Of a stretch of 64,000 nt of DNA, positions 1 to 64,000 are shown one piece after another. The notes below the pieces were generated by a model. That model made no database searches, was not told the DNA's origin, and saw only the letters and a program-made list of their open reading frames with translations. A program made the translations under genes and the position numbers. How positions within the stretch are numbered: the stretch's first letter is position 1; each line of letters starts with the position of its first letter. Origin of the DNA: Enterococcus pallens ATCC BAA-351 (GTDB lineage Bacteria; Bacillota; Bacilli; Lactobacillales; Enterococcaceae); assembly GCF_000407485.1 (NCBI RefSeq), contig NZ_ASWD01000002.1, positions 992,001 through 1,056,000 on the forward strand. Reading direction: 5' to 3'.

Positions 1-538
1 CAACACGTACAACTTCAAGGTTTTGAATTGTCACGCGGTTGCCACCCATACGGCCAGCTAATTTTTTATTTTTAAATACACGGTTCGGTGCAACAGGACC
101 CATAGATCCAGGACGACGATGGTAGCGAGATCCGTGAGCCATTGGGCCGCGGCTTTGTCCGTGACGTTTGATAACGCCTTGGAATCCTTTACCTTTAGTC
201 GTTCCGGTTACATCAATGATGTCTCCAGCTTGGAAAGTATCAACTTTCACTTCTTGTCCTACTTCATAATCTCCTAGCTCAACATCTTTGAATTCTCGAA
301 TGAAGCGCTTAGGAGCCGTGTTTGCTTTTGCAACATGACCTTTCGCAGGTTTGTTAGACAAAACTTCACGTTTATCTTGGTAACCTAATTGAACTGCTTC
401 GTAACCATCGTTTTCCATTGTTTTCACTTGTAAAACAACGTTCGGAGTAGCTTCGATAACAGTAACTGGAATTAATTCACCAGATTCTGTGAAGATTTGA
501 GTCATTCCCACTTTTTTCCCTAAGATTCCTTTGGTCAT
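1..538 (-). CDS. rplC: 50S ribosomal protein L3 (3' end outside window)
   Basis: L3 is a large-subunit protein that binds 23S rRNA near the peptidyl-transferase centre and is an early assembly protein. The visible 179 residues begin [16 protein letters not shown] and include the extended-loop region with [21 protein letters not shown] and the AGRMGG motif, all typical of L3. The full protein is usually about 209 residues, so roughly 30 C-terminal residues lie beyond base 1. The ATG at 536-538 is preceded by GGAGGTG. It follows rpsJ by 21 bp as the second gene of the S10 operon, so it should be co-transcribed from the promoter near 1040. Identification is secure. Confidence 0.97.
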
Positions 539-559
539 GATTACACCTCCATTTTCTTA

Positions 560-868
560 TTATAGTTTGATTTCAATGTTTACACCGCTTGGTAAGTCTA
601 GCTTCATTAAAGCGTCAACTGTTTTTGGTGTTGGGTTCACAATGTCGATTAGACGTTTGTGAGTACGCATTTCGAATTGTTCGCGTGAATCTTTGTATTT
701 ATGAGTCGCACGGATTACAGTGTAAAGACTGCGTTCTGTTGGTAATGGAATTGGACCTGATACGCTAGCTCCAGTTCTTTTTGCAGTTTCTACGATTTTA
801 TCTGCTGATTGATCTAAAATACCATGTTCATACGCTTTTAAACGGATACGAATTTTTTGTTTTGCCAT
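560..868 (-). CDS. rpsJ: 30S ribosomal protein S10
   Basis: S10 is a small-subunit head protein that also acts as NusE in antitermination complexes. The product is 102 residues ([20 protein letters not shown]...), the normal length, with the conserved GPIPLPT loop and the HKRLIDI segment. The reading frame is open 12 codons further upstream, but the ATG at 866-868 has a good GGAGGG site and matches the family N terminus, so it was chosen. It is the first gene of the S10 operon, which continues into rplC. The leader of about 160 bases before it contains a small hairpin (909-939). Confidence 0.97.
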
Positions 869-908
869 CTTGTTCCCTCCTTCGCCTATTTTAAAAGTAG
901 ACATAGCT

Positions 909-939
909 CCACGAAAATTTCCGTCACGCTCGTTCGTGG
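909..939 (-). promoter_or_regulatory. Hairpin in the S10 operon leader
   Basis: CCACGAA at 909-915 pairs with TTCGTGG at 933-939 inside the untranslated leader of rpsJ. S10 operon leaders can carry regulatory structure, but nothing here matches a leader class I can name. The stem is short and could be incidental. Confidence 0.3.
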
Positions 940-1038
940 CAAAGCGTCCGGGCGTGTCGCAACCTCTCGTTTCAAAGCCGGTGAATTCTATTAAGAACCC
1001 CCCAGTACGTTTACACTTCTGTAAACAGCACCTTTATG

Positions 1039-1067
1039 ATTATATTACATAGGTTCAGTGATTGCAA
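1039..1067 (-). promoter_or_regulatory. Promoter of the S10 ribosomal protein operon
   Basis: On the minus strand TTGCAA (1062-1067) and TATAAT (1039-1044) are separated by 17 bp, close to the vegetative sigma consensus. This predicts transcription starting near 1032 and a leader of about 160 bases before rpsJ. No other good promoter lies between the DJ-1-like gene and rpsJ. Confidence 0.8.
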
Positions 1068-1131
1068 GGTTTTTCTAAGACATTTTGTATTTTCTATTTC
1101 GTTTTCAGAAAATATTTTTCCTTCTATTATA

Positions 1132-1887
1132 TTAGAATCTTTCTGCGGACAATTTTTTATAGAATTTTCTCGCGAAAGTATGCGCATCTCCTGGCCATCT
1201 TGCGGAAATGTAATTCCGGTCTTCTACAACGAAAGCTGGTTTTTCATTCTTTATTGAATCGCGGCTCATGGTGACTTTGCCAGTTAAAAATTGATTTTTT
1301 TCTTTTAATACTGATTTCACCTCTTCTTCAACAGTTATCGAATAGGTTCGATAATAGTCGTTTAGCCATAAAGCTGTCAGGTAGTAAGCTCCCATTTCCT
1401 GGCTTTTTAACAAAGAAGTCGTTTGGTAATCATAAATTACCGATTTTTCAGTTCTTGGATCTATCGTTCTAGCAGCTAGTACAGTGCCGTGACAAATGGC
1501 ACCAATAAGTTTTTCCGCTAAAAAGAATTCCGCTACTTTCTTTTGCAGTATCTCTGATTCTAGATATTCACGCATTCCTTTGTCATGGCCACCCGGCAGT
1601 AAAACGCCAGTAAATAGTGTTGTATCAATTTCGGAGTAGCGAATCGGATGTCTGAAGGCTTCATTTTTGGTCATGCTGCGGTAATCTTTTAAAGCAGAGG
1701 GTTCCGCCATCAACAACTTTTTAAATGGCCCAAAACCTTCGCCTGTTAGCAAGCGTTCATCAGCAGATGCCATTTTCCCACTGGGCGTTGCGATAACAAT
1801 GTCAATTCCTTTTTCCTTTAAGTAATTCCAAGGAACAGCAGCTTCTGTCGGATCAAAACCATAATCTGGTATTGGCATAAGAATCAT
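1132..1887 (-). CDS. DJ-1/PfpI family protein (Hsp31-like)
   Basis: Members of this superfamily act as glyoxalases, deglycases, chaperones or amidotransferase-like enzymes. The 251-residue product has the Rossmann-like start (MILMPIPDYGFDPTE) and the nucleophile elbow AICHGT, whose Cys is the expected catalytic residue. The LPGGHDKGM segment is typical of the Hsp31/YDR533C branch. The frame is open to 1911, but the ATG at 1887 has GAAAGGA at the right distance and was preferred; the longer form adds eight residues. It stands alone between the str operon (with the IS) and the S10 operon. Substrate and role are not readable from sequence. Confidence 0.85.
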   Translation of the reverse strand: MILMPIPDYGFDPTEAAVPWNYLKEKGIDIVIATPSGKMASADERLLTGEGFGPFKKLLMAEPSALKDYRSMTKNEAFRHPIRYSEIDTTLFTGVLLPGGHDKGMREYLESEILQKKVAEFFLAEKLIGAICHGTVLAARTIDPRTEKSVIYDYQTTSLLKSQEMGAYYLTALWLNDYYRTYSITVEEEVKSVLKEKNQFLTGKVTMSRDSIKNEKPAFVVEDRNYISARWPGDAHTFARKFYKKLSAERF

Positions 1888-2268
1888 ATCTATCTTCCTT
1901 TCAATTTCCATGTGATCATCCTACTGGAATTCTGCTAAAAAACAAATTGATAACCTTCCATTTCAGTTCAAAACAGCCCATTTCTTACTATTTATTAAAT
2001 TTCTAACAGCTACCATAAAGAATCCCTACAACGCCTATGACTATTTGTATAAAAATGATTTGCACTCTTGTTTAACTTTCCTACATTAAACATCCTCAAA
2101 AATACCATTGATAGAAATTTATACCTTCTTTAAAATCAAAACCACCCGTGGTAACGGGTGGTTTGCTCTTCGGCTGAAAGCCTCTTTTACCGGCCTTGGC
2201 CTAAAAGGCCTTCTGAAGGGGCTTCCTCCCGCACCACTATTACCCACTGATTCTAAAAGAATCTCGGA
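1888..2268. other. Intergenic stretch with the left end of the IS200-like element
   Basis: From 1888 to about 2130 it is AT-rich with no convincing gene. From about 2141 it is the left end of the IS200-like element, with several small hairpins up to the transposase stop. Confidence 0.6.
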
Positions 2269-2868
2269 TTATTTCTTTTTGTTTTTTTCTCCTGTAAACG
2301 GATCATATTCTTCAAATAATGTTAACTGATCTGCTGCATAATCATCTTGTAATTGATTACGAATATATTCTGCTATCTTCTCCTTGTTTCGTCCGACTGT
2401 ATCCACGTAATAGCCACGACACCAAAATTTTCGATTCCCATAACGATATTTTAGATTGGAATGACGATCGAATATCATCAAACTACTTTTTCCTTTCAAG
2501 TAACCCATGAATTGAGAAATACTTATTTTGGGCGGGACGCTAACAAGTAGGTGAATGTGGTCTTTACAGGCATTTGCTTCGAGAATTTCTACTCCTTTTC
2601 GTTCGCATAATTCTCGAATAATCTCGCCGATGCTTTGTTTGTATTTTCCATAGATAATCTGCCTTCTATACTTTGGGGCAAATACAACGTGGTACTTACA
2701 TCTCCAACTGGTATGTGATAAACTTTCTTTGTCCTTTTTCATAAGGGTACCTCCTAATTTGTTTGCGATGCGGTCGGGAAACCAGCATCAGTTTAACATT
2801 CTAGGAGGTTTTTTCACTACCACGCTGGAAGCTCTCCGGAACCACCTGCATAGCAGGTGGTTTTCAAA
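2135..2868 (-). mobile_element. IS200-like insertion sequence (IS200/IS605 family, tnpA only)
   Basis: About 0.73 kb containing one Y1 HUH transposase and no tnpB. This family has no terminal inverted repeats; instead subterminal hairpins mark each end. Here the left hairpin is 2141-2162 (8-bp arms ACCACCCG/CGGGTGGT) and the right hairpin 2841-2861 (9-bp arms ACCACCTGC/GCAGGTGGT). The two share the ACCACC stem, as expected if TnpA recognises both. Exact cleavage sites cannot be set from sequence alone, so the borders are approximate. It sits between the tuf terminator and the DJ-1-like gene and interrupts nothing visible. Confidence 0.8.
2269..2742 (-). CDS. tnpA: IS200-like transposase TnpA (Y1 HUH)
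   Basis: This single-strand DNA transposase cuts at hairpin ends through a tyrosine. The 157-residue product shows the HUH metal motif as HIHLLVSVPP near residue 62 and the tyrosine helix around YIRNQLQDD near residue 127. The fold starts with WRCKYHVVFAPKYRR, very typical of IS200 TnpA. The length is normal (about 150) and the frame is intact, so the element may be active. The ATG at 2740-2742 is preceded by AGGAGGTACC. No accessory gene is present. Confidence 0.93.
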   Translation of the reverse strand: MKKDKESLSHTSWRCKYHVVFAPKYRRQIIYGKYKQSIGEIIRELCERKGVEILEANACKDHIHLLVSVPPKISISQFMGYLKGKSSLMIFDRHSNLKYRYGNRKFWCRGYYVDTVGRNKEKIAEYIRNQLQDDYAADQLTLFEEYDPFTGEKNKKK

Positions 2869-2882
2869 GCATACAACCAAAA

Positions 2883-2912
2883 AAAGAGCCACCGATAATT
2901 CGGTGACTCTTT
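2883..2912 (-). terminator. Terminator of the str operon (downstream of tuf)
   Basis: On the minus strand a 13-bp stem with one imperfect pair and a TTAT-type loop is followed by a run of seven T. It lies about 50 bp after the tuf stop and directly beside the IS200-like right end. Confidence 0.8.
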
Positions 2913-2962
2913 ACGTCCGAGCATAGGTAAAGCTAATTTATTAAAAGTTTTGTTAAATCAAA

Positions 2963-4150
2963 TTAAGCGTTGATAGTTGAAACAACACCGGCACCAACTG
3001 TACGTCCGCCTTCACGGATTGAGAATTTAGTACCGTTTTCGATAGCGATTGGGTGGATTAATTCCACTTCCATTGCTACGTTGTCACCAGGCATAACCAT
3101 TTCAGTTCCTTCTGGTAATTCAACTACACCAGTAACGTCAGTTGTACGGAAGTAGAACTGAGGACGGTAGTTAGTGAAGAAAGGAGTATGACGTCCACCT
3201 TCTTCTTTAGACAATACGTAAACTTCAGCAGAGAATTTTGTATGTGGAGTGATAGTACCTGGTTTAGATAATACTTGTCCACGTTGGATATCTTCACGCG
3301 CAACACCACGCAATAATGCGCCAATGTTGTCGCCTGCTTCAGCGTAGTCTAATAATTTACGGAACATTTCAACACCAGTAACAGTTGTTTTAGAAGTTTC
3401 TTCAGCAATACCTACGATTTCAACTTCGTCACCAACACGTACTTGTCCACGTTCAACACGTCCAGTAGCAACTGTACCACGACCAGTGATAGAGAATACA
3501 TCTTCGACTGGCATCATGAATGGTTTTTCAGTGTCACGTTCTGGAGTTGGGATATAAGCATCAACTTCTGCCATCAATTCAATGATTTTTTCTTCGTAAG
3601 CAGCGTCGCCTTCCAAAGCTTTCAAAGCAGAACCAGCGATAACAGGAGTGTCATCACCTGGGAAGTCGTATTCTGTTAATAGGTCACGTACTTCCATTTC
3701 AACTAATTCTAACAATTCTTCGTCATCAACCATATCAACTTTGTTTAAGAAAACAACGATGTAAGGTACGCCAACTTGGCGAGACAATAGAATGTGTTCA
3801 CGAGTTTGAGGCATTGGGCCGTCAGCAGCAGATACTACCAAGATAGCTCCGTCCATTTGAGCAGCACCAGTGATCATGTTTTTAACGTAGTCCGCGTGTC
3901 CTGGGCAGTCAACGTGAGCATAGTGACGGTTTTCAGTTTCGTACTCAACGTGAGCAGTGTTGATAGTAATTCCACGTTCGCGTTCTTCTGGAGCACCATC
4001 GATTTGTGCGTAATCCATAGCAGTCGCGCCGCCTTTTTTAGCAAGTACAGTAGTAATTGCAGCAGTTAAAGTAGTTTTACCATGGTCAACGTGTCCGATA
4101 GTACCAATGTTAACATGGGGTTTTGAACGGTCAAATTTTTCTTTAGCCAT
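2963..4150 (-). CDS. tuf: Elongation factor Tu
   Basis: EF-Tu is a GTPase that delivers aminoacyl-tRNA to the ribosomal A site. The 395-residue product has the normal length and all G motifs: GHVDHGKTT at 19-27, DCPGH near 81 and NKVDM near 136. Domains 2 and 3 follow ([13 protein letters not shown]; the C terminus reads [14 protein letters not shown]). The ATG at 4148-4150 has an AGGAGG site. It is the last gene of the rpsL-rpsG-fusA-tuf order, with a terminator downstream. The 159-bp gap to fusA holds a 20-bp perfect palindrome. Confidence 0.99.
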
Positions 4151-4197
4151 TTAAATATGTTCCTCCTAAATGAGTTTGTTTTTTTATCTGATAGGTC

Positions 4198-4217
4198 CGC
4201 GGTACAATTGTACCGCG
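4198..4217. repeat. 20-bp perfect palindrome between fusA and tuf
   Basis: CGCGGTACAA and its exact complement abut without a spacer. There is no T run after it on the minus strand, so it does not look like a terminator. It could form a stem in the fusA-tuf mRNA (processing or stability) or bind a dimeric protein. Confidence 0.6.
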
Positions 4218-4309
4218 AGCCCATATCATCGATATCATTTTATCTGAATTGTTCACAAAAATACAGGTCTTTTAGAAAAACAGTTGGAATTTGTCTAAGA
4301 TTTTTTAAA

Positions 4310-6397
4310 TTACTCAGATTTTCCGCCATTTTTCTTAATAATTTCTTCTTGAACTGCTTTTGGAACAGCTTCGTAGTGGTCGAATGTCATAGTGAAGACA
4401 CCACGACCTTGTGTTGCTGAACGTAGCGTGGTTGCATAACCAAACATTTCAGCCAATGGAACCATTGCACGAACAACTTGTAAGCCGCCGGCACGAGCGT
4501 CCATTCCTTCTACGCGACCACGACGAGCAGTCACGTGACCCATAATATCACCTAAGTAATCTTCTGGGATAACAACTTCAATTGCCATAATCGGTTCAAG
4601 GATCGCTGGATCAGCTTTCTTCGCAGCTGCACGTAATGCCATAGAAGCGGCAACACGGAAGGCTGTTTCATTTGAATCGACATCATGGTAAGATCCATCG
4701 TAAAGTTTAGCTTTAATGTCAACCATAGGGTAGCCAGCTAATACACCGTTGTCCATTGATGCTTTCAATCCTGCTTCAACAGCTGGAATGTATTCACGAG
4801 GGACAACCCCACCGACGATTGCATTTTCAAATTCAAAGCCAGCGCCTTCTTCGTTTGGTTCGAATTCGATCCATACGTGACCGTATTGACCTTTACCACC
4901 AGACTGACGTACGAACTTACCTTCTGCTTGAGTACCTTTACGGAATGTTTCACGGTAAGATACTTGAGGAGCTCCAACGTTCGCTTCAACTTTAAATTCG
5001 CGACGCATACGGTCAACGATAATATCTAAGTGAAGTTCACCCATACCAGCGATGATTGTTTCGCCAGTTTCCACGTTTGTTTCAGCGCGGAAGGTAGGAT
5101 CTTCTTCAGATAGTTTTTGCAAGGCAACACCCATTTTATCTTGGTCAGCTTTTGATTTAGGCTCAATAGCGACTTGGATAACTGGTTCTGGGAATTCCAT
5201 TGACTCAAGGATAACTGGTGATTTTTCAGCACACAAAGTATCCCCGGTAGTTGTATCTTTCAAACCAACTGCAGCAGCGATATCTCCAGCGTAAACTTCA
5301 GAGATTTCAGAACGTGAGTTAGCATGCATCTGCAAGATACGACCTACACGTTCGCGTTTGCCTTTAGTAGCATTTTGTACGTATGATCCTGATTCTAAGA
5401 CACCAGAGTACACACGGAAGAAAGTTAAACGACCTACGAATGGGTCAGTCATAACTTTAAATGCTAAAGCAGCAAAAGGTGCGCTATCATCAGCTGGACG
5501 TTCTTCTTCTTCTTCAGTCTTAGGATTGATTCCTTTAATTGCAGGAATATCCAATGGTGAAGGCAAGTAGTCAAGAACGGCATCCAATAATAATTGAACC
5601 CCTTTGTTTTTGAAAGCAGAACCACAAAGAACTGGATAGAATTCAACATTAACAGTTGCTTTACGAATTCCTTCTTTCAATTCTTGTTCAGTGATTTCTT
5701 CACCTTCAAGATACTTCATCGTTAAATCTTCATCAGTTTCAGCAACAGCTTCAACTAATTTTTCACGCCATTCTTCAGCAAGCTCTAAGTAGTCTGCAGG
5801 AATGTCAGTTTCTTCGATTTCAGTACCTAAGTCGTTTGTATAGATTTCAGCTTTCATCTTCACAAGGTCGATGATACCAGTGAAATCATCTTCCGCACCA
5901 ATTGGTAATTGGATTGGATGAGCATTTGCGTTCAAACGGTCATGCAAAGTTTCTACAGAATATAAGAAGTCTGCACCGATTTTATCCATTTTGTTAGCAA
6001 ATACGATACGTGGTACACCATAAGTGGTTGCTTGACGCCATACGGTTTCAGTTTGAGGTTCAACCCCAGATTGAGCATCCAATACAGTTACAGCACCATC
6101 TAGTACACGCAATGAACGTTCAACTTCTACAGTGAAGTCCACGTGTCCTGGTGTGTCAATGATATTGATACGATGACCTTTCCATGCAGCGGTAGTCGCA
6201 GCTGAAGTGATAGTAATACCACGTTCTTGTTCCTGTTCCATCCAGTCCATTTGTGAAGCTCCTTCGTGAGTTTCACCAATCTTGTGGATTCTACCAGTGT
6301 AATACAAGATACGTTCAGTTGCAGTCGTTTTACCAGCATCGATGTGGGCCATGATACCAATGTTACGAGTGTTGTCTAGAGAAAATTCTCTTGGCAT
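4310..6397 (-). CDS. fusA: Elongation factor G
   Basis: EF-G is the GTPase that drives ribosomal translocation and, with RRF, recycling. The 695-residue product has AHIDAGKTT at 17-25, DTPGHVDF near 82 and [10 protein letters not shown] near 136. The later domains and the typical C-terminal region with [14 protein letters not shown] residues follow. Its length and order (after rpsG, before tuf) are canonical. The ATG at 6395-6397 has GAGAGGAG upstream. Nothing is unusual about the gene. Confidence 0.99.
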
Positions 6398-6477
6398 TTC
6401 TTCTGTTTCTCCTCTCTTAAATCAAATTAAGCGTTCTATTATCTTTCTGCTGACAGTAGTCAAATGCAGAGAGGATT

Positions 6478-6948
6478 TTACCAACGATAATGAGCGAATG
6501 CACGGTTGGCTTCGGCCATTTTGTGTGTATCTTCGCGTTTTTTCACAGAAGCTCCAGTGTTGTTAGCAGCATCCATGATTTCTTTTGCTAAGCGGTCTTC
6601 CATTGTGTGTTCTCCGCGAGAACGCGCATAGTTGACAACCCAACGCAAACCAAGAGTTGTACGACGTTCTGGACGTACTTCAACTGGTACTTGGTAGTTA
6701 GAACCACCGACACGGCGAGCTTTAACTTCCAATACAGGCATAATGTTTTCCATTGCTTGTTCGAAAACTTCCAATGGGTCATTCCCTGTTGAATCTTTAA
6801 TTTTATCAAATGCGTTGTACACGATATTTGAAGCAATACCACGTTTGCCATCAACCATTACACGGTTGATCAAACGAGTTACTAGCTTTGAGTTATACAT
6901 AGGATCTGGTAAAACATCACGTTTTATAGCAGCACCCTTACGAGTCAT
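6478..6948 (-). CDS. rpsG: 30S ribosomal protein S7
   Basis: S7 starts assembly of the 30S head by binding 16S rRNA. The product is 156 residues, the family length, from [16 protein letters not shown] to FAHYRW, with the [16 protein letters not shown] segment intact. The ATG at 6946-6948 has AAGGAGG upstream. It lies 46 bp after rpsL and 80 bp before fusA in the str operon. Confidence 0.98.
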
Positions 6949-6994
6949 GCGTAACTCCTCCTTCCGAAAATATGTCTTTTATCTAGTTCGTTTT

Positions 6995-7408
6995 TTAAGC
7001 TTTAGGTCTCTTAGTACCGTATTTAGAACGGCTTTGTTTGCGATCGTTAACACCAGCTGTATCTAGTGCACCACGAACGATGTGGTAACGTACCCCTGGT
7101 AAGTCTTTCACACGTCCACCACGCAATAGAACAACACTATGTTCTTGCAAGTTGTGGCCGATACCTGGAATATAAGCTGTTACTTCGATCAAGTTAGACA
7201 AACGAACACGAGCATATTTACGCAATGCAGAGTTAGGTTTCTTAGGTGTCATAGTACCCACACGTGTGCATACCCCACGTTTTTGCGGAGAGTTAACGTT
7301 TGTTTGAACTTTTTTAAAGCTGTTATATCCTTTATTCAATGCAGGTGAATCTGATTTTTCCACCTTTGATTTACGAGGTTTACGTACTAATTGATTAATT
7401 GTAGGCAT
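6995..7408 (-). CDS. rpsL: 30S ribosomal protein S12
   Basis: S12 is part of the decoding centre. The product is 137 residues with the standard motifs [11 protein letters not shown] and [16 protein letters not shown]. The two lysines whose substitution gives streptomycin resistance in other bacteria are the wild-type residues here, so no S12-based resistance is predicted (inference from known mutations). The ATG has AGGAGG upstream. It is the first gene of the str operon and is served by the promoter at 7570-7598. Confidence 0.98.
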
Positions 7409-7757
7409 TCCTTGTTTCCTCCTTCCTCGATTCGCTTTCTAGTCCCACACATCCTGGTGGTTCTTTTTCGGCGATAAAAAATAATGCAATCACTGCATTC
7501 TCTATCAAGCGTACCTTGACACAGTCAGCACGTCTCATCTGAGAGACCTGTTCACAAAGCACCTCAGATAGCATATCATGATTGATTTTACCTGTCAATA
7601 ATCTCTTGAAAGTTTTTTTAGGATATTTTCATTCCTAATATTCTTGTATTTAAATAGAAAGAAAAATCTTTTTGGTCTTTTTTACTAAAAAAGAACTATC
7701 TTTTTTTTGTGGTTCCGATTACAATAGAGGTAACTAAAACGAAGGTGGGATTTTTCG
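7409..7757. other. Divergent intergenic region between rpsL and rpiA
   Basis: It holds the rpsL promoter on the minus strand and about 150 bases of rpsL leader. On the plus strand a TACAAT (7720-7725) is a possible -10 for rpiA, without a good -35. A frame open across the leader starts inside the promoter and has no ribosome-binding site, so no gene is called. Confidence 0.6.
7570..7598 (-). promoter_or_regulatory. Promoter of the str operon (rpsL-rpsG-fusA-tuf)
   Basis: TTGACA (7593-7598) and TATGCT (7570-7575) are 17 bp apart on the minus strand, and a TG one base before the -10 makes it an extended -10. The start is expected near 7563, giving a leader of about 155 bases. Confidence 0.85.
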
Positions 7758-8438
7758 ATGAATCTAAAGGAACTAGTAGGCATTGAAGTCGCAAAATATG
7801 TTAAAGATGGCATGGTGGTTGGATTAGGTACTGGATCTACTGCTTATTACATGGTAAAAGAAGTTGGTCGACGTATGAAGGAAGAAGGCATTCAAGTTAC
7901 AGGTGTAGTTACCTCTTCTGCGACTGAAAAACAAGCAAAAGAACTAGGTATTCCTTTAAAGGCCATTGATGAAGTGGATTATGTTGATTTGACAATTGAT
8001 GGCGCTGATGAGATCAGCAGTGATTTCCAAGGAATCAAAGGCGGCGGTGCAGCATTATTATTTGAAAAGATTGTGGCAACCTATTCTAAAGAATGTATTT
8101 GGATTGTTGACGAAAGTAAAATGGTTGATAAATTAGGCAATTTCCCGTTACCTGTAGAAGTTGTACCTTTTGGCAGCCATAATCTATTCCGTCTTTTTGA
8201 AGAAAAGGGCTACAATCCAAAATGGCGTAAAACAGCAGAAGGTGAACTATTAGTTACCGATGGCGGACACTACATTATCGATTTAGCTTTAGAAGTAATA
8301 GAAGACCCTCATGCCCTCGCAGATGAATTAGACAGATACGTCGGTGTTGTAGAACATGGTTTATTTATTGATATGATTTCAAAAGTTGTTGTAGGTACTC
8401 CCGATGGTCCAAAAGAATTAGCAGTTCCTAATAAATAA
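7758..8438 (+). CDS. rpiA: Ribose-5-phosphate isomerase A
   Basis: It interconverts ribose 5-phosphate and ribulose 5-phosphate in the pentose phosphate pathway. The 226-residue product has the phosphate-binding [10 protein letters not shown] near residue 22, the active-site DGADEI near 80 and [11 protein letters not shown] near 95, which holds the catalytic Lys and Glu. The length is normal. The ATG has AAGGTGGG upstream. It precedes gpmA on the same strand by 115 bp, but gpmA probably has its own promoter. Confidence 0.97.
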
Positions 8439-8553
8439 TTCTTTTTTTAAAAATCCGCGGTTAATAAAGGAAAACAATGGAAAAACCTTTGAAAACATTG
8501 TACAATGAATCAGGAATTGAAAATTTCAGAAATGGACTAAAGGAGAGAATAAT

Positions 8554-9240
8554 ATGCCAAAATTAGTTTTTTCTCGTCACGGACTAAGTGAATGGAACAA
8601 ATTGAATCAATTTACTGGCTGGGCTGATGTAGATTTAGCTCCAGAAGGTGTTGAAGAAGCAAAAGAAGGCGGACGTAAAATTAAAGAAGCTGGCATCGAA
8701 TTTGATGTTGCTTACACTTCTGTATTGACTCGTGCCATCAAAACTTGTAACTACATCTTAGAAGAGTCTGACCAACTTTGGGTACCAACCGTTAAATCTT
8801 GGCGCTTAAACGAACGTCACTATGGTAAATTGCAAGGTCTTAACAAAAAAGAAACTGCTGAAAAATACGGCGACGAACAAGTACACATCTGGCGTCGTTC
8901 ATACGATGTATTGCCTCCATTAATGGAAGCAACTGATGAAGGTTCTGCTGCTCAAGACCGCCGTTACTCAATGTTAGATCCTCGTGACATTCCTGGTGGA
9001 GAAAACTTAAAAGTTACTTTAGAACGTGCATTACCTTTCTGGCAAGACGAAATTGCTCCTGCTTTGAAAGACAACAAAACTGTTTTAGTTGCAGCTCATG
9101 GTAACTCATTACGTGCTTTGGCTAAACATATTGAAGGTATTTCTGATGAAGATATTATGGACTTAGAAATCCCAACAGGTCAACCACTTGTTTATGAATT
9201 GAATGATGACTTAACAGTAGCGAAAAAATACTACTTATAA
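8554..9240 (+). CDS. gpmA: 2,3-bisphosphoglycerate-dependent phosphoglycerate mutase
   Basis: It converts 3-phosphoglycerate to 2-phosphoglycerate in glycolysis. The 228-residue product has the phosphohistidine motif SRHGLSEWN at the N terminus, the RHYGKLQG segment and the second catalytic His in [10 protein letters not shown]. This is the dPGM, not the metal-dependent, type. The ATG has AAAGGAGA upstream. Strong codon bias fits high expression. A strong terminator follows directly. Confidence 0.98.
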
Positions 9241-9249
9241 GATAAGCAA

Positions 9250-9285
9250 ACAGCGCTGAGGTCAAAAGCCTCAGCGCTGTTTTTA
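9250..9285 (+). terminator. Terminator of gpmA (usable in both directions)
   Basis: A perfect 12-bp stem (arms 9250-9261 and 9269-9280) with a 7-base loop is followed by TTTTT. The facing gene ends at 9283, so the hairpin overlaps both transcript ends. Confidence 0.9.
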
Positions 9286-10224
9286 TGCATCTTTCGAATG
9301 GCGTTCACCAATTTGGAAATCCTCCGCATGTTCAAACATATAGCGAACTGTAATTGGCTCGTCACCAGTTAATTGTTTAAAATCATCCGTATGCTCAGCC
9401 ATTTTATTTTCACGAATAGCTTGAGCGAAGGTTACCATTCCTTCTGAAGAAAATGGTGCCTCTGAACCGTCTTTAAATTTGCCGTCGGTGGTACGAGGTA
9501 CGCCCATTGCATCAAAAACGGCATAATTTTCTTCATCCGTCACTTCTCTATACACAACCTTATTTCCAGTTACCTCATTGCCAATATTGATAAAATCCTG
9601 AATCGTCATCAAATCTTTGCCATTAATATTTAGAATTTTATGGTGATAGGTTTCATTAATTAAGGCATAAGCGACTGCTTTAGCACAGTCTTTGCGGGAA
9701 ATGTAGGCCATTTTCCCATCACCTTGGCTATTAGTCAATTCACCATTACCTTTAACATAAGTAAAGTAATTAGTTACCATCGCTTCTGCGTATTGCGAAT
9801 TACGTAAGAAGATATAGTCCAAGCCACTTTCTTCAATATATTTTTCAGTAAAAGCATGATCAATTTTTTCAATACTTGGATTACTTGGATCAGCAGCATT
9901 TACTAATGAAGTATAAATAATTTTCTTCACACCAGCTGCTTTAGCTGCATCAACAACATTTTTATGAGCGGCTTGCCGCTTTTCACCTACAAAAGGCATT
10001 GAAATTAACGCTAAGACTTCGCCTCCAGCAAATTTTTCAGCTAAGCCTTCTAAATGATTGAAGTTCGTTTGTTGAACTGCCACTCCTTGCTTCGCATACT
10101 TTTCCAAGGCAGCCGATGAATAGCCACAAAATACTAAGCGTTCCTTATCTGCCAAAGTCATCAAATATTCTGCTGCTTGGCTACCTAGATTTCCATCCAC
10201 ACCAGTTAAAATCAATTTGCTCAT
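9283..10224 (-). CDS. NAD(P)-binding oxidoreductase, NmrA/QOR2-like atypical SDR
   Basis: Proteins of this group bind NAD(P)H and either reduce quinones or act as redox sensors. The 313-residue product begins with a Rossmann motif variant (LTGVDGNLGSQ). It has the atypical-SDR pattern VKKIIYTSL near residue 100 and LDYIFLRNSQYAE near 135. It lacks the classic YxxxK pair, as NmrA-like proteins do. The ATG at 10222-10224 has AAGGAGGAG upstream. A LysR-type gene lies immediately upstream on the same strand (98 bp) and may control it. Confidence 0.85.
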   Translation of the reverse strand: MSKLILTGVDGNLGSQAAEYLMTLADKERLVFCGYSSAALEKYAKQGVAVQQTNFNHLEGLAEKFAGGEVLALISMPFVGEKRQAAHKNVVDAAKAAGVKKIIYTSLVNAADPSNPSIEKIDHAFTEKYIEESGLDYIFLRNSQYAEAMVTNYFTYVKGNGELTNSQGDGKMAYISRKDCAKAVAYALINETYHHKILNINGKDLMTIQDFINIGNEVTGNKVVYREVTDEENYAVFDAMGVPRTTDGKFKDGSEAPFSSEGMVTFAQAIRENKMAEHTDDFKQLTGDEPITVRYMFEHAEDFQIGERHSKDA

Positions 10225-10322
10225 TTGATATCTCCTCCTTGTTTTCGTTACCTATATCATATGTGAATAAATGAACAATAACCAATACAAAGATTCAATA
10301 ATCTATAAGTAAAACTTATACC

Positions 10323-11201
10323 TTATCCGCGAATGATGCCTAAAAATCGTTTTATACTGGGCTTGTTTTCTCCCTTCCGATAAGCGAGAACAATTGAAAA
10401 TTGATGATGAGAATGCTCAATTGGCAACAATTTTACTCCATCCCCATTATTAACTAACGGGTAATTTTCTGGAAAAAAACCAATCATATTATTGTTTTGA
10501 ATCATGAATAGCTCCGTTTCAATATCACTAGCTACCTTTATAATATTGGGAGCATAACCATCTTTTAAGGCATTCTCCAACATCAAATAATAAGACTTTC
10601 CGATCATTTCCGGTGCTAACATCACGATTGGCTGACTGTACAGTTGATCAATCGTTAAAGACTCTTTTTCAAAATAGGCATGACCTTTTCCCACTACTGC
10701 TAGATAATTCCCATGATATAAAGGAATTGTACGAATGCCCTCTTCTTCAAAAAATTCAGAGTCAAAGCTGATGGCTAAATCATAGCGATGATTTCTAAGG
10801 TTTTCTGCTACTCCTTTTAAAGGTACCTTTTCAACATCTAGCACAATGTCTGCTTTTTTTAAATCATGTTTATGAATCACTTGTGACAATTGCTGGATAT
10901 CCATAATCGAAGTGTATTCAATCCGAATACGATTTTGCCCCTCATTATAGTCAACCAATCGCTGGTTTAGCTGTTGATATTGTTGCAGCAGCTGCAGCGA
11001 TTCCTGATACAAAATTTTACCAGCTTCTGTCGGGGTCACGGGTATTGTTGTTCGGTCAATCAATTGACATTCGAAGTGTTCCTCTAAAAAATGAATCTGT
11101 TGCGTAATACTCACCTGCGAAACATAATTCTTCTTTCCAGCCTTGGTAAAGCTCCCAGTCTGAACCAAATCAACAAAATAGCGCAGTTTCTCTAAATTCA
11201 T
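10323..11201 (-). CDS. LysR-family transcriptional regulator
   Basis: The 292-residue product has the N-terminal winged helix-turn-helix (MNLEKLRYFVDLVQTGSFTKAGKKNYVSQVSITQQI) and a C-terminal substrate-binding domain from about residue 90. It is unusual for a LysR regulator that the likely target, the NmrA-like oxidoreductase, lies downstream on the same strand rather than divergent. Effector unknown. Confidence 0.9.
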   Translation of the reverse strand: MNLEKLRYFVDLVQTGSFTKAGKKNYVSQVSITQQIHFLEEHFECQLIDRTTIPVTPTEAGKILYQESLQLLQQYQQLNQRLVDYNEGQNRIRIEYTSIMDIQQLSQVIHKHDLKKADIVLDVEKVPLKGVAENLRNHRYDLAISFDSEFFEEEGIRTIPLYHGNYLAVVGKGHAYFEKESLTIDQLYSQPIVMLAPEMIGKSYYLMLENALKDGYAPNIIKVASDIETELFMIQNNNMIGFFPENYPLVNNGDGVKLLPIEHSHHQFSIVLAYRKGENKPSIKRFLGIIRG

Positions 11202-11228
11202 GCAATATTCCCCCTGTTCTCTCTAGCT

Positions 11229-11263
11229 AAAAAGCAGACAGCTCCCAAAAGGATTTGTCTGCT
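11229..11263 (-). terminator. Terminator of udk
   Basis: On the minus strand the arms AGCAGACA (11256-11263) and TGTCTGCT (11233-11240) form a stem followed by TTTTT. Confidence 0.8.
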
Positions 11264-11272
11264 TCAATACTC

Positions 11273-11899
11273 TTACTCATGATTCAAAAAAGAGGATACT
11301 TTCGTCGCCAATAAATCAATCGCCACATGATTTTCGCCGCCTTCTGGCACAATAATATCTGCGTAGCGCTTGGTTGGTTCAATAAATTGATGGTACATTG
11401 GTTTTACAACGGTTAAATATTGTTCAATGACAGAGTCTAAGGTTCTTCCCCGTTCCTCCATATCTCGTTTGATTCGACGGATAATTCTTATGTCGTCATC
11501 TGTATCAACGTAAATCTTAATATCCATCAAATCACGAAGCCGTTCGTCTTCCAGAATTAGAATTCCTTCTAAAATAATAACTTCTTTTGGCTCCTGTACG
11601 ATTACCGCCGTACTGCGAGTGTGAGCAACATAGTCATAGACCGGTTTTTCGATTGCTTCAAAATTCAACAACTGCTTCACATGTTCAATTAATAAATCGG
11701 TATCAAAAGCAAAGGGGTGGTCATAATTGGTCTTCAACCGTTCCTCAAAGCTTAAGTTACTTTGATCTTTATAGTAGGAATCTTGTTCCAGCATCATAAT
11801 TGAATGATCTGGGAAATGATTATAAATTGCACGGCTGACGCTAGTTTTCCCGCTGCCGGAGCCACCTGTTACACCAATGATAATTGGCTTGCTTTTCAT
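11273..11899 (-). CDS. udk: Uridine kinase
   Basis: It phosphorylates uridine and cytidine in pyrimidine salvage. The 208-residue product carries the P-loop [12 protein letters not shown] at 9-20, the YYKDQ and YDHPFAFD segments that contact the nucleoside, and EGILILED near 110. The length is standard. It ends at a clear terminator. The HAD phosphatase upstream on the same strand is 71 bp away. Confidence 0.96.
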
Positions 11900-11970
11900 G
11901 AAATAAAACCTCTTTCGTGTCTTTTGCTACAACTATTATAGCGAAAATCGCGGCAATTACTATTGGTTTA

Positions 11971-12654
11971 TCAAAATTCTTGCAAAATTTTGTAAAGATC
12001 GGTCAATTGACGGATTTGATACGTTGGCTGAATCTCTGTAGCTGGTTTATTTTGCGGGTTCATCCAGACCGTATCTATTCCAGCGGTCTGCCCTCCTTTA
12101 ATATCTGAGGTTAGAGAATCTCCGATAATAACCGTCTGCTTTTTATCCACGTGAGGGATTTCGTCAAACACGATATCAAAGTATTCTTTCATTGGTTTGT
12201 GGACCCCCATTTCCTCCGAAATAAAGAATTTCTGAAAATAGGGTGCCAAGCCAGATTGCTGCAACCTTTGATGCTGTGTTTCTGACACGCCATTAGTCAC
12301 AACATACAATTCTTTGGTTTGGCTAAGACGTTTAACGACAGCTAGCCCATCTTTTATCAATTTGTGACCTTGGTTTAAGTAATAGCGATACCGTTCCTCG
12401 GTTTCTGGACCATCTACCTTTTTACCTACAGTATCGAAAAAAAGACTAAAACGTGTATTTAGCAATTCCTGCCGCGAAAGCGTCCCTTGTTCATGCTGGC
12501 GCCAAAAACCGCGGTTCATTTCTTTGTAAGCGTCCTTGATTGTTTCATTCAAAGGCACACCCATTTCTACAAACAACTTATTTAAAGCCTGCTCTTCGGC
12601 ATCTTGAAAATCCAATAGCGTATCATCAATATCGAATAATAAAGTGGTATACAT
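11971..12654 (-). CDS. HAD-family phosphatase, YjjG/YfnB-like (probable 5'-nucleotidase)
   Basis: YjjG-type HAD enzymes dephosphorylate nucleoside monophosphates, including non-canonical ones. The 227-residue product shows motif I as DIDDTLLDF near residue 8, motif II in VVTNGVSETQ near 120 and motif IV as IIGDSLTSDIKGG near 177. The C1 cap is helical. The ATG has GAAGGAAAA upstream. It follows the pseudouridine synthase gene by 11 bp, suggesting a shared transcript. Position next to udk fits nucleotide housekeeping, but the substrate is inferred. Confidence 0.88.
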   Translation of the reverse strand: MYTTLLFDIDDTLLDFQDAEEQALNKLFVEMGVPLNETIKDAYKEMNRGFWRQHEQGTLSRQELLNTRFSLFFDTVGKKVDGPETEERYRYYLNQGHKLIKDGLAVVKRLSQTKELYVVTNGVSETQHQRLQQSGLAPYFQKFFISEEMGVHKPMKEYFDIVFDEIPHVDKKQTVIIGDSLTSDIKGGQTAGIDTVWMNPQNKPATEIQPTYQIRQLTDLYKILQEF

Positions 12655-12665
12655 TCTTTTTCCTT

Positions 12666-13382
12666 CTATCTAAAATATTTTTTTAACAGCTGCAGCTCAT
12701 CTAAAGTGAGTGCACGATAGCTGCCTATCGCTAAATCGTTTGGTAAAGACAAGGGCCCCATCTTCAATCGCTGGAGATCAACTACCTTTTTACCACAAGC
12801 CAGAAACATTTTTTTCACTTGATGGAACTTACCTTCATGAATCGTCAGGTCAACCATAGAAGCTTTTTCACTGGCAAAAAGAACCTTCAATTCAGCTGGC
12901 TGGCAAACAATTCCACCGTGGAAGACAATCCCTCTAGCAAAGGCAGTTACATCCTCTTCTGTAACTCGCTCATTGACCACTGCTCGATAAGTTTTAGCTA
13001 CTTTTTCCTTTGGTTGCAGCAAATCATAACCAAGCTGACCATTGTCAGTCAGTAAAAGCAAACCGGTAGTATCGCGATCCAAACGACCAACAGGATAAAG
13101 CTCTTGCCGCCAGTCTTTGGCATCAATTAGATCTAACACGGTCTGACAATGATTATCCTGCTTGGCTGTCACTACTCCCTTAGGCTTATTTAATAAATAA
13201 TAAACCTGATCCGTTTGTAAGTTTTGCCCGTCGACTACAATATGATGCAGCTGACTATCCACATTTCGCTGTGGGTTCAATTCAACTTCATTATCTACGG
13301 TCACCCGCTTCATTAGAAACAGACGCTTCATTTCTTTTCGGGTAGTATGCAACTTGGTTTCGATCAGTTTATCCAAACGCAC
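12666..13382 (-). CDS. rsuA: Pseudouridine synthase, RsuA/RluB family (16S U516-type)
   Basis: It isomerises a uridine in rRNA. The 238-residue product has an N-terminal S4 RNA-binding domain (MRLDKLIETKLHTTRKEMKRLF) and the catalytic motif GRLDRDTTGLLLLTDNG near residue 100 with its Asp. The size and S4 arrangement fit RsuA. The start is GTG at 13382 with AGGAG eight bases before it. It is co-directional with the HAD phosphatase. Confidence 0.9.
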   Translation of the reverse strand: MRLDKLIETKLHTTRKEMKRLFLMKRVTVDNEVELNPQRNVDSQLHHIVVDGQNLQTDQVYYLLNKPKGVVTAKQDNHCQTVLDLIDAKDWRQELYPVGRLDRDTTGLLLLTDNGQLGYDLLQPKEKVAKTYRAVVNERVTEEDVTAFARGIVFHGGIVCQPAELKVLFASEKASMVDLTIHEGKFHQVKKMFLACGKKVVDLQRLKMGPLSLPNDLAIGSYRALTLDELQLLKKYFR

Positions 13383-13658
13383 TGTGAAAACTCCTTTAGG
13401 CTTGTCGGATACATTATACTGGAATTAGTAACCATTGTAATTAGCCAGGCTCTATTTTAAAGAAAAAAGGGGAAATTCCCGGTCTTAATCAAAATTTGAG
13501 CTGCTAAAAAAGAGCGTGCGGCGTCATGATTTTTTCGTTCGAACAATTTTGTAAGTTCATTGACAGCCAAATAAATGGTGAAACCTGTTTAGTTTCCTTA
13601 TACTACTTAGCAAAAGAGCAGTTCTATGTTCAAAATTTTATAAGTAAGGAGCATATCT

Positions 13659-14462
13659 ATGCAAAAAGGTTTAACGGGGTTTCAACTTAAAATAATCGGA
13701 GTCATTACCATGGTCATTGATCATTTAGGACAATTTTTCGCTTTCTTAGGTGCCCCGCTCTGGTTTCATTGGATAGGGCGAATCGCTGCACCTATTTTCT
13801 TGTTCGAAAGCTCTGAAGGCTTCATCCATACTAGTAATCGTAAAAAATATATGCTTCGCTTACTAATTGGCTTTTGGATTATGGGAGCAATTGACTGGGT
13901 TTTAAATACGTATTTCAGTATTGGTAATGCTGTAGTCATCAATAATATTTTCAGCACCCTCTTTTTAGGTACTGTTTTCATGCAAGCCGCTGACTATTTG
14001 ATTACTGGAGTTAAGCAAAAGCAAGGGCGTGTTTTTGGAAAAGGACTACTTTGGTTGTTTATCCCTTTGATTCTTAGTATTTTTCCATTGCTTATTCTTT
14101 CAGGTGGTACGATTAATCCGGTTTTAATGATTGGTTTCCAAGTTTTCACCTATTTAGTACCCACATTGTTATTAACTGAAGGCGGCTTTTTGTTCGTCCT
14201 TTTAGCAGTATTATTTTATCTTTTTCATGGTAAAAAGGGGCTGCAGGTGGCAGCTTTACTAAGCATTGCTTTGATTTCACTCGTTTTTGGCGGAATGCAG
14301 CATCCCTTCACCGTAAATTTCCAATGGATGATGATGCTTTCAGCAATTCCAGTTATCTTGTATAACGGTGAAAAGGGTCGCAGTATGCGCAGCTTCTTTT
14401 ACTACTTCTACCCTGCTCATATCGCAATTTTTGCTATTCTCAGCTTTTTCTTGCAAAAATAA
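13659..14462 (+). CDS. TraX family membrane protein
   Basis: TraX acetylates F pilin in conjugative plasmids, but chromosomal TraX-like proteins in Gram-positive bacteria are integral membrane proteins of unknown, possibly acyltransferase, function. The 267-residue product has the family opening GFQLKIIGVITMVIDHLGQFF and WIGRIAAPIFLFE. It has about eight hydrophobic segments and a basic C terminus ending FYPAHIAIFAILSFFLQK. The ATG has AAGGAG seven bases upstream. No conjugation genes are nearby. Confidence 0.88.
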   Translation: MQKGLTGFQLKIIGVITMVIDHLGQFFAFLGAPLWFHWIGRIAAPIFLFESSEGFIHTSNRKKYMLRLLIGFWIMGAIDWVLNTYFSIGNAVVINNIFSTLFLGTVFMQAADYLITGVKQKQGRVFGKGLLWLFIPLILSIFPLLILSGGTINPVLMIGFQVFTYLVPTLLLTEGGFLFVLLAVLFYLFHGKKGLQVAALLSIALISLVFGGMQHPFTVNFQWMMMLSAIPVILYNGEKGRSMRSFFYYFYPAHIAIFAILSFFLQK

Positions 14463-14529
14463 TCCAGTTTTTCTTGACTGGTTCACAGAAAAGCTTTACA
14501 ATCCTTTTTGTGAACAAATCGTACAGATA

Positions 14530-14592
14530 ACGCGTATTGCTACGCGTCGAGAGAGAGGCGGTTTCTATTAATTTAGAAACGTCTCTCTTTTT
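14530..14592 (+). terminator. Two consecutive hairpins ending the traX-like transcript
   Basis: ACGCGTA/TACGCGT (14530-14547) is followed by a longer imperfect stem (about 14551-14588) with a T run. The second is the likely terminator. Confidence 0.7.
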
Positions 14593-14636
14593 TGTTGCGA
14601 ATTTTCTGTGCTGTTAACAAAAACTGAGGTGATATT

Positions 14637-15998
14637 ATGAAAGAAAAAACGATTCATTTAATTCCTGCCGTACTGGCTACTGGGATTATGTCCTTTTCTG
14701 GCGTACTGATTGAAACAGCCATGAATGTGACCTTTCCTACCTTGATTCATCAATTTGGACTGTCTACTGCATTGGTTCAATGGGTCACAACTATTTACTT
14801 GCTGGTTATTTCCATTATGGTGCCCTTTGCTAATTATTTATTGAAAAACTATTCGATTCGGCGCTTATTTGTCGCGGCCAATTTATTTTTTATCGCTGGT
14901 CTGATTATCGATTTCTGGTCCCCCTCCTTTAGTGTGCTGTTACTAGGACGTCTTCTTCAAGGGATCAGTACCGGAATTGCCTTACCCTTAATGTTTCATA
15001 TTATTTTGAATTTCACTCCGATGCATAAGCGTGGAACCATGATGGGGTTGGGAACATTGACTACCTCTATCGCACCCGCAATTGGTCCAACTTACGGCGG
15101 ATTGTTGACGTCAGCATTATCTTGGCATTATATCTTTCTCTTTTTGATTCCTGTTTTAGTGGTTTCAATGGTCACTGGTGTAGCAGCAATTCCTGAGATG
15201 ACTGTCAAAAAGACTACTCAGCTGGACTTTTTAGGATTGCTGGGAGTTGGCTTATTATTCAGCGGTTTGCTGCTCTTTTTAAATCAGTTGGGTTCTTGGT
15301 TTAGTTTAGTTCCTTTACTAGTGGGACTAGTTGGATTTGCTTTGTTTTATCACCAAGCAAATCAGGCCGAACATCCACTAGTTCGGCTGACCGTTTTGAA
15401 AAATAAAACCTTTCGACTTTTTTTATTAGGCTTCTTAGTTTGCCAATTTTTGTTGTTAGGAATTTCCTTTGTCTTACCGAATTTTTTACAAATTATTTTA
15501 GGAAAAGATGCCTTTGTCGCTGGCTTGGTTATGCTGCCGGGTGCAGCAGTGGGAGCTATTTTGGCACCTGTTTCTGGTCGTGTTTTAGATAGTGTCGGCC
15601 CGAAAAAGCCCATTTTATTTGGCTTAAGCTGTGCCACTATCGGCTGGATCGGCTTAACGCTTCTGATGAAATCACCAATTTTATTAGGTTTTGTCGCTGG
15701 ACATGTCTTTTACATGATTGGTATCGGCTTTGCCTACAGCAATATGATGACAACTGGAATGAACCAGCTATCAGAAAAGGAATATGGTGATGGCAATACG
15801 TTGTTTAACACCCTGCAGCAATTTTCCGGCGCAGTGGCTACTGCCATTGTCGCAACTATCATTAATTTAGCTCAAGTCCAACAAGGTAATTTTCAGCAAG
15901 GAACTGTCTTAGGATCACAATTATCTCTGCTCTTCTTGTTGCTCTTACTCATTATGATTTTCGTGGCCACCATTCTCCATTTTAAGAAAAAGACGTGA
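14637..15998 (+). CDS. MFS multidrug exporter, DHA2 (EmrB/QacA-like) family
   Basis: The 453-residue product is a membrane protein driven by the proton gradient, probably exporting drugs. The N-terminal ALVQWVTTIYLL segment and the motif GRLLQGISTGIALPLMF near residue 104 are typical of the DHA2 group. So is the later RVLDSVGPKKP loop. About 12-14 helices are seen. The ATG has GAGGTGAT upstream. A bidirectional terminator follows. Substrate unknown. Confidence 0.88.
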   Translation: MKEKTIHLIPAVLATGIMSFSGVLIETAMNVTFPTLIHQFGLSTALVQWVTTIYLLVISIMVPFANYLLKNYSIRRLFVAANLFFIAGLIIDFWSPSFSVLLLGRLLQGISTGIALPLMFHIILNFTPMHKRGTMMGLGTLTTSIAPAIGPTYGGLLTSALSWHYIFLFLIPVLVVSMVTGVAAIPEMTVKKTTQLDFLGLLGVGLLFSGLLLFLNQLGSWFSLVPLLVGLVGFALFYHQANQAEHPLVRLTVLKNKTFRLFLLGFLVCQFLLLGISFVLPNFLQIILGKDAFVAGLVMLPGAAVGAILAPVSGRVLDSVGPKKPILFGLSCATIGWIGLTLLMKSPILLGFVAGHVFYMIGIGFAYSNMMTTGMNQLSEKEYGDGNTLFNTLQQFSGAVATAIVATIINLAQVQQGNFQQGTVLGSQLSLLFLLLLLIMIFVATILHFKKKT

Positions 15999-15999
15999 A

Positions 16000-16032
16000 A
16001 AAAGACCCGACAACTTTTTGTCAGGTCTTTTT
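16000..16032 (+). terminator. Bidirectional terminator between the MFS gene and the HdeD-like gene
   Basis: A 12-13-bp stem (AAAGACCCGACA with one wobble pair) with A and T runs on either side ends both converging transcripts. Confidence 0.85.
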
Positions 16033-16034
16033 GA

Positions 16035-16562
16035 CTAACGAAATGCATAAACAATCTCGGTAATCCCTACTAACATGAAATATGCACCGACTAGGAAGCT
16101 TAATGTTAGAACGGATGATACTGGATTGAACAATAAATAAATACCTAAAAGAATTCCCAGAACATTTACTACTACCGTGAACCAGTAATAGCCATTACTG
16201 AATACTCTCGCAGCTCCTGCAGTCATCAATCCTACAATTGAATCTAACAAGAACCATAAAGCAAAAACAAATGGTAAAGTGATTACACCTGCACCAATAT
16301 TAAATAGCAGCAATAATCCAATCACAATATCGATAATCCCAATCACAATCGGCATTTTGCTTTGGTATCCAGTAAATTCCTTCACCTTGTTCCGTACAAA
16401 AATTTCAAACAGACCTTTAATAATAGCAAAGGCTCCGATTACAATGACAATCGCCACAAGATTTCCTACTGGATCTTGAAATGACAGTAAAGCAACTAAA
16501 ATAAATAAGATTCCTAAAAGAAACGAGCCCCAATTGAACCCCTTTTGTTGTTGTGTATCCAT
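16035..16562 (-). CDS. HdeD-like (DUF308) membrane protein
   Basis: The 175-residue product has six hydrophobic segments in two similar halves, each with the GxxxIxxGL pattern of DUF308/HdeD proteins (acid-stress related in E. coli; function uncertain in Gram-positives). The frame is open 11 codons upstream, but the ATG at 16562 has AGGAGG nine bases before it and gives a hydrophilic start MDTQQQKGFNWGSF, so it was chosen. It is monocistronic. Confidence 0.85.
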   Translation of the reverse strand: MDTQQQKGFNWGSFLLGILFILVALLSFQDPVGNLVAIVIVIGAFAIIKGLFEIFVRNKVKEFTGYQSKMPIVIGIIDIVIGLLLLFNIGAGVITLPFVFALWFLLDSIVGLMTAGAARVFSNGYYWFTVVVNVLGILLGIYLLFNPVSSVLTLSFLVGAYFMLVGITEIVYAFR

Positions 16563-16949
16563 TATTATTCCTCCTCTCATAAAAAACCATAGCACACCCC
16601 CTCTTTCTCGTCAGTTTACACGCCTTGAAAATGTTTTTTCGTATTTTTTACAGAAAAAGTTGAGGAAACATCAAATTAAAAGCGCTTTTCCTTGCAATTT
16701 GCTGAAAAACGCGTTAACCTTTAATTAGATCGTAAATTTCTGCGGTCTGCTAAGTGAATCAAAGGTTTCTCATACACAGCGTAATGACCTGGTAGAGAAA
16801 GTTGAACCCAGACTTTTTTTAGACAGTTGCGCTATGCGACTGTCTTTTTGCGTATTTTCGCAAAACCATTGTGCTGAGAATAACCCGTCACTTTAAGAGA
16901 ATCTGACTGAAAACCAACAGTCAGTGACATTTTAAGGAGGAATTTGGTT
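16563..16949. other. Intergenic region before the L25 gene, with a leader-like structure
   Basis: The left 150 bp is AT-rich and should hold the promoter of the HdeD-like gene. The right half contains the terminator-like hairpin at 16829-16857 on the plus strand, listed separately. No coding frame is convincing. Confidence 0.5.
16829..16857 (+). promoter_or_regulatory. Terminator-like hairpin upstream of L25 (possible attenuator or small RNA end)
   Basis: AGACAGTTGCG and CGACTGTCT form a stem around CTATG, followed by TTTTT, on the L25-coding strand. No gene precedes it on that strand, so it either ends a short leader transcript (attenuation of the L25 gene) or ends a small RNA. A second T-rich stretch lies just before it. 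Confidence 0.45.
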
Positions 16950-17567
16950 ATGGCAGTATCATTGAAAGTAGAAGAAAGAGCAACTCGTCCCCGTTCCCTA
17001 CGCAACAAGCTACGTCACGAAGGTAAAGTACCTGGCATCGTTTATGGATACAATGTGGAAAGCACACCTATCTCAATCGATGACCATGAATTCATGCGTT
17101 TATTGCGCGAAAACGGATCAAACACAGTCTTCACTATGGATTTGAATGGTAAAAAAGTAAATACTTTGCTTCATGATTATCAAGCAGACACCTTCACACG
17201 TGAATTAACCCACGTTGAATTCTTGTCAGTTGATATGGCAGAAGAAACAGAAGTTGAAACTGAAATCGTACTAGTTGGAGAAGCAGTTGGTGCTAAAGCT
17301 GGCGGTGTATTAACTCAAACATTGTACAGTATCGTGGTTTCAGCAACTCCAGACAAATTACCAGAAAACGTTGAAGTAGACGTTACAAATCTGGAAATCG
17401 GCGAGTCAATCACTGTTGGTGACTTGAAAGCCCATGCTGATTACACTATCGTTACAGATGCTGACGAACAAGTTGCAGCTGTTCAAGGAGCACAAGAAGA
17501 AGCTCCTGAAACTGGTGAACCTGCTGAAGCAGCAGAACCAGAAGTAATTGGTGAATCAGAAGAATAA
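16950..17567 (+). CDS. rplY: 50S ribosomal protein L25/general stress protein Ctc
   Basis: It binds 5S rRNA; in Gram-positives the long form is the general stress protein Ctc. The 205-residue product has the L25 domain up to about residue 95 (ATRPRSLRNKLRHEGKVPGIVYG), then the Ctc/TL5 C-terminal beta domain. It ends in a glutamate-rich tail of about 25 residues. The ATG at 16950 has AAGGAGG upstream; an in-frame TTG two codons earlier is less well placed. A strong terminator follows. Confidence 0.95.
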   Translation: MAVSLKVEERATRPRSLRNKLRHEGKVPGIVYGYNVESTPISIDDHEFMRLLRENGSNTVFTMDLNGKKVNTLLHDYQADTFTRELTHVEFLSVDMAEETEVETEIVLVGEAVGAKAGGVLTQTLYSIVVSATPDKLPENVEVDVTNLEIGESITVGDLKAHADYTIVTDADEQVAAVQGAQEEAPETGEPAEAAEPEVIGESEE

Positions 17568-17580
17568 GCTTAACACGTCA

Positions 17581-17612
17581 AAAGCAGGAGATCCGCTGAT
17601 CTCCTGCTTTTT
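17581..17612 (+). terminator. Bidirectional terminator between L25 and the gfr operon
   Basis: A perfect 12-bp stem (17581-17592 with 17599-17610), a 6-base loop and T runs on both strands. It ends L25 rightward and gfrF leftward. Confidence 0.92.
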
Positions 17613-17614
17613 TT

Positions 17615-18619
17615 CTAATAGTCAAACTGGCGATAGTAGCGGCGAATGTCCAATGGATGACAATTCAATTTTTCGATATGGGCATCAATTCGTTGCGTGA
17701 CACAATGCATCAACAACGGTGACAGAATACGTCCGCGATATTTTTCACTAATTCCTTCAACCGGATAATCCTTTGTATCGATGAAGGTATACTCTCCACA
17801 AATCCGCGGCAGCAGATTTGCCACCCGCTCGGCTAATGGCCGTTGTTCATCTTCTCCTAAGAATAAGGTAACTGGCGTAGTTTCATCCACTACCTCCAAG
17901 GTACCATGCAGAAATTCTGCTGCATGAATAGATTTTGAACGCAGCCAGCTTTGCTCTTCCCAGTAACACATGGCATAAGAATAAACCGCTCCCCATTGGT
18001 TTCCAGCACCAATGAAATAATGCATTGGATCATGACGATGCTTTTCAACAAACTTCAAACCAAATGCATCTGCTTGTTTCTCAGCTTCTACCAAACCGAC
18101 AGCTAAATGCTGGTCTAATTCTTGATAATACTCTTCGTAATCTTCAAAGTCGCCATTATTTTTCATCAAACGATCCGCCACCATAAAGAATTTCAGCTGC
18201 TCAGTTCCAGGATTTGGATAAGAAATTACCTGGTCGCACAAATCAGCCAGAATGCTATCAGGTGTATCGATGAAGCCTAACAGGACAGCTCCTGTTTTTT
18301 TGATTTCCTTTACAGCCTTCACCACTTCTTCAGTTGTACCAGTTACTGAAGATAAAATGACCAAGGAATTCTTTGTTAGACGTCGATTACCGGTCGTATA
18401 ATATTCTGCTGCATGCTGAACGTAAGCTGGAAGTGCACTTTTTCCATTGATATAAGTGACTGCCTGCATTGCCGACGCATAGGTCCCGCCAATTCCTAAA
18501 TAATAAATTGCGTCAACGCCTTTTTCCCAAACTTGATCTACCAGCCTTTCTACCTCTGGTCGTAAGGCTAATGCTCCTTGGATATCCTCAATTTGCTGCT
18601 GTTCGTTAAACTTTAACAT
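17615..18619 (-). CDS. gfrF: SIS-domain sugar deglycase, fructoselysine-6-phosphate deglycase type
   Basis: This enzyme class splits a phosphorylated Amadori product into glucose 6-phosphate and the free amine. The 334-residue product has two SIS folds; the first carries YYLGIGGTYASAMQ near residue 42 and LSSVTGTTEEVVKA near 92. It resembles FrlB in length and in IHAAEFLHGTLEV near 220. It is the last gene of the order IIA-IIB-IIC-IID-SIS-SIS, matching gfrABCDEF, described for Salmonella and for glucoselysine/fructoselysine use in E. faecium. Which of the two SIS genes acts on which substrate is inferred from gene order only. Confidence 0.8.
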   Translation of the reverse strand: MLKFNEQQQIEDIQGALALRPEVERLVDQVWEKGVDAIYYLGIGGTYASAMQAVTYINGKSALPAYVQHAAEYYTTGNRRLTKNSLVILSSVTGTTEEVVKAVKEIKKTGAVLLGFIDTPDSILADLCDQVISYPNPGTEQLKFFMVADRLMKNNGDFEDYEEYYQELDQHLAVGLVEAEKQADAFGLKFVEKHRHDPMHYFIGAGNQWGAVYSYAMCYWEEQSWLRSKSIHAAEFLHGTLEVVDETTPVTLFLGEDEQRPLAERVANLLPRICGEYTFIDTKDYPVEGISEKYRGRILSPLLMHCVTQRIDAHIEKLNCHPLDIRRYYRQFDY

Positions 18620-18629
18620 GTCTTCACCT

Positions 18630-19676
18630 CTATAATTTACTTTTTAGTACATCGTCAAAATTATCAAAAATCCGTTGACTCAAATCGATTCCCTTAGCTG
18701 CTGCTGTTCGACAAGCAAATAACTGGAATGGGATAACCATTACTAAGGAGGAAAGAATACTCTCACCTTCAATTTCCAAACCCAAAACATTTTCTTCCTT
18801 GCTTATTCCAGCAGTTACCGTAAAGGTTTGCCCTACCGCTGGCTCCATGTATTTTCGCAGCATCGCTGCACGTTGGGCATTTTCATCGGCAGTTTCTACA
18901 AAAAACAGGACATGCTGACTATCAGCTTCAAGATACGGTCCATGCATATAAGCCTCCAGTTCAAAGCCTTGAGAAGGTTTACGAACCGTTTCCGTAAACT
19001 TGGTCTCAAATTCTTTTACCGTTCCCCAGTTGGCTCCATAACCAATCCCAATAAATCGTTCTGAAAGCTTAAAGATCGCCTCGTGTCTTTTAAAAAATGC
19101 TTCTGACACTTCTATAATAGAAGGAATACGTTTAACCAATTGCCGTAATTCATCAATTGTCTGTTGAATCGTTTCTTCCGGCAGCCCTTTCGCTTGCCCG
19201 ATTGCTAGTCCCAACAACATCAGTTGAAGTACAGTTGCTACATATCCCTTAGTGACAAAGCCGACTGTTTCTACTCCAATATTCAAGTCAATCGTCCGAT
19301 CAGCTTTTTGAGCCAAGGAGCTGTCTAAATTACTAGTCAAGGCTATGGTATACAGCTCAGACCGTTCCAATGCTTCTAAGGCATAAATTGTTGAAGCACT
19401 TTTTCCACTTTGAGAAACAGCAACTACCGTATCAATCGCAGACGAAAGCTTGCCATAATGCCGAAAATGATAAGGCTCTTCAATCGTGAGCGTTACATCC
19501 CCTAACTGCTCTAATGCAACCTTAGCCGCCAAGCATGCATTGTAAGAAGAGCCAGTTGCCAACACCAAAATATTTTGACAGTTTTCTAATTCGGTCTCCG
19601 TTTTCTTTGAAAAATTATCTAAGATACGGAATAACGTCGGCTCCTCCTCATGGATATAATCCAACATTGTTGCCAT
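18630..19676 (-). CDS. gfrE: SIS-domain sugar deglycase, glucoselysine-6-phosphate deglycase type
   Basis: The 348-residue product is a tandem SIS protein related to the isomerase half of GlmS but lacking its glutaminase domain. LATGSSYNACLAAK near residue 40 and VAVSQSGKSASTIYALE near 87 are the sugar-phosphate-binding loops. EAYMHGPYLEA near 242 is the usual second-domain signature. It lies 10 bp before gfrF and 10 bp after gfrD, clearly one operon. By position it corresponds to GfrE, which releases an amine from glucoselysine 6-phosphate. Confidence 0.8.
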   Translation of the reverse strand: MATMLDYIHEEEPTLFRILDNFSKKTETELENCQNILVLATGSSYNACLAAKVALEQLGDVTLTIEEPYHFRHYGKLSSAIDTVVAVSQSGKSASTIYALEALERSELYTIALTSNLDSSLAQKADRTIDLNIGVETVGFVTKGYVATVLQLMLLGLAIGQAKGLPEETIQQTIDELRQLVKRIPSIIEVSEAFFKRHEAIFKLSERFIGIGYGANWGTVKEFETKFTETVRKPSQGFELEAYMHGPYLEADSQHVLFFVETADENAQRAAMLRKYMEPAVGQTFTVTAGISKEENVLGLEIEGESILSSLVMVIPFQLFACRTAAAKGIDLSQRIFDNFDDVLKSKL

Positions 19677-19686
19677 ACTTCCCCTC

Positions 19687-20511
19687 CTAAAAGATTCCTA
19701 TTAACGAGCCTAAAATACCAACAACTGCAATACTGATTAAAATGATTAATGGATTCAGATCTTTCTTCAACAGATAAAATACACCGCCAAAGGCTCCCAA
19801 GGACAAAATCTTAGGCACAATATCATCAAACAAGCTTTGAACTGTCACCGCATTGTCGCCGGAACCAATTTGCAGAGGAATATTTACCTCAATCATCGTT
19901 GCCGTCATCCCGCCAACCACCATCAAGCCAATAATCGCTGCGCTGAAAGTCAAACTTTCCATCATGCCATTTTCCTGAATTTTCTTTAAAAAGCCTGTGC
20001 CTAATTTATAGCCCCAGCCAGTCGCAAAGTAACGGAACAAAAGATGTGGCACATTAAAGATTACCAAAAATAAAATCGGTCCTAAAATGTTTCCCTGAAG
20101 CGCTAATGACGTTCCTACGCCTGTTGCAATCAACCGCAGCGTTCCCCAGAACAATGAATCGCCAATCCCTGCTAAAGGCCCCATCAACGAAGTCTTAATA
20201 CTGTCGATGGCCGTTACATCAAAGCTAGGGTCGTTGGCATTTTCTTCCTCCATCGCTGCATTGATTCCTAAAATCAAGGTGACGACATGAGGGGTGGTGT
20301 TAAAAAATTCCAAATGTCGCTTTAGACTGCTGGCCATCGCTTCTTTAGTGGTATACAATTTTTTCAAAATCGGAATCATGGCATAGGCATAGGCCATATT
20401 CATTTGCCGTTCATAATTCCATGAGAATTCCATTTGGAAGGAACGCCAGAACACCTTATTCAAATCCTTCTTTGTAATTTTCAACTCGTTATTAGAAGTC
20501 TTCGTCATCAT
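19687..20511 (-). CDS. gfrD: PTS system mannose-family EIID (glucoselysine/fructoselysine type)
   Basis: Membrane subunit of a mannose-family PTS, forming the channel with EIIC. The 274-residue product has the family pattern WNYERQMNMAYAYAMIPILKKLY and SLMGPLAGIGDSLFWGTLR near residue 100, and a hydrophobic C-terminal region. The ATG has GGGAGG upstream and the start overlaps the end of gfrC by 20 bp, suggesting translational coupling. Confidence 0.92.
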   Translation of the reverse strand: MMTKTSNNELKITKKDLNKVFWRSFQMEFSWNYERQMNMAYAYAMIPILKKLYTTKEAMASSLKRHLEFFNTTPHVVTLILGINAAMEEENANDPSFDVTAIDSIKTSLMGPLAGIGDSLFWGTLRLIATGVGTSLALQGNILGPILFLVIFNVPHLLFRYFATGWGYKLGTGFLKKIQENGMMESLTFSAAIIGLMVVGGMTATMIEVNIPLQIGSGDNAVTVQSLFDDIVPKILSLGAFGGVFYLLKKDLNPLIILISIAVVGILGSLIGIF

Positions 20512-21277
20512 CGATTACCTCCCCGGTAGTGGTTTGAGCAGGCTGAGCCGCCCGAACATTCATAATATTCACAACAACAACAGCTACAATCGCTCCGAAA
20601 ATAGCTAGACCAGTCACTGGAATTTCTAAATAAGCTGCCAAAGCAAAGCCTAAGAAGAAGTAAGGAGCGACCTTCTTGTTTAACAACAACCGTGCCAGCA
20701 TCGCAAACCCTAAAGCTGGAATCAAGCCTGTTGCCACACTTAGTCCATGCTGTACGAATTCTGGAATACTGTTTAACAAACCACCAACTGTTTTACTCCC
20801 TACCATGAAGGAAATAGTAACCACTAATCCCAGCATCAAGGATAAGCCAAAGCCAGCCATTAAATGCATTCGTTCTACACCCTTATAGTTTCCTTGTTCC
20901 GCGTAATCATCCGCCTTATGATTCATAATCGGAATCAACAATCCTAAATAGACATTTTTCAAGATCAAGGTTAAGGTAGCAATCGGCAAACCTAGCAGCA
21001 AAGCTGTTTCTGTTCCTGCGCCTGCAGTAATTGCAAATGCCGTTCCCAATACACCCCCTGTTACTACATCAGGTGGGATGGAGCCGCCCACTGAAAATGA
21101 CCCAATAAATGCTAACTCTAACGTGGCTCCCATAATGACGCCCGTTTTCACATCACCTAATACAATCCCTACAAACAAACCAGTCACAATCGGTCTAGAA
21201 AGCAGTGATGTTCCCAACGCGTATTCTGACTGTACAATAAATGCCACAATCCCCAGTAAGATAGCTTGTCCTACCAT
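20492..21277 (-). CDS. gfrC: PTS system mannose-family EIIC (glucoselysine/fructoselysine type)
   Basis: Integral membrane transport subunit. The 261-residue product has repeated hydrophobic segments with the family motifs VLGDVKTGVIMGATLELAF near residue 40 and GGSIPPDVVTGGVLGTAFAI near 63. The extreme C terminus is acidic (EVIDDDEDF). The ATG has GGGGGAG upstream. It follows gfrB by 16 bp. Confidence 0.93.
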   Translation of the reverse strand: MVGQAILLGIVAFIVQSEYALGTSLLSRPIVTGLFVGIVLGDVKTGVIMGATLELAFIGSFSVGGSIPPDVVTGGVLGTAFAITAGAGTETALLLGLPIATLTLILKNVYLGLLIPIMNHKADDYAEQGNYKGVERMHLMAGFGLSLMLGLVVTISFMVGSKTVGGLLNSIPEFVQHGLSVATGLIPALGFAMLARLLLNKKVAPYFFLGFALAAYLEIPVTGLAIFGAIVAVVVVNIMNVRAAQPAQTTTGEVIDDDEDF

Positions 21278-21293
21278 TGTTCTCCCCCATTTC

Positions 21294-21764
21294 TTATAGC
21301 ACTTCAGTAACCTTAACTTTTTTCTCTGATGGTACCTGTTGAATATCTATCTCCATTCCCTTTTCCACCAGCTGCTTTAGTAATTCTTCCTCTTCCGGCA
21401 CCACATTGACCGATTTACCAATACTACGAGAACCGTCTTTAGCTTTAATCCCCCCTAGATTGATTCGTTTAATTTCCGGGTACGCTTCTGCTAATTTATA
21501 GGCATCAGCAATGGATTCTACTACGATAAATAATTTGTACTTGTCAGTAACGCCGCTTTTTAAGGCAGCAATTGAATCCTCAATATTCTTGATTACTAGC
21601 TTAACTCCTTGTGGTTTGGCCAATTTAATCGTTGTTTTGCGAATTTCGTTGGTTGGCACGTCATTGTTAGCAATTAAAATACAATCCGCGCCAATCGTTT
21701 GGGTCCAAGAAAAAGCAACCTGTCCATGAAGCAAACGATGGTCAACTCTCGTCAATAAAATCAT
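21294..21764 (-). CDS. gfrB: PTS system mannose-family EIIB (glucoselysine/fructoselysine type)
   Basis: Cytoplasmic phosphotransfer subunit. The 156-residue product starts with RVDHRLLHGQVAFSW, whose second His is the phosphorylated residue of mannose-family EIIB, and contains INLGGIKAKDGSR near residue 100. The length is normal. It takes phosphate from the adjacent EIIA and passes it to the sugar through EIIC/EIID. Confidence 0.94.
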   Translation of the reverse strand: MILLTRVDHRLLHGQVAFSWTQTIGADCILIANNDVPTNEIRKTTIKLAKPQGVKLVIKNIEDSIAALKSGVTDKYKLFIVVESIADAYKLAEAYPEIKRINLGGIKAKDGSRSIGKSVNVVPEEEELLKQLVEKGMEIDIQQVPSEKKVKVTEVL

Positions 21765-21785
21765 CTTTCGTTCCTCCTATTTTGT

Positions 21786-22205
21786 TTAAAATTCTTCCTC
21801 CGCTAATTCCTTTTTAACGGTTTCGTTACAAAATTGAATACTTGCTTTAGCTTCCTCCAGCGCTTCCTGAATGATTACCGCTGTAGTATCGGCGCTCTTT
21901 AGTCGAGTGGTTAAGCCAATTAAGAAGGGTAAATTCAAGCCCGCCACTAAATAGAAATTCGGGCAATGAATGTAATGCAGGAATTCGTTGTTGACGCTGC
22001 CGCCAAATAAATCTGTAACAACAATCAAGTCATCGGCTGCATGAGATTCCATGATTTCTCGTACTTCTTTAGTTAAATCAAAGGTTTCCTCCATGTAACA
22101 ATCTAACGCTGTAATAGATGGATCTCCTCCACAGATCAGCTGCAATGAACTCAGAATTCCCGACGCAAATGCTCCATGAGAGGCTAAAATAATTTCTCTT
22201 GCCAT
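21786..22205 (-). CDS. gfrA: PTS system mannose-family EIIA (glucoselysine/fructoselysine type)
   Basis: First phosphoacceptor after HPr. The 139-residue product has the EIIA-Man opening MAREIILASHGAFASG with the active His, and the VTDLFGGSVNNEF segment near residue 62. An in-frame GTG lies three codons upstream, but the ATG at 22205 is well spaced from GAGGTGA and was chosen. It is the first gene of the operon, about 80 bases after the predicted sigma-54 start site. Confidence 0.93.
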   Translation of the reverse strand: MAREIILASHGAFASGILSSLQLICGGDPSITALDCYMEETFDLTKEVREIMESHAADDLIVVTDLFGGSVNNEFLHYIHCPNFYLVAGLNLPFLIGLTTRLKSADTTAVIIQEALEEAKASIQFCNETVKKELAEEEF

Positions 22206-22292
22206 ACGCTTCACCTCGCTTACCTAAGAAAGACTTCGCAAACTCGCCCCCCTTTGGAGCAGCTGCGAAAATTCCTTTCTTTACAAATATAA

Positions 22293-22335
22293 AAAGCAAG
22301 TCCTGTGCCAACTTTAGTGGCAAGGGACTTGCTTT
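22293..22335 (-). terminator. Terminator of the gfr activator gene, overlapping the sigma-54 promoter
   Basis: On the minus strand a 17-bp stem with 15 pairs (outer AAGCAAGTCC/GGACTTGCTT) is followed by TTTTT. The arm nearest gfrA is the sigma-54 promoter itself. The other arm, read on the plus strand at 22318-22333, is TGGCAAGGGACTTGCT, also one base from the sigma-54 consensus. Confidence 0.8.
22295..22310 (-). promoter_or_regulatory. Sigma-54 promoter of the gfr operon
   Basis: The minus strand reads TGGCACAGGACTTGCT, a full match to the -24/-12 consensus (TGGCAC, five bases, TTGC). It lies between the LevR-type activator and gfrA, where a sigma-54 promoter is expected. It also forms the distal arm of the activator's terminator hairpin. 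Confidence 0.88.
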
Positions 22336-22337
22336 TC

Positions 22338-25109
22338 TTAAAAATCTTCAACTTCAGCTGTTGTATCAGTCGTTTTAAAGACAATATCATAAATGTAGGC
22401 AATCTCTGAGTCAGGGATTTTGACACTATACACCTTTTCTATGACACTAAAGGCCAGTTTGATCTGTTGAAGCACTTCTTTTTGACACTGGTACAATTCT
22501 TCATAGCCTTGATAACTATCAATGGCTACATTGCGAATCAGTCGTTCAATTAAGCAGCTAACATGAACATATAATGCCAGCTTCTTCGCATTACTGATAG
22601 TTAGCTTCGTAAGGCTCTCCAGCTCCCGCATGAAAAGCTCGATTTCTCCCATAACTTTGTCTGTATCAAGAATGGTCACTGAGTCAATCACCTTTTCCAA
22701 GGAGAAGTTACGAATAATATTGCTGTTGAACACGGCATTCTCTTCAGGCGTTAACGTTTTGTCCAACCAGCGAACTAAGGTCTGTTCCTCATCACCAGAA
22801 ATCAGTTCCTCTAAGGATAAATAAGGAATCGTTGGAATATCCGGATCAGCTGTGCCAATAACGCCCAAGACTTCATACATGGAAAAGATTGTTTCAGCTT
22901 CCTTTTTTTCCTTCAATAGATGGTATTCATAAGGCAAAATCTTCAAATTAGAGGTTGGCGGCAAGCTTTTTTCTAGCAGGTGACAAATGTGTTCAGCTGT
23001 TCCAATTCCGGTAAAGCAGGTGGTAATTAATACCTGCAGCTTGTTCTCCTCAGGATAAATGATTTCCCAATCCAATGGCGCTGCCTCAGCGGTCTGCTGG
23101 ACAATTTCTTGTAAGGATTTTTGCTGCTGCAGCTGCTCGCCCATCGCAATCGCCAAAGGGGTCGTTACATTGTTCATAATGACAATCGGTGTAGTTATCT
23201 GTTTAGGAAAGTATTGATAGATTTCCTTTAATGATCCCATATCGACTAAAATTACTAGACCATTGGAAACATCATGGTATTCACTGTAATTTAAAATTTC
23301 CTCAGCAATTTTCTGGGGCGTGACATCCAGTGGCATATCAAAGGACTCGAAAATGTCTTTGCCTAATAAACGGTTTGCAACATTAGCAATACTGCTGGCA
23401 GTTGCATACCCATGAGCTACGATGACCGCCTTAGGAATTCCCGCTAGCTTCTTCCAATCAGTTTTCCTTAAATAAATAGTCAAAAGCACCTTGTCCATCG
23501 GTGAAATATCCAAATCTAATTTCGGGCGACACAATTCTAAGACACGGGTGACATAACGATAGCTAGCAGCATAACGCTGTTCTACCTGCCGTTCCAACTC
23601 CTTAATCAAGCGATTAATATCCGGATCTTCCGGATACCAATGGCTGCTTCCTCGCTGGAACAAGTAGTAGCTGATAGCATACACACTATTTCCATTAAAG
23701 CGAATTTGGTAGGCACTTTCCATTTGAGTGAAGGTATCCCGTACATATTGAGTTAAATAAATCAGCAGCTCATGCTTTTGCTGGCGATCAGTTTCAAACA
23801 GCAAGAAATCAAATAATCCTTCTACTTCCTTTTTGAACTTCTCCTCGCAGGCTGCCAACTGGCACTCCTGCTGCTGAAATTCGGTTAATAGCCGCTCAAA
23901 GGTTTTCATGACACGCTGCTGCTTTGGATGAGCTTTTTCAACCAGCTGCTCTAAGGAAAGTTGATCGTTGAGACAAATTTCCTCTTGAATCGTTGATTGG
24001 GTTGTCAGATTGGAGGTATTCAGGCTGCTGTCTGGTAGATGGTAAATCGTGACCTGAATCTCTGCTGCCCCCTTTTGCTCCGAAAAAGCCTTCGCGACTG
24101 TCACCTTGACGACATTTTTCAATTCTCCAATGTTCCCGTTCCAGGTACCGCTGGCTAGCAGCTGCAAGACTTGCCCCGAGACCCTCATTGGGAGATGTAA
24201 TTTTCGCTGTTCGGCTAATAGGAAAGAATAAATCAATTCCAGCCGTTCAGTTCGATTGCGTGCTGCTAAAGCAGGCAGCTCGATTTGAATCGGGATTCGC
24301 CGAATAAAGGTCGTTAAAAAGCTGCTCTGCAAATCTTCAGTTGTCGCAAAAAACAGGCGGGTATTAATTTTCAACGGATGATTAGTATCCCCCATCCGAT
24401 AAATAATTCCCTGATCTAGGAAGGTAAAAAGCTTTTCCTGGCCTTCGGGATTCAAACGATGGACTTCATCTAAAAATAAAATCCCCTGATCGGCTGCTTC
24501 AAAAGCTCCTTCTTTATCTTGATCCGCACCGGTGTAGGCTCCTTTCACATGACCAAAAAGATTGCTCGTCAACAGTTCGGGGTTATTGGCATATTGTGCA
24601 CAATTCAACGTTACAAAGGGGGCATTTTCATCAATCAGCCCCTTTTCTAAACAGTATTGATAAATAATTTTTACCATGAAGCTTTTCCCTGTACCACTTT
24701 CACCAGTAATTAAAACCGGCAAGCCATTTCCAGGATAATCCAACGCCGTCTTAATTTGATCCACGCTGCGCCTTAAGCTTTTATCGTGGCCAATTACTAA
24801 TGAAAACAAATCCTTTTGCTGATCGAACAAGGGCTGCTCCTTGATAATTTCCTCCAGCGACCGATAATAGGTTTGACTTAATGAGAAAAATTGTCTTTCA
24901 AAAGCCTCCTTATGGAAGTAGTAGACTGGTCGAGAATTCACTTTAATCAATAATCCTTCATCATTCAGTTGATTCAGATAATGGCTGATCGTATTGCGTT
25001 TTACTTGAAATATCTCAGCCAGCTTTTTCGTAGTAAATACTTCATTAACCGCTTTCAAATCAATAAAGGCTGTTTGATTTTCTAAATAGTTTAGTAGTTT
25101 TGCTTTCAT
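22338..25109 (-). CDS. gfrR: LevR/GfrR-type sigma-54-dependent activator with PTS regulation domains
   Basis: It activates the PTS operon with RpoN in response to PTS phosphorylation state. The 923-residue product has an N-terminal helix-turn-helix to about 60, then an AAA+ sigma-54 interaction domain. This domain has Walker A GESGTGKS at 136-143 and the sigma-54 loop as GAYTGA at 190-195 (Y for the usual F). PRD regions and an EIIA-Man-like domain (VIVAHGYATASSIANV) follow, then an EIIB-like part (QVLITTCFTGIGTAEH) and a C-terminal PRD. The ATG at 25109 has AGAGGTGAG upstream; an in-frame GTG three codons earlier is possible. Confidence 0.92.
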   Translation of the reverse strand: MKAKLLNYLENQTAFIDLKAVNEVFTTKKLAEIFQVKRNTISHYLNQLNDEGLLIKVNSRPVYYFHKEAFERQFFSLSQTYYRSLEEIIKEQPLFDQQKDLFSLVIGHDKSLRRSVDQIKTALDYPGNGLPVLITGESGTGKSFMVKIIYQYCLEKGLIDENAPFVTLNCAQYANNPELLTSNLFGHVKGAYTGADQDKEGAFEAADQGILFLDEVHRLNPEGQEKLFTFLDQGIIYRMGDTNHPLKINTRLFFATTEDLQSSFLTTFIRRIPIQIELPALAARNRTERLELIYSFLLAEQRKLHLPMRVSGQVLQLLASGTWNGNIGELKNVVKVTVAKAFSEQKGAAEIQVTIYHLPDSSLNTSNLTTQSTIQEEICLNDQLSLEQLVEKAHPKQQRVMKTFERLLTEFQQQECQLAACEEKFKKEVEGLFDFLLFETDRQQKHELLIYLTQYVRDTFTQMESAYQIRFNGNSVYAISYYLFQRGSSHWYPEDPDINRLIKELERQVEQRYAASYRYVTRVLELCRPKLDLDISPMDKVLLTIYLRKTDWKKLAGIPKAVIVAHGYATASSIANVANRLLGKDIFESFDMPLDVTPQKIAEEILNYSEYHDVSNGLVILVDMGSLKEIYQYFPKQITTPIVIMNNVTTPLAIAMGEQLQQQKSLQEIVQQTAEAAPLDWEIIYPEENKLQVLITTCFTGIGTAEHICHLLEKSLPPTSNLKILPYEYHLLKEKKEAETIFSMYEVLGVIGTADPDIPTIPYLSLEELISGDEEQTLVRWLDKTLTPEENAVFNSNIIRNFSLEKVIDSVTILDTDKVMGEIELFMRELESLTKLTISNAKKLALYVHVSCLIERLIRNVAIDSYQGYEELYQCQKEVLQQIKLAFSVIEKVYSVKIPDSEIAYIYDIVFKTTDTTAEVEDF

Positions 25110-25143
25110 GGTTCTCACCTCTTTAAATGGTCGCTTTCTTATG

Positions 25144-25171
25144 ATTGTAGCAAAGACTCACTCAAAAACAA
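25144..25171 (-). promoter_or_regulatory. Probable promoter of the gfr activator gene
   Basis: TTGTTT (25166-25171) and TACAAT (25144-25149) are 16 bp apart on the minus strand, about 35 bp before the start codon. Confidence 0.5.
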
Positions 25172-25300
25172 ATTCCTTTTTCGGTAGTAAATAATTGTTT
25201 TTTCTTATAAAAAGCTTTACAATAAATCACTACAAAGGCAAGGTTCAGTGAATTGCGCTATAATTAGTCTATAGACCTGTTCCGCAAAGGAGGACAAAAC

Positions 25301-25624
25301 ATGTTTGAAACATTTGATGCAAATAGAAGTCGTTATGCCTCTGTCGGTGTAGTCTCCAGCTTGCCTGGTGAATTGATAGACAGCATTTGGTTTATCATCG
25401 ATTTGGATTTGAAGGGCTTGATTCCGTTAGACAATATGCTGACATTTGATCTTGTAAACAAGCAAGGACATGTCACGATGCACTTCTCTCAAGAAGGCAG
25501 TGAGGTAGAGATGGATATTGATCTTCCTTTTGTCTACTCTTCCGAATTCCCAGCAGAAGTTTATGCTTATGATGACGGTAACCGCCAAACTATTCTATTA
25601 CCTAACGAAATTAGACAACGTTAA
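25301..25624 (+). CDS. DUF960 family protein
   Basis: A 107-residue acidic cytoplasmic protein of unknown function found across Lactobacillales and staphylococci. The pattern GVVSSLPGELIDSIWFIIDL near residue 17 and the closing LPNEIR are characteristic. AAAGGAGG lies eight bases before the ATG. A TATAAT at 25259-25264 and a TTGTTT/TACAAT pair (25194-25223) upstream are candidate promoters. It is monocistronic. Confidence 0.8.
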   Translation: MFETFDANRSRYASVGVVSSLPGELIDSIWFIIDLDLKGLIPLDNMLTFDLVNKQGHVTMHFSQEGSEVEMDIDLPFVYSSEFPAEVYAYDDGNRQTILLPNEIRQR

Positions 25625-25724
25625 AACAAACTTTGCTGTCAAATACATTTGCAGCCTGAAACAACTAAAATCTGAATAAGATAGTGGAAGTAATTAAGTA
25701 AATTTTACTATTTCTTTACCTATC

Positions 25725-25775
25725 AAAAAGGCGTACCAGCAGCGGTTTTGACCGTATCTGGTACGTCTTTTTTGT
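25725..25775 (+). terminator. Terminator of the DUF960 gene
   Basis: The arms GGCGTACCAG and CTGGTACGTC close a long loop and are followed by TTTTTT about 110 bp after the stop. Confidence 0.75.
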
Positions 25776-25802
25776 AAAAAATTTATAATTCAAAATTTTC
25801 TC

Positions 25803-25830
25803 TTGCATTGTGCAGGTTCTGTGGTAATAT
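25803..25830 (+). promoter_or_regulatory. Promoter of the MATE exporter gene
   Basis: TTGCAT (25803-25808) and TAATAT (25825-25830) with a 16-bp spacer, about 35 bp before the start codon. Confidence 0.65.
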
Positions 25831-25863
25831 CTAGTGAGCATTTTCATGAAAGGAATGAAAACG

Positions 25864-27261
25864 ATGAAAGAACTTACACGAGGAAATCCTGCAAAATTAA
25901 TTTTGTTTTTCACTATTCCATTGTTAGCTGGTAATGTTTTGCAACAATTTTATAATATGATTGATATGATCATCGTAGGTCAGACATTAGGTAAAGATGC
26001 TCTGGCTGCTGTTGGTGCAACTGGGAGTGTCAGCTTTCTAATTATTGGGTTTGCCCAAGGCTTGACGTCTGGTCTTTCCATTATTACTTCTCAGCGCTTT
26101 GGTGCTAAGGATACCTTAGGCGTTCGTAAGAGTTTTGCGACTTCTGTAGTAATCAGCGCTGTTGTCACTATTGTTCTTACTGCTTTGAGTCTGTTGTTTC
26201 TACGTCCGTTACTATTGGTTATGCAAACACCGCCTGAGATTTTGGATCAAGCCCAAGAGTTTATTTCAATTATTTTAGCAGGTATTTTTGCAGCGATGAT
26301 GTTCAACTTATTGTCTAACATGATTCGTGCTTTAGGCGACAGTCGAACACCGTTAATCTTTTTAGCTCTTGCTGTTCTCGTGAATGTGGTTCTGGACATC
26401 GTCTTCATCACTAAGTTTCATTCTGGAATTGCTGGTGCTGGTTATGCAACAGTAATCGCCCAAGTAATTGCCAGTCTGTTGTGCCTGATCTACATTCGCA
26501 AACGTATCCCATTACTGCAAATTGGTCGGAAACATTTTTCATTCGATAAACAAGAATTTCGTACTCACTTGAATGCTGCTTTGCCAATGGGCTTCCAATC
26601 TTCTATTATTGCAATTGGTGCCGTTGTTTTGCAATCAGCCTTAAATAGCTTGGGAACTGACGTAGTAGCAGCTCAAGCAGCTGCAGGCCGAATCGAGCAA
26701 TTTGCTATTCTGCCAATGATGTCCTTTGGAATTACTATGGCTACCTTTACTGCTCAAAACTTCGGAGCAAGACAGTACAGCCGGATTCTAACTGGAATCA
26801 AACAAAGCCTGATCATGAATATCCTATTCAGCTTGCTGGCGGGCTTCTCAGTGATTTTCTTTGGACACTATTTAGTCGCATTGTTTGTCGACAAGGGAGA
26901 AACAGAAGTTTTCCAATTGGCTCAAGTATACTTTAATATCAGTGGTGTCTTGTATGTGATCTTAGCAGTTCTATTCATTCTGCGTTACACACTGCAAGGT
27001 CTTGGCCAAGCAAAAATTCCAACCTTCGCTGGGATTATGGAGCTGCTGATGCGCTCATTCGCTGCGATTATTTTGACTGGTTTATATGGCTACCCTGGTG
27101 CAGCCTTTGCTTCACCATTAGCTTGGATCGGCTCTGTATCGGTGCTCCTGCCATCAACAATCAAAGCAATCCGCAAGCTGAAAGAATTGGAACGTCAGCA
27201 GCAAGCGGAAGAAATTGGTTTGCCAGAAGAAGAACACAAGCCAGTAACCTCACCGAACTAA
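25864..27261 (+). CDS. MATE family efflux transporter
   Basis: A cation-coupled exporter of the multidrug and toxin extrusion family. The 465-residue product has 12 hydrophobic segments in two similar halves. Both halves begin with typical motifs: PLLAGNVLQQFYNMIDMIIVG near residue 18 and ALPMGFQSSIIAIGAVVLQ near 238. Several in-frame starts precede, but AAAGGA is nine bases from the ATG at 25864, which also matches the family start MKELTRGNP. A strong terminator follows. Substrate unknown. Confidence 0.92.
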   Translation: MKELTRGNPAKLILFFTIPLLAGNVLQQFYNMIDMIIVGQTLGKDALAAVGATGSVSFLIIGFAQGLTSGLSIITSQRFGAKDTLGVRKSFATSVVISAVVTIVLTALSLLFLRPLLLVMQTPPEILDQAQEFISIILAGIFAAMMFNLLSNMIRALGDSRTPLIFLALAVLVNVVLDIVFITKFHSGIAGAGYATVIAQVIASLLCLIYIRKRIPLLQIGRKHFSFDKQEFRTHLNAALPMGFQSSIIAIGAVVLQSALNSLGTDVVAAQAAAGRIEQFAILPMMSFGITMATFTAQNFGARQYSRILTGIKQSLIMNILFSLLAGFSVIFFGHYLVALFVDKGETEVFQLAQVYFNISGVLYVILAVLFILRYTLQGLGQAKIPTFAGIMELLMRSFAAIILTGLYGYPGAAFASPLAWIGSVSVLLPSTIKAIRKLKELERQQQAEEIGLPEEEHKPVTSPN

Positions 27262-27264
27262 TTG

Positions 27265-27305
27265 AAAAGCCTAAAATCTGCTGTTTGCGGATTTTAGGCT
27301 TTTTT
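27265..27305 (+). terminator. Terminator of the MATE gene
   Basis: A perfect 14-bp stem (AAAAGCCTAAAATC with its complement) is followed by a T run. Confidence 0.9.
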
Positions 27306-27325
27306 TCTAGTCTGTGTAAGGTAAA

Positions 27326-27354
27326 GAAGCTGCCGCAAAAGCGATGGCAGCCTC
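27326..27354 (-). terminator. Likely terminator of the ascorbate-family PTS operon
   Basis: On the minus strand GAGGCTGCC pairs with GGCAGCTTC, then TTTA. The T run is short. Confidence 0.55.
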
Positions 27355-27361
27355 TTTATTT

Positions 27362-28078
27362 TCAGCTTTCTGTTAACAATTTCTTGTTGAAGGCTGCTTC
27401 TAAGTCATTTAAATAGTTTACGATACCGGCAAGCTGGGATTGGTTGAACTGTTTGATAAACTCTGAACCAATAATCGCCCCATCTGCCCCACTATCTAAA
27501 ATACTAATCACATCTTTCACTGTTTTCACCCCGAAGCCAATAAAAACCGGCAGTTGGGTGTGTTCCTTGATATATGGAAGCAGCTGCAGATAATCATCTG
27601 GTAATTGATCGAATTCACCAGTCTTTCCTTCACCTGACACTACATAAACAAACTGTGAGCTGCTGGCAAGCTGTTCATCAATAGCCGCTTGACCCAACTG
27701 GTTGGTAAATATGTGAACTAGACCGGGATACTGTTTGGGGTTTAGCTTTTGATCGACACACAATACTGCATCATACAAATGTCGCGGTACCTGCGAAAGC
27801 TGAAAATGCTCAATCCCTTGCTGATAAGTCATTAAGATAACCTTGAACTGATACCGTTGACGGATTTCCTCCAGCACAGAAACGATCTCTTCTTGAGAAA
27901 GATTAGGATAAACCAACTCCTGGGTTTTTCTAACCACTCCACCATCTAAATGTGGGTTCTCCACCGGAATTCCGATTTCCACATACCCTACTTGAAACTG
28001 TTCAATCACATCTAAAATCTCAAAAAACTTTTCTCGTGTCGGATAATTTATCGTTACGTACAAAGCTAAATTGTTCAT
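27362..28078 (-). CDS. TrpA-like TIM-barrel protein in a PTS operon
   Basis: It resembles the tryptophan synthase alpha subunit, which cleaves indole-3-glycerol phosphate by a retro-aldol reaction. The 238-residue product keeps both TrpA catalytic acids: Glu34 in YVEIGIP and Asp45 in HLDGG. It also keeps the phosphate-binding loops FIGFGVKT near residue 180 and GADGAIIGSEF near 200. There is no trpB or other trp gene nearby. It starts at the stop of the EIIC gene and is the last gene of an operon with EIIB, EIIC and a PRD regulator. I infer an aldolase-type step on the imported phosphorylated compound; the substrate is unknown. Confidence 0.78.
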   Translation of the reverse strand: MNNLALYVTINYPTREKFFEILDVIEQFQVGYVEIGIPVENPHLDGGVVRKTQELVYPNLSQEEIVSVLEEIRQRYQFKVILMTYQQGIEHFQLSQVPRHLYDAVLCVDQKLNPKQYPGLVHIFTNQLGQAAIDEQLASSSQFVYVVSGEGKTGEFDQLPDDYLQLLPYIKEHTQLPVFIGFGVKTVKDVISILDSGADGAIIGSEFIKQFNQSQLAGIVNYLNDLEAAFNKKLLTES

Positions 28079-29358
28079 TACGCACCTCCAAACAGTTGTA
28101 GGAACCAGCCTAAAATCGGTCCATAAACTGTATAATCCGTCTCACTAAGAATCCGCATAATTGGTGCATAACTGCCAACCATCGGCAGCAAAAAGGCTTG
28201 TCCGAAAATTAAAATGAAACCATTTGCCAAAGAACCCATAATTGCTCCACGACGACCACCATGGGCGTTTCCAAAAATCGCAGTTGCTGCCCCAGTAAAG
28301 AACGTAGGGATCAATGCTGGAAAAACCACTACTGGATAATTCAACGCACCAAGAATCAACATGCCTGCTAAACCTGAAACTAAGCTGCATAAGAAACCAA
28401 CAATTACTGATGTTGGATAATTTGGAAACAGCAAAGGGATATCCAATCCTGGCTTAGAATTAGGAATAATTTTGTTGGCAATCCCATGGAAGGCGGGGAT
28501 AATTTCTGAAAGCATCATACGCACCCCAGTGATAATGACAGTAATCCACATGCCGAACTCAACACCACGTAATAAAGAAAAGACAATAATATCTTGACCA
28601 CCAGTAATATTTTCCATCGTCCAGCTTGGTGTGGCAATTAAACTAATTAATAAGAACAGCACAGTCATCACTAAGGTCAAGGCAATTGTCATTTCCCGTA
28701 GGAAGTTTAATTTTTTAGGTATTTCCAGCTGCTCTAAATCATGCTCTTTATTACCAAAGGCTTTCGCCAATAAGGTCGCAACTAAAAGTCCTGAAGAACT
28801 TGAGTGAGCTAAAGTAAAGCCTTCTCCTCCCTTCACTCCTTTAATACAAACAGCTACATAAGCACAAGAGAAAGTCATGTATAAGCCAAGTAAGACTGAA
28901 CCAATCGCCACAATCCCAGTAAAAGGCAAGGTTGTCCCAAATTTCAATAAAGCTGCGATCAAGCCTGCAAAGAAGAAGGACACATGGGCAGACAAGTGAA
29001 CATATTTAAACCGAGTAAAACGAGCCAACAATAGATTAATTAGAAAACCAAAGGCAAAGATTAAGGCCATTTCAGTTCCGATATCGGCTAGACTCTCCGC
29101 TTGGGCAGCCCCGATATCAGCTGAGAAGCTCTGCATATTGAAAATTTTAGAAATCATTTGCTGCAAAGGCAACAAAGCGCCTCCCAATGTTTGTCCACCG
29201 ACATTAATCATAGTAAAGCCGATCATCGTTTTAATCGCACTAGGTAAAATCTGATCCCATGATTTCTTTTGAGCAATCATTCCGACAACAACAACCATTC
29301 CAATAATAAAAACTGCCTGACTCAGCACATTGTTGACAATATATAGAAATACTGACAT
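28078..29358 (-). CDS. PTS ascorbate-family EIIC (UlaA/SgaT-like)
   Basis: The 426-residue integral membrane protein has about 11 hydrophobic segments. It has the family features SAIKTMIGFTMINVGGQTLGG near residue 40, the polar stretch KGVKGGEGFTLAHSSS near 175 and GNAHGGRRGA near 365. UlaA-type EIIC transports L-ascorbate, but this family also serves other compounds and the neighbours do not include an ascorbate pathway. It follows the EIIB gene by 13 bp. Confidence 0.88.
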   Translation of the reverse strand: MSVFLYIVNNVLSQAVFIIGMVVVVGMIAQKKSWDQILPSAIKTMIGFTMINVGGQTLGGALLPLQQMISKIFNMQSFSADIGAAQAESLADIGTEMALIFAFGFLINLLLARFTRFKYVHLSAHVSFFFAGLIAALLKFGTTLPFTGIVAIGSVLLGLYMTFSCAYVAVCIKGVKGGEGFTLAHSSSSGLLVATLLAKAFGNKEHDLEQLEIPKKLNFLREMTIALTLVMTVLFLLISLIATPSWTMENITGGQDIIVFSLLRGVEFGMWITVIITGVRMMLSEIIPAFHGIANKIIPNSKPGLDIPLLFPNYPTSVIVGFLCSLVSGLAGMLILGALNYPVVVFPALIPTFFTGAATAIFGNAHGGRRGAIMGSLANGFILIFGQAFLLPMVGSYAPIMRILSETDYTVYGPILGWFLQLFGGA

Positions 29359-29371
29359 AGTATTTACCCCC

Positions 29372-29644
29372 TTAAGCTTCGATGGCTGCTAATACTTGCT
29401 CTTTCAAATACGCTTTATCCATCATATTATCAATCCGGATGATTTTTGCGGTTGAATCTCGCAGTGTGTCCGCAAAATCAGACGTAGTAATTAAAATATC
29501 ATAGCTGTTAGGATCAACCGACCCAATATCTGCAGCATCAACGGTTGCTTCAATTTTTGCATCATCTAGGATTTGCTGGGTAAACAGGCGCATCATCATA
29601 CTGCTACCAACTCCAGCTCCACAAACGGTTACGATTTTTAACAT
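29372..29644 (-). CDS. PTS ascorbate/galactitol-type EIIB
   Basis: A 90-residue cytoplasmic subunit with the phosphocysteine loop VTVCGAGVGSSMMM at its N terminus. The length is standard. Its start overlaps the end of the regulator gene by 7 bp. No separate EIIA gene is present, so the EIIA domain of the regulator may be its phosphate donor. Confidence 0.9.
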   Translation of the reverse strand: MLKIVTVCGAGVGSSMMMRLFTQQILDDAKIEATVDAADIGSVDPNSYDILITTSDFADTLRDSTAKIIRIDNMMDKAYLKEQVLAAIEA

Positions 29645-31674
29645 GTTGCTTCTCCTCCTTCGATTATATCCATAATTTCTGTTTTACTAACGGCTTTAGT
29701 AAAGCATGCGACGTTTTCCTCATGAGATAAAATTTCCACTAATTCAGCCAACGCTTTTAAATGGGTTTGATGATCAATTGCACAGAGTCCAATCACGATT
29801 TTCACCGGATCATTTTTTGGATGACCAAAAACCACTGGCTCTTTTAAAGTGACAATGCTGAAGCCGACATCCAGTGCGCCTTCTTCCGGACGAGCATGCG
29901 GCATTGCGATTCCTGGTGCAATCACTATATAGGTTCCATTAACTTCAACATTTTCAATCATGCCATCTACATAACTATTGGTCGCTAAACCACTGTGTAC
30001 TAATAATTCTCCACTTTTTCTCACGGCTTCATCTCGATTTTTGGCTAAGTAATTAAGCTCGATCAAATTGGGAGTTAGAATTTCTTTAAGCATAGGCTGG
30101 TACTCCTTCTTCTTCTGGGATTTAGGTAAATTCAAATAAGTAGTCAGTTCATCGGATAAGCTCTTTGATGCCTGAAAAGATAAGGGTGCATATTTTTTTA
30201 CAATTGTTAGTAACTGATCAATGTTAACCTCGCGAAAGATTGGCTTAACAAACCGATTAATGCTTTCGCGATCTTGCTCTGACAAGTAAGGGTTCACTTG
30301 AACCACTGGGACACTCTTCAGCTCTAAAGGAATTGTAGCAATCACCAGATCCACGTTATTTTCTTTCAGCCATTTGATACCTTCTCGTGTGCCGAATGTC
30401 CCTAATACTTCTACGTGAAACGTATTTTGAATTTTACTCTTCAATATTTCTGAGGTGCTAACACCAGCATTACAAATAATGATGATTCTTGTTCTTTGCG
30501 GGGTAAAGAATTTTTTACGTTCCAATGATGCTGCAAAGAACAAGGTAAAGAAGCTGATTTCCTGATCAGTAAATCTTACCTTCAATTTCGTTTCCAGCAA
30601 TGGCACTTGTGCACGAACAGAAACATGCAGCTCTTGATAATTTTCCATTACATAGTCATACATGGGATTTTCAATAGGTTCATGAGCCAAGGTTCGTTTG
30701 TAGGCTGGTCGCAGATGATTCAACAGGCCTTCATAAAGCTTTTGGTCAGTCGTAAAATCGATTGGGGGAAAATCCTGATCGACTGCCTTAATAAATTGCT
30801 CAACGATTAGATTAAATGTTAACCATTTGTCAGTTAACAACTCCTGATATTTCGTAATCGAAGCCTCTGATAACTTGTTTGCTAGATGAAGCAGTTCATT
30901 TTGAGTTACAGATCGATTAAACAGCATGCTTATCGTCTCTTCATTCGCTAACAGAACCTGTTCCTCTTTATTGTAGATGTCTTTTTTTGGCCACTGTTTA
31001 ATTGTCTTGTTCACTTCCAGCCGCTTTTTAGTTACCCAAAAGTGCAGAACAACTTTTTGAAAGGATTCATCACTTAGCTGAATCCCGATCTCCTGACAAA
31101 TGGCCTCAATTAGCCTATCAATTTCCACTAAACTTTTTCTTTCCATTTGAAAGCTCTCAGTCTCAAATACTAGTGGGTCCTGTCCCAAGGTTGCTACTAG
31201 AAAATTTCTGATTCTTGTTTCCTCACCAATCACCCGATACCCACGGAAGGGAATGGTCTCTAGGAAAATCTCGTTATTCTCCAACTCCTTACGAACAGCT
31301 CGTAAATCATTTAGCAATGTGTTTCTAGATACTAATGTCTGCTGCAATAACGTATCAGAGCTGAAATTATCCGGCAGCAGCAACACCGATTCCAACATGC
31401 GAATTTTTCTGATTCGCTGATCGCTGCTGATAAAGTCATTGTTTTTAAACAAAATTTTCTCAATATCGACAGGTGTTTCACATTCGTATTGAATGTGCCC
31501 CTTTTCGATCATTATTTCTGCAGCTTCGACTGTTTCTAGTAGTTCATTTAGTTTATCGATGTCATTGTAAATTGTTCGAGTGCTAACGTGAAAGCGAGCG
31601 GCCAACTCACTGATTTTTACTTTTGTTTCTTGCTTTGCTAGCAAGCTATATAAATTTGATAATCGATTATCCAT
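29638..31674 (-). CDS. PRD-containing transcriptional regulator with EIIB and EIIA domains (MtlR/LicR type)
   Basis: The 678-residue product starts with a helix-turn-helix (KISELAARFHVSTRTIYNDIDKL). Two PRD regions follow, then a galactitol-type EIIB-like domain (IIICNAGVSTSEILKSK, Cys kept) near residue 405. A complete EIIA domain ends the protein, with the active His in IAMPHARPEEG near residue 610. The frame is open 50 codons further upstream, but the ATG at 31674 has AGGAGG seven bases before it. It precedes EIIB-EIIC-TrpA-like and probably activates its own operon. Confidence 0.9.
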   Translation of the reverse strand: MDNRLSNLYSLLAKQETKVKISELAARFHVSTRTIYNDIDKLNELLETVEAAEIMIEKGHIQYECETPVDIEKILFKNNDFISSDQRIRKIRMLESVLLLPDNFSSDTLLQQTLVSRNTLLNDLRAVRKELENNEIFLETIPFRGYRVIGEETRIRNFLVATLGQDPLVFETESFQMERKSLVEIDRLIEAICQEIGIQLSDESFQKVVLHFWVTKKRLEVNKTIKQWPKKDIYNKEEQVLLANEETISMLFNRSVTQNELLHLANKLSEASITKYQELLTDKWLTFNLIVEQFIKAVDQDFPPIDFTTDQKLYEGLLNHLRPAYKRTLAHEPIENPMYDYVMENYQELHVSVRAQVPLLETKLKVRFTDQEISFFTLFFAASLERKKFFTPQRTRIIIICNAGVSTSEILKSKIQNTFHVEVLGTFGTREGIKWLKENNVDLVIATIPLELKSVPVVQVNPYLSEQDRESINRFVKPIFREVNIDQLLTIVKKYAPLSFQASKSLSDELTTYLNLPKSQKKKEYQPMLKEILTPNLIELNYLAKNRDEAVRKSGELLVHSGLATNSYVDGMIENVEVNGTYIVIAPGIAMPHARPEEGALDVGFSIVTLKEPVVFGHPKNDPVKIVIGLCAIDHQTHLKALAELVEILSHEENVACFTKAVSKTEIMDIIEGGEATC

Positions 31675-31722
31675 AGGTCTTCCTCCTGACTTTAGTATAA
31701 AGGATGGGCAATCGCGTGAAAA

Positions 31723-31761
31723 AGAACAGTTCATTTCAAATTTCTTGAAACGAACTGTTCT
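31723..31761 (-). promoter_or_regulatory. Long inverted repeat upstream of the PRD regulator
   Basis: 17-bp arms (16 matching, AGAACAGTTC outermost) flank a 5-base loop, about 50 bp before the start codon. On the minus strand it is followed by TTTTT, so in RNA it looks like an intrinsic terminator in the leader; as DNA it could be an operator. Confidence 0.6.
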
Positions 31762-31872
31762 GGTGATAAATTTCGTATACTTTTCCTTAAACACTGTGGA
31801 AATAAACTGTCTACTAAAATACAAACATCTACTTTATGCGTATCTTATCATTGGATAGTCACTGGCAAAGCA

Positions 31873-31902
31873 TTTGACGTACGTCAAAACGTACCTTAAA
31901 AT
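31873..31902 (+). promoter_or_regulatory. Promoter and palindromic operator of the toxin-antitoxin operon
   Basis: TTGACG (31874-31879) and TAAAAT (31897-31902) are 17 bp apart. The -35 lies within the perfect 16-bp palindrome TTTGACGTACGTCAAA (31873-31888), the expected place for autorepression by the antitoxin. Confidence 0.8.
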
Positions 31903-31931
31903 AAAGGTAGCTTAAAGAGGATGTGAGATAA

Positions 31932-32186
31932 ATGGAAGTTATTTCTCCAACAAATGCCCGCAAAGATTTATACGGGATAATTAAACGAGTTGTTTCCGAT
32001 AATCAACCTATCGAAATAGCTAGTGTAAAAGGTGAAAGAGAGAGTGTTGTAGTTATTAGTAAAAGTGATTGGGATGCTCTACAGGAAACTATTTATTTAC
32101 AAAATACTGGTGTATTGGATCGAATCAAGCATTACGAAGAGGAAGAAGTCGAAGATCTGGGGGAAATTGATTGGGATACACTATAA
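31932..32186 (+). CDS. Antitoxin of the Phd/YefM family
   Basis: The 84-residue product has the YefM fold start MEVISPTNARKDLYGIIKRV, the IEIASVKGERESVVVISKSDWDALQET core, and an acidic C-terminal tail that would wrap the toxin. It would bind the palindrome overlapping the promoter and neutralise the downstream YoeB-like toxin. Its stop overlaps the toxin start by 16 bp. Family assignment is clear. Confidence 0.9.
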   Translation: MEVISPTNARKDLYGIIKRVVSDNQPIEIASVKGERESVVVISKSDWDALQETIYLQNTGVLDRIKHYEEEEVEDLGEIDWDTL

Positions 32187-32440
32187 AAATCAAAAAGAAT
32201 GCACGTAAAGATCTATCCAAACTAAAAGATGCGCGTCTAAACAATAAATTTGACGAATTGATTACTATAATTAGGGAGAATCCCTTTCAAATTCCACCTC
32301 CTTATGAAAAACTGGTTGGCATTCCTTATTATTCAAGAAGACTCAATATTAAACATCGCTTAGTTTATAGCGTCGTAGAAGAAGATCAACTGATTATCAT
32401 TCAATCCGTATGGTCTCACTATGAACGAGAATTTAATTAA
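32171..32440 (+). CDS. YoeB/RelE-superfamily mRNA interferase toxin
   Basis: YoeB-type toxins cut mRNA at the ribosomal A site. The 89-residue product has the fold ending IPYYSRRLNIKHRLVYSVVEEDQLIIIQSVWSHYE, matching YoeB/Txe around the catalytic SRR-HRLVY and final HY residues. The only possible start is TTG at 32171, right after an in-frame stop, with GGGGGAAA eight bases upstream. The weak start and the 16-bp overlap fit antitoxin-first coupling. Confidence 0.88.
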   Translation: MGYTIKIKKNARKDLSKLKDARLNNKFDELITIIRENPFQIPPPYEKLVGIPYYSRRLNIKHRLVYSVVEEDQLIIIQSVWSHYEREFN

Positions 32441-32500
32441 CTGATTTCTTTTTTGGGGACCTCTCAGTCTTTTTCATTTTACGCCAAAATCATCCATTAT

Positions 32501-32537
32501 AAAAAAGCTGCCGCAGATTTTATTCTACGGCAGCTTC
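32501..32537 (-). terminator. Terminator of kup
   Basis: On the minus strand CTACGGCAGCTT/AAGCTGCCG arms (9-bp perfect core) are followed by TTTTTT. Confidence 0.85.
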
Positions 32538-32542
32538 CATCT

Positions 32543-34534
32543 TTATTTTCGTTCCTTCAACCACGTCTTGCGGGTTTGTCCCACAATCAGTGGCACAGAT
32601 TCATAGACGACTTCGCTATATTCCAAACCAAACCAGCGCTCTGGAGATACTGTGTAACGTTTAATAGCCAAGCGAGCCTGCATAATTTGACGATCCCATT
32701 TTGCAATTGTTGTGGTTGAAGACAGTTCTTCCTGTATCAATACAAAACGGAAATCCCCTACTTGCCGACCAGGTGTTAAGGAGTAATGCTGCGGTTGTTT
32801 CGGCAGCCGTCCTTGCTTCATCAGATCATGAATAATTTGACGCAGGTACACATTTACATCCTGTGACATGCGGAAGCCTAGGTATAATTTTACTTTTACG
32901 ATAAAATCAGTCCCCATCATATCAACGGAGAATTCTTCTGTATAAGGTTCATCTGTAACCTCAACATTTACAAACCAATATACCTTCGCTCGTTTCAAGC
33001 GTTTGTCTAAAATTGAATAAATGAATTGTTGCGGAATTTGATCTTCTTCAAGCTTTGGCACTAAAAAGACAACGTTAGTTTGGTAATAAGGAATCCGATC
33101 ATCCTCATGTAGTTCTTGCAGCTGTCCCATATAATCTTGGAAGTTGACTTCCTGACTGGTATTTTCTTGAATTTGATTGCTGCGATACCAAATATACATT
33201 AACGCTAAAATGAGTAGTGCCATTCCTACTGCCACGAATCCTCCATGGAAGAACTTCGTCACGCTGGAAATGAAAAAGAAGGTTTCCAAGAAGCCAAAGA
33301 ACAGAACCATCAAATAAGCTAAGAAGCGTGAAACCTTCTTCTGAATCATATAATGATACAACAAGAAAGTCGTCATCAGCATCGTTACTGTAATAGACAG
33401 GCCGTATGCTGCTTCCATATGACTAGAGGTTCTAAAGGTTACTACGATTAATGAACAAGCCGCCCATAAAATGAAGTTCACCGCCGGAATATACATTTGT
33501 CCAATGGAACTACCAGGATAAAAAATACGCATTCTTGGTAACAGCTTCAGCTTAATAGCCTCAGAAACGAGGGTAAAGGAACCTGAAATCAAAGCTTGAG
33601 AAGCAATAATTGCAGCGATGGTCGCAAATACAACGCCGAACACAATCCAGCCCTCTGGTAAAATTTGGAAGAATGGATTCAAATTTTCCAGATTTTCATA
33701 AGCCGGGTTCCCCTTCGCATGAATAATCCAAGCTGCTTGTCCTGCATAGTTTAACATCAAGCAAATGAAAATATACGGCCAGCTAAAACGAATATTCTTT
33801 TTGCCTACGTGTCCCATATCTGAATACAAAGCTTCCGCCCCAGTCGTTGCTAGGAAAATACTTCCTAAGATAAAGACACCCATTTTGTTTTCCGGGCTAA
33901 ATAATAAATGTATTGCATAGTAAGGATTTAACGCACGAATAACTGAAAAATCATATGGAATGTTAATTAATCCCATAACCCCTAAGAAAGTAAACCACAG
34001 CAGCATAATCGGCCCAAAAGCTTTTCCTACAAAGTCTGTCCCGAAACGTTGAATCAAAAAGAGAAACAGCAAGATAAGCAACGTAATAATTACGATAATA
34101 TTTTGATTATTGCCGAATCGATCATAGAAGATAGGTATCCCCCGCAACCCTTCAATAGCTGTTGTAACAGTTACTGCCGGAGTTAAAACACCATCCGCCA
34201 ATAAGGCTGCCCCACCAATCATCGCCGGTATAATTAAATACTTTCCGCCCTTGCGCACCAAAGTATACAGAGAGAAAATACCACCCTCACCATGGTTATC
34301 GGCATTCAGCGCGATGATCACATATTTTACGGTCGTCAACAGCATCACTGTCCAAAAAACCAATGAAACGACACCAATAACAAAATCATTGGTGACTGAT
34401 GCAAGACCGCCATTTTCCATCAAAATAGCTTTCATTACATATAAGGGACTTGTTCCAATATCCCCATAGACCACGCCCATCGCCACTAATAATCCAGCAA
34501 CTGATAATTTTTTGACATGACTTTTCTTTTCCAT
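32543..34534 (-). CDS. kup: Potassium uptake protein, Kup family
   Basis: A proton-coupled K+ importer. The 663-residue product has the family N terminus (GVVYGDIGTSPLYVMKAIL) near residue 20 and about 12 membrane helices to about residue 430. LYSDMGHVGKKNIRFSWPYI near 235 is a strong Kup signature. A soluble C-terminal domain completes it. The ATG has GAGGAGAG upstream. Many Gram-positive K+ transporter genes carry a c-di-AMP riboswitch, but none was recognised in the leader here. Confidence 0.95.
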   Translation of the reverse strand: MEKKSHVKKLSVAGLLVAMGVVYGDIGTSPLYVMKAILMENGGLASVTNDFVIGVVSLVFWTVMLLTTVKYVIIALNADNHGEGGIFSLYTLVRKGGKYLIIPAMIGGAALLADGVLTPAVTVTTAIEGLRGIPIFYDRFGNNQNIIVIITLLILLFLFLIQRFGTDFVGKAFGPIMLLWFTFLGVMGLINIPYDFSVIRALNPYYAIHLLFSPENKMGVFILGSIFLATTGAEALYSDMGHVGKKNIRFSWPYIFICLMLNYAGQAAWIIHAKGNPAYENLENLNPFFQILPEGWIVFGVVFATIAAIIASQALISGSFTLVSEAIKLKLLPRMRIFYPGSSIGQMYIPAVNFILWAACSLIVVTFRTSSHMEAAYGLSITVTMLMTTFLLYHYMIQKKVSRFLAYLMVLFFGFLETFFFISSVTKFFHGGFVAVGMALLILALMYIWYRSNQIQENTSQEVNFQDYMGQLQELHEDDRIPYYQTNVVFLVPKLEEDQIPQQFIYSILDKRLKRAKVYWFVNVEVTDEPYTEEFSVDMMGTDFIVKVKLYLGFRMSQDVNVYLRQIIHDLMKQGRLPKQPQHYSLTPGRQVGDFRFVLIQEELSSTTTIAKWDRQIMQARLAIKRYTVSPERWFGLEYSEVVYESVPLIVGQTRKTWLKERK

Positions 34535-34670
34535 TCTTACACTCTCCTCTTGCAGATGACTCTTATATAGGAACTCAATTTTCTATGCTGAGTAAAAATC
34601 GAGGCTGTTTGTTCGCTTAGTTTGATGCTTAGGGAATAATTGCTAGTTACAATTAATTATATCTTTTAAT

Positions 34671-34797
34671 TTACTATACCTTTATATTTAGCAAATACCT
34701 ACTAAATAAGCTTTGGTGGGGAACAATGGCAGCTAACTCAAGGTAAGGAATTCATTTTTTCGTACGCATATTATTCTGCTAAACCGCTTAGTTCGAT
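34671..34797. repeat. Diverged direct repeat, unit A
   Basis: Shares with unit B the anchors CTATACCTTTA...TTTAGCA (34674-34693), CAGCTA, GGAATTCATTTTTTC, CGTACGCAT and CTAAACCGC in the same order. The first three anchors are offset by 129-130 bp. Confidence 0.65.
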
Positions 34798-34800
34798 AAT

Positions 34801-34955
34801 CTGCTATACCTTTAGGTTTAGCAGGTAATTGTCGGACGAACTGCGAAAAGCAGAACTAACAGCTAGCTCTTTGTTAGGAATTCATTTTTTCAAAGACCGA
34901 AAAAATGAGTCCTATTTTCGTACGCATGCTATCCAACTAAACCGCACTAACTTAG
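34801..34955. repeat. Diverged direct repeat, unit B (with 27-bp hairpin insertion)
   Basis: Same anchors as unit A (34804-34823 matches 18 of 20). About 27 extra bases follow GGAATTCATTTTTTC and create a 9-bp hairpin, CATTTTTTC (34883-34891) with GAAAAAATG (34899-34907). AACTGCGAAAAG at 34839-34850 recurs exactly at 34996-35007, a partial third unit. Confidence 0.65.
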
Positions 34956-35017
34956 CACTGGGCTCCTAATCTTTATCTGGCTTACTTACCTAATAAACTG
35001 CGAAAAGTTGGACTAGC

Positions 35018-35058
35018 AAAAAAGACCTAAACAACAGCTTGTACTGTCGTTTAGGTCT
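35018..35058 (-). terminator. Terminator downstream of pnp
   Basis: 15-bp arms (AGACCTAAAC.ACAG with one mismatch) around a 6-base loop, followed on the minus strand by TTTTTT. It lies about 150 bp after the pnp stop. Confidence 0.85.
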
Positions 35059-35205
35059 GGCAAATTATCTCTTAGACCAGTGCATAGGCACTAGTTGTTG
35101 ATCTAAAAGCATAGAAACTCTATGTCGCTACTCCCCTAAAACATAAACGTATTATGGGCGTAGTTTGGTTATTTGTCAAAGAAAATGTGAATGATTTTGA
35201 AAAAA

Positions 35206-37329
35206 TTATTTTTCTTCCTTTTTATTCTCATCATCTTTTAACATTGCTTTACGTGAGGCATTCACACGGCCTTGACGATCGATCTCAGTAACTTTAACTA
35301 AGACTTCGTCGCCCATTTTCACAACATCTTCAACCTTGTTTACACGTTCGTTGGCAAGTTGAGAAATGTGTACCAATGCATCTTTACCCTTGATCAAGTT
35401 AACGAAAGCACCAAATTTTTCAATACGGACAACTTTACCTAGGTAAACTTCGCCAACTTTGATTTCTTTAGTTAATTCTTCAATGATCTTGATCGCTTTT
35501 TTGATCATTTCAGCATCAGATGAAGCAATGCTTACTTGACCTTCTTGATCGATATCGATCTTCACGCCGGTTTCATCAATAATACCATTGATGGTGTCGC
35601 CGCCTTTACCAATAACGGTTTTGATCTTATCAGGATCAATTTTGATCATTTCAATCTTAGGAGCATATTCACTTAGCTCTTCACGTGGAGCAGCCAGAGT
35701 GCTAGTTAAGTTTTCAAGGATTTCCATACGAGCTTTTTTCGCTTGGTCCAAAGCTTCTTTTAGGATTTGTTCTGTGATTCCTTGGATCTTGATATCCATT
35801 TGCAAGGCAGTAATACCTTCTTTTGTTCCAGCAACTTTGAAGTCCATGTCGCCCAGGTGATCTTCTAGTCCTTGAATATCTGTTAAGATGGTGTAGTTTT
35901 CGCCATCTGAAACCAAGCCCATTGCGATACCCGCAACCGGTGCTTTAATTGGCACACCAGCATCCATTAAGGCTAATGTTCCAGCACAGATACTTGCTTG
36001 TGAAGAGGAACCATTTGATTCCAATACTTCCGCAACTAGACGAATCGTGTAAGGGAAGTCTTCTTCACTAGGAATGATTTGTGCTAATGCACGTTCACCC
36101 AAGGCTCCGTGTCCAATTTCACGACGACCAGGACCAAAGGCACGTCCGGTAGAACCAACTGAAAATTGAGGGAAGTTATAATGGTGGATGAAGCGTTTAG
36201 AATCTTCAATTCCTAAGCCATCAATAATTTGATGTTCCCCTAATGGTGCTAACGTACATACTGACAAAGCTTGAGTTTGTCCGCGAGTAAATAAACCAGA
36301 ACCGTGAACACGTGGCAATACGCCAACTTCAGAGTCCAATGCACGGATTTCATCTAATTTACGGCCATCCGGACGAATTTTGTCAATCGTGATTAATTCA
36401 CGTACAACATCTTTTTCAAGATCTTCTGCGATTTGTTTCACTTCTTTAGTTAATTGATCCACGTCTTCATGTTCCGCAAATTTCTCTGCGTAAACTTCTT
36501 TAACTGTATCTTTCACTTTGTCAATTTCGTCTTCACGAGCCAATTTTTCTTCAGTCATAACGGCCGTCTTCATTGTTTCATAGTAGCCGTCGAAGATTTC
36601 TTTCTTCAAGTCAGCATCTACTTGCAACAATTTAACTTCCATTTTAGGTTTGCCAACAGCTGCTACGATTTCTTCTTGGAAGGCTACCATTTCTTTGATC
36701 GCTTCAAAACCAAACAGCAAAGCACCTAACATATCTTCTTCAGAAACTTCTTTGGCACCCGATTCAACCATGTTGATCGCTTTTTTAGTACCAGCAACAG
36801 TTAAGTTAATGTCTGAAGTTTCATTTTGTTCGGTAGTTGGGTTCAAGACATATTCGCCATTTACACGACCAACATCTACACCAGCGATTGGACCGTCAAA
36901 AGGAATATCTGAAATTGCCAAAGCCAATGAGGAACCAAACATAGCGGCCATTGAAGGTGAACAATCTTGTTCCACACTCATAACAATGTTGGTTACTTGT
37001 ACTTCATTACGGAAACCATCCGCAAACATCGGACGAATTGGGCGGTCAATCAGACGCGCGGTTAACGTCGCTTCCGTACTTGGTCGACCTTCACGTTTGA
37101 TGAAGCCGCCAGGAATTTTACCTACTGCATACATTTTTTCTTCGTAGTTGATTGTTAACGGGAAAAAGTCAGTATCCTTCGCTTCTTTTGAAGCAACTGC
37201 TGCACTTAATACAACCGTATCACCATAACGAACCAAGACTGCACCATTGGCTTGCTTCGCTAATTGACCAACTTCGACTTGCAAGGGACGTCCGCCCCAA
37301 GTGGTTTTGAATACTTGTTTTTCTGACAT
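35206..37329 (-). CDS. pnp: Polyribonucleotide nucleotidyltransferase (PNPase)
   Basis: A 3'-5' phosphorolytic exonuclease in RNA decay. The 707-residue product has two RNase PH domains (about 10-230 and 315-550), including [27 protein letters not shown] and [22 protein letters not shown] domain ([15 protein letters not shown] near 565) and an S1 domain ([20 protein letters not shown] near 625) follow. A lysine- and glutamate-rich tail ends it. It follows rpsO, the common arrangement. Confidence 0.98.
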
Positions 37330-37516
37330 AATTTCTCCTTTTTCCCTCTGACAGGTGCGACGCTACTAAACAAATGGAAACAGCGAACAGCTTCGCTTCT
37401 TGCATTTGGTTAGTAGAGTGACGGCAATCTGTGGGAGGGGCCTTATTTTTTGTACACATGCTTATCTGCTATGTGCCTTGTTCCTTTTACTGCCAAAAGC
37501 TGTAATTGGCAACCTA

Positions 37517-37551
37517 GTAAAAAAGTGAGATTCCTAGGAACCTCACTTTTA
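37517..37551 (-). terminator. Terminator of rpsO
   Basis: AAAAGTGAG/CTCACTTTT arms with a self-complementary inner TTCCTAGGAA, followed by a T run on the minus strand. Confidence 0.85.
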
Positions 37552-37559
37552 GGTAAAAA

Positions 37560-37829
37560 TTAACGACGTAGTCCTAGACGTTGGATTAATTCACGGTAAC
37601 GTTGTACATCATTCTTACGTAGGTAAGCTAACAAGTTACGACGATGACCAACTTTTTTCATTAAGCCACGGTATGAATGGTGGTCTTTTTTGTGGACACG
37701 TGCATGCTCATTCAATTGGTTGATTTCTTCTGTAAGTACAGCGATTTGTACTTCTGGAGAACCAGTATCTCCTTCATGGCGAGCAAAATCTTTGATGATT
37801 TCATTTTTGCGTTCTTGTGTTAATGCCAT
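37560..37829 (-). CDS. rpsO: 30S ribosomal protein S15
   Basis: S15 binds the 16S rRNA three-way junction early in 30S assembly. The 89-residue product has the standard length and motifs ([51 protein letters not shown]). The frame opens three codons earlier, but [11 protein letters not shown] at 37829 is the family start and has AGAGGTG upstream. It precedes pnp and has its own promoter and terminator. Confidence 0.98.
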
Positions 37830-37927
37830 GTATTTCACCTCTTTCTCTTTTTTTCCCTACAACTGAGTAAAGCGTTGGTGAAGCGCCCAACCAAGTAATA
37901 GGCGATATACGCATAGCGTACCTTAAT

Positions 37928-37956
37928 ACTTTACTTGATTTTGTAGGAAAATGCAA
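37928..37956 (-). promoter_or_regulatory. Promoter of rpsO
   Basis: TTGCAT (37951-37956) and TAAAGT (37928-37933) with a 17-bp spacer on the minus strand. The leader of about 95 bases contains a GTTGG/CCAAC hairpin. Confidence 0.65.
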
Positions 37957-38032
37957 GATTTGCCAGGAATATTTCATCCAATTCATCAGGATAGAGGATT
38001 CTTTAAAAATTCGCAAGTTTTAAGCAAGCCGT

Positions 38033-38060
38033 TTGCCTGCGGCTACTTTTGTGATAAACT
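38033..38060 (+). promoter_or_regulatory. Promoter of def
   Basis: TTGCCT (38033-38038) and TAAACT (38055-38060), 16 bp apart, about 40 bp before the start codon. Confidence 0.6.
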
Positions 38061-38099
38061 ATCTTGATGTATGAAGTCCTTTGAGAGGAGACCTATTTA

Positions 38100-38663
38100 A
38101 TGATCACAATGGATGATATTATTCGGGAAGGACATCCCACCTTGCGTGAAGTTGCCAAAGAAGTTCCTATTCCGCCTACGGAAGAAGACGTGAAGCTTGG
38201 TGAAGAAATGATGGAATTTCTAAAAAATAGCCAAGATCCAGTAAAAGCTGAAGAACTGCATTTGCGCGGAGGCGTCGGTCTAGCCGCTCCCCAATTAGAT
38301 ATCTCAAAACGAATTATAGCGGTTCATGTGCCGAGTCTTGATCCAGAGAAACCAGATTCTGGGATTAGCACAGTGATGTATAATCCGAAAATTTTGAGTC
38401 ACTCAGTCCAACAAGCCTGCCTTGGTGAAGGTGAAGGCTGCCTATCAGTAGATCGGGAAGTTCCTGGCTACGTGGTACGAGCTGCTCGAATCACTGTTTC
38501 CTACTACGATGCAGAAGGCAACAAACAAAAAATTCGTTTAAAAAACTACAACGCAATCGTTGTACAACATGAAATTGATCACATTAATGGTGTGATGTTC
38601 TACGACCACATCGACGAAAAAACACCGTTCACTTTAGATGACGGCGTGTTGGTGATTGAATAG
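38100..38663 (+). CDS. def: Peptide deformylase
   Basis: It removes the formyl group from new proteins. The 187-residue product has the three motifs GVGLAAPQ near residue 60, EGCLSV near 110 (metal Cys) and QHEIDH near 156 (two metal His and the catalytic Glu). The insertions and length mark the Gram-positive type 2 enzyme. The ATG has GAGGAG nine bases upstream. Confidence 0.97.
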
Positions 38664-38679
38664 AAGAATGAATTACATA

Positions 38680-38720
38680 CAACTGGGGCTCAGCACTTGT
38701 CTGATTCCCAGTTGTTTTTT
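38680..38720 (+). terminator. Terminator of def
   Basis: CAACTGGG (38680-38687) pairs with CCCAGTTG (38707-38714), followed by TTTTTT. Confidence 0.8.
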
Positions 38721-38735
38721 GTTTTCTAGACCCAA

Positions 38736-39268
38736 CTACATCAAACTCTGATACAGCTCAATAGTCGCATCCCGTGGATTTCCTGGTGAACAAACATCGC
38801 GGAAATCCGCGGAAATTTTAGGAATATCCTCAGCCTTAACCCCCAGCTCAGAAATCGTCGCTGGAGTTCCTACATCTTTACTTAACTGATCAATCGCTGC
38901 ACAGGCCGCTTCTCGAGCTTCCTCAATCCCTAAAACTAAAGCAATATCACGATAGTTTTCACCCGTATAATCCTTATTGAATTTCATTACTGTTGGCAGT
39001 AACTAAGCACAGGCTACCCCATGGGGAAGGTTATACCAAGCACTTAATGGGTGTGCCATTCCGTGAACCAAGCCTAAGCCAACATTGAAAAAACCATACC
39101 AGCAATATATTGGCCTAAAGCCATTTCTTCCCGTACCTCCAGCTGCTCAGCTACCGAATCCCGCAGCGAACGACCTACGATTTCGATCGCTTTCAGATGC
39201 AGCATATCAGTTAATTCCCAAGCACCCTTCGTAATAAATCCTTCAATCGCTTGCGTCATGGCATCCAT
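38736..39268 (-). pseudogene. Remnant of an iron-containing alcohol dehydrogenase (FucO-like)
   Basis: The C-terminal half of a group III alcohol dehydrogenase can be read in pieces: MDAMTQAIEGFITKGAWE, then a frameshift, then GLGLVHGMAHPLSAWYN with metal-binding His, then a TAG within the ACA-LLPTV segment, then the intact C terminus to ELYQSLM. The frameshift is one missing A where FSNVGLG should be encoded (around 39085). The N-terminal half, about 190 residues including the NAD-binding domain, is absent. With three lesions it cannot be functional. A normal family member has about 383 residues. Confidence 0.88.
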
Positions 39269-39304
39269 GCATAATCTTGTTATTACATTGCACTATATTG
39301 GCAA

Positions 39305-39354
39305 AAAAAAAAAAGGAATCCCTCAAAGAATAAAATTTTGAGCGATTCCTTTTT
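39305..39354 (-). terminator. Terminator of the GntR-ending operon
   Basis: An imperfect stem with AAAAGGAATC/GATTCCTTTT outermost and CTCAAA/TTTGAG inside is followed by twelve T on the minus strand. Confidence 0.85.
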
Positions 39355-39358
39355 GAAT

Positions 39359-40075
39359 TTATCTTGGTACTTGCAGCTGTACATTGTAGCGATAGCGATC
39401 GCCACGATAATAGATTTCAGCGTACTCAATTAGTCGGTCGCGTTGATCCCTTGTCACCCGCTGAACATACAATAAAGGTTTGTTTTCTTCTACTTTTAAA
39501 TATTCTGCTAATTGCTTATCAGCTACCACAGACTCGATCGTCTCTTTTGCATTTGTCACCACAAAACCTTTTTCCCGCAACAGTTTGTATAATGAAGTAT
39601 CTGGGGCTTCTAGTTCTTCTGCAGCCAATGGAATAAAAGAAGGACAGTACACTCGTTGAAAGCCTATTGGTGAATCCCCAATCCAACGCAATCTCTCATG
39701 ACAACTAACAGTTGCCCCTTTTGGCAGCTCTAGTTGTGAGCAAACCATAGGATCAGCTATAACCGTCTCCTTAAAAGAGTGCAATGTGGAATGTACCCCA
39801 CGATCTCCATTTTCTTCAGAGAAACTAAGTAAAGTCTGTAATTGCAGTGATTCTTTTCGACTCAAAACAATTGTCCCTACACCATGAATACGCTGAACAT
39901 AGCCTTCATCCACTAAAAGCTTCACCGCATTTCTAACGGTAATTCGACTTACATTAAAACGCTTCTGCAAGTCAGGTTCAGCCGGAAATAGATCACCTAC
40001 AGGATACTTACCATTGATAATCTCTTGCTTTAATTCTTCATAAATTGCTAGATATTTAACACTGTTTCCTTTCAT
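39359..40075 (-). CDS. GntR-family regulator, HutC subfamily (UTRA domain)
   Basis: The 238-residue product has an N-terminal winged helix (YLAIYEELKQEIINGKYPVGDLFPAEPDLQKRFNVSRITVRNAVKLLVDEGYV) and a UTRA ligand-binding domain from about residue 85. Such proteins usually repress a sugar or nucleoside operon and release on binding a phosphorylated ligand. It is the last gene of the PTS/ADP-ribosylglycohydrolase operon; its start overlaps the preceding gene by 20 bp. The 22-bp palindrome upstream of the operon is its likely operator. Confidence 0.92.
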   Translation of the reverse strand: MKGNSVKYLAIYEELKQEIINGKYPVGDLFPAEPDLQKRFNVSRITVRNAVKLLVDEGYVQRIHGVGTIVLSRKESLQLQTLLSFSEENGDRGVHSTLHSFKETVIADPMVCSQLELPKGATVSCHERLRWIGDSPIGFQRVYCPSFIPLAAEELEAPDTSLYKLLREKGFVVTNAKETIESVVADKQLAEYLKVEENKPLLYVQRVTRDQRDRLIEYAEIYYRGDRYRYNVQLQVPR

Positions 40076-41105
40076 GAAACCTCACCACATCTGCTAATGA
40101 ATTTGATAATTCTACAATATTAAAATCATTGGCCTTTTGAACAGTTTCAAATAAAGAAAGGAATTCTGGATCAGATAAATCAATAAATGCTCCCACCATT
40201 GAACCAACAATAGTTGCGATTGTATCTGTATCGTATCCAATATTTACAGCATCAATAACTGCCTGTAAAGCATTCCCTTTATTTAAGGACACGATTCCAA
40301 AAGCACTAGGTACCGCTTCTGAAATATGCAGCCCGCTACCAACGATTTGTGACAGTCGACGTAGTTTTTCTTCCTTTGTACCTACACCGTCTACAATATT
40401 ATACGCTAGTTGTGTGCGCTCTACAACACTAGGCCCAGCCACTTCTCGAGAAACTTCCTTCGCTAATGCTTCTCCACGAACTGCTCCATAATAGCCAGCT
40501 GCTAATACGTCTTCAACAGTCGCATACTCAGCTAATGAAGCACTAGTCGCAGCTGCAACAGCACAGGCCCCAGAGATTGCCAAGGAGTTATCATGGGTTA
40601 CTTGAGTGATAGTAATTGCTGCTTCAATTGCTCCTGTTAAATCGTTAGGGTTCAAAATACCTGCTGGAGCAATCTTCATTGCTGCACCATTCGTCGCTTT
40701 AGAAGCATAGTCCACTGTTACAGCACCAGGCAAAGGTTTCATTTTTAAAGAAGGATCTTTGTACATCGCTACTGCACTTCGAGTAGTTGGTCCAGCAAAG
40801 CGGTCAAAGTACCAAGAAACATCTGACCATTTTAAAATAGCTTTGATCACAGTTTCCTTATCTAGCGTTCCCCCATTTTCTAAAATCGCTTGGCAGAGAA
40901 AATAGATTTGAGAGAAATCATCTGTAACCTGTCCAGCCTCATTCCCTAAAGCAAAAGCCGTTTCACCAGGCTTGCGCAGTTCAGTAACCGGTCCTCCGAA
41001 CTGTTGGCGAATCTGATCAAAGGATAAGTTCTCTGTTACCGCCCCCATCGCATCGCCAATTGCTGCTAGACCTAAAATCCCTTGAATTTTTGTTTGTATT
41101 GTCAT
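40056..41105 (-). CDS. ADP-ribosylglycohydrolase family protein
   Basis: This fold hydrolyses N-glycosidic bonds of ADP-ribose or related compounds with a dinuclear Mg site. The 349-residue product has AAIGDAMGAVTE near residue 13, TDDFSQ near 61 and GYDTDTIATIVGSMVGA near 288, which together form the metal site. It overlaps the PTS gene stop (shared base 41105) and the GntR start. E. coli yegU, beside a transporter, kinase and GntR gene, is an analogous setting. A metabolic glycosidase acting on the imported phosphorylated compound is inferred. Confidence 0.85.
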   Translation of the reverse strand: MTIQTKIQGILGLAAIGDAMGAVTENLSFDQIRQQFGGPVTELRKPGETAFALGNEAGQVTDDFSQIYFLCQAILENGGTLDKETVIKAILKWSDVSWYFDRFAGPTTRSAVAMYKDPSLKMKPLPGAVTVDYASKATNGAAMKIAPAGILNPNDLTGAIEAAITITQVTHDNSLAISGACAVAAATSASLAEYATVEDVLAAGYYGAVRGEALAKEVSREVAGPSVVERTQLAYNIVDGVGTKEEKLRRLSQIVGSGLHISEAVPSAFGIVSLNKGNALQAVIDAVNIGYDTDTIATIVGSMVGAFIDLSDPEFLSLFETVQKANDFNIVELSNSLADVVRFHERKQC

Positions 41106-42511
41106 TATTTGTTTCCTCCCATTTTGTTAATAGCTGACATTTCTGCTTCTGGATCTTTCACGCCTAAAATTAGTGTTAAAATCAATCCACCCACAAAAGA
41201 AATGATTAAACCTACGATATATGCCCACAATGTCGGGCCAGCAAAAGCTGGAATAGTCGTTAACCCACCAAATACAAAGGCATTACCGATTACATTAAAG
41301 GCTCCCATGAATGCTCCACCTAAAGCTGCACCTAAACAACCAGCAATTAAAGGTGTTTTAAATTTCACCCCTAAACCATAGATAGCTGGTTCAACAATTC
41401 CTGATAGAAGTACTGAGGTGATCGCTGTTAAAGAAAAGTTTTTCAGTTTTTGATTGCGAGACCGCAAGAAGATAGCAAAGGCTGCACCCGCCATACCAAA
41501 GTTTGCATTAGCCCCATAGGCAATAAACGGCGAAGAACCTGTCCGAGCGATTTCTGGAATAATGACCATTGTATTCGGTGCCCAATGAACTCCAAACATA
41601 ATGAGAATGTTCCAAATACCGCCAATTACTGCCCCTGTAACAATTTGATTAATACTTGCCAACCAGCCAACAACATTGGCGATACCAATACTTAAATAAT
41701 TACCAATCGGTCCAAAAATACCTGCAGCAATTGGTACTAATACCAACAATAAAACGGTTGGAATAATAATCATGTGTAAACTATTCGGCAATTTCGCCTT
41801 CATAAAGTGTTCCATTTTTGATTGAAGCCAAATCGTTAGAATAGCTGGAATCACTTGACTCGTATAATTAAATACTGGAATTGAAATACCTAAAAATGAA
41901 ACCATGTTTCCCCCGTCGCCTTGGATTAGCTCTATAAATCCAGGCATGATCAAAGCACCCATAACAGCCATTGCAATGAATGGACTGGTTTTAAAGCGAT
42001 TGGCAGAGGTTACCGCAACGAGTAATGGCAAGAAATAAAATACAGAAGTTGCAGCCAAGGTAAGCACTAAATTAGTCGTACTTTCTGTTGATAACCAGCC
42101 TAATTCATTTGCTAAAATTGTGAAGCCGCGAAGCAATCCTGATCCAGCGAGCAACGGCAGCAAAGGAGAAAATATACTGACTACCAATGCAACAAAATCA
42201 TTTAACAAGTGCCGTTCCTTCTTCACTTCTTCAATCGGATGCTCTTTTACATCTGATTCTGTTCCTAACTCCTTCAAGAACGCTTCATACACTTCACCAA
42301 CCGTGGTTCCAATGACCACTTGAATTCCTGATTCTTTATCTACAACGCCAGTCACTCCTTCTAGTGCCTCTATTTGCTTCGCATCAACGAGTGCATGATC
42401 CCTAAGCTGCGGTCGTAATCTGGTGGCACAATGAGTGACTGAAACAACATTGTCAGCCCCTCCCATTAAATCAAGCAACTGTTTAGCCAAAGCCTCTGTC
42501 TTCCCCATCAT
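41105..42511 (-). CDS. PTS transporter EIIBC, glucose/sucrose family
   Basis: The 468-residue product has an N-terminal EIIB domain with the phosphocysteine loop VTHCATRLRPQLRD near residue 27. It also has an EIIC domain of about ten helices from about residue 105, with GIVEPAIYGLGVKFKTPLIAGCLGAALGG near 365. No EIIA is encoded in it or beside it, so a glucose-type EIIA must come from elsewhere. It is the first gene of its operon, preceded by a promoter with a cre site and a palindromic operator. The substrate is not one of the well-known sugars by context. Confidence 0.9.
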   Translation of the reverse strand: MMGKTEALAKQLLDLMGGADNVVSVTHCATRLRPQLRDHALVDAKQIEALEGVTGVVDKESGIQVVIGTTVGEVYEAFLKELGTESDVKEHPIEEVKKERHLLNDFVALVVSIFSPLLPLLAGSGLLRGFTILANELGWLSTESTTNLVLTLAATSVFYFLPLLVAVTSANRFKTSPFIAMAVMGALIMPGFIELIQGDGGNMVSFLGISIPVFNYTSQVIPAILTIWLQSKMEHFMKAKLPNSLHMIIIPTVLLLVLVPIAAGIFGPIGNYLSIGIANVVGWLASINQIVTGAVIGGIWNILIMFGVHWAPNTMVIIPEIARTGSSPFIAYGANANFGMAGAAFAIFLRSRNQKLKNFSLTAITSVLLSGIVEPAIYGLGVKFKTPLIAGCLGAALGGAFMGAFNVIGNAFVFGGLTTIPAFAGPTLWAYIVGLIISFVGGLILTLILGVKDPEAEMSAINKMGGNK

Positions 42512-42558
42512 TATTGACTCCCTTCCATATTATGAACAGAAACACGATACACAACCAG

Positions 42559-42580
42559 ATAAGACGTTATAACGTCTTAT
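42559..42580. promoter_or_regulatory. 22-bp perfect palindromic operator (probable GntR site)
   Basis: ATAAGACGTTA and its exact complement abut. It starts about 11 bp after the -10, in the early transcribed region. A half copy (AAGACG) lies between it and the -10. Confidence 0.75.
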
Positions 42581-42590
42581 CCTCAAGACG

Positions 42591-42619
42591 AGTATACCTT
42601 AGCTGGATCAAAATGTAAA
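42591..42619 (-). promoter_or_regulatory. Promoter of the EIIBC/ADP-ribosylglycohydrolase/GntR operon
   Basis: TTTACA (42614-42619) and TATACT (42591-42596) with a 17-bp spacer on the minus strand. Confidence 0.82.
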
Positions 42620-42628
42620 CGTAAACAC
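42613..42628. promoter_or_regulatory. cre site (CcpA operator) overlapping the -35
   Basis: ATGTAAACGTAAACAC matches 15 of 16 positions of the WTGNNARCGNWWWCAW consensus. Position over the -35 predicts carbon catabolite repression. Confidence 0.78.
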
Positions 42629-42643
42629 AGAAATTTCTCCAAC

Positions 42644-42676
42644 AAAAAAATGCTCTCGTTAAGAAAGCATTTTTCA
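42644..42676 (-). terminator. Terminator of the sirtuin-niaR operon
   Basis: AAAAATGCT/AGCATTTTT arms, followed by a T run on the minus strand, 33 bp after the niaR stop. Confidence 0.85.
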
Positions 42677-42708
42677 CTAGACAGCTATTTTATTGAGTTA
42701 TCGCGCAT

Positions 42709-43233
42709 TTACGCTTCTTTTTCTTTGTACAAAATCCCTTTATCTGCCAAAGCTTGAGTAATTCGCTCAAAATCTTCTTGGGTTTCATAGGCAATTGTAT
42801 GCAGATGGATACCATCTGTTAATTCTGATAAGAAGCTGGCATTAGATGATTGGTAATTTTTCAAGAAATCATCTACCTCTCCTTGAGTAGTAATGTGTAG
42901 GCCGCCAACTAATTCTCCGTATAAAGGATGCTCTACAATTACATCAACAATCTCTCCGCCTGCTGCAACAATCGTGCGCAGTTCTTCTTCTGCTTGGTTT
43001 TTATCGTGTTGAACCGCAATTTTACTAAATAGCTGAGTGGACTTGCGCTCTAGCAAATAGCCGCGAGAAGTTGCGATAATATTCTCACCTGCAGCTCTTA
43101 GCAAGGCTACATCTCCTACAATAATTTGGCGGCTTACATCATATTTTTTGGCAAAGCTGCTGGCACTTAACGGTTTTTCTGTTTCTCCCAGCTCTTTCAA
43201 AATTGCTTTTCTACGTTTAATTCCGTCTTTCAT
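42709..43233 (-). CDS. niaR: NiaR-type nicotinate-responsive repressor (HTH-3H protein)
   Basis: NiaR represses NAD precursor uptake and synthesis genes when nicotinate is plentiful. The 174-residue product has an N-terminal HTH (PLSASSFAKKYDVSRQIIVGDVALLRAAG) and a C-terminal 3H domain. The metal-binding His lie in VEHPLYGELVGGLHI and DGIHLHTI. The ATG at 43233 lies just after the stop of the preceding gene with GGTGA upstream; an in-frame GTG three codons earlier is possible. It ends an operon with a sirtuin, which is unusual company. Confidence 0.9.
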   Translation of the reverse strand: MKDGIKRRKAILKELGETEKPLSASSFAKKYDVSRQIIVGDVALLRAAGENIIATSRGYLLERKSTQLFSKIAVQHDKNQAEEELRTIVAAGGEIVDVIVEHPLYGELVGGLHITTQGEVDDFLKNYQSSNASFLSELTDGIHLHTIAYETQEDFERITQALADKGILYKEKEA

Positions 43234-43234
43234 T

Positions 43235-44071
43235 TCATTCACCTAACTCTTTAGATTGGAAATTTCTAGATTGCTTCATAATATCTTGGAAGGTCGCTAC
43301 CATGGTCTCTTCAAACAAAGGATTTTCAACCCGCTGTGCTACTTTTTCTAAGACAGCATCTTCTCGGCTTTGATCCAGAATATCTTTTTTGTTTTCCTTT
43401 TTATAGGCGGTGACTTCTGTTACTGCCTGTAGTCGTTTTTCTAACAATGCCACTAATTGTTCATCAATAGCATCGATTTTTTTACGAGCTGCTTCGAGCT
43501 TATTGGCTTTGTCATCCTCATCAATGGTCCGAATAATTCGAGCTGGATTTCCCCCAAGCACCACATTGTCTGGAAATGATTTGGTTACTACTGAACCAGC
43601 TGCGACTACCACGTTGTTTCCTAGCGTCACACCTGGCGTAATTACCACTGAACCACCAAACCAAACATTGTCGCCAATAGTAATCGGTTTGCCAAATTCC
43701 ATCCCACTGTTGCGCTTCACTGGTTCAACCGGATGAGTCGCTGCGTACAGTTGGCAATTAGGACCAAACATGCAATTATCACCAATAGTTATCGGGCAAA
43801 TATCTAGAAAAATACTGTTAAAGTTGCAGTAGAAATTTTCGCCCACCGAGATATTGTAGCCATAATCAAAGGAGATAGTCGGCTCGATGTAGACATGATT
43901 GCCCGTTTTACCAAAGGTTGATTTGACGATCAGCTCTCTTTTGGCTGCATCGGTTTCGCTATTGATTGCTCGCATTTTCACTCGGGCATCTTTACGATCA
44001 GCCACCAATTCGGGATCACCTGCAAAATATAAATCTCCGGCAATCATTTTCTCTTTTTCTGTACGTTCCAT
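43235..44071 (-). CDS. Fusion of a maltose-type O-acetyltransferase and an AroQ chorismate mutase
   Basis: The 278-residue product has two parts. Residues 1-185 are a hexapeptide-repeat acetyltransferase (MERTEKEKMIAGDLYFAGDP; catalytic His113 in YAATHPVEP; NPARII closing the helix). Residues 191-275 are a class II chorismate mutase. By my alignment with the E. coli domain all key residues are kept: Arg196, Arg213, Lys224, Arg236, Glu237, Gln262. AGGAGG lies six bases before the ATG at 44071; the frame opens 13 codons earlier. It follows the sirtuin gene by 10 bp. The fused roles are not obviously linked. Confidence 0.85.
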   Translation of the reverse strand: MERTEKEKMIAGDLYFAGDPELVADRKDARVKMRAINSETDAAKRELIVKSTFGKTGNHVYIEPTISFDYGYNISVGENFYCNFNSIFLDICPITIGDNCMFGPNCQLYAATHPVEPVKRNSGMEFGKPITIGDNVWFGGSVVITPGVTLGNNVVVAAGSVVTKSFPDNVVLGGNPARIIRTIDEDDKANKLEAARKKIDAIDEQLVALLEKRLQAVTEVTAYKKENKKDILDQSREDAVLEKVAQRVENPLFEETMVATFQDIMKQSRNFQSKELGE

Positions 44072-44081
44072 CAAAATCCTC

Positions 44082-44780
44082 CTATAGCTGTTCGAAAACA
44101 GTACTGCCATCGGCTTCTACAAAGTCATGCATCATCGGAACATGGATCGGTGTCCGATTGATAGCCAGCACTGCGGCATTTTCGTTCTTTTCATAAATTA
44201 AATCACAAAACGGATGGACTTGAAAGCTTGTTCCAATGATTACTAACAAATCTGAAGCTTTTACCGCTTGAATAGCTTGGCTAATGGTATCATCGGTAAA
44301 ACCTTCGCCATACAAAACAATCCCTGGTCGAATCTGCCCTCCGCAATTTTCATGCTGATCATTCTTCAAATATTCTTGCCAAGGCACCGTCTGCCCACAC
44401 TTGCGGCAATAGCAATCATAAAGTGAGCCGTGAAAATTCACCAAGTGTTGACTGCCGGCTGCTTGATGCAGACCATCAATATTTTGCGAAACAATCCTGA
44501 TCGGTTTACGTTTCTCCAATGCTGCCATCTTTTGATGAATTACGTTTGGTTTGGCAGTCGGATGGTACAACGCTTTAACAAAGGAATAGAATTTCTCCGG
44601 TTCTCGGTCTAAGCAATCAACACTCAATAAATACTCCGGTGCTTCCATACCATGATAAACACCTTTCAAGGATCGATAATCTGGTACTCCTGATGGCGTT
44701 GAAACACCTGCTCCAGTTAAAAAGGTAATGCTGCTTGCCGCTTGTATTTTCTGCACTGCTGCTTGAATGGTTGTTTCCAC
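44082..44780 (-). CDS. Sir2-family NAD-dependent protein deacylase
   Basis: The 232-residue product has the NAD-binding GAGVSTPSGVPDYRS at 23-37, SQNIDGLHQAAG near 95 and the catalytic His in NFHGSLYD. A zinc module follows, in which the usual four Cys appear as C-x2-C (CRKC) plus H-x2-C (HENC). The start is GTG at 44780 with GAGGTG six bases upstream; a GTG three codons earlier overlaps that site. It is the first gene of an operon with the acetyltransferase-chorismate mutase and niaR. No macrodomain or lipoyl-carrier gene is adjacent, so the SirTM system is not indicated. Confidence 0.88.
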   Translation of the reverse strand: METTIQAAVQKIQAASSITFLTGAGVSTPSGVPDYRSLKGVYHGMEAPEYLLSVDCLDREPEKFYSFVKALYHPTAKPNVIHQKMAALEKRKPIRIVSQNIDGLHQAAGSQHLVNFHGSLYDCYCRKCGQTVPWQEYLKNDQHENCGGQIRPGIVLYGEGFTDDTISQAIQAVKASDLLVIIGTSFQVHPFCDLIYEKNENAAVLAINRTPIHVPMMHDFVEADGSTVFEQL

Positions 44781-44826
44781 TTTTATCACCTCGTATCTAT
44801 TATACTTCTACTGCATGGTAAAACAA

Positions 44827-44852
44827 AAACACCTCCCAGCTTGAGGAGGTAT
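44827..44852 (-). terminator. Terminator downstream of the Rpn tail fragment
   Basis: ACCTCC/GGAGGT arms followed by TTTTTG on the minus strand. Confidence 0.6.
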
Positions 44853-44937
44853 AGGTACTGTTGCTAATAAAAAAGGAACACCATCATTATCACTTGGTAA
44901 CTTCTGATGCTTAGGTGTTTACAGTGTCCCCGTTTCC

Positions 44938-45162
44938 TTATTGTAATTGTCGTTCCAGTTCTTTTACTTGTTCAATAGATAACCCGGTGCCTTGAGCTAC
45001 TTGTTCTGGGGATAGACCCATTTTCAAGAAATTAATTGCCGTTTCAATTTTATTTTCTTCTCTGCCTTCTCTTCTAGCAGTGGACAGTTCTGCATTCCGG
45101 ATCGCTCGACCTTTGTCGATCTTTAACATCAACACTTCCCCCTCCTCTTCTCGTCCACACAT
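44938..45162 (-). pseudogene. Duplicate C-terminal fragment of the Rpn-type gene
   Basis: The 74-residue frame is nearly identical from KGRAIRNAELSTARREGREE to VKELERQL with the end of the neighbouring Rpn-type gene at 45239. The copy has lost everything before this tail, including the nuclease domain. The tail ends in a helix-turn-helix-like LSPEQVAQGTGLSIEQVKEL. An AGGGGGAAG-like site precedes MLKIDKG, so a short peptide might still be made, but a decayed tandem copy is the simplest reading. Confidence 0.8.
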
Positions 45163-45238
45163 CTACATACAGCACATAAAAAAGGAATTCCGCAATCATC
45201 AACTCCTAATGCTCTGGACTCGCTATATTCCCAGTCAC

Positions 45239-45868
45239 TTATTCTAATTGTCGTTCCAGTTCTTTTACTTGTCCAACAGACAACCCGGTCCCCTGAGCTA
45301 CTTGTTCTGGGGATAAACCCATTTTTAAGAAATTAATTGCTGTTTCAACTTTATTTTTGGTCTGGCCTTCTTCTCTGCCTTCTCTTCTAGCAGTGGACAG
45401 TTCTGCATTCCGGATCGCTCGACCTTTGTCGACTCGCATAATCATTTTCTTCTCCTCCTCGTTTAATGAGTAATAATTAACCTTCTTCTGGGCATCCTTC
45501 AAATACTGAGGGGCATGCTCTGCCACTTGGCCAGTTTTGAAAAATTGCTGCCAGTGGTAAACAGGGCTGTCTGTTTCAATGTTTTTATTTTTCAAGCTAA
45601 GAAAACATAAGCGATGGATTTTTTGGCCTTGGCTGCCTAAAAAAGGTCTATGAGTTTTGTCATTGTGGTAGCTAATATTTTGCAACGCATCCTCATCTTT
45701 AGGAAACATATGAAAGTCAATGATGTTTATGCCGTATGCAGCGCGCAGAGTAGAAAATTGGTTATCCTCTTCAAAAGCTTCAGCATCTTCATCACCATAA
45801 GGGGAAGCATACGCAGCGGACAAATAAAAGACTGCACGTTCTCTGAAAAAATCATGGCTGCGGACCTG
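45239..45868 (-). pseudogene. C-terminal part of the interrupted Rpn/PD-(D/E)XK nuclease family gene
   Basis: The 209 residues start QVRSHDFFRERAVFYLSAAY and end with LSPEQVAQGTGLSVGQVKELERQLE. They are the downstream part of the gene whose N terminus lies at 49321-49566. The Q that begins this part is the last residue of the ExQ catalytic motif of the PD-(D/E)XK fold. The upstream ATG that could restart it belongs to the target triplet at the element border. Joined to the N-terminal part the product is 291 residues, the normal size for Rpn-type proteins. Confidence 0.9.
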
Positions 45869-45900
45869 CATTTCTTATGTAAAGCTTTGCATAAGAAATG
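45869..45900. repeat. 32-bp near-perfect palindrome at the left end of the RIT-type element
   Basis: The arms CATTTCTTATG and CATAAGAAATG surround TAAAGCTTTG, itself palindromic apart from the outer T/G pair. It contains CTTATGTAAAG, close to the GTTATGTAAAG end of the terminal repeats, so it is a probable recombinase site. Confidence 0.8.
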
Positions 45901-45927
45901 TTATGAAAAGTAAATAGTTATGTAAAG
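45898..45927 (+). repeat. Left 30-bp terminal inverted repeat of the RIT-type element
   Basis: It begins ATGTTATGAAAAG and ends AGTTATGTAAAG. It is identical, inverted, to 49294-49323. An inverted copy of its last 13 bases lies inward at 45973-45985. Confidence 0.92.
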
Positions 45928-45982
45928 AACATCAAAATAGTGCCCGTAGATCAACTATCGTGATGCTCTTTACTTTACATAA

Positions 45983-46987
45983 CTAAAGTGAAGTTTTCAA
46001 CCATTCAACCAATTCTGATTTTTTTTCGTCCGTATACTTTGTATCAGAATGAACTTCTGAATAGTTTTTTTCCAATATCCTTCGCTTTATTTCTGGGTTT
46101 ACCCTTGCATAAATTTCTGTCGTATTCACTGAGGCATGTCCTAATAAATCTCGGATATAAATCAAATTAACCCCAGCTTCCAACAAATGCATGGCTTTAC
46201 TATGCCTCAAACTATGGTTGGAAATTTTTTTGAGAAATAAGTGTGGATTCTCCTGTCGAGCTTTTTGGATATTTTTATCCAATATATACTGGACGCCTGC
46301 TCGGGTCAATTTCTTATTTACATTATTTCGAAAGACGTATTGTTCTGAAGAAATATTCAGATTTTGATCTTTAAGGTATTCCCTCAGTAAGTCACGGACT
46401 TCTAATGAAAAAGGTATTTGACGATATTTAGCGCCTTTTCCAAGAACCTCCACTGAAGGTGGCGAAGAAAAGCGAATATTACATATTTGGGTCTCAATTA
46501 TCTCTTGAACGCGACAGCCTGTATCATACATAAAGGATAATAACGCCTTTTCTCTGCGCCCCTTTTTAGTAGTATTATCAGGCATAGATAAAAGTATTTT
46601 TAACTCTTTTATTGTTAAATATGCTATTTGTTGAGTGATCTTTTTTTTGCTAGGAATGTCTGTTATTCTTTCCCATTGACTCAAAAAGGCAAACTCTTTT
46701 CGTTTTAAATAATTCGCAAAACTTTTTAAGCAACCTAAGCGTTGATTTCTTGTATTGATACTATTTCCACGATTTTCTTCTAAATAGTTGAGGAACCTTT
46801 CAACGATTGCTTCATTAAAATCTTCTAGCTTTATGTTGTCAGAAGTAATTCTTTCGTGCGTTGCTAAATAGTCAAAAAAGAGCACGAAAGTGTCTCGATA
46901 AGATTCAATAGTCTTTTTTGAGCAACCTAAGAATTTAGTTAAATAACTTGAAAAATAATTCATCACATAAAATGAAAAGCCATGCAT
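45983..46987 (-). CDS. Tyrosine recombinase, third of the trio (RitC-like)
   Basis: The 334-residue product has an N-terminal SAM-like DNA-binding domain (FSSYLTKFLGCSKKTIESYRDTFVLFFDYL) and a C-terminal catalytic domain. All active-site residues are present: Arg in YDTGCRVQEI, Lys in GKGAKYRQIPF, HSLRH, LLGHASVNTT and the nucleophile Tyr in EIYARVN. It starts one base after the RitB stop. Its own TAG lies inside the inner repeat of the left end (45973-45988). Confidence 0.92.
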   Translation of the reverse strand: MHGFSFYVMNYFSSYLTKFLGCSKKTIESYRDTFVLFFDYLATHERITSDNIKLEDFNEAIVERFLNYLEENRGNSINTRNQRLGCLKSFANYLKRKEFAFLSQWERITDIPSKKKITQQIAYLTIKELKILLSMPDNTTKKGRREKALLSFMYDTGCRVQEIIETQICNIRFSSPPSVEVLGKGAKYRQIPFSLEVRDLLREYLKDQNLNISSEQYVFRNNVNKKLTRAGVQYILDKNIQKARQENPHLFLKKISNHSLRHSKAMHLLEAGVNLIYIRDLLGHASVNTTEIYARVNPEIKRRILEKNYSEVHSDTKYTDEKKSELVEWLKTSL

Positions 46988-46988
46988 G

Positions 46989-47972
46989 TCAATCTTCCTC
47001 TCCTTGATAGAACAAGTTACCGATATACTTTTTCACTTTTGTGCTCACATTTTTATGTTGCTGAACGGTTAGTCGTAAATAGTTTTCAGTTTGAGTCAGG
47101 TGTTCATGTCCTAAATAAACAGACAATAAAGGAAGTGCGGCATAAAGATCAATTCCTTCTTTTTCTGCCTTTTCAAGCGCATGAATGGCAAACGTATGAC
47201 GTAAGTCATGAATTCGAGGTAAATTACCGCCCTGTCGATATGGAATGTAAGAGTCTACTAGTAGTTTCCTATATCTACGATATAGAGACCCTATAGAATA
47301 ATGTTCGTCATAAGAATTCGGGTGATGAAAAATGAATTGGTTAGGTTCTAAGTGGGAACTGTAAGAGGTCATATAGCTTTGTAATTGTGCATGCACACTA
47401 TCAGATAATGGAATGATTCGACTTATATGATTTTTAGAATCAATGATTTCAATAATCCCTTGATCCACTTTACAATGTTTTTTCCGTAAATGCAGTCCTT
47501 CGGAGCGACGCAGACCACAAGAGTAGTACAAAATGAATAATAAGGTAAACGCATCATTTGAATAATCCTTTTGATTGACGATCTTTTTTAGATTATCAAA
47601 TAGACGGATAATCTCCTCGTGAGTAAAAATGTAAGGGACAAAAGAGCTTTTCAGGTATCTCGGTTCAAATGGATCAATATAAATATTTGGATAACCCATG
47701 TCAGTTAATATATGACAAATATCACAGAGTACTTTGATTCGCATGTTATGGTAGACTTTTCCTTCATTGTCAGTTTGTTCGCACCATTTCTCATACATTT
47801 CCTGTGTAATAATTGGTTTCGTTGGTTTAAACTGACTGAGAAATTTTGCAATTCGTCTATAAAAACCAACATAGCAGTCGCCATAATCATAACCTATTCC
47901 TCGTTTGTATTGAATAACACGCTCAAATGGTTCGTTGTAAGGTTCGGCGAACTTATAATTATAAAAAGACAT
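46989..47972 (-). CDS. Tyrosine recombinase, second of the trio (RitB-like)
   Basis: The 327-residue product has an N-terminal core-binding region and a catalytic domain with YYSCGLRRSEGLHLRKKHC, IHDLRHTFAIHAL, YLGHEHLTQTENY and its nucleophile Tyr. The active-site set is complete. It overlaps the RitA gene by 14 bp and has GGAGGTGCC before its ATG. Like the other two it is far more similar to phage-type integrases than to XerC/D. Confidence 0.92.
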   Translation of the reverse strand: MSFYNYKFAEPYNEPFERVIQYKRGIGYDYGDCYVGFYRRIAKFLSQFKPTKPIITQEMYEKWCEQTDNEGKVYHNMRIKVLCDICHILTDMGYPNIYIDPFEPRYLKSSFVPYIFTHEEIIRLFDNLKKIVNQKDYSNDAFTLLFILYYSCGLRRSEGLHLRKKHCKVDQGIIEIIDSKNHISRIIPLSDSVHAQLQSYMTSYSSHLEPNQFIFHHPNSYDEHYSIGSLYRRYRKLLVDSYIPYRQGGNLPRIHDLRHTFAIHALEKAEKEGIDLYAALPLLSVYLGHEHLTQTENYLRLTVQQHKNVSTKVKKYIGNLFYQGEED

Positions 47973-49182
47973 AAGGCACCTCCAAAGAAAATTCTCTTAA
48001 TTTGGTTTCGTCAATGGTCAGATATTTCTCTGTCGATCTTATTTGCTTGTGTCCTAGAACATTAGAAATTGCGCTAATTGGAACTGACTCCTGCATCAAA
48101 TTTGTCGCAAGTGAATGTCTCATGGCATGGGCCCCCGCATGCTTACCAGTAATATCAATTTCTGCTCTTAGAAAGACTCGTTTAACGATAGAAGAAATTC
48201 CACCAATAGAAAATTTGTGATAGGGAGCACAGCTAATTAAAAAAATATGATCCAAGTCCTCATTGACCGCTTTTCTGCTGTTCTTAATGTAATCTAACAA
48301 GGCAAATTTCATTTCGGGCAATAATGGAAGTGTCAGAGGTTCGCCGCTTTTCTTTTGCCTGATAAAGAAAACATCGTTTTCCCAATCAAGTTGCGCAAAC
48401 GTCATCTCTAATAAATCAGATGCACGTATTCCAGTATAATAAAGAGTTGTAATAACTGCCATTTCAAGTTTACCTTGAACAGAGTTTATATCGATAACAT
48501 CAAATGCTTTTCTCATATCTTCTTTACTATAATAAGATAATATAGATAATCTCTGACTAGAATGGATAACTGGAAAGATAGAATACCCAGAAAACGGGCA
48601 AATTTGTTTATCAAACATCCAATCAATTGCTTGTCTAAGATTTCCACGATGTAAATCCTTAGTATTTGGAGAGCTTTCTAAACTATTGATGAATTGATGG
48701 ACAAGTGTAGTAGATAGTTCTCTAAATGAATAGACCCGGTTTTTATCTAAAAAAAGAAGGAATTTTCCCATTGTCCATAACTTATTTTTTTTTGCTTGCT
48801 TCTGACAAGTGATTAAATTATCTACGAAATCTTTGTATTCTAAATAAAAATCTAAAAATGCAGTAGGGATATTTGTATAAGCCGTGTTGTGATGTCTTAA
48901 TAAGTAATTTCCAGTGTGATAAAATTCAAACAGTAAAAGTACGGGGCGGCGAAGAGTAAATTGTAATTGGCAGTTAGGGGCATCTAAATCAAAGTCGAAG
49001 GATTCTTTAAAAAAATTTCGAGCTTCATTAGAGTTCACCTTCTGAATATTTCTCTTAACACAGAAAGTTTCAAAAGTATGACCAATCCATAAAAAATGAT
49101 CCAGTGTATTGTCGGAATATCCATCGCCTTTCATTTTTTTGATAAGTTGATTCATAGTAGGAACAATCTGATCGGTATCCAT
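47959..49182 (-). CDS. Tyrosine recombinase, first of the trio (RitA-like)
   Basis: The 407-residue product starts MDTDQIVPTMNQLIKKM and has a long N-terminal region before the catalytic domain. That domain has TTLYYTGIRASDLLEMTFAQL (Arg), RQKKSGEPLTLPL (Lys), AHAMRHSLATNLM, VLGHKQIRSTEKYLTID (His and nucleophile Tyr). The frame is open to 49293, inside the terminal repeat, but AAAGGAGG lies eight bases before the ATG at 49182. About 400 residues is normal for this class. It is the first gene of the trio, which must be transcribed from within the right end. Confidence 0.9.
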   Translation of the reverse strand: MDTDQIVPTMNQLIKKMKGDGYSDNTLDHFLWIGHTFETFCVKRNIQKVNSNEARNFFKESFDFDLDAPNCQLQFTLRRPVLLLFEFYHTGNYLLRHHNTAYTNIPTAFLDFYLEYKDFVDNLITCQKQAKKNKLWTMGKFLLFLDKNRVYSFRELSTTLVHQFINSLESSPNTKDLHRGNLRQAIDWMFDKQICPFSGYSIFPVIHSSQRLSILSYYSKEDMRKAFDVIDINSVQGKLEMAVITTLYYTGIRASDLLEMTFAQLDWENDVFFIRQKKSGEPLTLPLLPEMKFALLDYIKNSRKAVNEDLDHIFLISCAPYHKFSIGGISSIVKRVFLRAEIDITGKHAGAHAMRHSLATNLMQESVPISAISNVLGHKQIRSTEKYLTIDETKLREFSLEVPYVFL

Positions 49183-49293
49183 GTAAAAACCTCCTTTTCT
49201 TTTATTTGGATACAAATCAACTGTACCACCATCTTTCATTATGTGAAGAAAAAAAGTGAATAGACATTGACAAATCAACGTCTGTTCACTCAA

Positions 49294-49323
49294 CTTTACA
49301 TAACTATTTACTTTTCATAACAT
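49294..49323 (-). repeat. Right 30-bp terminal inverted repeat of the RIT-type element
   Basis: Exact inverted copy of 45898-45927. An imperfect inner copy lies at 49233-49248. Between them 49256-49265 and 49280-49289 form a 10-bp inverted pair with a 14-bp spacer. Confidence 0.92.
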
Positions 49324-49566
49324 CTCGATAGTCACCTGCGTGCCATCATTGCTGGCAGCCAGCACGTCCACCTCCGTGTACTTCAGCTTGTTCTCATCCT
49401 CCAAAGATTGTTTGTAGCTGTCAATGTGATAGGTGTCTCTAGGCGTCAGGGTCTCAAATTCCTCGCCAAGAACATCTCTGACAAAAGCTTTTAGAATGTG
49501 ATTGGTATCCTTAGATGTAAAAAGCTTGTGAAATAACAGATCGTTGGTTGGTAAATAGTTGGGCAT
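49321..49566 (-). pseudogene. N-terminal part of the interrupted Rpn/PD-(D/E)XK nuclease family gene
   Basis: Codons 1-82 (MPNYLPTNDLLFHKLFTSKD to VTIEM) carry the start of the PD-(D/E)XK fold with the catalytic Asp in KYTEVDVLAAS and the Glu of ExQ. After M82 the RIT-type element adds Leu and a stop. Rpn-type proteins (PD-(D/E)XK nuclease family transposases) can promote recombination and are common, often decayed, accessory genes. The AGAGAGGACG-type site before the ATG is intact. Confidence 0.88.
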
Positions 49567-49797
49567 TTTTTACGTCCTCTCTGGCTAGAGAAGGATTCAC
49601 CTTAAGTATAGCACGGGTTTCCTTACTCCATCAAAAAATAGTTGTTCATTATATAAAGTACGCAAAAAAGAACCTTTTTGATTTAATTTCAAAAAATAGT
49701 TCTATCTTTAGCTATTAGCATTAATCAAACATAGGATGAGTTCGCTGAATATCCTATCAAAATATTGCTTCCAGCGATCCTCAATTAAAACCTCCGC

Positions 49798-49830
49798 ACA
49801 AAAAACACCTCCCAATTTTGAGAGGTGCTC
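49798..49830 (-). terminator. Terminator of the polyol PTS operon
   Basis: CACCTC/GAGGTG arms followed by TTTTTT on the minus strand, directly after the HAD phosphatase stop. Confidence 0.7.
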
Positions 49831-49835
49831 CACCA

Positions 49836-50501
49836 TTAATTTGCTGCTTTAAGTTCCTGTTTTTCTAAAAAGTCTTGGATGTCACTGAAAGAATCAAAAA
49901 GTCCATCAGCCTGTTCTTGTGAGAAGGGGAATCGTTCTTCCCGTTTCGCCAAGGTATACATCCCTGCTCGTGTCGCAGACTCAATACCGTAATTAGAATC
50001 CTCAATTACCAGACATTCTTCTGGTGTAAGACACATTTTTTTTGCAACTGTTTGATAAATCTCTGGATGCGGTTTGGACGCTTTAAACATGTCACCACTC
50101 AAGATCAGTTCAAAATAATCCTTAATCTGACATTGTGTCAGGGCAGCCTCTATTTTTTCAGGTGCTCCTGAGGAAGCTAAGGCTAAACGATATCCTTGAG
50201 ACTTCAACCATTCCAAGATTTCGACAATTCCATCATTTAGAATCTCAGTAAAGTCAATGGGCCGATCCGCATAATAAGCACCAAACCGTTTGTAATATTC
50301 CTTAAATGATATTTCTTCCTTACAATAGGTAGAAATAATTTGGAAAGCCATCTTTTTATTCCCGCCCACCATTTTCATCAGTGTTTCTTCTGGAATAGTT
50401 ATGCCCAAGTGCTGCAAATATTCCTTCTGCCTAGCGAACTGTAACGGTTCTGTATCAACGATGACCCCATCCATATCAAAAATTACGGCTTTAAAAGTCA
50501 T
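49836..50501 (-). CDS. HAD-family sugar phosphatase or phosphoglucomutase (beta-PGM-like)
   Basis: The 221-residue product has motif I FDMDGVIVDTEPL near residue 8, LASSGAPEKIEAAL near 110, the Lys in KASKPHPEIY near 142 and VIEDSNYGIESATRAGM near 165. A helical cap follows motif I. Its start overlaps the end of the dehydrogenase gene by 4 bp, so it is translated with the polyol operon. It may dephosphorylate an intermediate or overflow product. Which one is not readable. Confidence 0.85.
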   Translation of the reverse strand: MTFKAVIFDMDGVIVDTEPLQFARQKEYLQHLGITIPEETLMKMVGGNKKMAFQIISTYCKEEISFKEYYKRFGAYYADRPIDFTEILNDGIVEILEWLKSQGYRLALASSGAPEKIEAALTQCQIKDYFELILSGDMFKASKPHPEIYQTVAKKMCLTPEECLVIEDSNYGIESATRAGMYTLAKREERFPFSQEQADGLFDSFSDIQDFLEKQELKAAN

Positions 50502-51652
50502 TTAGCTTTTTCCTCTTGCAGTTGTTGATACGCAGTGACAATCTTATCGACCACTTCATCGTCAGCAGCTCTGTTTATATATTTTGCAACGGTTGCTCTT
50601 ACGCCATCAGCAGCTATATCCTTCTGAATAGTTACAGCACTTTCATCCTCTGGTTCGCTATAAGCAAAAGCACAAGCTAAGGCTTTTGCGATCCCATCAT
50701 AATTAATATCATATTTTTGACACAAGCGAATGACTCCCATGAAGCGATCTTGTGGACCAACCTTTCTAATTGGATCGTAAGCCACACGATAAATCGCATC
50801 CGGCATTTCATTTTTAGCTTTTGGTAAATATTCCAGCTCACGAATTTCTTCACGAGTAACAGGATATTCAAATAGAACTGCATGTACCGTTGCATCGTGA
50901 ACAGCCTTAATTAAGGCAGCAACATCTGGATCAGCCTGAGCAGTAACAATATCGTCATACCCTTTTAAGTACCCGTAGTAAGCCGTAGCAGCATGTGGTC
51001 CATTAATGGTGAAGACTTTAATATCCTTCAGCATTTCAACATTTTCTCGGACATCTAACCACTTCACATCACTGAAGTCTGAATAGACTGGTCCTTGAAT
51101 GATTAACGCAGCCACAGCTGTAGTTACCAAATCTGTCGAATAGGCCGTTTCCGCATCAGTAGAGCGACGAACGATCGAGTCACGGACAACCACATTTTTG
51201 TCAAACCAGTTTTTAGCTTCTTCAGATCCTAAGTTGTCTCTGAAATATGCTGTAATTTGATCAATAATATGGTTTTTATTGGTTAAGCAAATCAAGGTTT
51301 TCTTGCCTTCAGGATTCACTTCATACTGCTTGTCAAAGCACTTAGCCAAGTATTTAGCCGACGCTTCAAAATCTTCTGGATATAATGGAAGCATTACTAA
51401 ATCAGTGTTAAGAAAACTATCCATTACTGAGTATTCCTCATCAGTTACAAAGGCTTTATAGCCATCAATTTTGTTCATAAATACATCATCAGTTGTATGA
51501 ACTCGTACATCAAAATGCCCTTCTTTATTCAGTTCGTCAATTACTCGAGGGTCACTATCTAAAAAGGTGATGTTCCAGCCTGCATTAAAAAATGTTTCTC
51601 CTACAAATCCTTTACCCAATCTCCCAGCACCAACGATAAGTACATTTTTCAT
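50498..51652 (-). CDS. Mannitol-1-phosphate 5-dehydrogenase-like polyol-phosphate dehydrogenase
   Basis: Long-chain mannitol dehydrogenase family enzymes oxidise polyol phosphates to keto-sugar phosphates with NAD. The 384-residue product has the Rossmann motif LIVGAGRLGKGFVGETFFNAGW at its start, the DSIVRRSTDAET region near 180 and the catalytic helix NGPHAATAYYGYLKG near 220. Canonical MtlD begins with HFGAGNIGRGFIG, so this is a diverged member and the polyol may not be mannitol. It lies 23 bp after the PTS gene. Confidence 0.82.
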   Translation of the reverse strand: MKNVLIVGAGRLGKGFVGETFFNAGWNITFLDSDPRVIDELNKEGHFDVRVHTTDDVFMNKIDGYKAFVTDEEYSVMDSFLNTDLVMLPLYPEDFEASAKYLAKCFDKQYEVNPEGKKTLICLTNKNHIIDQITAYFRDNLGSEEAKNWFDKNVVVRDSIVRRSTDAETAYSTDLVTTAVAALIIQGPVYSDFSDVKWLDVRENVEMLKDIKVFTINGPHAATAYYGYLKGYDDIVTAQADPDVAALIKAVHDATVHAVLFEYPVTREEIRELEYLPKAKNEMPDAIYRVAYDPIRKVGPQDRFMGVIRLCQKYDINYDGIAKALACAFAYSEPEDESAVTIQKDIAADGVRATVAKYINRAADDEVVDKIVTAYQQLQEEKAK

Positions 51653-51675
51653 CCTACATTCTCCAATCCTGCGAT

Positions 51676-53598
51676 CTATTTTGCAAAAACATCCATAATT
51701 TCTTTTGCCGTTACGGCCCTGCGAATCCGTTCTACCTTCTCTTCATCAATCAACGAACGAGTAATCACACTTAAAATTTCTAAGTGACTATTGTCCTTGC
51801 CAGCGATTCCGATAAAGACATAAGCAATTTCTCCATCTGGAAAAGCCACGCCCTCCGGCACTTGCACAATCGAGACCCCTGATTCCTTAATGGCGCCTCG
51901 GGATTCTTCTAACCCATGAGGGATGGCTACATGATTCCCAACATAAACTGGTAAGCGTTGATTGCGTTCAAGCATCTGATCGATGTAATCCTTCGTTACA
52001 TAGCCTTGCTCGACTAAAAGCTGGCCCGAAGCAACGATAGCTTCTTCTACATTTTCAAAGCTTTGATTAAGCACGATATTCGCTTCATTCAAGATTTTTC
52101 GATCAATTATTGCGGTATCTTCATGAGCTTCAGTTGTCCTGTTAACCTGACCATGCTGATTTCGTTCTTTTACGAAGGCAATGGCCTCATCATAATCACT
52201 TTCCTTTAAAAAGTTATTGATCGGAATATAGGCAATTTGATCATTATCCCCACTAATTTTGGCTCGTTCAATCAACGAATCCAACGTTATAACTAAATCT
52301 GCATCCGAATCAATTTTGTTCGCCGAAGAGTTTACTACAGTGATACCTGTAAGATTTTCCTTTTTCAGTAGGTTCTTCAAAACAGAAGCCCCCATAGCAC
52401 TAGATCCCATACCAGAATCACACGCCACAATAATTTTTTGAACAGCAGCATCCATTTCCTTCAATAAAGCTGTTTGCTTAGCGGACTGTTTCGCAAAATC
52501 TGCAACACTTTTTACCTTGTGATTACCCACGGCATACTCTTTGCCCTCTTCACCAGAACCGAACGTCTTCAACAGGAACATTCCGATCAGCGTCGAGACA
52601 ATGAAACCAGCCAGAATCGAGACGAAGTTGGCAAATATCGCATCCTTCGGTGTCATCAGGGCAATATTTATCAAGCTTCCTGGAGAAGCTACCCCGATTA
52701 AGCCTCCACCCAAGAGTACTTGTAAATACAGCGAAACTGCTAGACCGCCCATTGTTGCAAAAACCATAATTGGATTTCCTAATACAAATGGGAAGTACAC
52801 TTCACCAATACCCGCAATACCTGCAATGAACATTGCCATTGGCGCTGTATTTTTAGATTTCCCTCGGCCAAACAAAGCGATTGAGAACAGCGTTCCTAAT
52901 AACGGTCCGTTATTAGTATCCACTAAGAACATAATCGACTTACCTAGTTCGGCAGCCTGTGCATACCCGATTGGAGCTAAAATGCCGTGGTTCACTACAT
53001 TATTCAAAAACAATACTTGAGCAGGTGCCATAAAAATAGATAAAGCCGGAATCATGCGATTATCTGTTGCCCATTGCACACCTGCTGTCAAAACTGCTAC
53101 TAGCCCACGAATCGCAGGACCTACGGATAAGAAAGCAACAATCGTAAAAATCGCACCAATAATCCCTAAACTAAAATTGTTCACAAACATTTCAAAACCA
53201 GGTTTGATCTTGCCGTCAATAGCCTGGTCGAATTTCTTCAAGACCCAAGCTGCCAGTGGTCCCATGATCATCGCACCACTAATCATAGTGATGTCTGATC
53301 CTACAACTACGCCCATACTGGCAAATAATCCAATAACTCCACCACGCTGGCCGTGAATATTGTAGCCAGCAGTGTAACCAATCAATAGTGGAAATACATA
53401 ATTAAGAATCGGTCCTACTAGTTCATTTAATTGTTCGTTAGGCAGCCAACCATTAGGGATAAACAAGGCTGCCATTATTCCCCACCCAACAAACGCACCT
53501 AAGTTGGGCATTACCATGCCACTCATAAATCCGCCAAAGCGGCGGATTTTCGCTAAAATACCTGAGCCGCTTGAGCCTCCGCTGATATTCATCTCCAT
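51676..53598 (-). CDS. PTS mannitol-family transporter EIICBA
   Basis: It imports and phosphorylates a polyol. The 640-residue product has an EIIC domain (RRFGGFMSGMVMPNLGAFVGWG; GYTAGYNIHGQRGGVIG) to about residue 340. An EIIB domain follows, with Cys in IIVACDSGMGSSAMG near 393. An EIIA domain ends it, with His in VAIPHGLEESRGA near 560. All three domains are in one chain, as in E. coli MtlA. AAGGGGGA lies eight bases before the ATG at 53598. The substrate may be mannitol or another polyol. Confidence 0.9.
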   Translation of the reverse strand: MEMNISGGSSGSGILAKIRRFGGFMSGMVMPNLGAFVGWGIMAALFIPNGWLPNEQLNELVGPILNYVFPLLIGYTAGYNIHGQRGGVIGLFASMGVVVGSDITMISGAMIMGPLAAWVLKKFDQAIDGKIKPGFEMFVNNFSLGIIGAIFTIVAFLSVGPAIRGLVAVLTAGVQWATDNRMIPALSIFMAPAQVLFLNNVVNHGILAPIGYAQAAELGKSIMFLVDTNNGPLLGTLFSIALFGRGKSKNTAPMAMFIAGIAGIGEVYFPFVLGNPIMVFATMGGLAVSLYLQVLLGGGLIGVASPGSLINIALMTPKDAIFANFVSILAGFIVSTLIGMFLLKTFGSGEEGKEYAVGNHKVKSVADFAKQSAKQTALLKEMDAAVQKIIVACDSGMGSSAMGASVLKNLLKKENLTGITVVNSSANKIDSDADLVITLDSLIERAKISGDNDQIAYIPINNFLKESDYDEAIAFVKERNQHGQVNRTTEAHEDTAIIDRKILNEANIVLNQSFENVEEAIVASGQLLVEQGYVTKDYIDQMLERNQRLPVYVGNHVAIPHGLEESRGAIKESGVSIVQVPEGVAFPDGEIAYVFIGIAGKDNSHLEILSVITRSLIDEEKVERIRRAVTAKEIMDVFAK

Positions 53599-53612
53599 CA
53601 CTTTAATCCCCC

Positions 53613-54428
53613 TTAACGAGTTGATTTTGCTCCAGTAATATTAATTGTTGTTCCTGAAATATACGAAGCATGATCCGAAGATAAATAGGAGATCAAATCG
53701 GCAATTTCAGTCATTTTTCCAGGTCGTCCTAATGGAATGGTATCCGTATAATTCCCGGTGTAATCATCATTTACAGCCTCTGGATCCACACCTCTCGTAT
53801 AATTTAGCGCTCTGAAATTCTCTTCACTGTTCATAGGTGTCCGTTCATTTACTCCAGGTGCTACGCCAATAACCCGAATATTGAATGCTCCTAGCTCTTT
53901 TGCCCAAGCTTTAGTAAACGCATGAACTGCTGCTTTATTTCCTGAGTAGCAGCTCTGGCCTTTTGATCCTTCCAACCCTGCCTCAGAGGACATATTAATG
54001 ATTACTCCTGATTTTTGCTTAATCATCACTCGCGCAGCAGCTTGCGAACAAAGAAAAACACCTTTTTGATTGACGTTGGTCATAAAATCAAAATCTTCTT
54101 CGCTTAATTCATACTCAGGCTTCTTCCCATAGTAATCGACTAACATTCGAGGACGACTAACCCCAGCATTGTTCACCAATACATCTATCCGTCCATATTT
54201 TTCCACCACTTGCTGAATCATGGATTCCACTGATTTTTTATTGGCTACATCACAAATCATTGTGTCGACATTGGCTTTCCCATCATGGTTGTTCGTTTCA
54301 GTAACATCTGCTGAGATAACCTGGGCACCATTTCCTGCTAAGCTATCCACCATCTTTTCACCTAATCCCATACTTCCACCTGTGACAATCGCTACCTTAC
54401 CTGACAAATCTAACCACTTTTCTGACAC
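53613..54428 (-). CDS. SDR-family dehydrogenase of the polyol operon (sorbitol-6-phosphate dehydrogenase-like)
   Basis: The 271-residue classical SDR has the NAD motif TGGSMGLGEKM near residue 14, NNAGVSRPRM near 90, Ser in INMSSEAG near 147 and the YSGNK pair near 160. It is similar in outline to sorbitol-6-phosphate 2-dehydrogenases. The preferred start is GTG at 54428 with GAGGTG six bases upstream; a GTG three codons earlier overlaps that site. It is the first gene of the operon, so the pathway has two different dehydrogenases. Confidence 0.85.
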   Translation of the reverse strand: MSEKWLDLSGKVAIVTGGSMGLGEKMVDSLAGNGAQVISADVTETNNHDGKANVDTMICDVANKKSVESMIQQVVEKYGRIDVLVNNAGVSRPRMLVDYYGKKPEYELSEEDFDFMTNVNQKGVFLCSQAAARVMIKQKSGVIINMSSEAGLEGSKGQSCYSGNKAAVHAFTKAWAKELGAFNIRVIGVAPGVNERTPMNSEENFRALNYTRGVDPEAVNDDYTGNYTDTIPLGRPGKMTEIADLISYLSSDHASYISGTTINITGAKSTR

Positions 54429-54493
54429 TTCGGACACCTCACAAATTTTATTTGATAACCCAGGAGCTCTACTAAGCTATCTTTTCGACATTT

Positions 54494-54507
54494 TGAAAAC
54501 GTTACCC
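54494..54507. promoter_or_regulatory. cre-like site downstream of the polyol promoter
   Basis: TGAAAACGTTACCC matches 12 of 14 positions of the TGWNANCGNTNWCA cre consensus. A second partial match, TGTAAACGGTACAC (54524-54537), overlaps the -10. Confidence 0.5.
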
Positions 54508-54521
54508 ATGTCTTTGACATC

Positions 54522-54550
54522 ATTGTAAACGGTACACGTGCAAAAATCAA
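54522..54550 (-). promoter_or_regulatory. Promoter of the polyol PTS operon
   Basis: TTGATT (54545-54550) and TACAAT (54522-54527) with a 17-bp spacer on the minus strand. An operator-like inverted repeat overlaps the -35. Confidence 0.75.
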
Positions 54551-54585
54551 TACATTTTTTGCACGTTCGTTCAATATTTTTGCAC
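54538..54585. promoter_or_regulatory. Three phased TTTTTGCAC motifs (probable DeoR-family operators)
   Basis: GTGCAAAAA at 54538-54546 faces TTTTTGCAC at 54556-54564, and a second direct copy is at 54577-54585, 21 bp further (two helical turns). They cover the polyol -35 and lie upstream of the regulator promoter. Confidence 0.65.
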
Positions 54586-54660
54586 ATTTTGCGTAAGTAG
54601 ATTTATTACGTAGTATTTTTATGGTAAAATAGACAGGAAAATGAGTGGTTGGAGGGGCAT

Positions 54661-55419
54661 ATGTTAAAAAGAGAAAGACAACGCCTAATATTGGAAGAAT
54701 TAAGTGTAAAGAAAAAGGTTCTTGCAGCAGATTTGAGCAAGCAATTCCATTGTTCGGAAGATACCATTCGAAGGGATCTTAGAGAGCTTGATCAGCAAGG
54801 ATTACTAAGGAGGATTCACAGTGGGGCTATTAGCCTGGGTCCAGCAGTAACAACTTTTGAACAGCGATTAGGTGTAAATACCGATCAAAAACAATCCTTA
54901 GTACAAAAAACGCTCCCGTTATTAACGGAAGACAGCATTTTATTGATCGATGGCGGCACTACCAATTTAGAACTGGTGAAAGCTTTACCAGAAGACTTTG
55001 CAGCTACCATTATTACCAACTCACCGTATATCACTATCGAAGCTATCAAAAGAAAAAATATCGAAACTATCGTACTAGGTGGTATTATGGCTAAACGTGC
55101 AGCTGTCAGTCTTGGAGTGGAAGCATTAGAAGCGCTAGACACATTAAGAATTGATACTTACGTGATGGGTATTTACAATCTCGATCCTGAGAAAGGCATG
55201 ACCGTTCATAGTCAACAGGAATCACAGGTAAAGAGGAAAATGACGGAGGTCTCTGATGAAGTAATTGGGATGGCCTCTGCTGATAAATTGGGCGTTTACA
55301 GTAACTACATTTGTTGTGCAGCCGAAGCAATCAATGTTTTAGTAACAGATTCAAAGGATAACGCTATGCTAGAGAAACTCGAGAAGAAACAGATCTCAAT
55401 AGAGCGAGTACGAAGATAA
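54661..55419 (+). CDS. DeoR-family transcriptional regulator
   Basis: The 252-residue product has the DeoR winged helix (MLKRERQRLILEELSVKKKVLAADLSKQFHCSEDTIRRDLRELDQQGLLRRIHSGA) and the sugar-phosphate-binding DeoRC domain (LIDGGTTNLELVKALP near residue 98, VLGGIMAKR near 142). It is divergent from the polyol PTS operon and is its likely repressor. The ATG at 54661 has GGAGG five bases upstream. An extended -10 (TGGTAAAAT, 54622-54630) lies just before it. A terminator follows. Confidence 0.92.
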   Translation: MLKRERQRLILEELSVKKKVLAADLSKQFHCSEDTIRRDLRELDQQGLLRRIHSGAISLGPAVTTFEQRLGVNTDQKQSLVQKTLPLLTEDSILLIDGGTTNLELVKALPEDFAATIITNSPYITIEAIKRKNIETIVLGGIMAKRAAVSLGVEALEALDTLRIDTYVMGIYNLDPEKGMTVHSQQESQVKRKMTEVSDEVIGMASADKLGVYSNYICCAAEAINVLVTDSKDNAMLEKLEKKQISIERVRR

Positions 55420-55431
55420 GCCACAAAATAA

Positions 55432-55472
55432 AACCAAGCCTATTCATAAAGTTGAATAAGCTTGGTTTCTTT
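55432..55472 (+). terminator. Terminator of the DeoR-family gene
   Basis: AAACCAAGC..TATTCA arms pair with TGAATAAGCTTGGTTT around a short loop; T-rich flanks on both strands. Confidence 0.8.
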
Positions 55473-55509
55473 GCATTAGTAAGCCCCCCCTGATTGAGAG
55501 GTGTCTCTA

Positions 55510-56262
55510 CTATCGACTATATGCTCGACTCCGTGTCTGCTTTTTAGCTAATCGTTTCACTGGTCGTGTATCATGAACCAGCTTGCCCTTTTCCAGATGG
55601 ACCACACGATGAGGGAACCGACGAATCAGCCCATGATTGTGCGTGGTCATCACGACAGTGACACCTTTACGATTGATGCGTTCCAACAGCTGGACAATCT
55701 GCTTCGCATTAGCTGCATCCAGATTCCCCGTGGGTTCATCCGCTAATAAAATGCGCGGTTGGTTGACAATCGCCCGTGCGATTGCTGCCCGCTGTGCTTC
55801 CCCACCTGAAAGCTTCATGGCATGACGCTTGTGAGTCAAGCCCACTAAGTGCAGGATCTGATTGACCTTCCTTGGAATCTGTTCTGGCGGCGTATTAACG
55901 ATATCTAATGCATACACCAGATTTTCCTCAACGGTCATTTGCGGCAATAAACGGAAATCTTGGAAAACTACACCGATTTCTCTTCGCAAATAAGGAATTT
56001 CTTTACGCTTTAAGGTGCTCAGCTGGTGTCGATTGACAAAAATTTCACCTTGTTCAGGAACTAAATCTTTGTACAAAAGCTTCAACAGGGTTGATTTCCC
56101 TGCTCCAGAAGCGCCAGTAATATAAACGAATTCTCCAGAAGGAATCACTAAATTCACTCGTCTTAGAATGGGGATTTGCTGCTTCTTTATTTTCACTGCG
56201 CCATCGATTTTAACTCGACGCGGTTCAGTGATGAATTTACTCACATTTCTCATTTCAATCAT
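55510..56262 (-). CDS. FtsE-like ABC ATPase without an adjacent FtsX
   Basis: FtsE works with the membrane protein FtsX to activate peptidoglycan hydrolases in cell division. The 250-residue product has Walker A GASGAGKST near residue 49, Q-loop VVFQDFRLLPQMT, signature LSGGE and Walker B LLADEPTGNLD, all FtsE-like. Compared with the usual 228 residues it has an extra stretch (TEPRRVKIDGAVKIKKQQIPI) before the first strand and a basic C-terminal tail. No ftsX follows; the next gene is convergent. It is probably a paralogue, unless ftsX lies elsewhere. Confidence 0.8.
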   Translation of the reverse strand: MIEMRNVSKFITEPRRVKIDGAVKIKKQQIPILRRVNLVIPSGEFVYITGASGAGKSTLLKLLYKDLVPEQGEIFVNRHQLSTLKRKEIPYLRREIGVVFQDFRLLPQMTVEENLVYALDIVNTPPEQIPRKVNQILHLVGLTHKRHAMKLSGGEAQRAAIARAIVNQPRILLADEPTGNLDAANAKQIVQLLERINRKGVTVVMTTHNHGLIRRFPHRVVHLEKGKLVHDTRPVKRLAKKQTRSRAYSR

Positions 56263-56729
56263 GTTATCACCTCACTACTTGGGATACGCTAAATTCTTTC
56301 AGTCGGTTTTGAAAAGTTCTTCTTGCCGCTGATCATCGAAAACTACTAGTAAAAGTATACCATATCCCACCAGTCGGTTAAACGTCATTCAAAGATGTGA
56401 AAACTAAGCTTAGCCTAAATCGAAAAAAAGTTATACCGTTTTAACTCTTTCTAAACAGTCTATTCACAATTCGGTCATATCTTCCAGGTATTATATATTC
56501 ATACCAACAAACAACCCTAACACTTTTTCATTTTTAACTCCTTTGCTAGTCGGCCACCCACCGACTAGCTTTTTTTGTTTTCGATTAGGTGTTGTAGCTT
56601 ATTCTCACTTTTTCAGTCAACACAATTTATCGTCCACTTTGAGTATTTACTTCTCTTAGAAAGAATATCTCTTATCTTCTTCCCATCAGAAAAAACGCTC
56701 AATCATCATTCGATCAAGCGTTCCTATAA
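56263..56729. other. 467-bp intergenic region with an isolated terminator
   Basis: No coding frame is credible on either strand. The right part of the plus strand carries a strong intrinsic terminator with no gene ahead of it, listed separately. The ftsE-like promoter must lie on the left. Confidence 0.6.
56505..56577 (+). ncRNA. Candidate small RNA ending in an intrinsic terminator
   Basis: A perfect 9-bp stem, GCTAGTCGG (56545-56553) with CCGACTAGC (56561-56569), is followed by seven T on the plus strand. No gene on that strand precedes it for over 1 kb. TATTAT/TATATT elements near 56500 could be a -10, but the -35 is weak. The 5' end is therefore a guess. Nothing identifies a target. Confidence 0.35.
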
Positions 56730-57488
56730 TTAATTTGTCGCGTAATACATCTCTTCCATCTGCTGAGATTCCACAAGCCAATAGTCATAGAATTCGCTGC
56801 TTAACTTATACCCTCGTCCCCACAAAGTAATGATGGCTTCGCTGGTAAATCCATGCTGTTCAAATTTACGTTTTAATTTATTAATCAAACAAGATAACTG
56901 ACTCATATTCGAGGAAGTATCCCCATCACGCCAAAGGTGATCACACAACTCTTTTCGAGACAAGATACCACTCTTTGGGTAGGCTTCCACTAAGCATTCA
57001 AACACTTTTTTCTCAGTTTTGGATAGACTCTTTAGCAAAAGCTTTCTATTGTCATACTTCGGACCTTCCCCCATATGTGGGAAGGAAAGAATCGGATTAC
57101 CTGAGGCCATTTCCTGCTCCAACTGACGAGTCAAGTCGTTTATCTTTTCCCGCAAGCTCTCGTAGCTGGTATCCTTCGTCAACCAGTCCGCAATCCCCTG
57201 TTCGTGCCAGTGCGACTGTTCCTCTTCGTTTGGATAGTTCTCCACAATCCGTAACACCTTGAGCGGATATTTTTTTAATAGGGTTAACAGCTGTTCTACT
57301 TCTGAATGACACAAGCTCTCGCTCAAGATAACTCCCTGAAAATACGAAATAAACGGATTGACGGTGCCGTTCTGTAAACGATGAAGCATATCCGCCGAAC
57401 ACAAAATTTCACAGTTCATTCGCTGCAGCTTATTAATAATGTTTTCTTCGGTCAAGGTATTCTTGGTTAAAATAAGTACATGTTGCAT
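56730..57488 (-). CDS. Winged-helix regulator with a pseudo-receiver domain (OmpR-like)
   Basis: The 252-residue product has an N-terminal domain of receiver size (MQHVLILTKNTLTEENIINKLQRMNCEILCS) that lacks the conserved acidic pocket and phospho-Asp of true response regulators. From about residue 150 there is an OmpR/PhoB winged helix (LSKTEKKVFECLVEAYPKSGILSRKELCDHLW; TLWGRGYKL). No histidine kinase is adjacent. It is 17 bp after the recombinase-like membrane protein, so it is likely the output regulator of that small operon. Confidence 0.82.
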   Translation of the reverse strand: MQHVLILTKNTLTEENIINKLQRMNCEILCSADMLHRLQNGTVNPFISYFQGVILSESLCHSEVEQLLTLLKKYPLKVLRIVENYPNEEEQSHWHEQGIADWLTKDTSYESLREKINDLTRQLEQEMASGNPILSFPHMGEGPKYDNRKLLLKSLSKTEKKVFECLVEAYPKSGILSRKELCDHLWRDGDTSSNMSQLSCLINKLKRKFEQHGFTSEAIITLWGRGYKLSSEFYDYWLVESQQMEEMYYATN

Positions 57489-57505
57489 GGGGATTCCCCT
57501 TTTCT

Positions 57506-58249
57506 TTATGTTTTTGAAGCGTTCTTTTCTTTGTTTGGCGGCTTAGTTTCAGATTCCTCAGTATCAATCAAAACATTCCATAAAATAATCAGTGTTACTG
57601 CCACACAGATCGCTATTTGAATCCACAATTGATCAAAATATGATTCCGCCAACTTAATGCTAAAAATTGCCAATAGAAAACAAATAACTAGAACCATTGC
57701 CAGCTGAAGTTGCTTTAGCTCTTGCTGTATGCGGTAAGCTGTCTCCAGCGGTACCCGCTTTTGTTGGGCCACCTGACGGATCGAGTGCTTGCCCACTAAA
57801 AGCCAAATAATCTCACGATACAGCTTGCGTGCCTCCGGTTCTTTACTAAATAATGAGTAAGCATCCTTACTGCGATCCCGTTCCTTGCCAGCCTTCACCA
57901 GCACCGGATGCAACAAGCGATCATTGCGCAGCGACCAACGAAAAATCTGGCGCCATTCCTCCATATTCAGTTGCGGTAAATTCAACACATCCAAGGTAAT
58001 TTCCCGCTCCTCCAACTGATCCAAGCAAGCTAATAATTGGCGATAATCGCGAGAAATTACTTCCCATGAAGCAATCACCAGATGATCTCCTGGCTGAGCA
58101 AAATTCAGCAGTGCTTGAAATTCACTGGTAGGCGAATTCAGGGCCTCTACCTCCTGATGCCCATCAGAGAAAAGTTCGTCCACCGGATAATCCTCCAGCA
58201 TATCCAATTGTTGGGTAATCTGATACCCGCGTGCATAGCCAAGATTCAT
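57506..58249 (-). CDS. Serine-recombinase-like membrane protein lacking the catalytic serine
   Basis: The 247-residue product begins like a resolvase (MNLGYARGYQITQQLDML; LVIASWEVISRDYRQLLACLDQL). At the position of the catalytic Ser in YARVS it has Tyr9 (YARGY). Residues 146-178 form a resolvase-type helix-turn-helix (WLLVGKHSIRQVAQQKRVPLETAYRIQQEL). Two membrane helices follow at 182-199 and 209-228 with a charged tail. This looks like a recombinase converted into a membrane-bound DNA-binding or sensing protein. It overlaps the 58-residue gene by 4 bp (ATGA) and precedes the winged-helix regulator. Confidence 0.75.
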   Translation of the reverse strand: MNLGYARGYQITQQLDMLEDYPVDELFSDGHQEVEALNSPTSEFQALLNFAQPGDHLVIASWEVISRDYRQLLACLDQLEEREITLDVLNLPQLNMEEWRQIFRWSLRNDRLLHPVLVKAGKERDRSKDAYSLFSKEPEARKLYREIIWLLVGKHSIRQVAQQKRVPLETAYRIQQELKQLQLAMVLVICFLLAIFSIKLAESYFDQLWIQIAICVAVTLIILWNVLIDTEESETKPPNKEKNASKT

Positions 58250-58422
58250 CGTGTCCTTCCTCTTTCTGTCGGAGTTTTTCTCGCAGGTGCCGACTGCTGG
58301 TTCGTTCGCAGCAGTCGAGCAACCTTCATTTGCAAGTCCCGTTGACCCTTCATCAGCGAGAATAGTAAATAGCTTTGGACCAATACAATCAGGCCTAGCA
58401 CTAGCAATAATAAATAGACCAT
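58246..58422 (-). CDS. 58-residue single-pass membrane protein
   Basis: The small protein starts MVYLLLLVLGLIVLVQSYLLFSL, a single membrane helix. A basic, glutamine- and proline-containing tail follows and ends TPTERGRTR. GAGGAG lies eight bases before the ATG, and its TGA overlaps the ATG of the recombinase-like gene in an ATGA junction, strong evidence that it is translated. It lies 24 bp after the large secreted protein gene. No family is recognised. It may anchor or assist the two downstream proteins. Confidence 0.75.
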   Translation of the reverse strand: MVYLLLLVLGLIVLVQSYLLFSLMKGQRDLQMKVARLLRTNQQSAPARKTPTERGRTR

Positions 58423-58446
58423 TGCATCACTCCTCGCCTCTTTCGT

Positions 58447-61400
58447 TTATTTGGTTTTTATTTTTCCTAAATCATTCTTCTTATAGTCCCAACTATACGG
58501 CTGTGGAGTTTTCGGATTATCTTGTCCATCTACATTCGGCTGAACATAGAAGGTCACCCAAAATTCTTCCCCTTGATTTAACTCATTTTTGCTTAACTGC
58601 AACGGTCCTGCCGTATAGGCACTGTGGTTCTCATGACTTGCACCATTCGCATCGGCAAGTTGAGTCGTTTGGTAATAGCCCAACAGGTTATAAAACTCTG
58701 GAACAACCACCGACATCTGAACTTGATCAGCTAAATCAGTCAACTGATCTGTATCCACTGCAATATCAGTGAAGCCCGGTTCATCTGCTAATAGACCAGA
58801 CTTCCCAGTCAGATTGGCCTGATAATCTGGATCAACAGCTGGATTGCCACCATTATTTTTTATGTTTTTGATGTCAAAATAGCCTTCAGTTGGCACTACA
58901 ATCTCACCAGATTCATTCAAGACTACTTGTCGAACATGGAATAGTACATTACCTGTTAAGGTGATATCCAAATGTCCGATCGTCTCATTACCAGAAATTG
59001 AACCATCCTTGTGATTGGCATCCAATGGCCCATCCCATTTGTAGGTCACTGAAGGTGTCACTTTCCCTGGTGCTAAGGCATCATGAATGGTTGGTAAGCT
59101 AACTACTAATTTGTTTGGATTATTCGTTGCATCCGCCAAGGTTGGCAGTTCTGCACTAGTTTCATTAGACGCATCAAAGTAGTCGTAGACCTTTACATTA
59201 CCGTTCTCTAATACCTTGTTATTGGTCTGTGTCTTACGTAAACGATACGGAATAGTATAATCATCCGCATAGTAAACAACGCCATTGGTATCCTTCGGTG
59301 TTATAGCCGGATTGGTTTTAGTATTCGGCAACGTATTTTTCGTTGTTGCAAACACCCAAACCCGATTCCTAATCGTAATTCCCGATACGCCTGTTGTGTA
59401 GGTTACATCCACCGGGTAAGGCTTCGCAACAGTTGCTTCTCGCAAAGCTTTTAATTGGTTAGCATCCACCGTTACTTTACTTGAGAACTTACTTTCTTCC
59501 CCATCTTCATCTAAGCCTTCGCCATGGTCACCGTCTCCAGTACCATGGTTAACCAAATCCCAAGCAGTTGTCTTTGCGAGCTTCTTGAATACTTTATCTG
59601 CATCGGCAACGTTAAAAGTGGTCTCAAGATCAGCTAATGGAATATGGAAGTTTTGAGCATCCAAAGCAAATTTGTTATCAGGGTCGTCAACTGTTTGCGA
59701 TGTTTTCTTGTTAATCCACCGAGAAGTTACCGATGCTTGCCCTTGTGAATCTGATACAAAATAGGTAATTAATTGTGGTCCAGCCTTCGTTTTATCAAAA
59801 CCTAATCCACTCCAATCAATCGGTGAAGAAATACTTAAAGGATTCCTGTTAATTTTCATCTGTAATGCATTTTCTCGATCTTGTGGCGTTGCTCCTAGAG
59901 ATGTATCGTTACTATCTACTTGGTCGTAAACATTTATCGCAGTATCATCAGACATTAAGCCATTTTCTTTGCCAGTAATCAACCAGCGATCTAGTGTGTT
60001 CCAATTTCGATAATTTGTAGGGCTAGGATTTGCTACAGCATTATTTGTGATATCTACAGTAATAGCTTTTTCACCCTTAATCGCAGGTGAATAGTCATCA
60101 TTTATCTCTAGTACACCTATAAAACCCATATTTGAAGAAGGAGCTCCACTAGTTGCTGGTGGAACAGCTTCATGGTAAAGACTAAGTTTGTCTACAAACT
60201 TATCTTTATCTGCTGTTGATCCCCCCATAAATAGTTGGTTATTGCCCGAATCAATAATCTTAGTTGGAAGGACAAAGCCATTTGTTTCAAGTGCACGGAC
60301 AGAGATAGTTTTCAAAGGTTCTGAATCTGTTATACCTTTCATCAGCCCAGAAATAAAATAGTTGGCCCCTGTTAAGTTATTAGAATAATAATCAGAGTAG
60401 AAATTATCAGTCAAAGATGATGTGGAACCAAAATATGAAATTGTTCCGTCACTATTATTAATTAGCTTAATCCGAGTCAATCTAGGAAAAGTTTGTATTT
60501 CTCTTGATGCATAAGTATTTAGATCAACTTCAATCAACTTAGTTTTAGGAGAATCTACAACCAAGAAATAAGCATGGTCATCTGTACAAATTTCTTCTAA
60601 AACTAGCAATTCTCTGTTAGTAGCATATGAATATTTTCTTTTCTTTAAGTTTTCTCCTGTTAAAGGGTCTTGAATATCCTCATTAGTATCGAATACTTGA
60701 AATGATAATTTTGAAGTAGTTTTCACACCATCATAGTGACTATTGCTAAAAGTTCCATATACTTTTCCATCATTATTATAAAAAATATTTGTAGGCGTAG
60801 TTACTACTTGCACACCTTCATTTGGTAAATTGATTTCTGGATCTGTATTCAATAAGTTTTCAACTGAAAACAAATAGGAAGAAGCACCAGAAAATCCAGA
60901 TCCTTCCCAACCGTTGACGTTAATCGCCGCAAATGGAACTCGGTGCTTCACTTTTCCCTCGTGTGTTGAGTTAGAAGTGTTTATCCTACCTACAATTATT
61001 GAATCATCAGAATAAGTACTGAAAGTATTTACTTTTATATGGTAATTAGCTTTCATACCAGTATTGGGATTATCAGTAGTGGTTAACTTCACTCTATTAA
61101 TACTAGCCGCAGTGTTCGATTCTCCACTTATCTCATATCTGAAGAATGAGCCATCCTGTGTTCCAACTAAATAAGCATTATTTGATACATTATAAAAACC
61201 TGTATTAATCCTCAAGGCAATATCAGTTGTCTTCCCTACTAAGTTTTCTGCTAATAATTGTCCCTCTTTATTGAACACAGCTACTTTGATCAATCCGCCT
61301 TTGTTGGATCCAGCAAAACCATACAATACAACATAATTTCCATATGTCGTTTTTTCAATTGCTCTAATTGCAACGCTTATTGTACCGAGTTCACTAACAG

Positions 61401-61731
61401 CTGCCCCTGTAGCATCTACAATCTTTTTTTCTAATATTGCTACTATTTCATCATTTTGCAGATAGTTATTAAATCTTGGGGTCTGACTAGTAAGTGATTG
61501 TTCAAAAACTGCGCCACCATCTATCGGTACATTAAATGCGTTATTCCCATTTTCATCTGTCACAGTGAGTGGATTTGTCGGATGCGCAGAAACTCTCCCA
61601 TTATCATCTAGCAATTTCATACCGACAAGAACGGCACCCAACATCAATAGCATAAAACATACTAGTGCTAATGCTTTTCTTGCTTGTTTATTTTTCGATA
61701 AAAGAAAACGAATTCTTTTTATTTTCTTCAT
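58447..61731 (-). CDS. Large secreted or membrane-anchored protein of unknown function
   Basis: The 1094-residue product has a basic N terminus and one membrane helix (ALALVCFMLLMLGAVLVGMKLL, about residues 22-43), a signal peptide or anchor. The next 450 residues hold repeated short strands that could form a beta-propeller-like domain (YGNYVVLYGFAGSN, NAYLVGTQDGSFFRYE, DSIIVGRINTS). The rest has beta-rich, Ig-like stretches, with an acidic DGDHGEGLDEDGEE loop near residue 745. There is no LPXTG motif; the end reads SWDYKKNDLGKIKTK. The ATG at 61731 has AAAGGAG nine bases upstream. I do not recognise the family. Confidence 0.7.
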   Translation of the reverse strand: MKKIKRIRFLLSKNKQARKALALVCFMLLMLGAVLVGMKLLDDNGRVSAHPTNPLTVTDENGNNAFNVPIDGGAVFEQSLTSQTPRFNNYLQNDEIVAILEKKIVDATGAAVSELGTISVAIRAIEKTTYGNYVVLYGFAGSNKGGLIKVAVFNKEGQLLAENLVGKTTDIALRINTGFYNVSNNAYLVGTQDGSFFRYEISGESNTAASINRVKLTTTDNPNTGMKANYHIKVNTFSTYSDDSIIVGRINTSNSTHEGKVKHRVPFAAINVNGWEGSGFSGASSYLFSVENLLNTDPEINLPNEGVQVVTTPTNIFYNNDGKVYGTFSNSHYDGVKTTSKLSFQVFDTNEDIQDPLTGENLKKRKYSYATNRELLVLEEICTDDHAYFLVVDSPKTKLIEVDLNTYASREIQTFPRLTRIKLINNSDGTISYFGSTSSLTDNFYSDYYSNNLTGANYFISGLMKGITDSEPLKTISVRALETNGFVLPTKIIDSGNNQLFMGGSTADKDKFVDKLSLYHEAVPPATSGAPSSNMGFIGVLEINDDYSPAIKGEKAITVDITNNAVANPSPTNYRNWNTLDRWLITGKENGLMSDDTAINVYDQVDSNDTSLGATPQDRENALQMKINRNPLSISSPIDWSGLGFDKTKAGPQLITYFVSDSQGQASVTSRWINKKTSQTVDDPDNKFALDAQNFHIPLADLETTFNVADADKVFKKLAKTTAWDLVNHGTGDGDHGEGLDEDGEESKFSSKVTVDANQLKALREATVAKPYPVDVTYTTGVSGITIRNRVWVFATTKNTLPNTKTNPAITPKDTNGVVYYADDYTIPYRLRKTQTNNKVLENGNVKVYDYFDASNETSAELPTLADATNNPNKLVVSLPTIHDALAPGKVTPSVTYKWDGPLDANHKDGSISGNETIGHLDITLTGNVLFHVRQVVLNESGEIVVPTEGYFDIKNIKNNGGNPAVDPDYQANLTGKSGLLADEPGFTDIAVDTDQLTDLADQVQMSVVVPEFYNLLGYYQTTQLADANGASHENHSAYTAGPLQLSKNELNQGEEFWVTFYVQPNVDGQDNPKTPQPYSWDYKKNDLGKIKTK

Positions 61732-61813
61732 TCTTCTCGACTCCTTTTTCTCAACACTTATCAAATCAATGCTTTACACTTAAAACACTCACCTCATGAG
61801 TGTTGTTGCTTTT

Positions 61814-61846
61814 TATGAGAGGGATACAGAAAGCTGTATCCCTAAT
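61814..61846 (-). other. Hairpin between the protease and the large secreted protein genes
   Basis: AGGGATACAG/CTGTATCCCT arms (10 bp) around AAAG lie just after the protease stop, and AACACTCA/TGAGTGTT follows. Neither has a clear T run on the minus strand, so partial termination or mRNA processing is possible. Confidence 0.5.
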
Positions 61847-61861
61847 TGTTCCTCTTGATCT

Positions 61862-64000
61862 TTACTGTGATACGAAATTATTTTCTAGAATATTTTCTTC
61901 ATTTTCAGGTAACTCATCCAATAGGTTCTGAGTTGAAAGCGGCTGAGGAATCCTGTCATTAAGTGGACAAACTTCTAGCTCAAACCTTAGTTCACATTTG
62001 TAATATTGGTTCAGGTTAACTACCCGTATTTTCAGAGTAGAATTTGGAAAGACATAAGTTGAACACCTAAAATTACGGTGATCACCATTGTAAATAGAAT
62101 AAGGAAATGTGGTGTCTGAAATAGTTACCCAAGGGTACTTGCCGTATACACCACCTCCAGTGTCAGTTTCATAATAGAAACTTAGCCTATTGAACCCTCT
62201 CCCAATTTCACCATCAGGCAGCTGGAATTCCTCTTCATAAACCTCGCCCGCAGCTATTTCCTGATTGATTTCAATTATTTGTGGATGATCAACTGCATCA
62301 AAATCGATTTCAGCAGAAACTGAACCACTAGTTGCTGTAATTGTCGCGGTTCCTTCACTTAATGCTTCAACAACTCCAGTTTCACTAACAGTTAGAATTG
62401 ATTCATCACTACTATGCCAAACGAGTGTTTTATCCGTTGCATTTTCTGGATAGAATTTTACTTGTGTTCTTACTTTTCGATCATTCCCTACATAAACCTC
62501 TTTAAACTCAGTTGATAACTCAATTCGCTCTAAAGGAATAATTGCCTCATTCACTCTAAGCTCACATGTTGCAGTTAAGCCATTACTTGTTCTAGCGGTT
62601 ATTATTGCGGTTCCTTCACTAATACCGATGACTTCTCCATTCATAACGGTCGCGACACTTTCATCACTGCTGCTCCATCCAATGGTCTTATCATCCGTAG
62701 TATCTGCTGGCGTGATTGTGGTTTGTAAAACTTCTGAGGTTCCCTCGTCCAATTCTAATTGGTTCTTGTTTAAAGTAATGTTAGTAATATTCTTAGGCTT
62801 TTCGGAACCTTTTGGAAAGATATTTAACACATAGTTAGTTTTGTATGCTTCTTCATCTATATGATAGAACCTACGTAGTTTAGGTAATATATAGTAGCTC
62901 TTACCTGCTTCAAAGGAATAAGAAAAGTATTTTTGTTCCTCCTTTTTAAGATAAGTTCCATTCTCATCCCAGATCATGAATTCCCACACTTGATTTAACG
63001 CTACGTTATTTGGTCCCAATACTTCTCCATCAATTGTATATTCGCCACTAGATTCAGCTTTAAATTTGAAATAATCCAAATCAGAGTATTTGTAAAAGTA
63101 ACCCCACTGGCTTACACTACTTTCAATCTGTGTTGCCGTCTCAAACTTATCCCCATGGTCATCAACACGAACAGTCTTTGCTTTATATGTCTGTCCGTTG
63201 TCTTTCGAATGGCAATAAATATCTACAGATCCTGATTTACGATATTTTGGTGAGTAGGGGTCTTTCAACTCCATATCTAAAATATCCGTATCTGAACTCG
63301 TATAGTAGATTTCTTTATTACTAGCATTTTCTGGTATAAATATTGGTGGTCTGGTAGAAAAAGATCTTCCTTTTTCTACATCTTCCACTTGGTCATTATT
63401 ACTAAACTCAATTCGTTCCAACGGTACATAATTTTCATCTACTACATTCACCAAACAAGTAGCCTGTTTTCTGTTGTCATCAGTAGTAAACGTAATAGTT
63501 GTTTGACCATGATTCTTGCCTGTTACTTTTCCAGCGTAATCAACAGTAGCGATTGACTTATCACTCGTTGTCCATTTTCCTTCTTTAATCGTTGCATTGC
63601 TCGGCAGCACATTGACACTTAGTTGATGTGTCTGATCCTTCTCTAGCGAAAGTAATTGATTGGACAAGGAAACATCAGTCACTTCAACTTCTGCTTGACC
63701 TGTCACCCAAAAATCAATCATTTGCTTAGCAGTATTGGTAATTTTCGAACCGCCATTATTTGAAGTGTTTACCCCTCCTGAATGAATAGCAATCAATTCA
63801 TTGTTTATGTTGTAGACAGGGCTGCCGCTATTTCCACCTGTTGAGTCAGCACTATACGTAATTCCGTTATAATATATCTGATTGACCGATCCTTTTCCTG
63901 TCCACATTGTCTTGTTTTTCTCACCAGGGTATCCAGTAAGAGTCACCGACTCCTGCAAGGAAATATTCTGCTGAAGTGGAAACCACCCCGTTTCCTCTCC
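61862..64000 (-). CDS. V8-like (trypsin-fold) serine protease with Ig-like domains (5' end outside window)
   Basis: The frame is open to the window edge, so the start and most of the protease domain are missing. The visible 712 residues begin GEETGWFPLQQNISLQESVTLTGYPG and include the catalytic Ser in TGGNSGSPVYN, as in glutamyl endopeptidases. Then come a Big_2-type Ig-like domain (WTTSDKSIATVDYAGKV), a more divergent one, a PPC-like beta domain (FETATQIESSVSQWGYFYKY), and two further Big_2-type domains (IGWSSSDESVATV; LVWHSSDESILTV). A unique C-terminal region follows. No LPXTG is seen, so it is probably secreted. Confidence 0.88.
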   Translation of the reverse strand, partial: GEETGWFPLQQNISLQESVTLTGYPGEKNKTMWTGKGSVNQIYYNGITYSADSTGGNSGSPVYNINNELIAIHSGGVNTSNNGGSKITNTAKQMIDFWVTGQAEVEVTDVSLSNQLLSLEKDQTHQLSVNVLPSNATIKEGKWTTSDKSIATVDYAGKVTGKNHGQTTITFTTDDNRKQATCLVNVVDENYVPLERIEFSNNDQVEDVEKGRSFSTRPPIFIPENASNKEIYYTSSDTDILDMELKDPYSPKYRKSGSVDIYCHSKDNGQTYKAKTVRVDDHGDKFETATQIESSVSQWGYFYKYSDLDYFKFKAESSGEYTIDGEVLGPNNVALNQVWEFMIWDENGTYLKKEEQKYFSYSFEAGKSYYILPKLRRFYHIDEEAYKTNYVLNIFPKGSEKPKNITNITLNKNQLELDEGTSEVLQTTITPADTTDDKTIGWSSSDESVATVMNGEVIGISEGTAIITARTSNGLTATCELRVNEAIIPLERIELSTEFKEVYVGNDRKVRTQVKFYPENATDKTLVWHSSDESILTVSETGVVEALSEGTATITATSGSVSAEIDFDAVDHPQIIEINQEIAAGEVYEEEFQLPDGEIGRGFNRLSFYYETDTGGGVYGKYPWVTISDTTFPYSIYNGDHRNFRCSTYVFPNSTLKIRVVNLNQYYKCELRFELEVCPLNDRIPQPLSTQNLLDELPENEENILENNFVSQ

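Follow-up and report, generated by a model that had tools for sequence, protein, structure and literature searches.

The window, a 64,000-nucleotide stretch of the genome of Enterococcus pallens ATCC BAA-351, contains an intact RIT (recombinase-in-trio) transposon that very probably moves as a circle bearing a pair of inverted attachment sites, either of which would serve for insertion at one set of codons in Rpn nuclease genes. Eight copies reside in this genome, seven complete and one split over contigs C4 and C13 (two apparent halves, counted as one), and all eight sit at the same codons of divergent Rpn genes, such that eight of the nine Rpn loci are occupied and one Rpn gene is intact. 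The initial annotation was right about the RIT trio, whereas its treatment of the element as single has to give way to these eight copies. Copy number, inverted-repeat ends, target rule and a second attachment site did not figure in it.

The recombinase trio and its ends

On the reverse strand, ritA (47959-49182, 407 residues from the ATG at 49182), ritB (46989-47972, 327 residues) and ritC (45983-46987, 334 residues) each encode a tyrosine recombinase, with ritA and ritB overlapping by 14 bases and a single base separating ritB from ritC. All three products score above the Phage_integrase cut-off and possess the full catalytic set looked for in a RIT element, the Arg, Lys, HxxR, His and Tyr columns being invariant or nearly so in alignments of 19 RitA, 23 RitB and 20 RitC sequences. 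Coordinates, domain matches and conserved columns bear out the earlier proposal of a trio of consecutive, intact recombinases, and the absence of cargo also holds, since no other gene of note lies inside the element. Further marks of RIT elements, as named in the accessible sections of the source, are two core-binding domains in RitA and an additional C-terminal helix in RitC (PMC8138268). Judged from predicted structures, the window trio has both: the AlphaFold2 model of RitA gathers helices 3-90 and 107-191 into two four-helix groups (pLDDT 85, pTM 0.53), which would be core-binding modules ahead of the catalytic domain, and the RitC model has an extra C-terminal helix at residues 320-333 (pLDDT 88.5; low around 311-318). 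The assignment to the RIT class agrees with gene order, size, gene spacing, inverted repeats and these predicted features.

The three annotated genes are real, but the element reaches beyond them, from the outer edge of a palindrome at 45875 to 49320 (3,446 bp; repeats of 27 bp, palindrome of 20 bp), plus 6-bp spacers. The ritA-side terminal inverted repeat (49294-49320, reverse strand) holds two direct TTATGNAAAG copies, T1 at 49311-49320 and T2 at 49294-49303, and the ritC-side repeat (45901-45927, forward strand) holds two motif copies, T1 at 45901-45910 and T2 at 45918-45927. The palindrome (45875-45894), composed of two inverted copies of the 10-bp repeat motif, lies 6 bp outside the ritC-side repeat. 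Together these two would form an attachment site, Y, whose overlap is the internal spacer (45895-45900, reverse strand; CATTTC here, CATCTC in most other copies), and in the putative ring the palindrome and the ritA-side repeat would form another, X. On the reverse strand, the left spacer (49321-49326, GAGATG) is probably the target's own 6 bp, and the right spacer (45869-45874, GAAATG) is probably the overlap carried in with the attachment site used. The interrupted Rpn gene, also on the reverse strand, has its N-terminal part at 49321-49566 and its C-terminal part at 45239-45874; the latter includes the C-terminal region that, in Rpn proteins studied so far, is additionally produced on its own as the RpnS antitoxin, according to the accessible part of the source (PMC10327210).

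Dispersal among Rpn genes

Over 3,420 bp, six of the seven complete bodies do not differ at all, and the remaining one is short of a single T in a non-coding run upstream of ritA, so that the initial view of an intact copy stands, with no frameshift in evidence. The Rpn DNA flanking the copies is 64-98% identical in pairwise comparison (mean about 71-72%). Identical bodies in such flanks indicate transposition and not duplication of an Rpn-RIT cassette, a candidate that the divergence of the flanks rules out. By genome comparison the element appears mobile, given its eight copies and the presence of empty sites in relatives; homologues are not fixed at one site in related strains, the circumstance that the initial annotation had held to speak against it. 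Three orthologous empty sites were found in Enterococcus, two of them informative, and both of these match the left spacer; at insertion L003 both spacers read GAGATG, unlike the orthologous empty site, which reads GAAATG. No solo palindrome scars at up to one mismatch were found in 20 genomes of the genus, all eight palindromes found adjoining the eight copies. Of 104 other genomes in the host's family, one has a RitB relative at E 1e-15, with 27% identity, and the closest of the 120 RitB relatives listed is 42-43% identical, apart from a 100% fragment.

A probable circle with two attachment sites

Insertion polarity towards the Rpn target is constant in this genome whichever direction the rit genes point, and the end at which the palindrome stands, ritC or ritA, varies from copy to copy. 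Once spacers are masked, circular permutation converts the window copy exactly into c4, c5 and c6. The same relation holds between L125 and L126 of Bacteroides salyersiae, whose element has no close copy outside its own genome among 301 genomes sampled from the larger group (best other match 64% over about 1.3 kb), and in E. coli between L240 with L245 and L243 with L244 (strain WP4-S18-ESBL-07) and between L246 and L247 (strain 550); L241, 3 bp longer than L240, and L248, which differs from L246 at two bases, are not exact permutations. Since the permutations are opened at either side of the palindrome, they argue for a circular intermediate whose two attachment sites are inverted relative to each other. 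Chance or misassembly was considered and rejected: at each end body, repeat, palindrome and unique flank all fall within about 60 bp, and orientation and palindrome phase are thus independent of long-range assembly.

The ring would consist of the body, the Y spacer, the palindrome and the X spacer, each site joining one arm of the palindrome to a terminal repeat through a 6-bp overlap. The two orientations would arise as X or Y recombines with the target overlap GARATG, the target's own 6 bp staying on the left and the ring's 6 bp landing on the right, so that the unused site would preserve the overlap of an earlier target. It is conceivable that the three motif copies per site (arm, T1 and T2) serve three enzymes, RitB and RitC cutting at the 6-bp overlap and RitA, with its two core-binding modules, holding T1 and T2. 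The ring is deduced from genome comparison, not from an observed circle, junction read or excision product.

It is possible, though unlikely, that the element enters through one site and that its body then inverts in place, bounded by the left end and by the internal site, yielding both orientations. These two boundaries do share a spacer and a repeat in inverted order, and such an event fits the Leisingera copies, where the palindrome of L187, the A-side copy, is inverted relative to the body when compared with L192 (98.4% identical), L201 and L150. A flip of the same kind separates two E. coli sublineages, indicating that one segment can also invert. However, inversion in place predicts a fixed orientation of the palindrome to the target, whereas the asymmetry of the palindrome tracks element orientation in all eight Enterococcus copies, and the palindrome turns with the body in B. 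salyersiae and in E. coli as well (L240 and L245 versus L241, L243 and L244; L247 versus L246 and L248). That recombination or gene conversion among Rpn paralogues spread the element, instead of its own transposition, appears highly improbable: every host copy does lie in a paralogue and the closest pair of right flanks is 98% identical, but flanks that differ this much on average surround identical bodies, gene conversion does not yield both orientations at one target point, and the two-orientation pattern recurs across the chromosome and three plasmids of a single E. coli strain.

It would also be surprising if the palindrome simply belonged to one terminus, as a terminator or accessory binding site would, and did not act as a second crossover site. 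Earlier RITs were reported to have an inverted repeat and a palindrome around ritA and ritC, with no role given in the accessible text (PMC3414803), yet the palindrome can stand on either side (ritA 16 and ritC 21 of 37 loci, see below), at 6 bp and with the element's own motif, and the internal spacer differs among otherwise identical host copies. Moreover, an inner spacer returns as the outer spacer of another insertion in E. coli 550, where the right spacer of the chromosomal copy, CAGGTC, is the unused spacer of the same strain's plasmid copy (the empty-site search gave no match to it); the left spacer, CGGGTC, is the yhdJ empty-site sequence. In this strain, then, the 6 bp native to the target persist on one side while carried 6 bp stand on the other.

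The RIT class and the meaning of the proposed two-site ring

RIT loci were sought on genome contigs with an alignment as query, a single-protein query having given no match. The terminal repeat was not found in 10 of 80 loci despite full flanks, and ends were not resolvable on Aromatoleum plasmid 2 (L242, three places) and at Bradyrhizobium L232 and L237 (2 of 9 loci). Of 41 loci with resolvable ends, 37 show the palindrome at a distance of 6 bp from the repeat (ritA side 16, ritC side 21), and four have repeats but no palindrome under the strict rule; 40 loci were flagged, and L101 (contig end), L109 (masked) and L114 (contig end) were removed by hand. The spacing claim rests on this count and not on the offset histogram, where 33 of 34 loci fall at 6 bp, a partly circular result as loci had been selected at 6 bp (in the control 300 bp outside, 8 of 10 pairs were reached in 2 of 34 loci). 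Palindrome arms match T2 of their own element at 8.63 of 10 positions and T2 of other elements at 6.93 (38 elements; none of 2000 shuffles reaches it). In Bradyrhizobium, Thauera and Ferrigenium, too, copies differ in whether the palindrome stands at the ritA or the ritC end, but these palindromes are perfect and therefore silent on phase. The spacers of the 37 other RIT loci, outside the host genome, provide a weak test: internal, left and right are all equal in 11, internal equals right but not left in 5, left equals right but not internal in 6, internal equals left but not right in 1, and no two are fully equal in 14. Identified targets are mostly mobile-element genes, interrupted at apparent catalytic motifs; the labels lysozyme-like, TetR-like and RelE-like (L124, L128, L117 and L175) come from reading alone, have no Pfam support (L175 was not submitted) and were left out of the counts.

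On record since 2009, RIT elements are described in the accessible parts of the literature as tightly packed tyrosine recombinase genes A-B-C of about 3.5 kb with a 28-29 bp inverted repeat and a palindrome, inserted in genes such as radC and IS66 tnpA (PMC3414803, PMC2864759), and the window element is alike in gene order, size, inverted repeat, palindrome and insertion in genes. Those parts give no attachment sites, palindrome role, ring or target rule, and we found no two-site ring in the accessible RIT literature, which did not include Ricker et al. 2013 (Plasmid 70:226). The 2012 survey, in its accessible text, has repeat and palindrome only, which 'do not fit well' the usual recombinase sites, and finds the need for three recombinases hard to explain (PMC3414803). 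According to the parts of the sources available, SE elements have a 6-bp spacer too, with the target's 6 bp on one side and the circle's on the other, but encode IntA, Tfp, IntB and Srap and have one joint site, attS (PMC10214605); the window element has three recombinases and, as proposed, two sites, and by gene content the three recombinase genes fill it, with no apparent Tfp or Srap gene. Tn554 likewise uses several recombination proteins, a 6-bp carry-over and TnpC, which influences copy orientation, but TnpC is described as the Srap/GinD counterpart and no tyrosine recombinase, and a palindrome-borne second site goes unmentioned in the same limited material (PMC10214605, PMC3414803); all three window proteins match Phage_integrase. 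GInts share three tyrosine recombinases, a circular form and variable attachment sequences, but are four-gene operons in large islands with flanking direct imperfect repeats and one site, attI, as far as the available text goes (PMC5385486). For Gamma-mobile-trios, GmtY (NF040693) matches RitC only, at 20.2 bits against a cut-off of 340.

On balance, we favour the proposal that RITs are a transposon class with a bivalent circle, in which a 20-bp palindrome between the ends would create two inverted attachment sites, each with a rewritable 6-bp address that is often a run of catalytic-motif codons, and in which six motif copies, three per site, would explain why three recombinases are retained. 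If so, two inverted rewritable addresses on one circle would represent a novel design for mobility by tyrosine recombinases: one element would hold two target specificities and a memory of an earlier target, and would insert in both orientations with fixed polarity to the target. The exact permutations place the sites to the base and offer a concrete prediction for each recombinase, with E. coli yhdJ and Enterococcus Rpn as a natural test system. Addresses in catalytic motifs would enable a single element to saturate an entire gene family, in this case one of toxin-antitoxin defence genes, and the interruption of eight of nine antiphage Rpn genes suggests how the element could turn off part of its host's defences.

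A recombinase trio in Rpn nuclease genes

The element is a recombinase-in-trio (RIT) element belonging to a new sequence lineage; among the 120 relatives listed for RitB, the closest are 42-43% identical, one 100% fragment aside. Its minus-strand genes ritA (47959-49182), ritB (46989-47972) and ritC (45983-46987) each encode a tyrosine recombinase with a Phage_integrase match above the cut-off, and alignments of 19 RitA, 23 RitB and 20 RitC sequences place the catalytic residues in columns with little or no variation, confirming that all three recombinases are intact, as the initial annotation had claimed. Its assignment to the RIT class is borne out by the three-gene set and by AlphaFold2 models, in which two four-helix modules precede the catalytic domain of RitA (pTM 0.53) and RitC has an additional C-terminal helix, both being subgroup marks according to the available part of PMC8138268.

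The genome contains seven complete copies, and an eighth is read as one element split over two contigs. Eight of its nine Rpn loci (counted by locus, short C-terminal fragments excluded) are interrupted, and all eight copies share one insertion point, between Ile-Glu-Met and Gln, whose ExQ part we take to be the nuclease active site of the fold. The insertion divides the nuclease part, and the C-terminal region remains downstream. Six of the seven complete copies share one identical 3,420-bp body, and the seventh lacks a single T from a non-coding run that lies upstream of ritA; the flanking Rpn DNA is 64-92% identical on the left (mean 72%) and 64-98% on the right (mean 71%) over 21 pairs of copies. 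Otherwise the complete copies vary only in orientation and in the third base of a spacer codon, GAA or GAG, both Glu; this variation includes the internal spacer, which no longer adjoins host DNA. Rpn proteins are reported to form antiphage toxin-antitoxin systems in which separate production of the C-terminal part supplies the antitoxin (PMC10327210, in the part available).

The end of the interrupted Rpn gene is duplicated downstream (44938-45162 and 45239-45432), as a 120-bp direct repeat at 92% and a 65-bp repeat at 100%. This creates an independent 74-aa ORF, without a Pfam match, similar to an RpnS-type antitoxin encoded on its own. Extra C-terminal Rpn matches also lie near other Rpn loci of this genome. 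A 291-aa ORF nearby (43235-44110, minus strand) fuses a maltose-acetyltransferase-like hexapeptide protein with a chorismate mutase type II domain, a seemingly unusual combination.

A proposed circle with two attachment sites

The body is flanked by 27-bp inverted repeats, each carrying a 10-bp motif twice in direct orientation, as an outer (T1, TTATGAAAAG) and a second copy (T2, TTATGTAAAG). Outward from the ritC-side repeat of the window copy follow 6 bp, then a 20-bp near-palindrome (TTATGCAAAGCTTTACATAA) whose two arms are copies of the motif in inverted orientation, then another 6 bp and host DNA. In the reading direction of the target the spacers are GAGATG (left), CATTTC (internal) and GAAATG (right), the internal one being the reverse complement of the right one. 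Given this layout, T1, 6 bp and a palindrome arm together constitute a complete core-type site. Closure of the element into a ring would create a second such site, inverted relative to the first; we call the two putative attachment sites X (with the ritA-side repeat) and Y (with the ritC-side repeat). The arms match T2 of their own element at 8.63 of 10 positions, versus 6.93 between elements (38 elements, the window's and 37 loci with this architecture; 0 of 2,000 shuffles), the match to T1 being left out because it had been part of locus selection. Such likeness is as expected if the arms are, as predicted, binding sites for the element's own enzymes.

A search for the palindrome pattern gave eight matches, all at the eight copies, and none in the other 19 genomes searched from the genus. 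The palindrome lies at the ritC end of the three copies inserted ritA-first and at the ritA end of the five inserted ritC-first, including the split copy, a perfect split with a chance of 1 in 56, and its asymmetry turns with element orientation in all eight. Once the spacers are masked, circular permutation turns three other complete copies (c4, c5 and c6) exactly into the window copy, with 0 mismatches over 3,452 bp; c2 and c3 match it exactly without permutation, and c7 differs in length by the missing T. Exact permutation also relates the two Bacteroides salyersiae copies, L240 and L245 to L243 and L244 in E. coli WP4-S18-ESBL-07, and L246 to L247 in E. coli 550; L241, which is 3 bp longer, and L248, with 2 mismatches, come close to permutation without being exact. 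Because these units differ solely in the point at which a circle is opened, the comparisons point to a putative circular intermediate that may open at two places. The palindrome of a Leisingera locus (L187) is inverted against the body relative to L192, L201 and L150, and one palindrome flip separates E. coli sublineages; by these flips, recombination between X and Y, or between an end and Y, can also invert a segment.

The E. coli RIT (L240, L243-L248) has an additional 191-aa gene, and WP4-S18-ESBL-07 carries identical copies in methyltransferase genes of its chromosome and three plasmids. At two loci (L104 and L170) a palindrome lies outside each of the RIT ends, a layout that could come from a ring entering a site beside a left-over palindrome. 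RitB relatives also occur on several metagenome contigs of about 3,447-3,482 bp, near the RIT circle length; these contigs could be circles or collapsed repeats.

Empty sites and the origin of the 6 bp

The initial annotation had named constant occupancy of this site in related strains as counter-evidence; uninterrupted Rpn targets were found in relatives. Another genome of the genus (G005) has uninterrupted orthologs for three of the insertions, at which the two flank alignments overlap by exactly 6 bp; none were identified for the remaining five. Also uninterrupted is P0121, a public Rpn protein of 299 aa: it agrees with the N-terminal piece in the window at 81/81 residues and with the beginning of the C-terminal piece at 157/159, and its identity over the entire C-terminal piece is 93%.

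The E. coli RIT sits within genes for DNA methyltransferases: three chromosomes carry it in yhdJ, and plasmids in related genes. The empty yhdJ site (36 bp, with CGGGTC) occurs in 5,321 of 5,426 genomes (3,614 records at at least 99%, the rest at 95-99%), and the form carrying strain 550's flank variant in 5,310 of 5,426 (1,694 at at least 99%); an empty site with CAGGTC gave no match in a search needing 28 exact bases. The chromosomal copy of strain 550 has CGGGTC as left and CAGGTC as right spacer, and in the plasmid copy of that strain CAGGTC persists as the internal spacer, that of the unused site X. Read from sequence, the one informative case indicates that the 6 bp of the target would remain on the left and those of the circle would go to the right, a polarity like that described for SEs and Tn554 (available part of PMC10214605). 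Spacers in the 37 other loci favour this polarity by only 5 to 1, with 11 uninformative, six having identical left and right spacers and 14 without a full match. Two of the three Enterococcus empty sites agree with a left spacer derived from the target, and the third fits neither spacer. The two sites of the B. salyersiae element (copies L125 and L126) carry differing addresses, GCTACG at X and ATTACG at Y; the insertion by X lies at GCTATG, a near match, and that by Y at ATTACG, a match.

Distribution and targets across the RIT class

Among 80 RitB loci retained from 299 relatives in named genomes, the palindrome architecture is present in 37 (40 minus three dropped), located on the ritA side in 16 loci and on the ritC side in the other 21. 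The remaining 43 loci include 26 that break off inside or close to the element, two with a repeat at a contig end and one that is masked; no terminal repeat was found in 10, and in four the repeats are present and no palindrome was found under the strict rule. The architecture is thus seen in 37 of 41 loci with resolvable ends.

When one flank piece was compared with Pfam for 20 of the 37 loci, a fitting family emerged at 17 (16 above the cut-off): IstB and IS66 genes at four each, ArdC at two, and DDE_Tnp_1, an integrase, RadC, MutS, YpsA, Amidoligase_2 and DUF6956 at one each, mobile-element genes making up 10 of the 17. Several cut points look like falling in catalytic or nucleotide-binding motifs, which we take to be the IstB Walker A (L108, L110) and Walker B (L158, L176, whose matches both stop at profile position 160), the HELxH zinc motif of ArdC (L145, L168), the Asp-Glu of the IS66 transposase (L106) and, for the E. 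coli RIT, the DPF motif of DNA methyltransferases. Bradyrhizobium flanks, which adjoin an annotated istA, again resemble what we take to be IstB Walker B. Insertion in radC and IS66 was known earlier (PMC2864759, in the part available).

The available parts of PMC3414803, PMC10214605, PMC8138268, PMC10327210, PMC5385486 and PMC2864759 hold no description of a two-site ring, while Ricker et al. 2013 may cover parts of the end structure; in the part of PMC12306157 available, RIT carries another meaning. As far as these searches go, a circle with two sites and rewritable addresses, for which exact comparative evidence argues, would be a new account of how the RIT class works.
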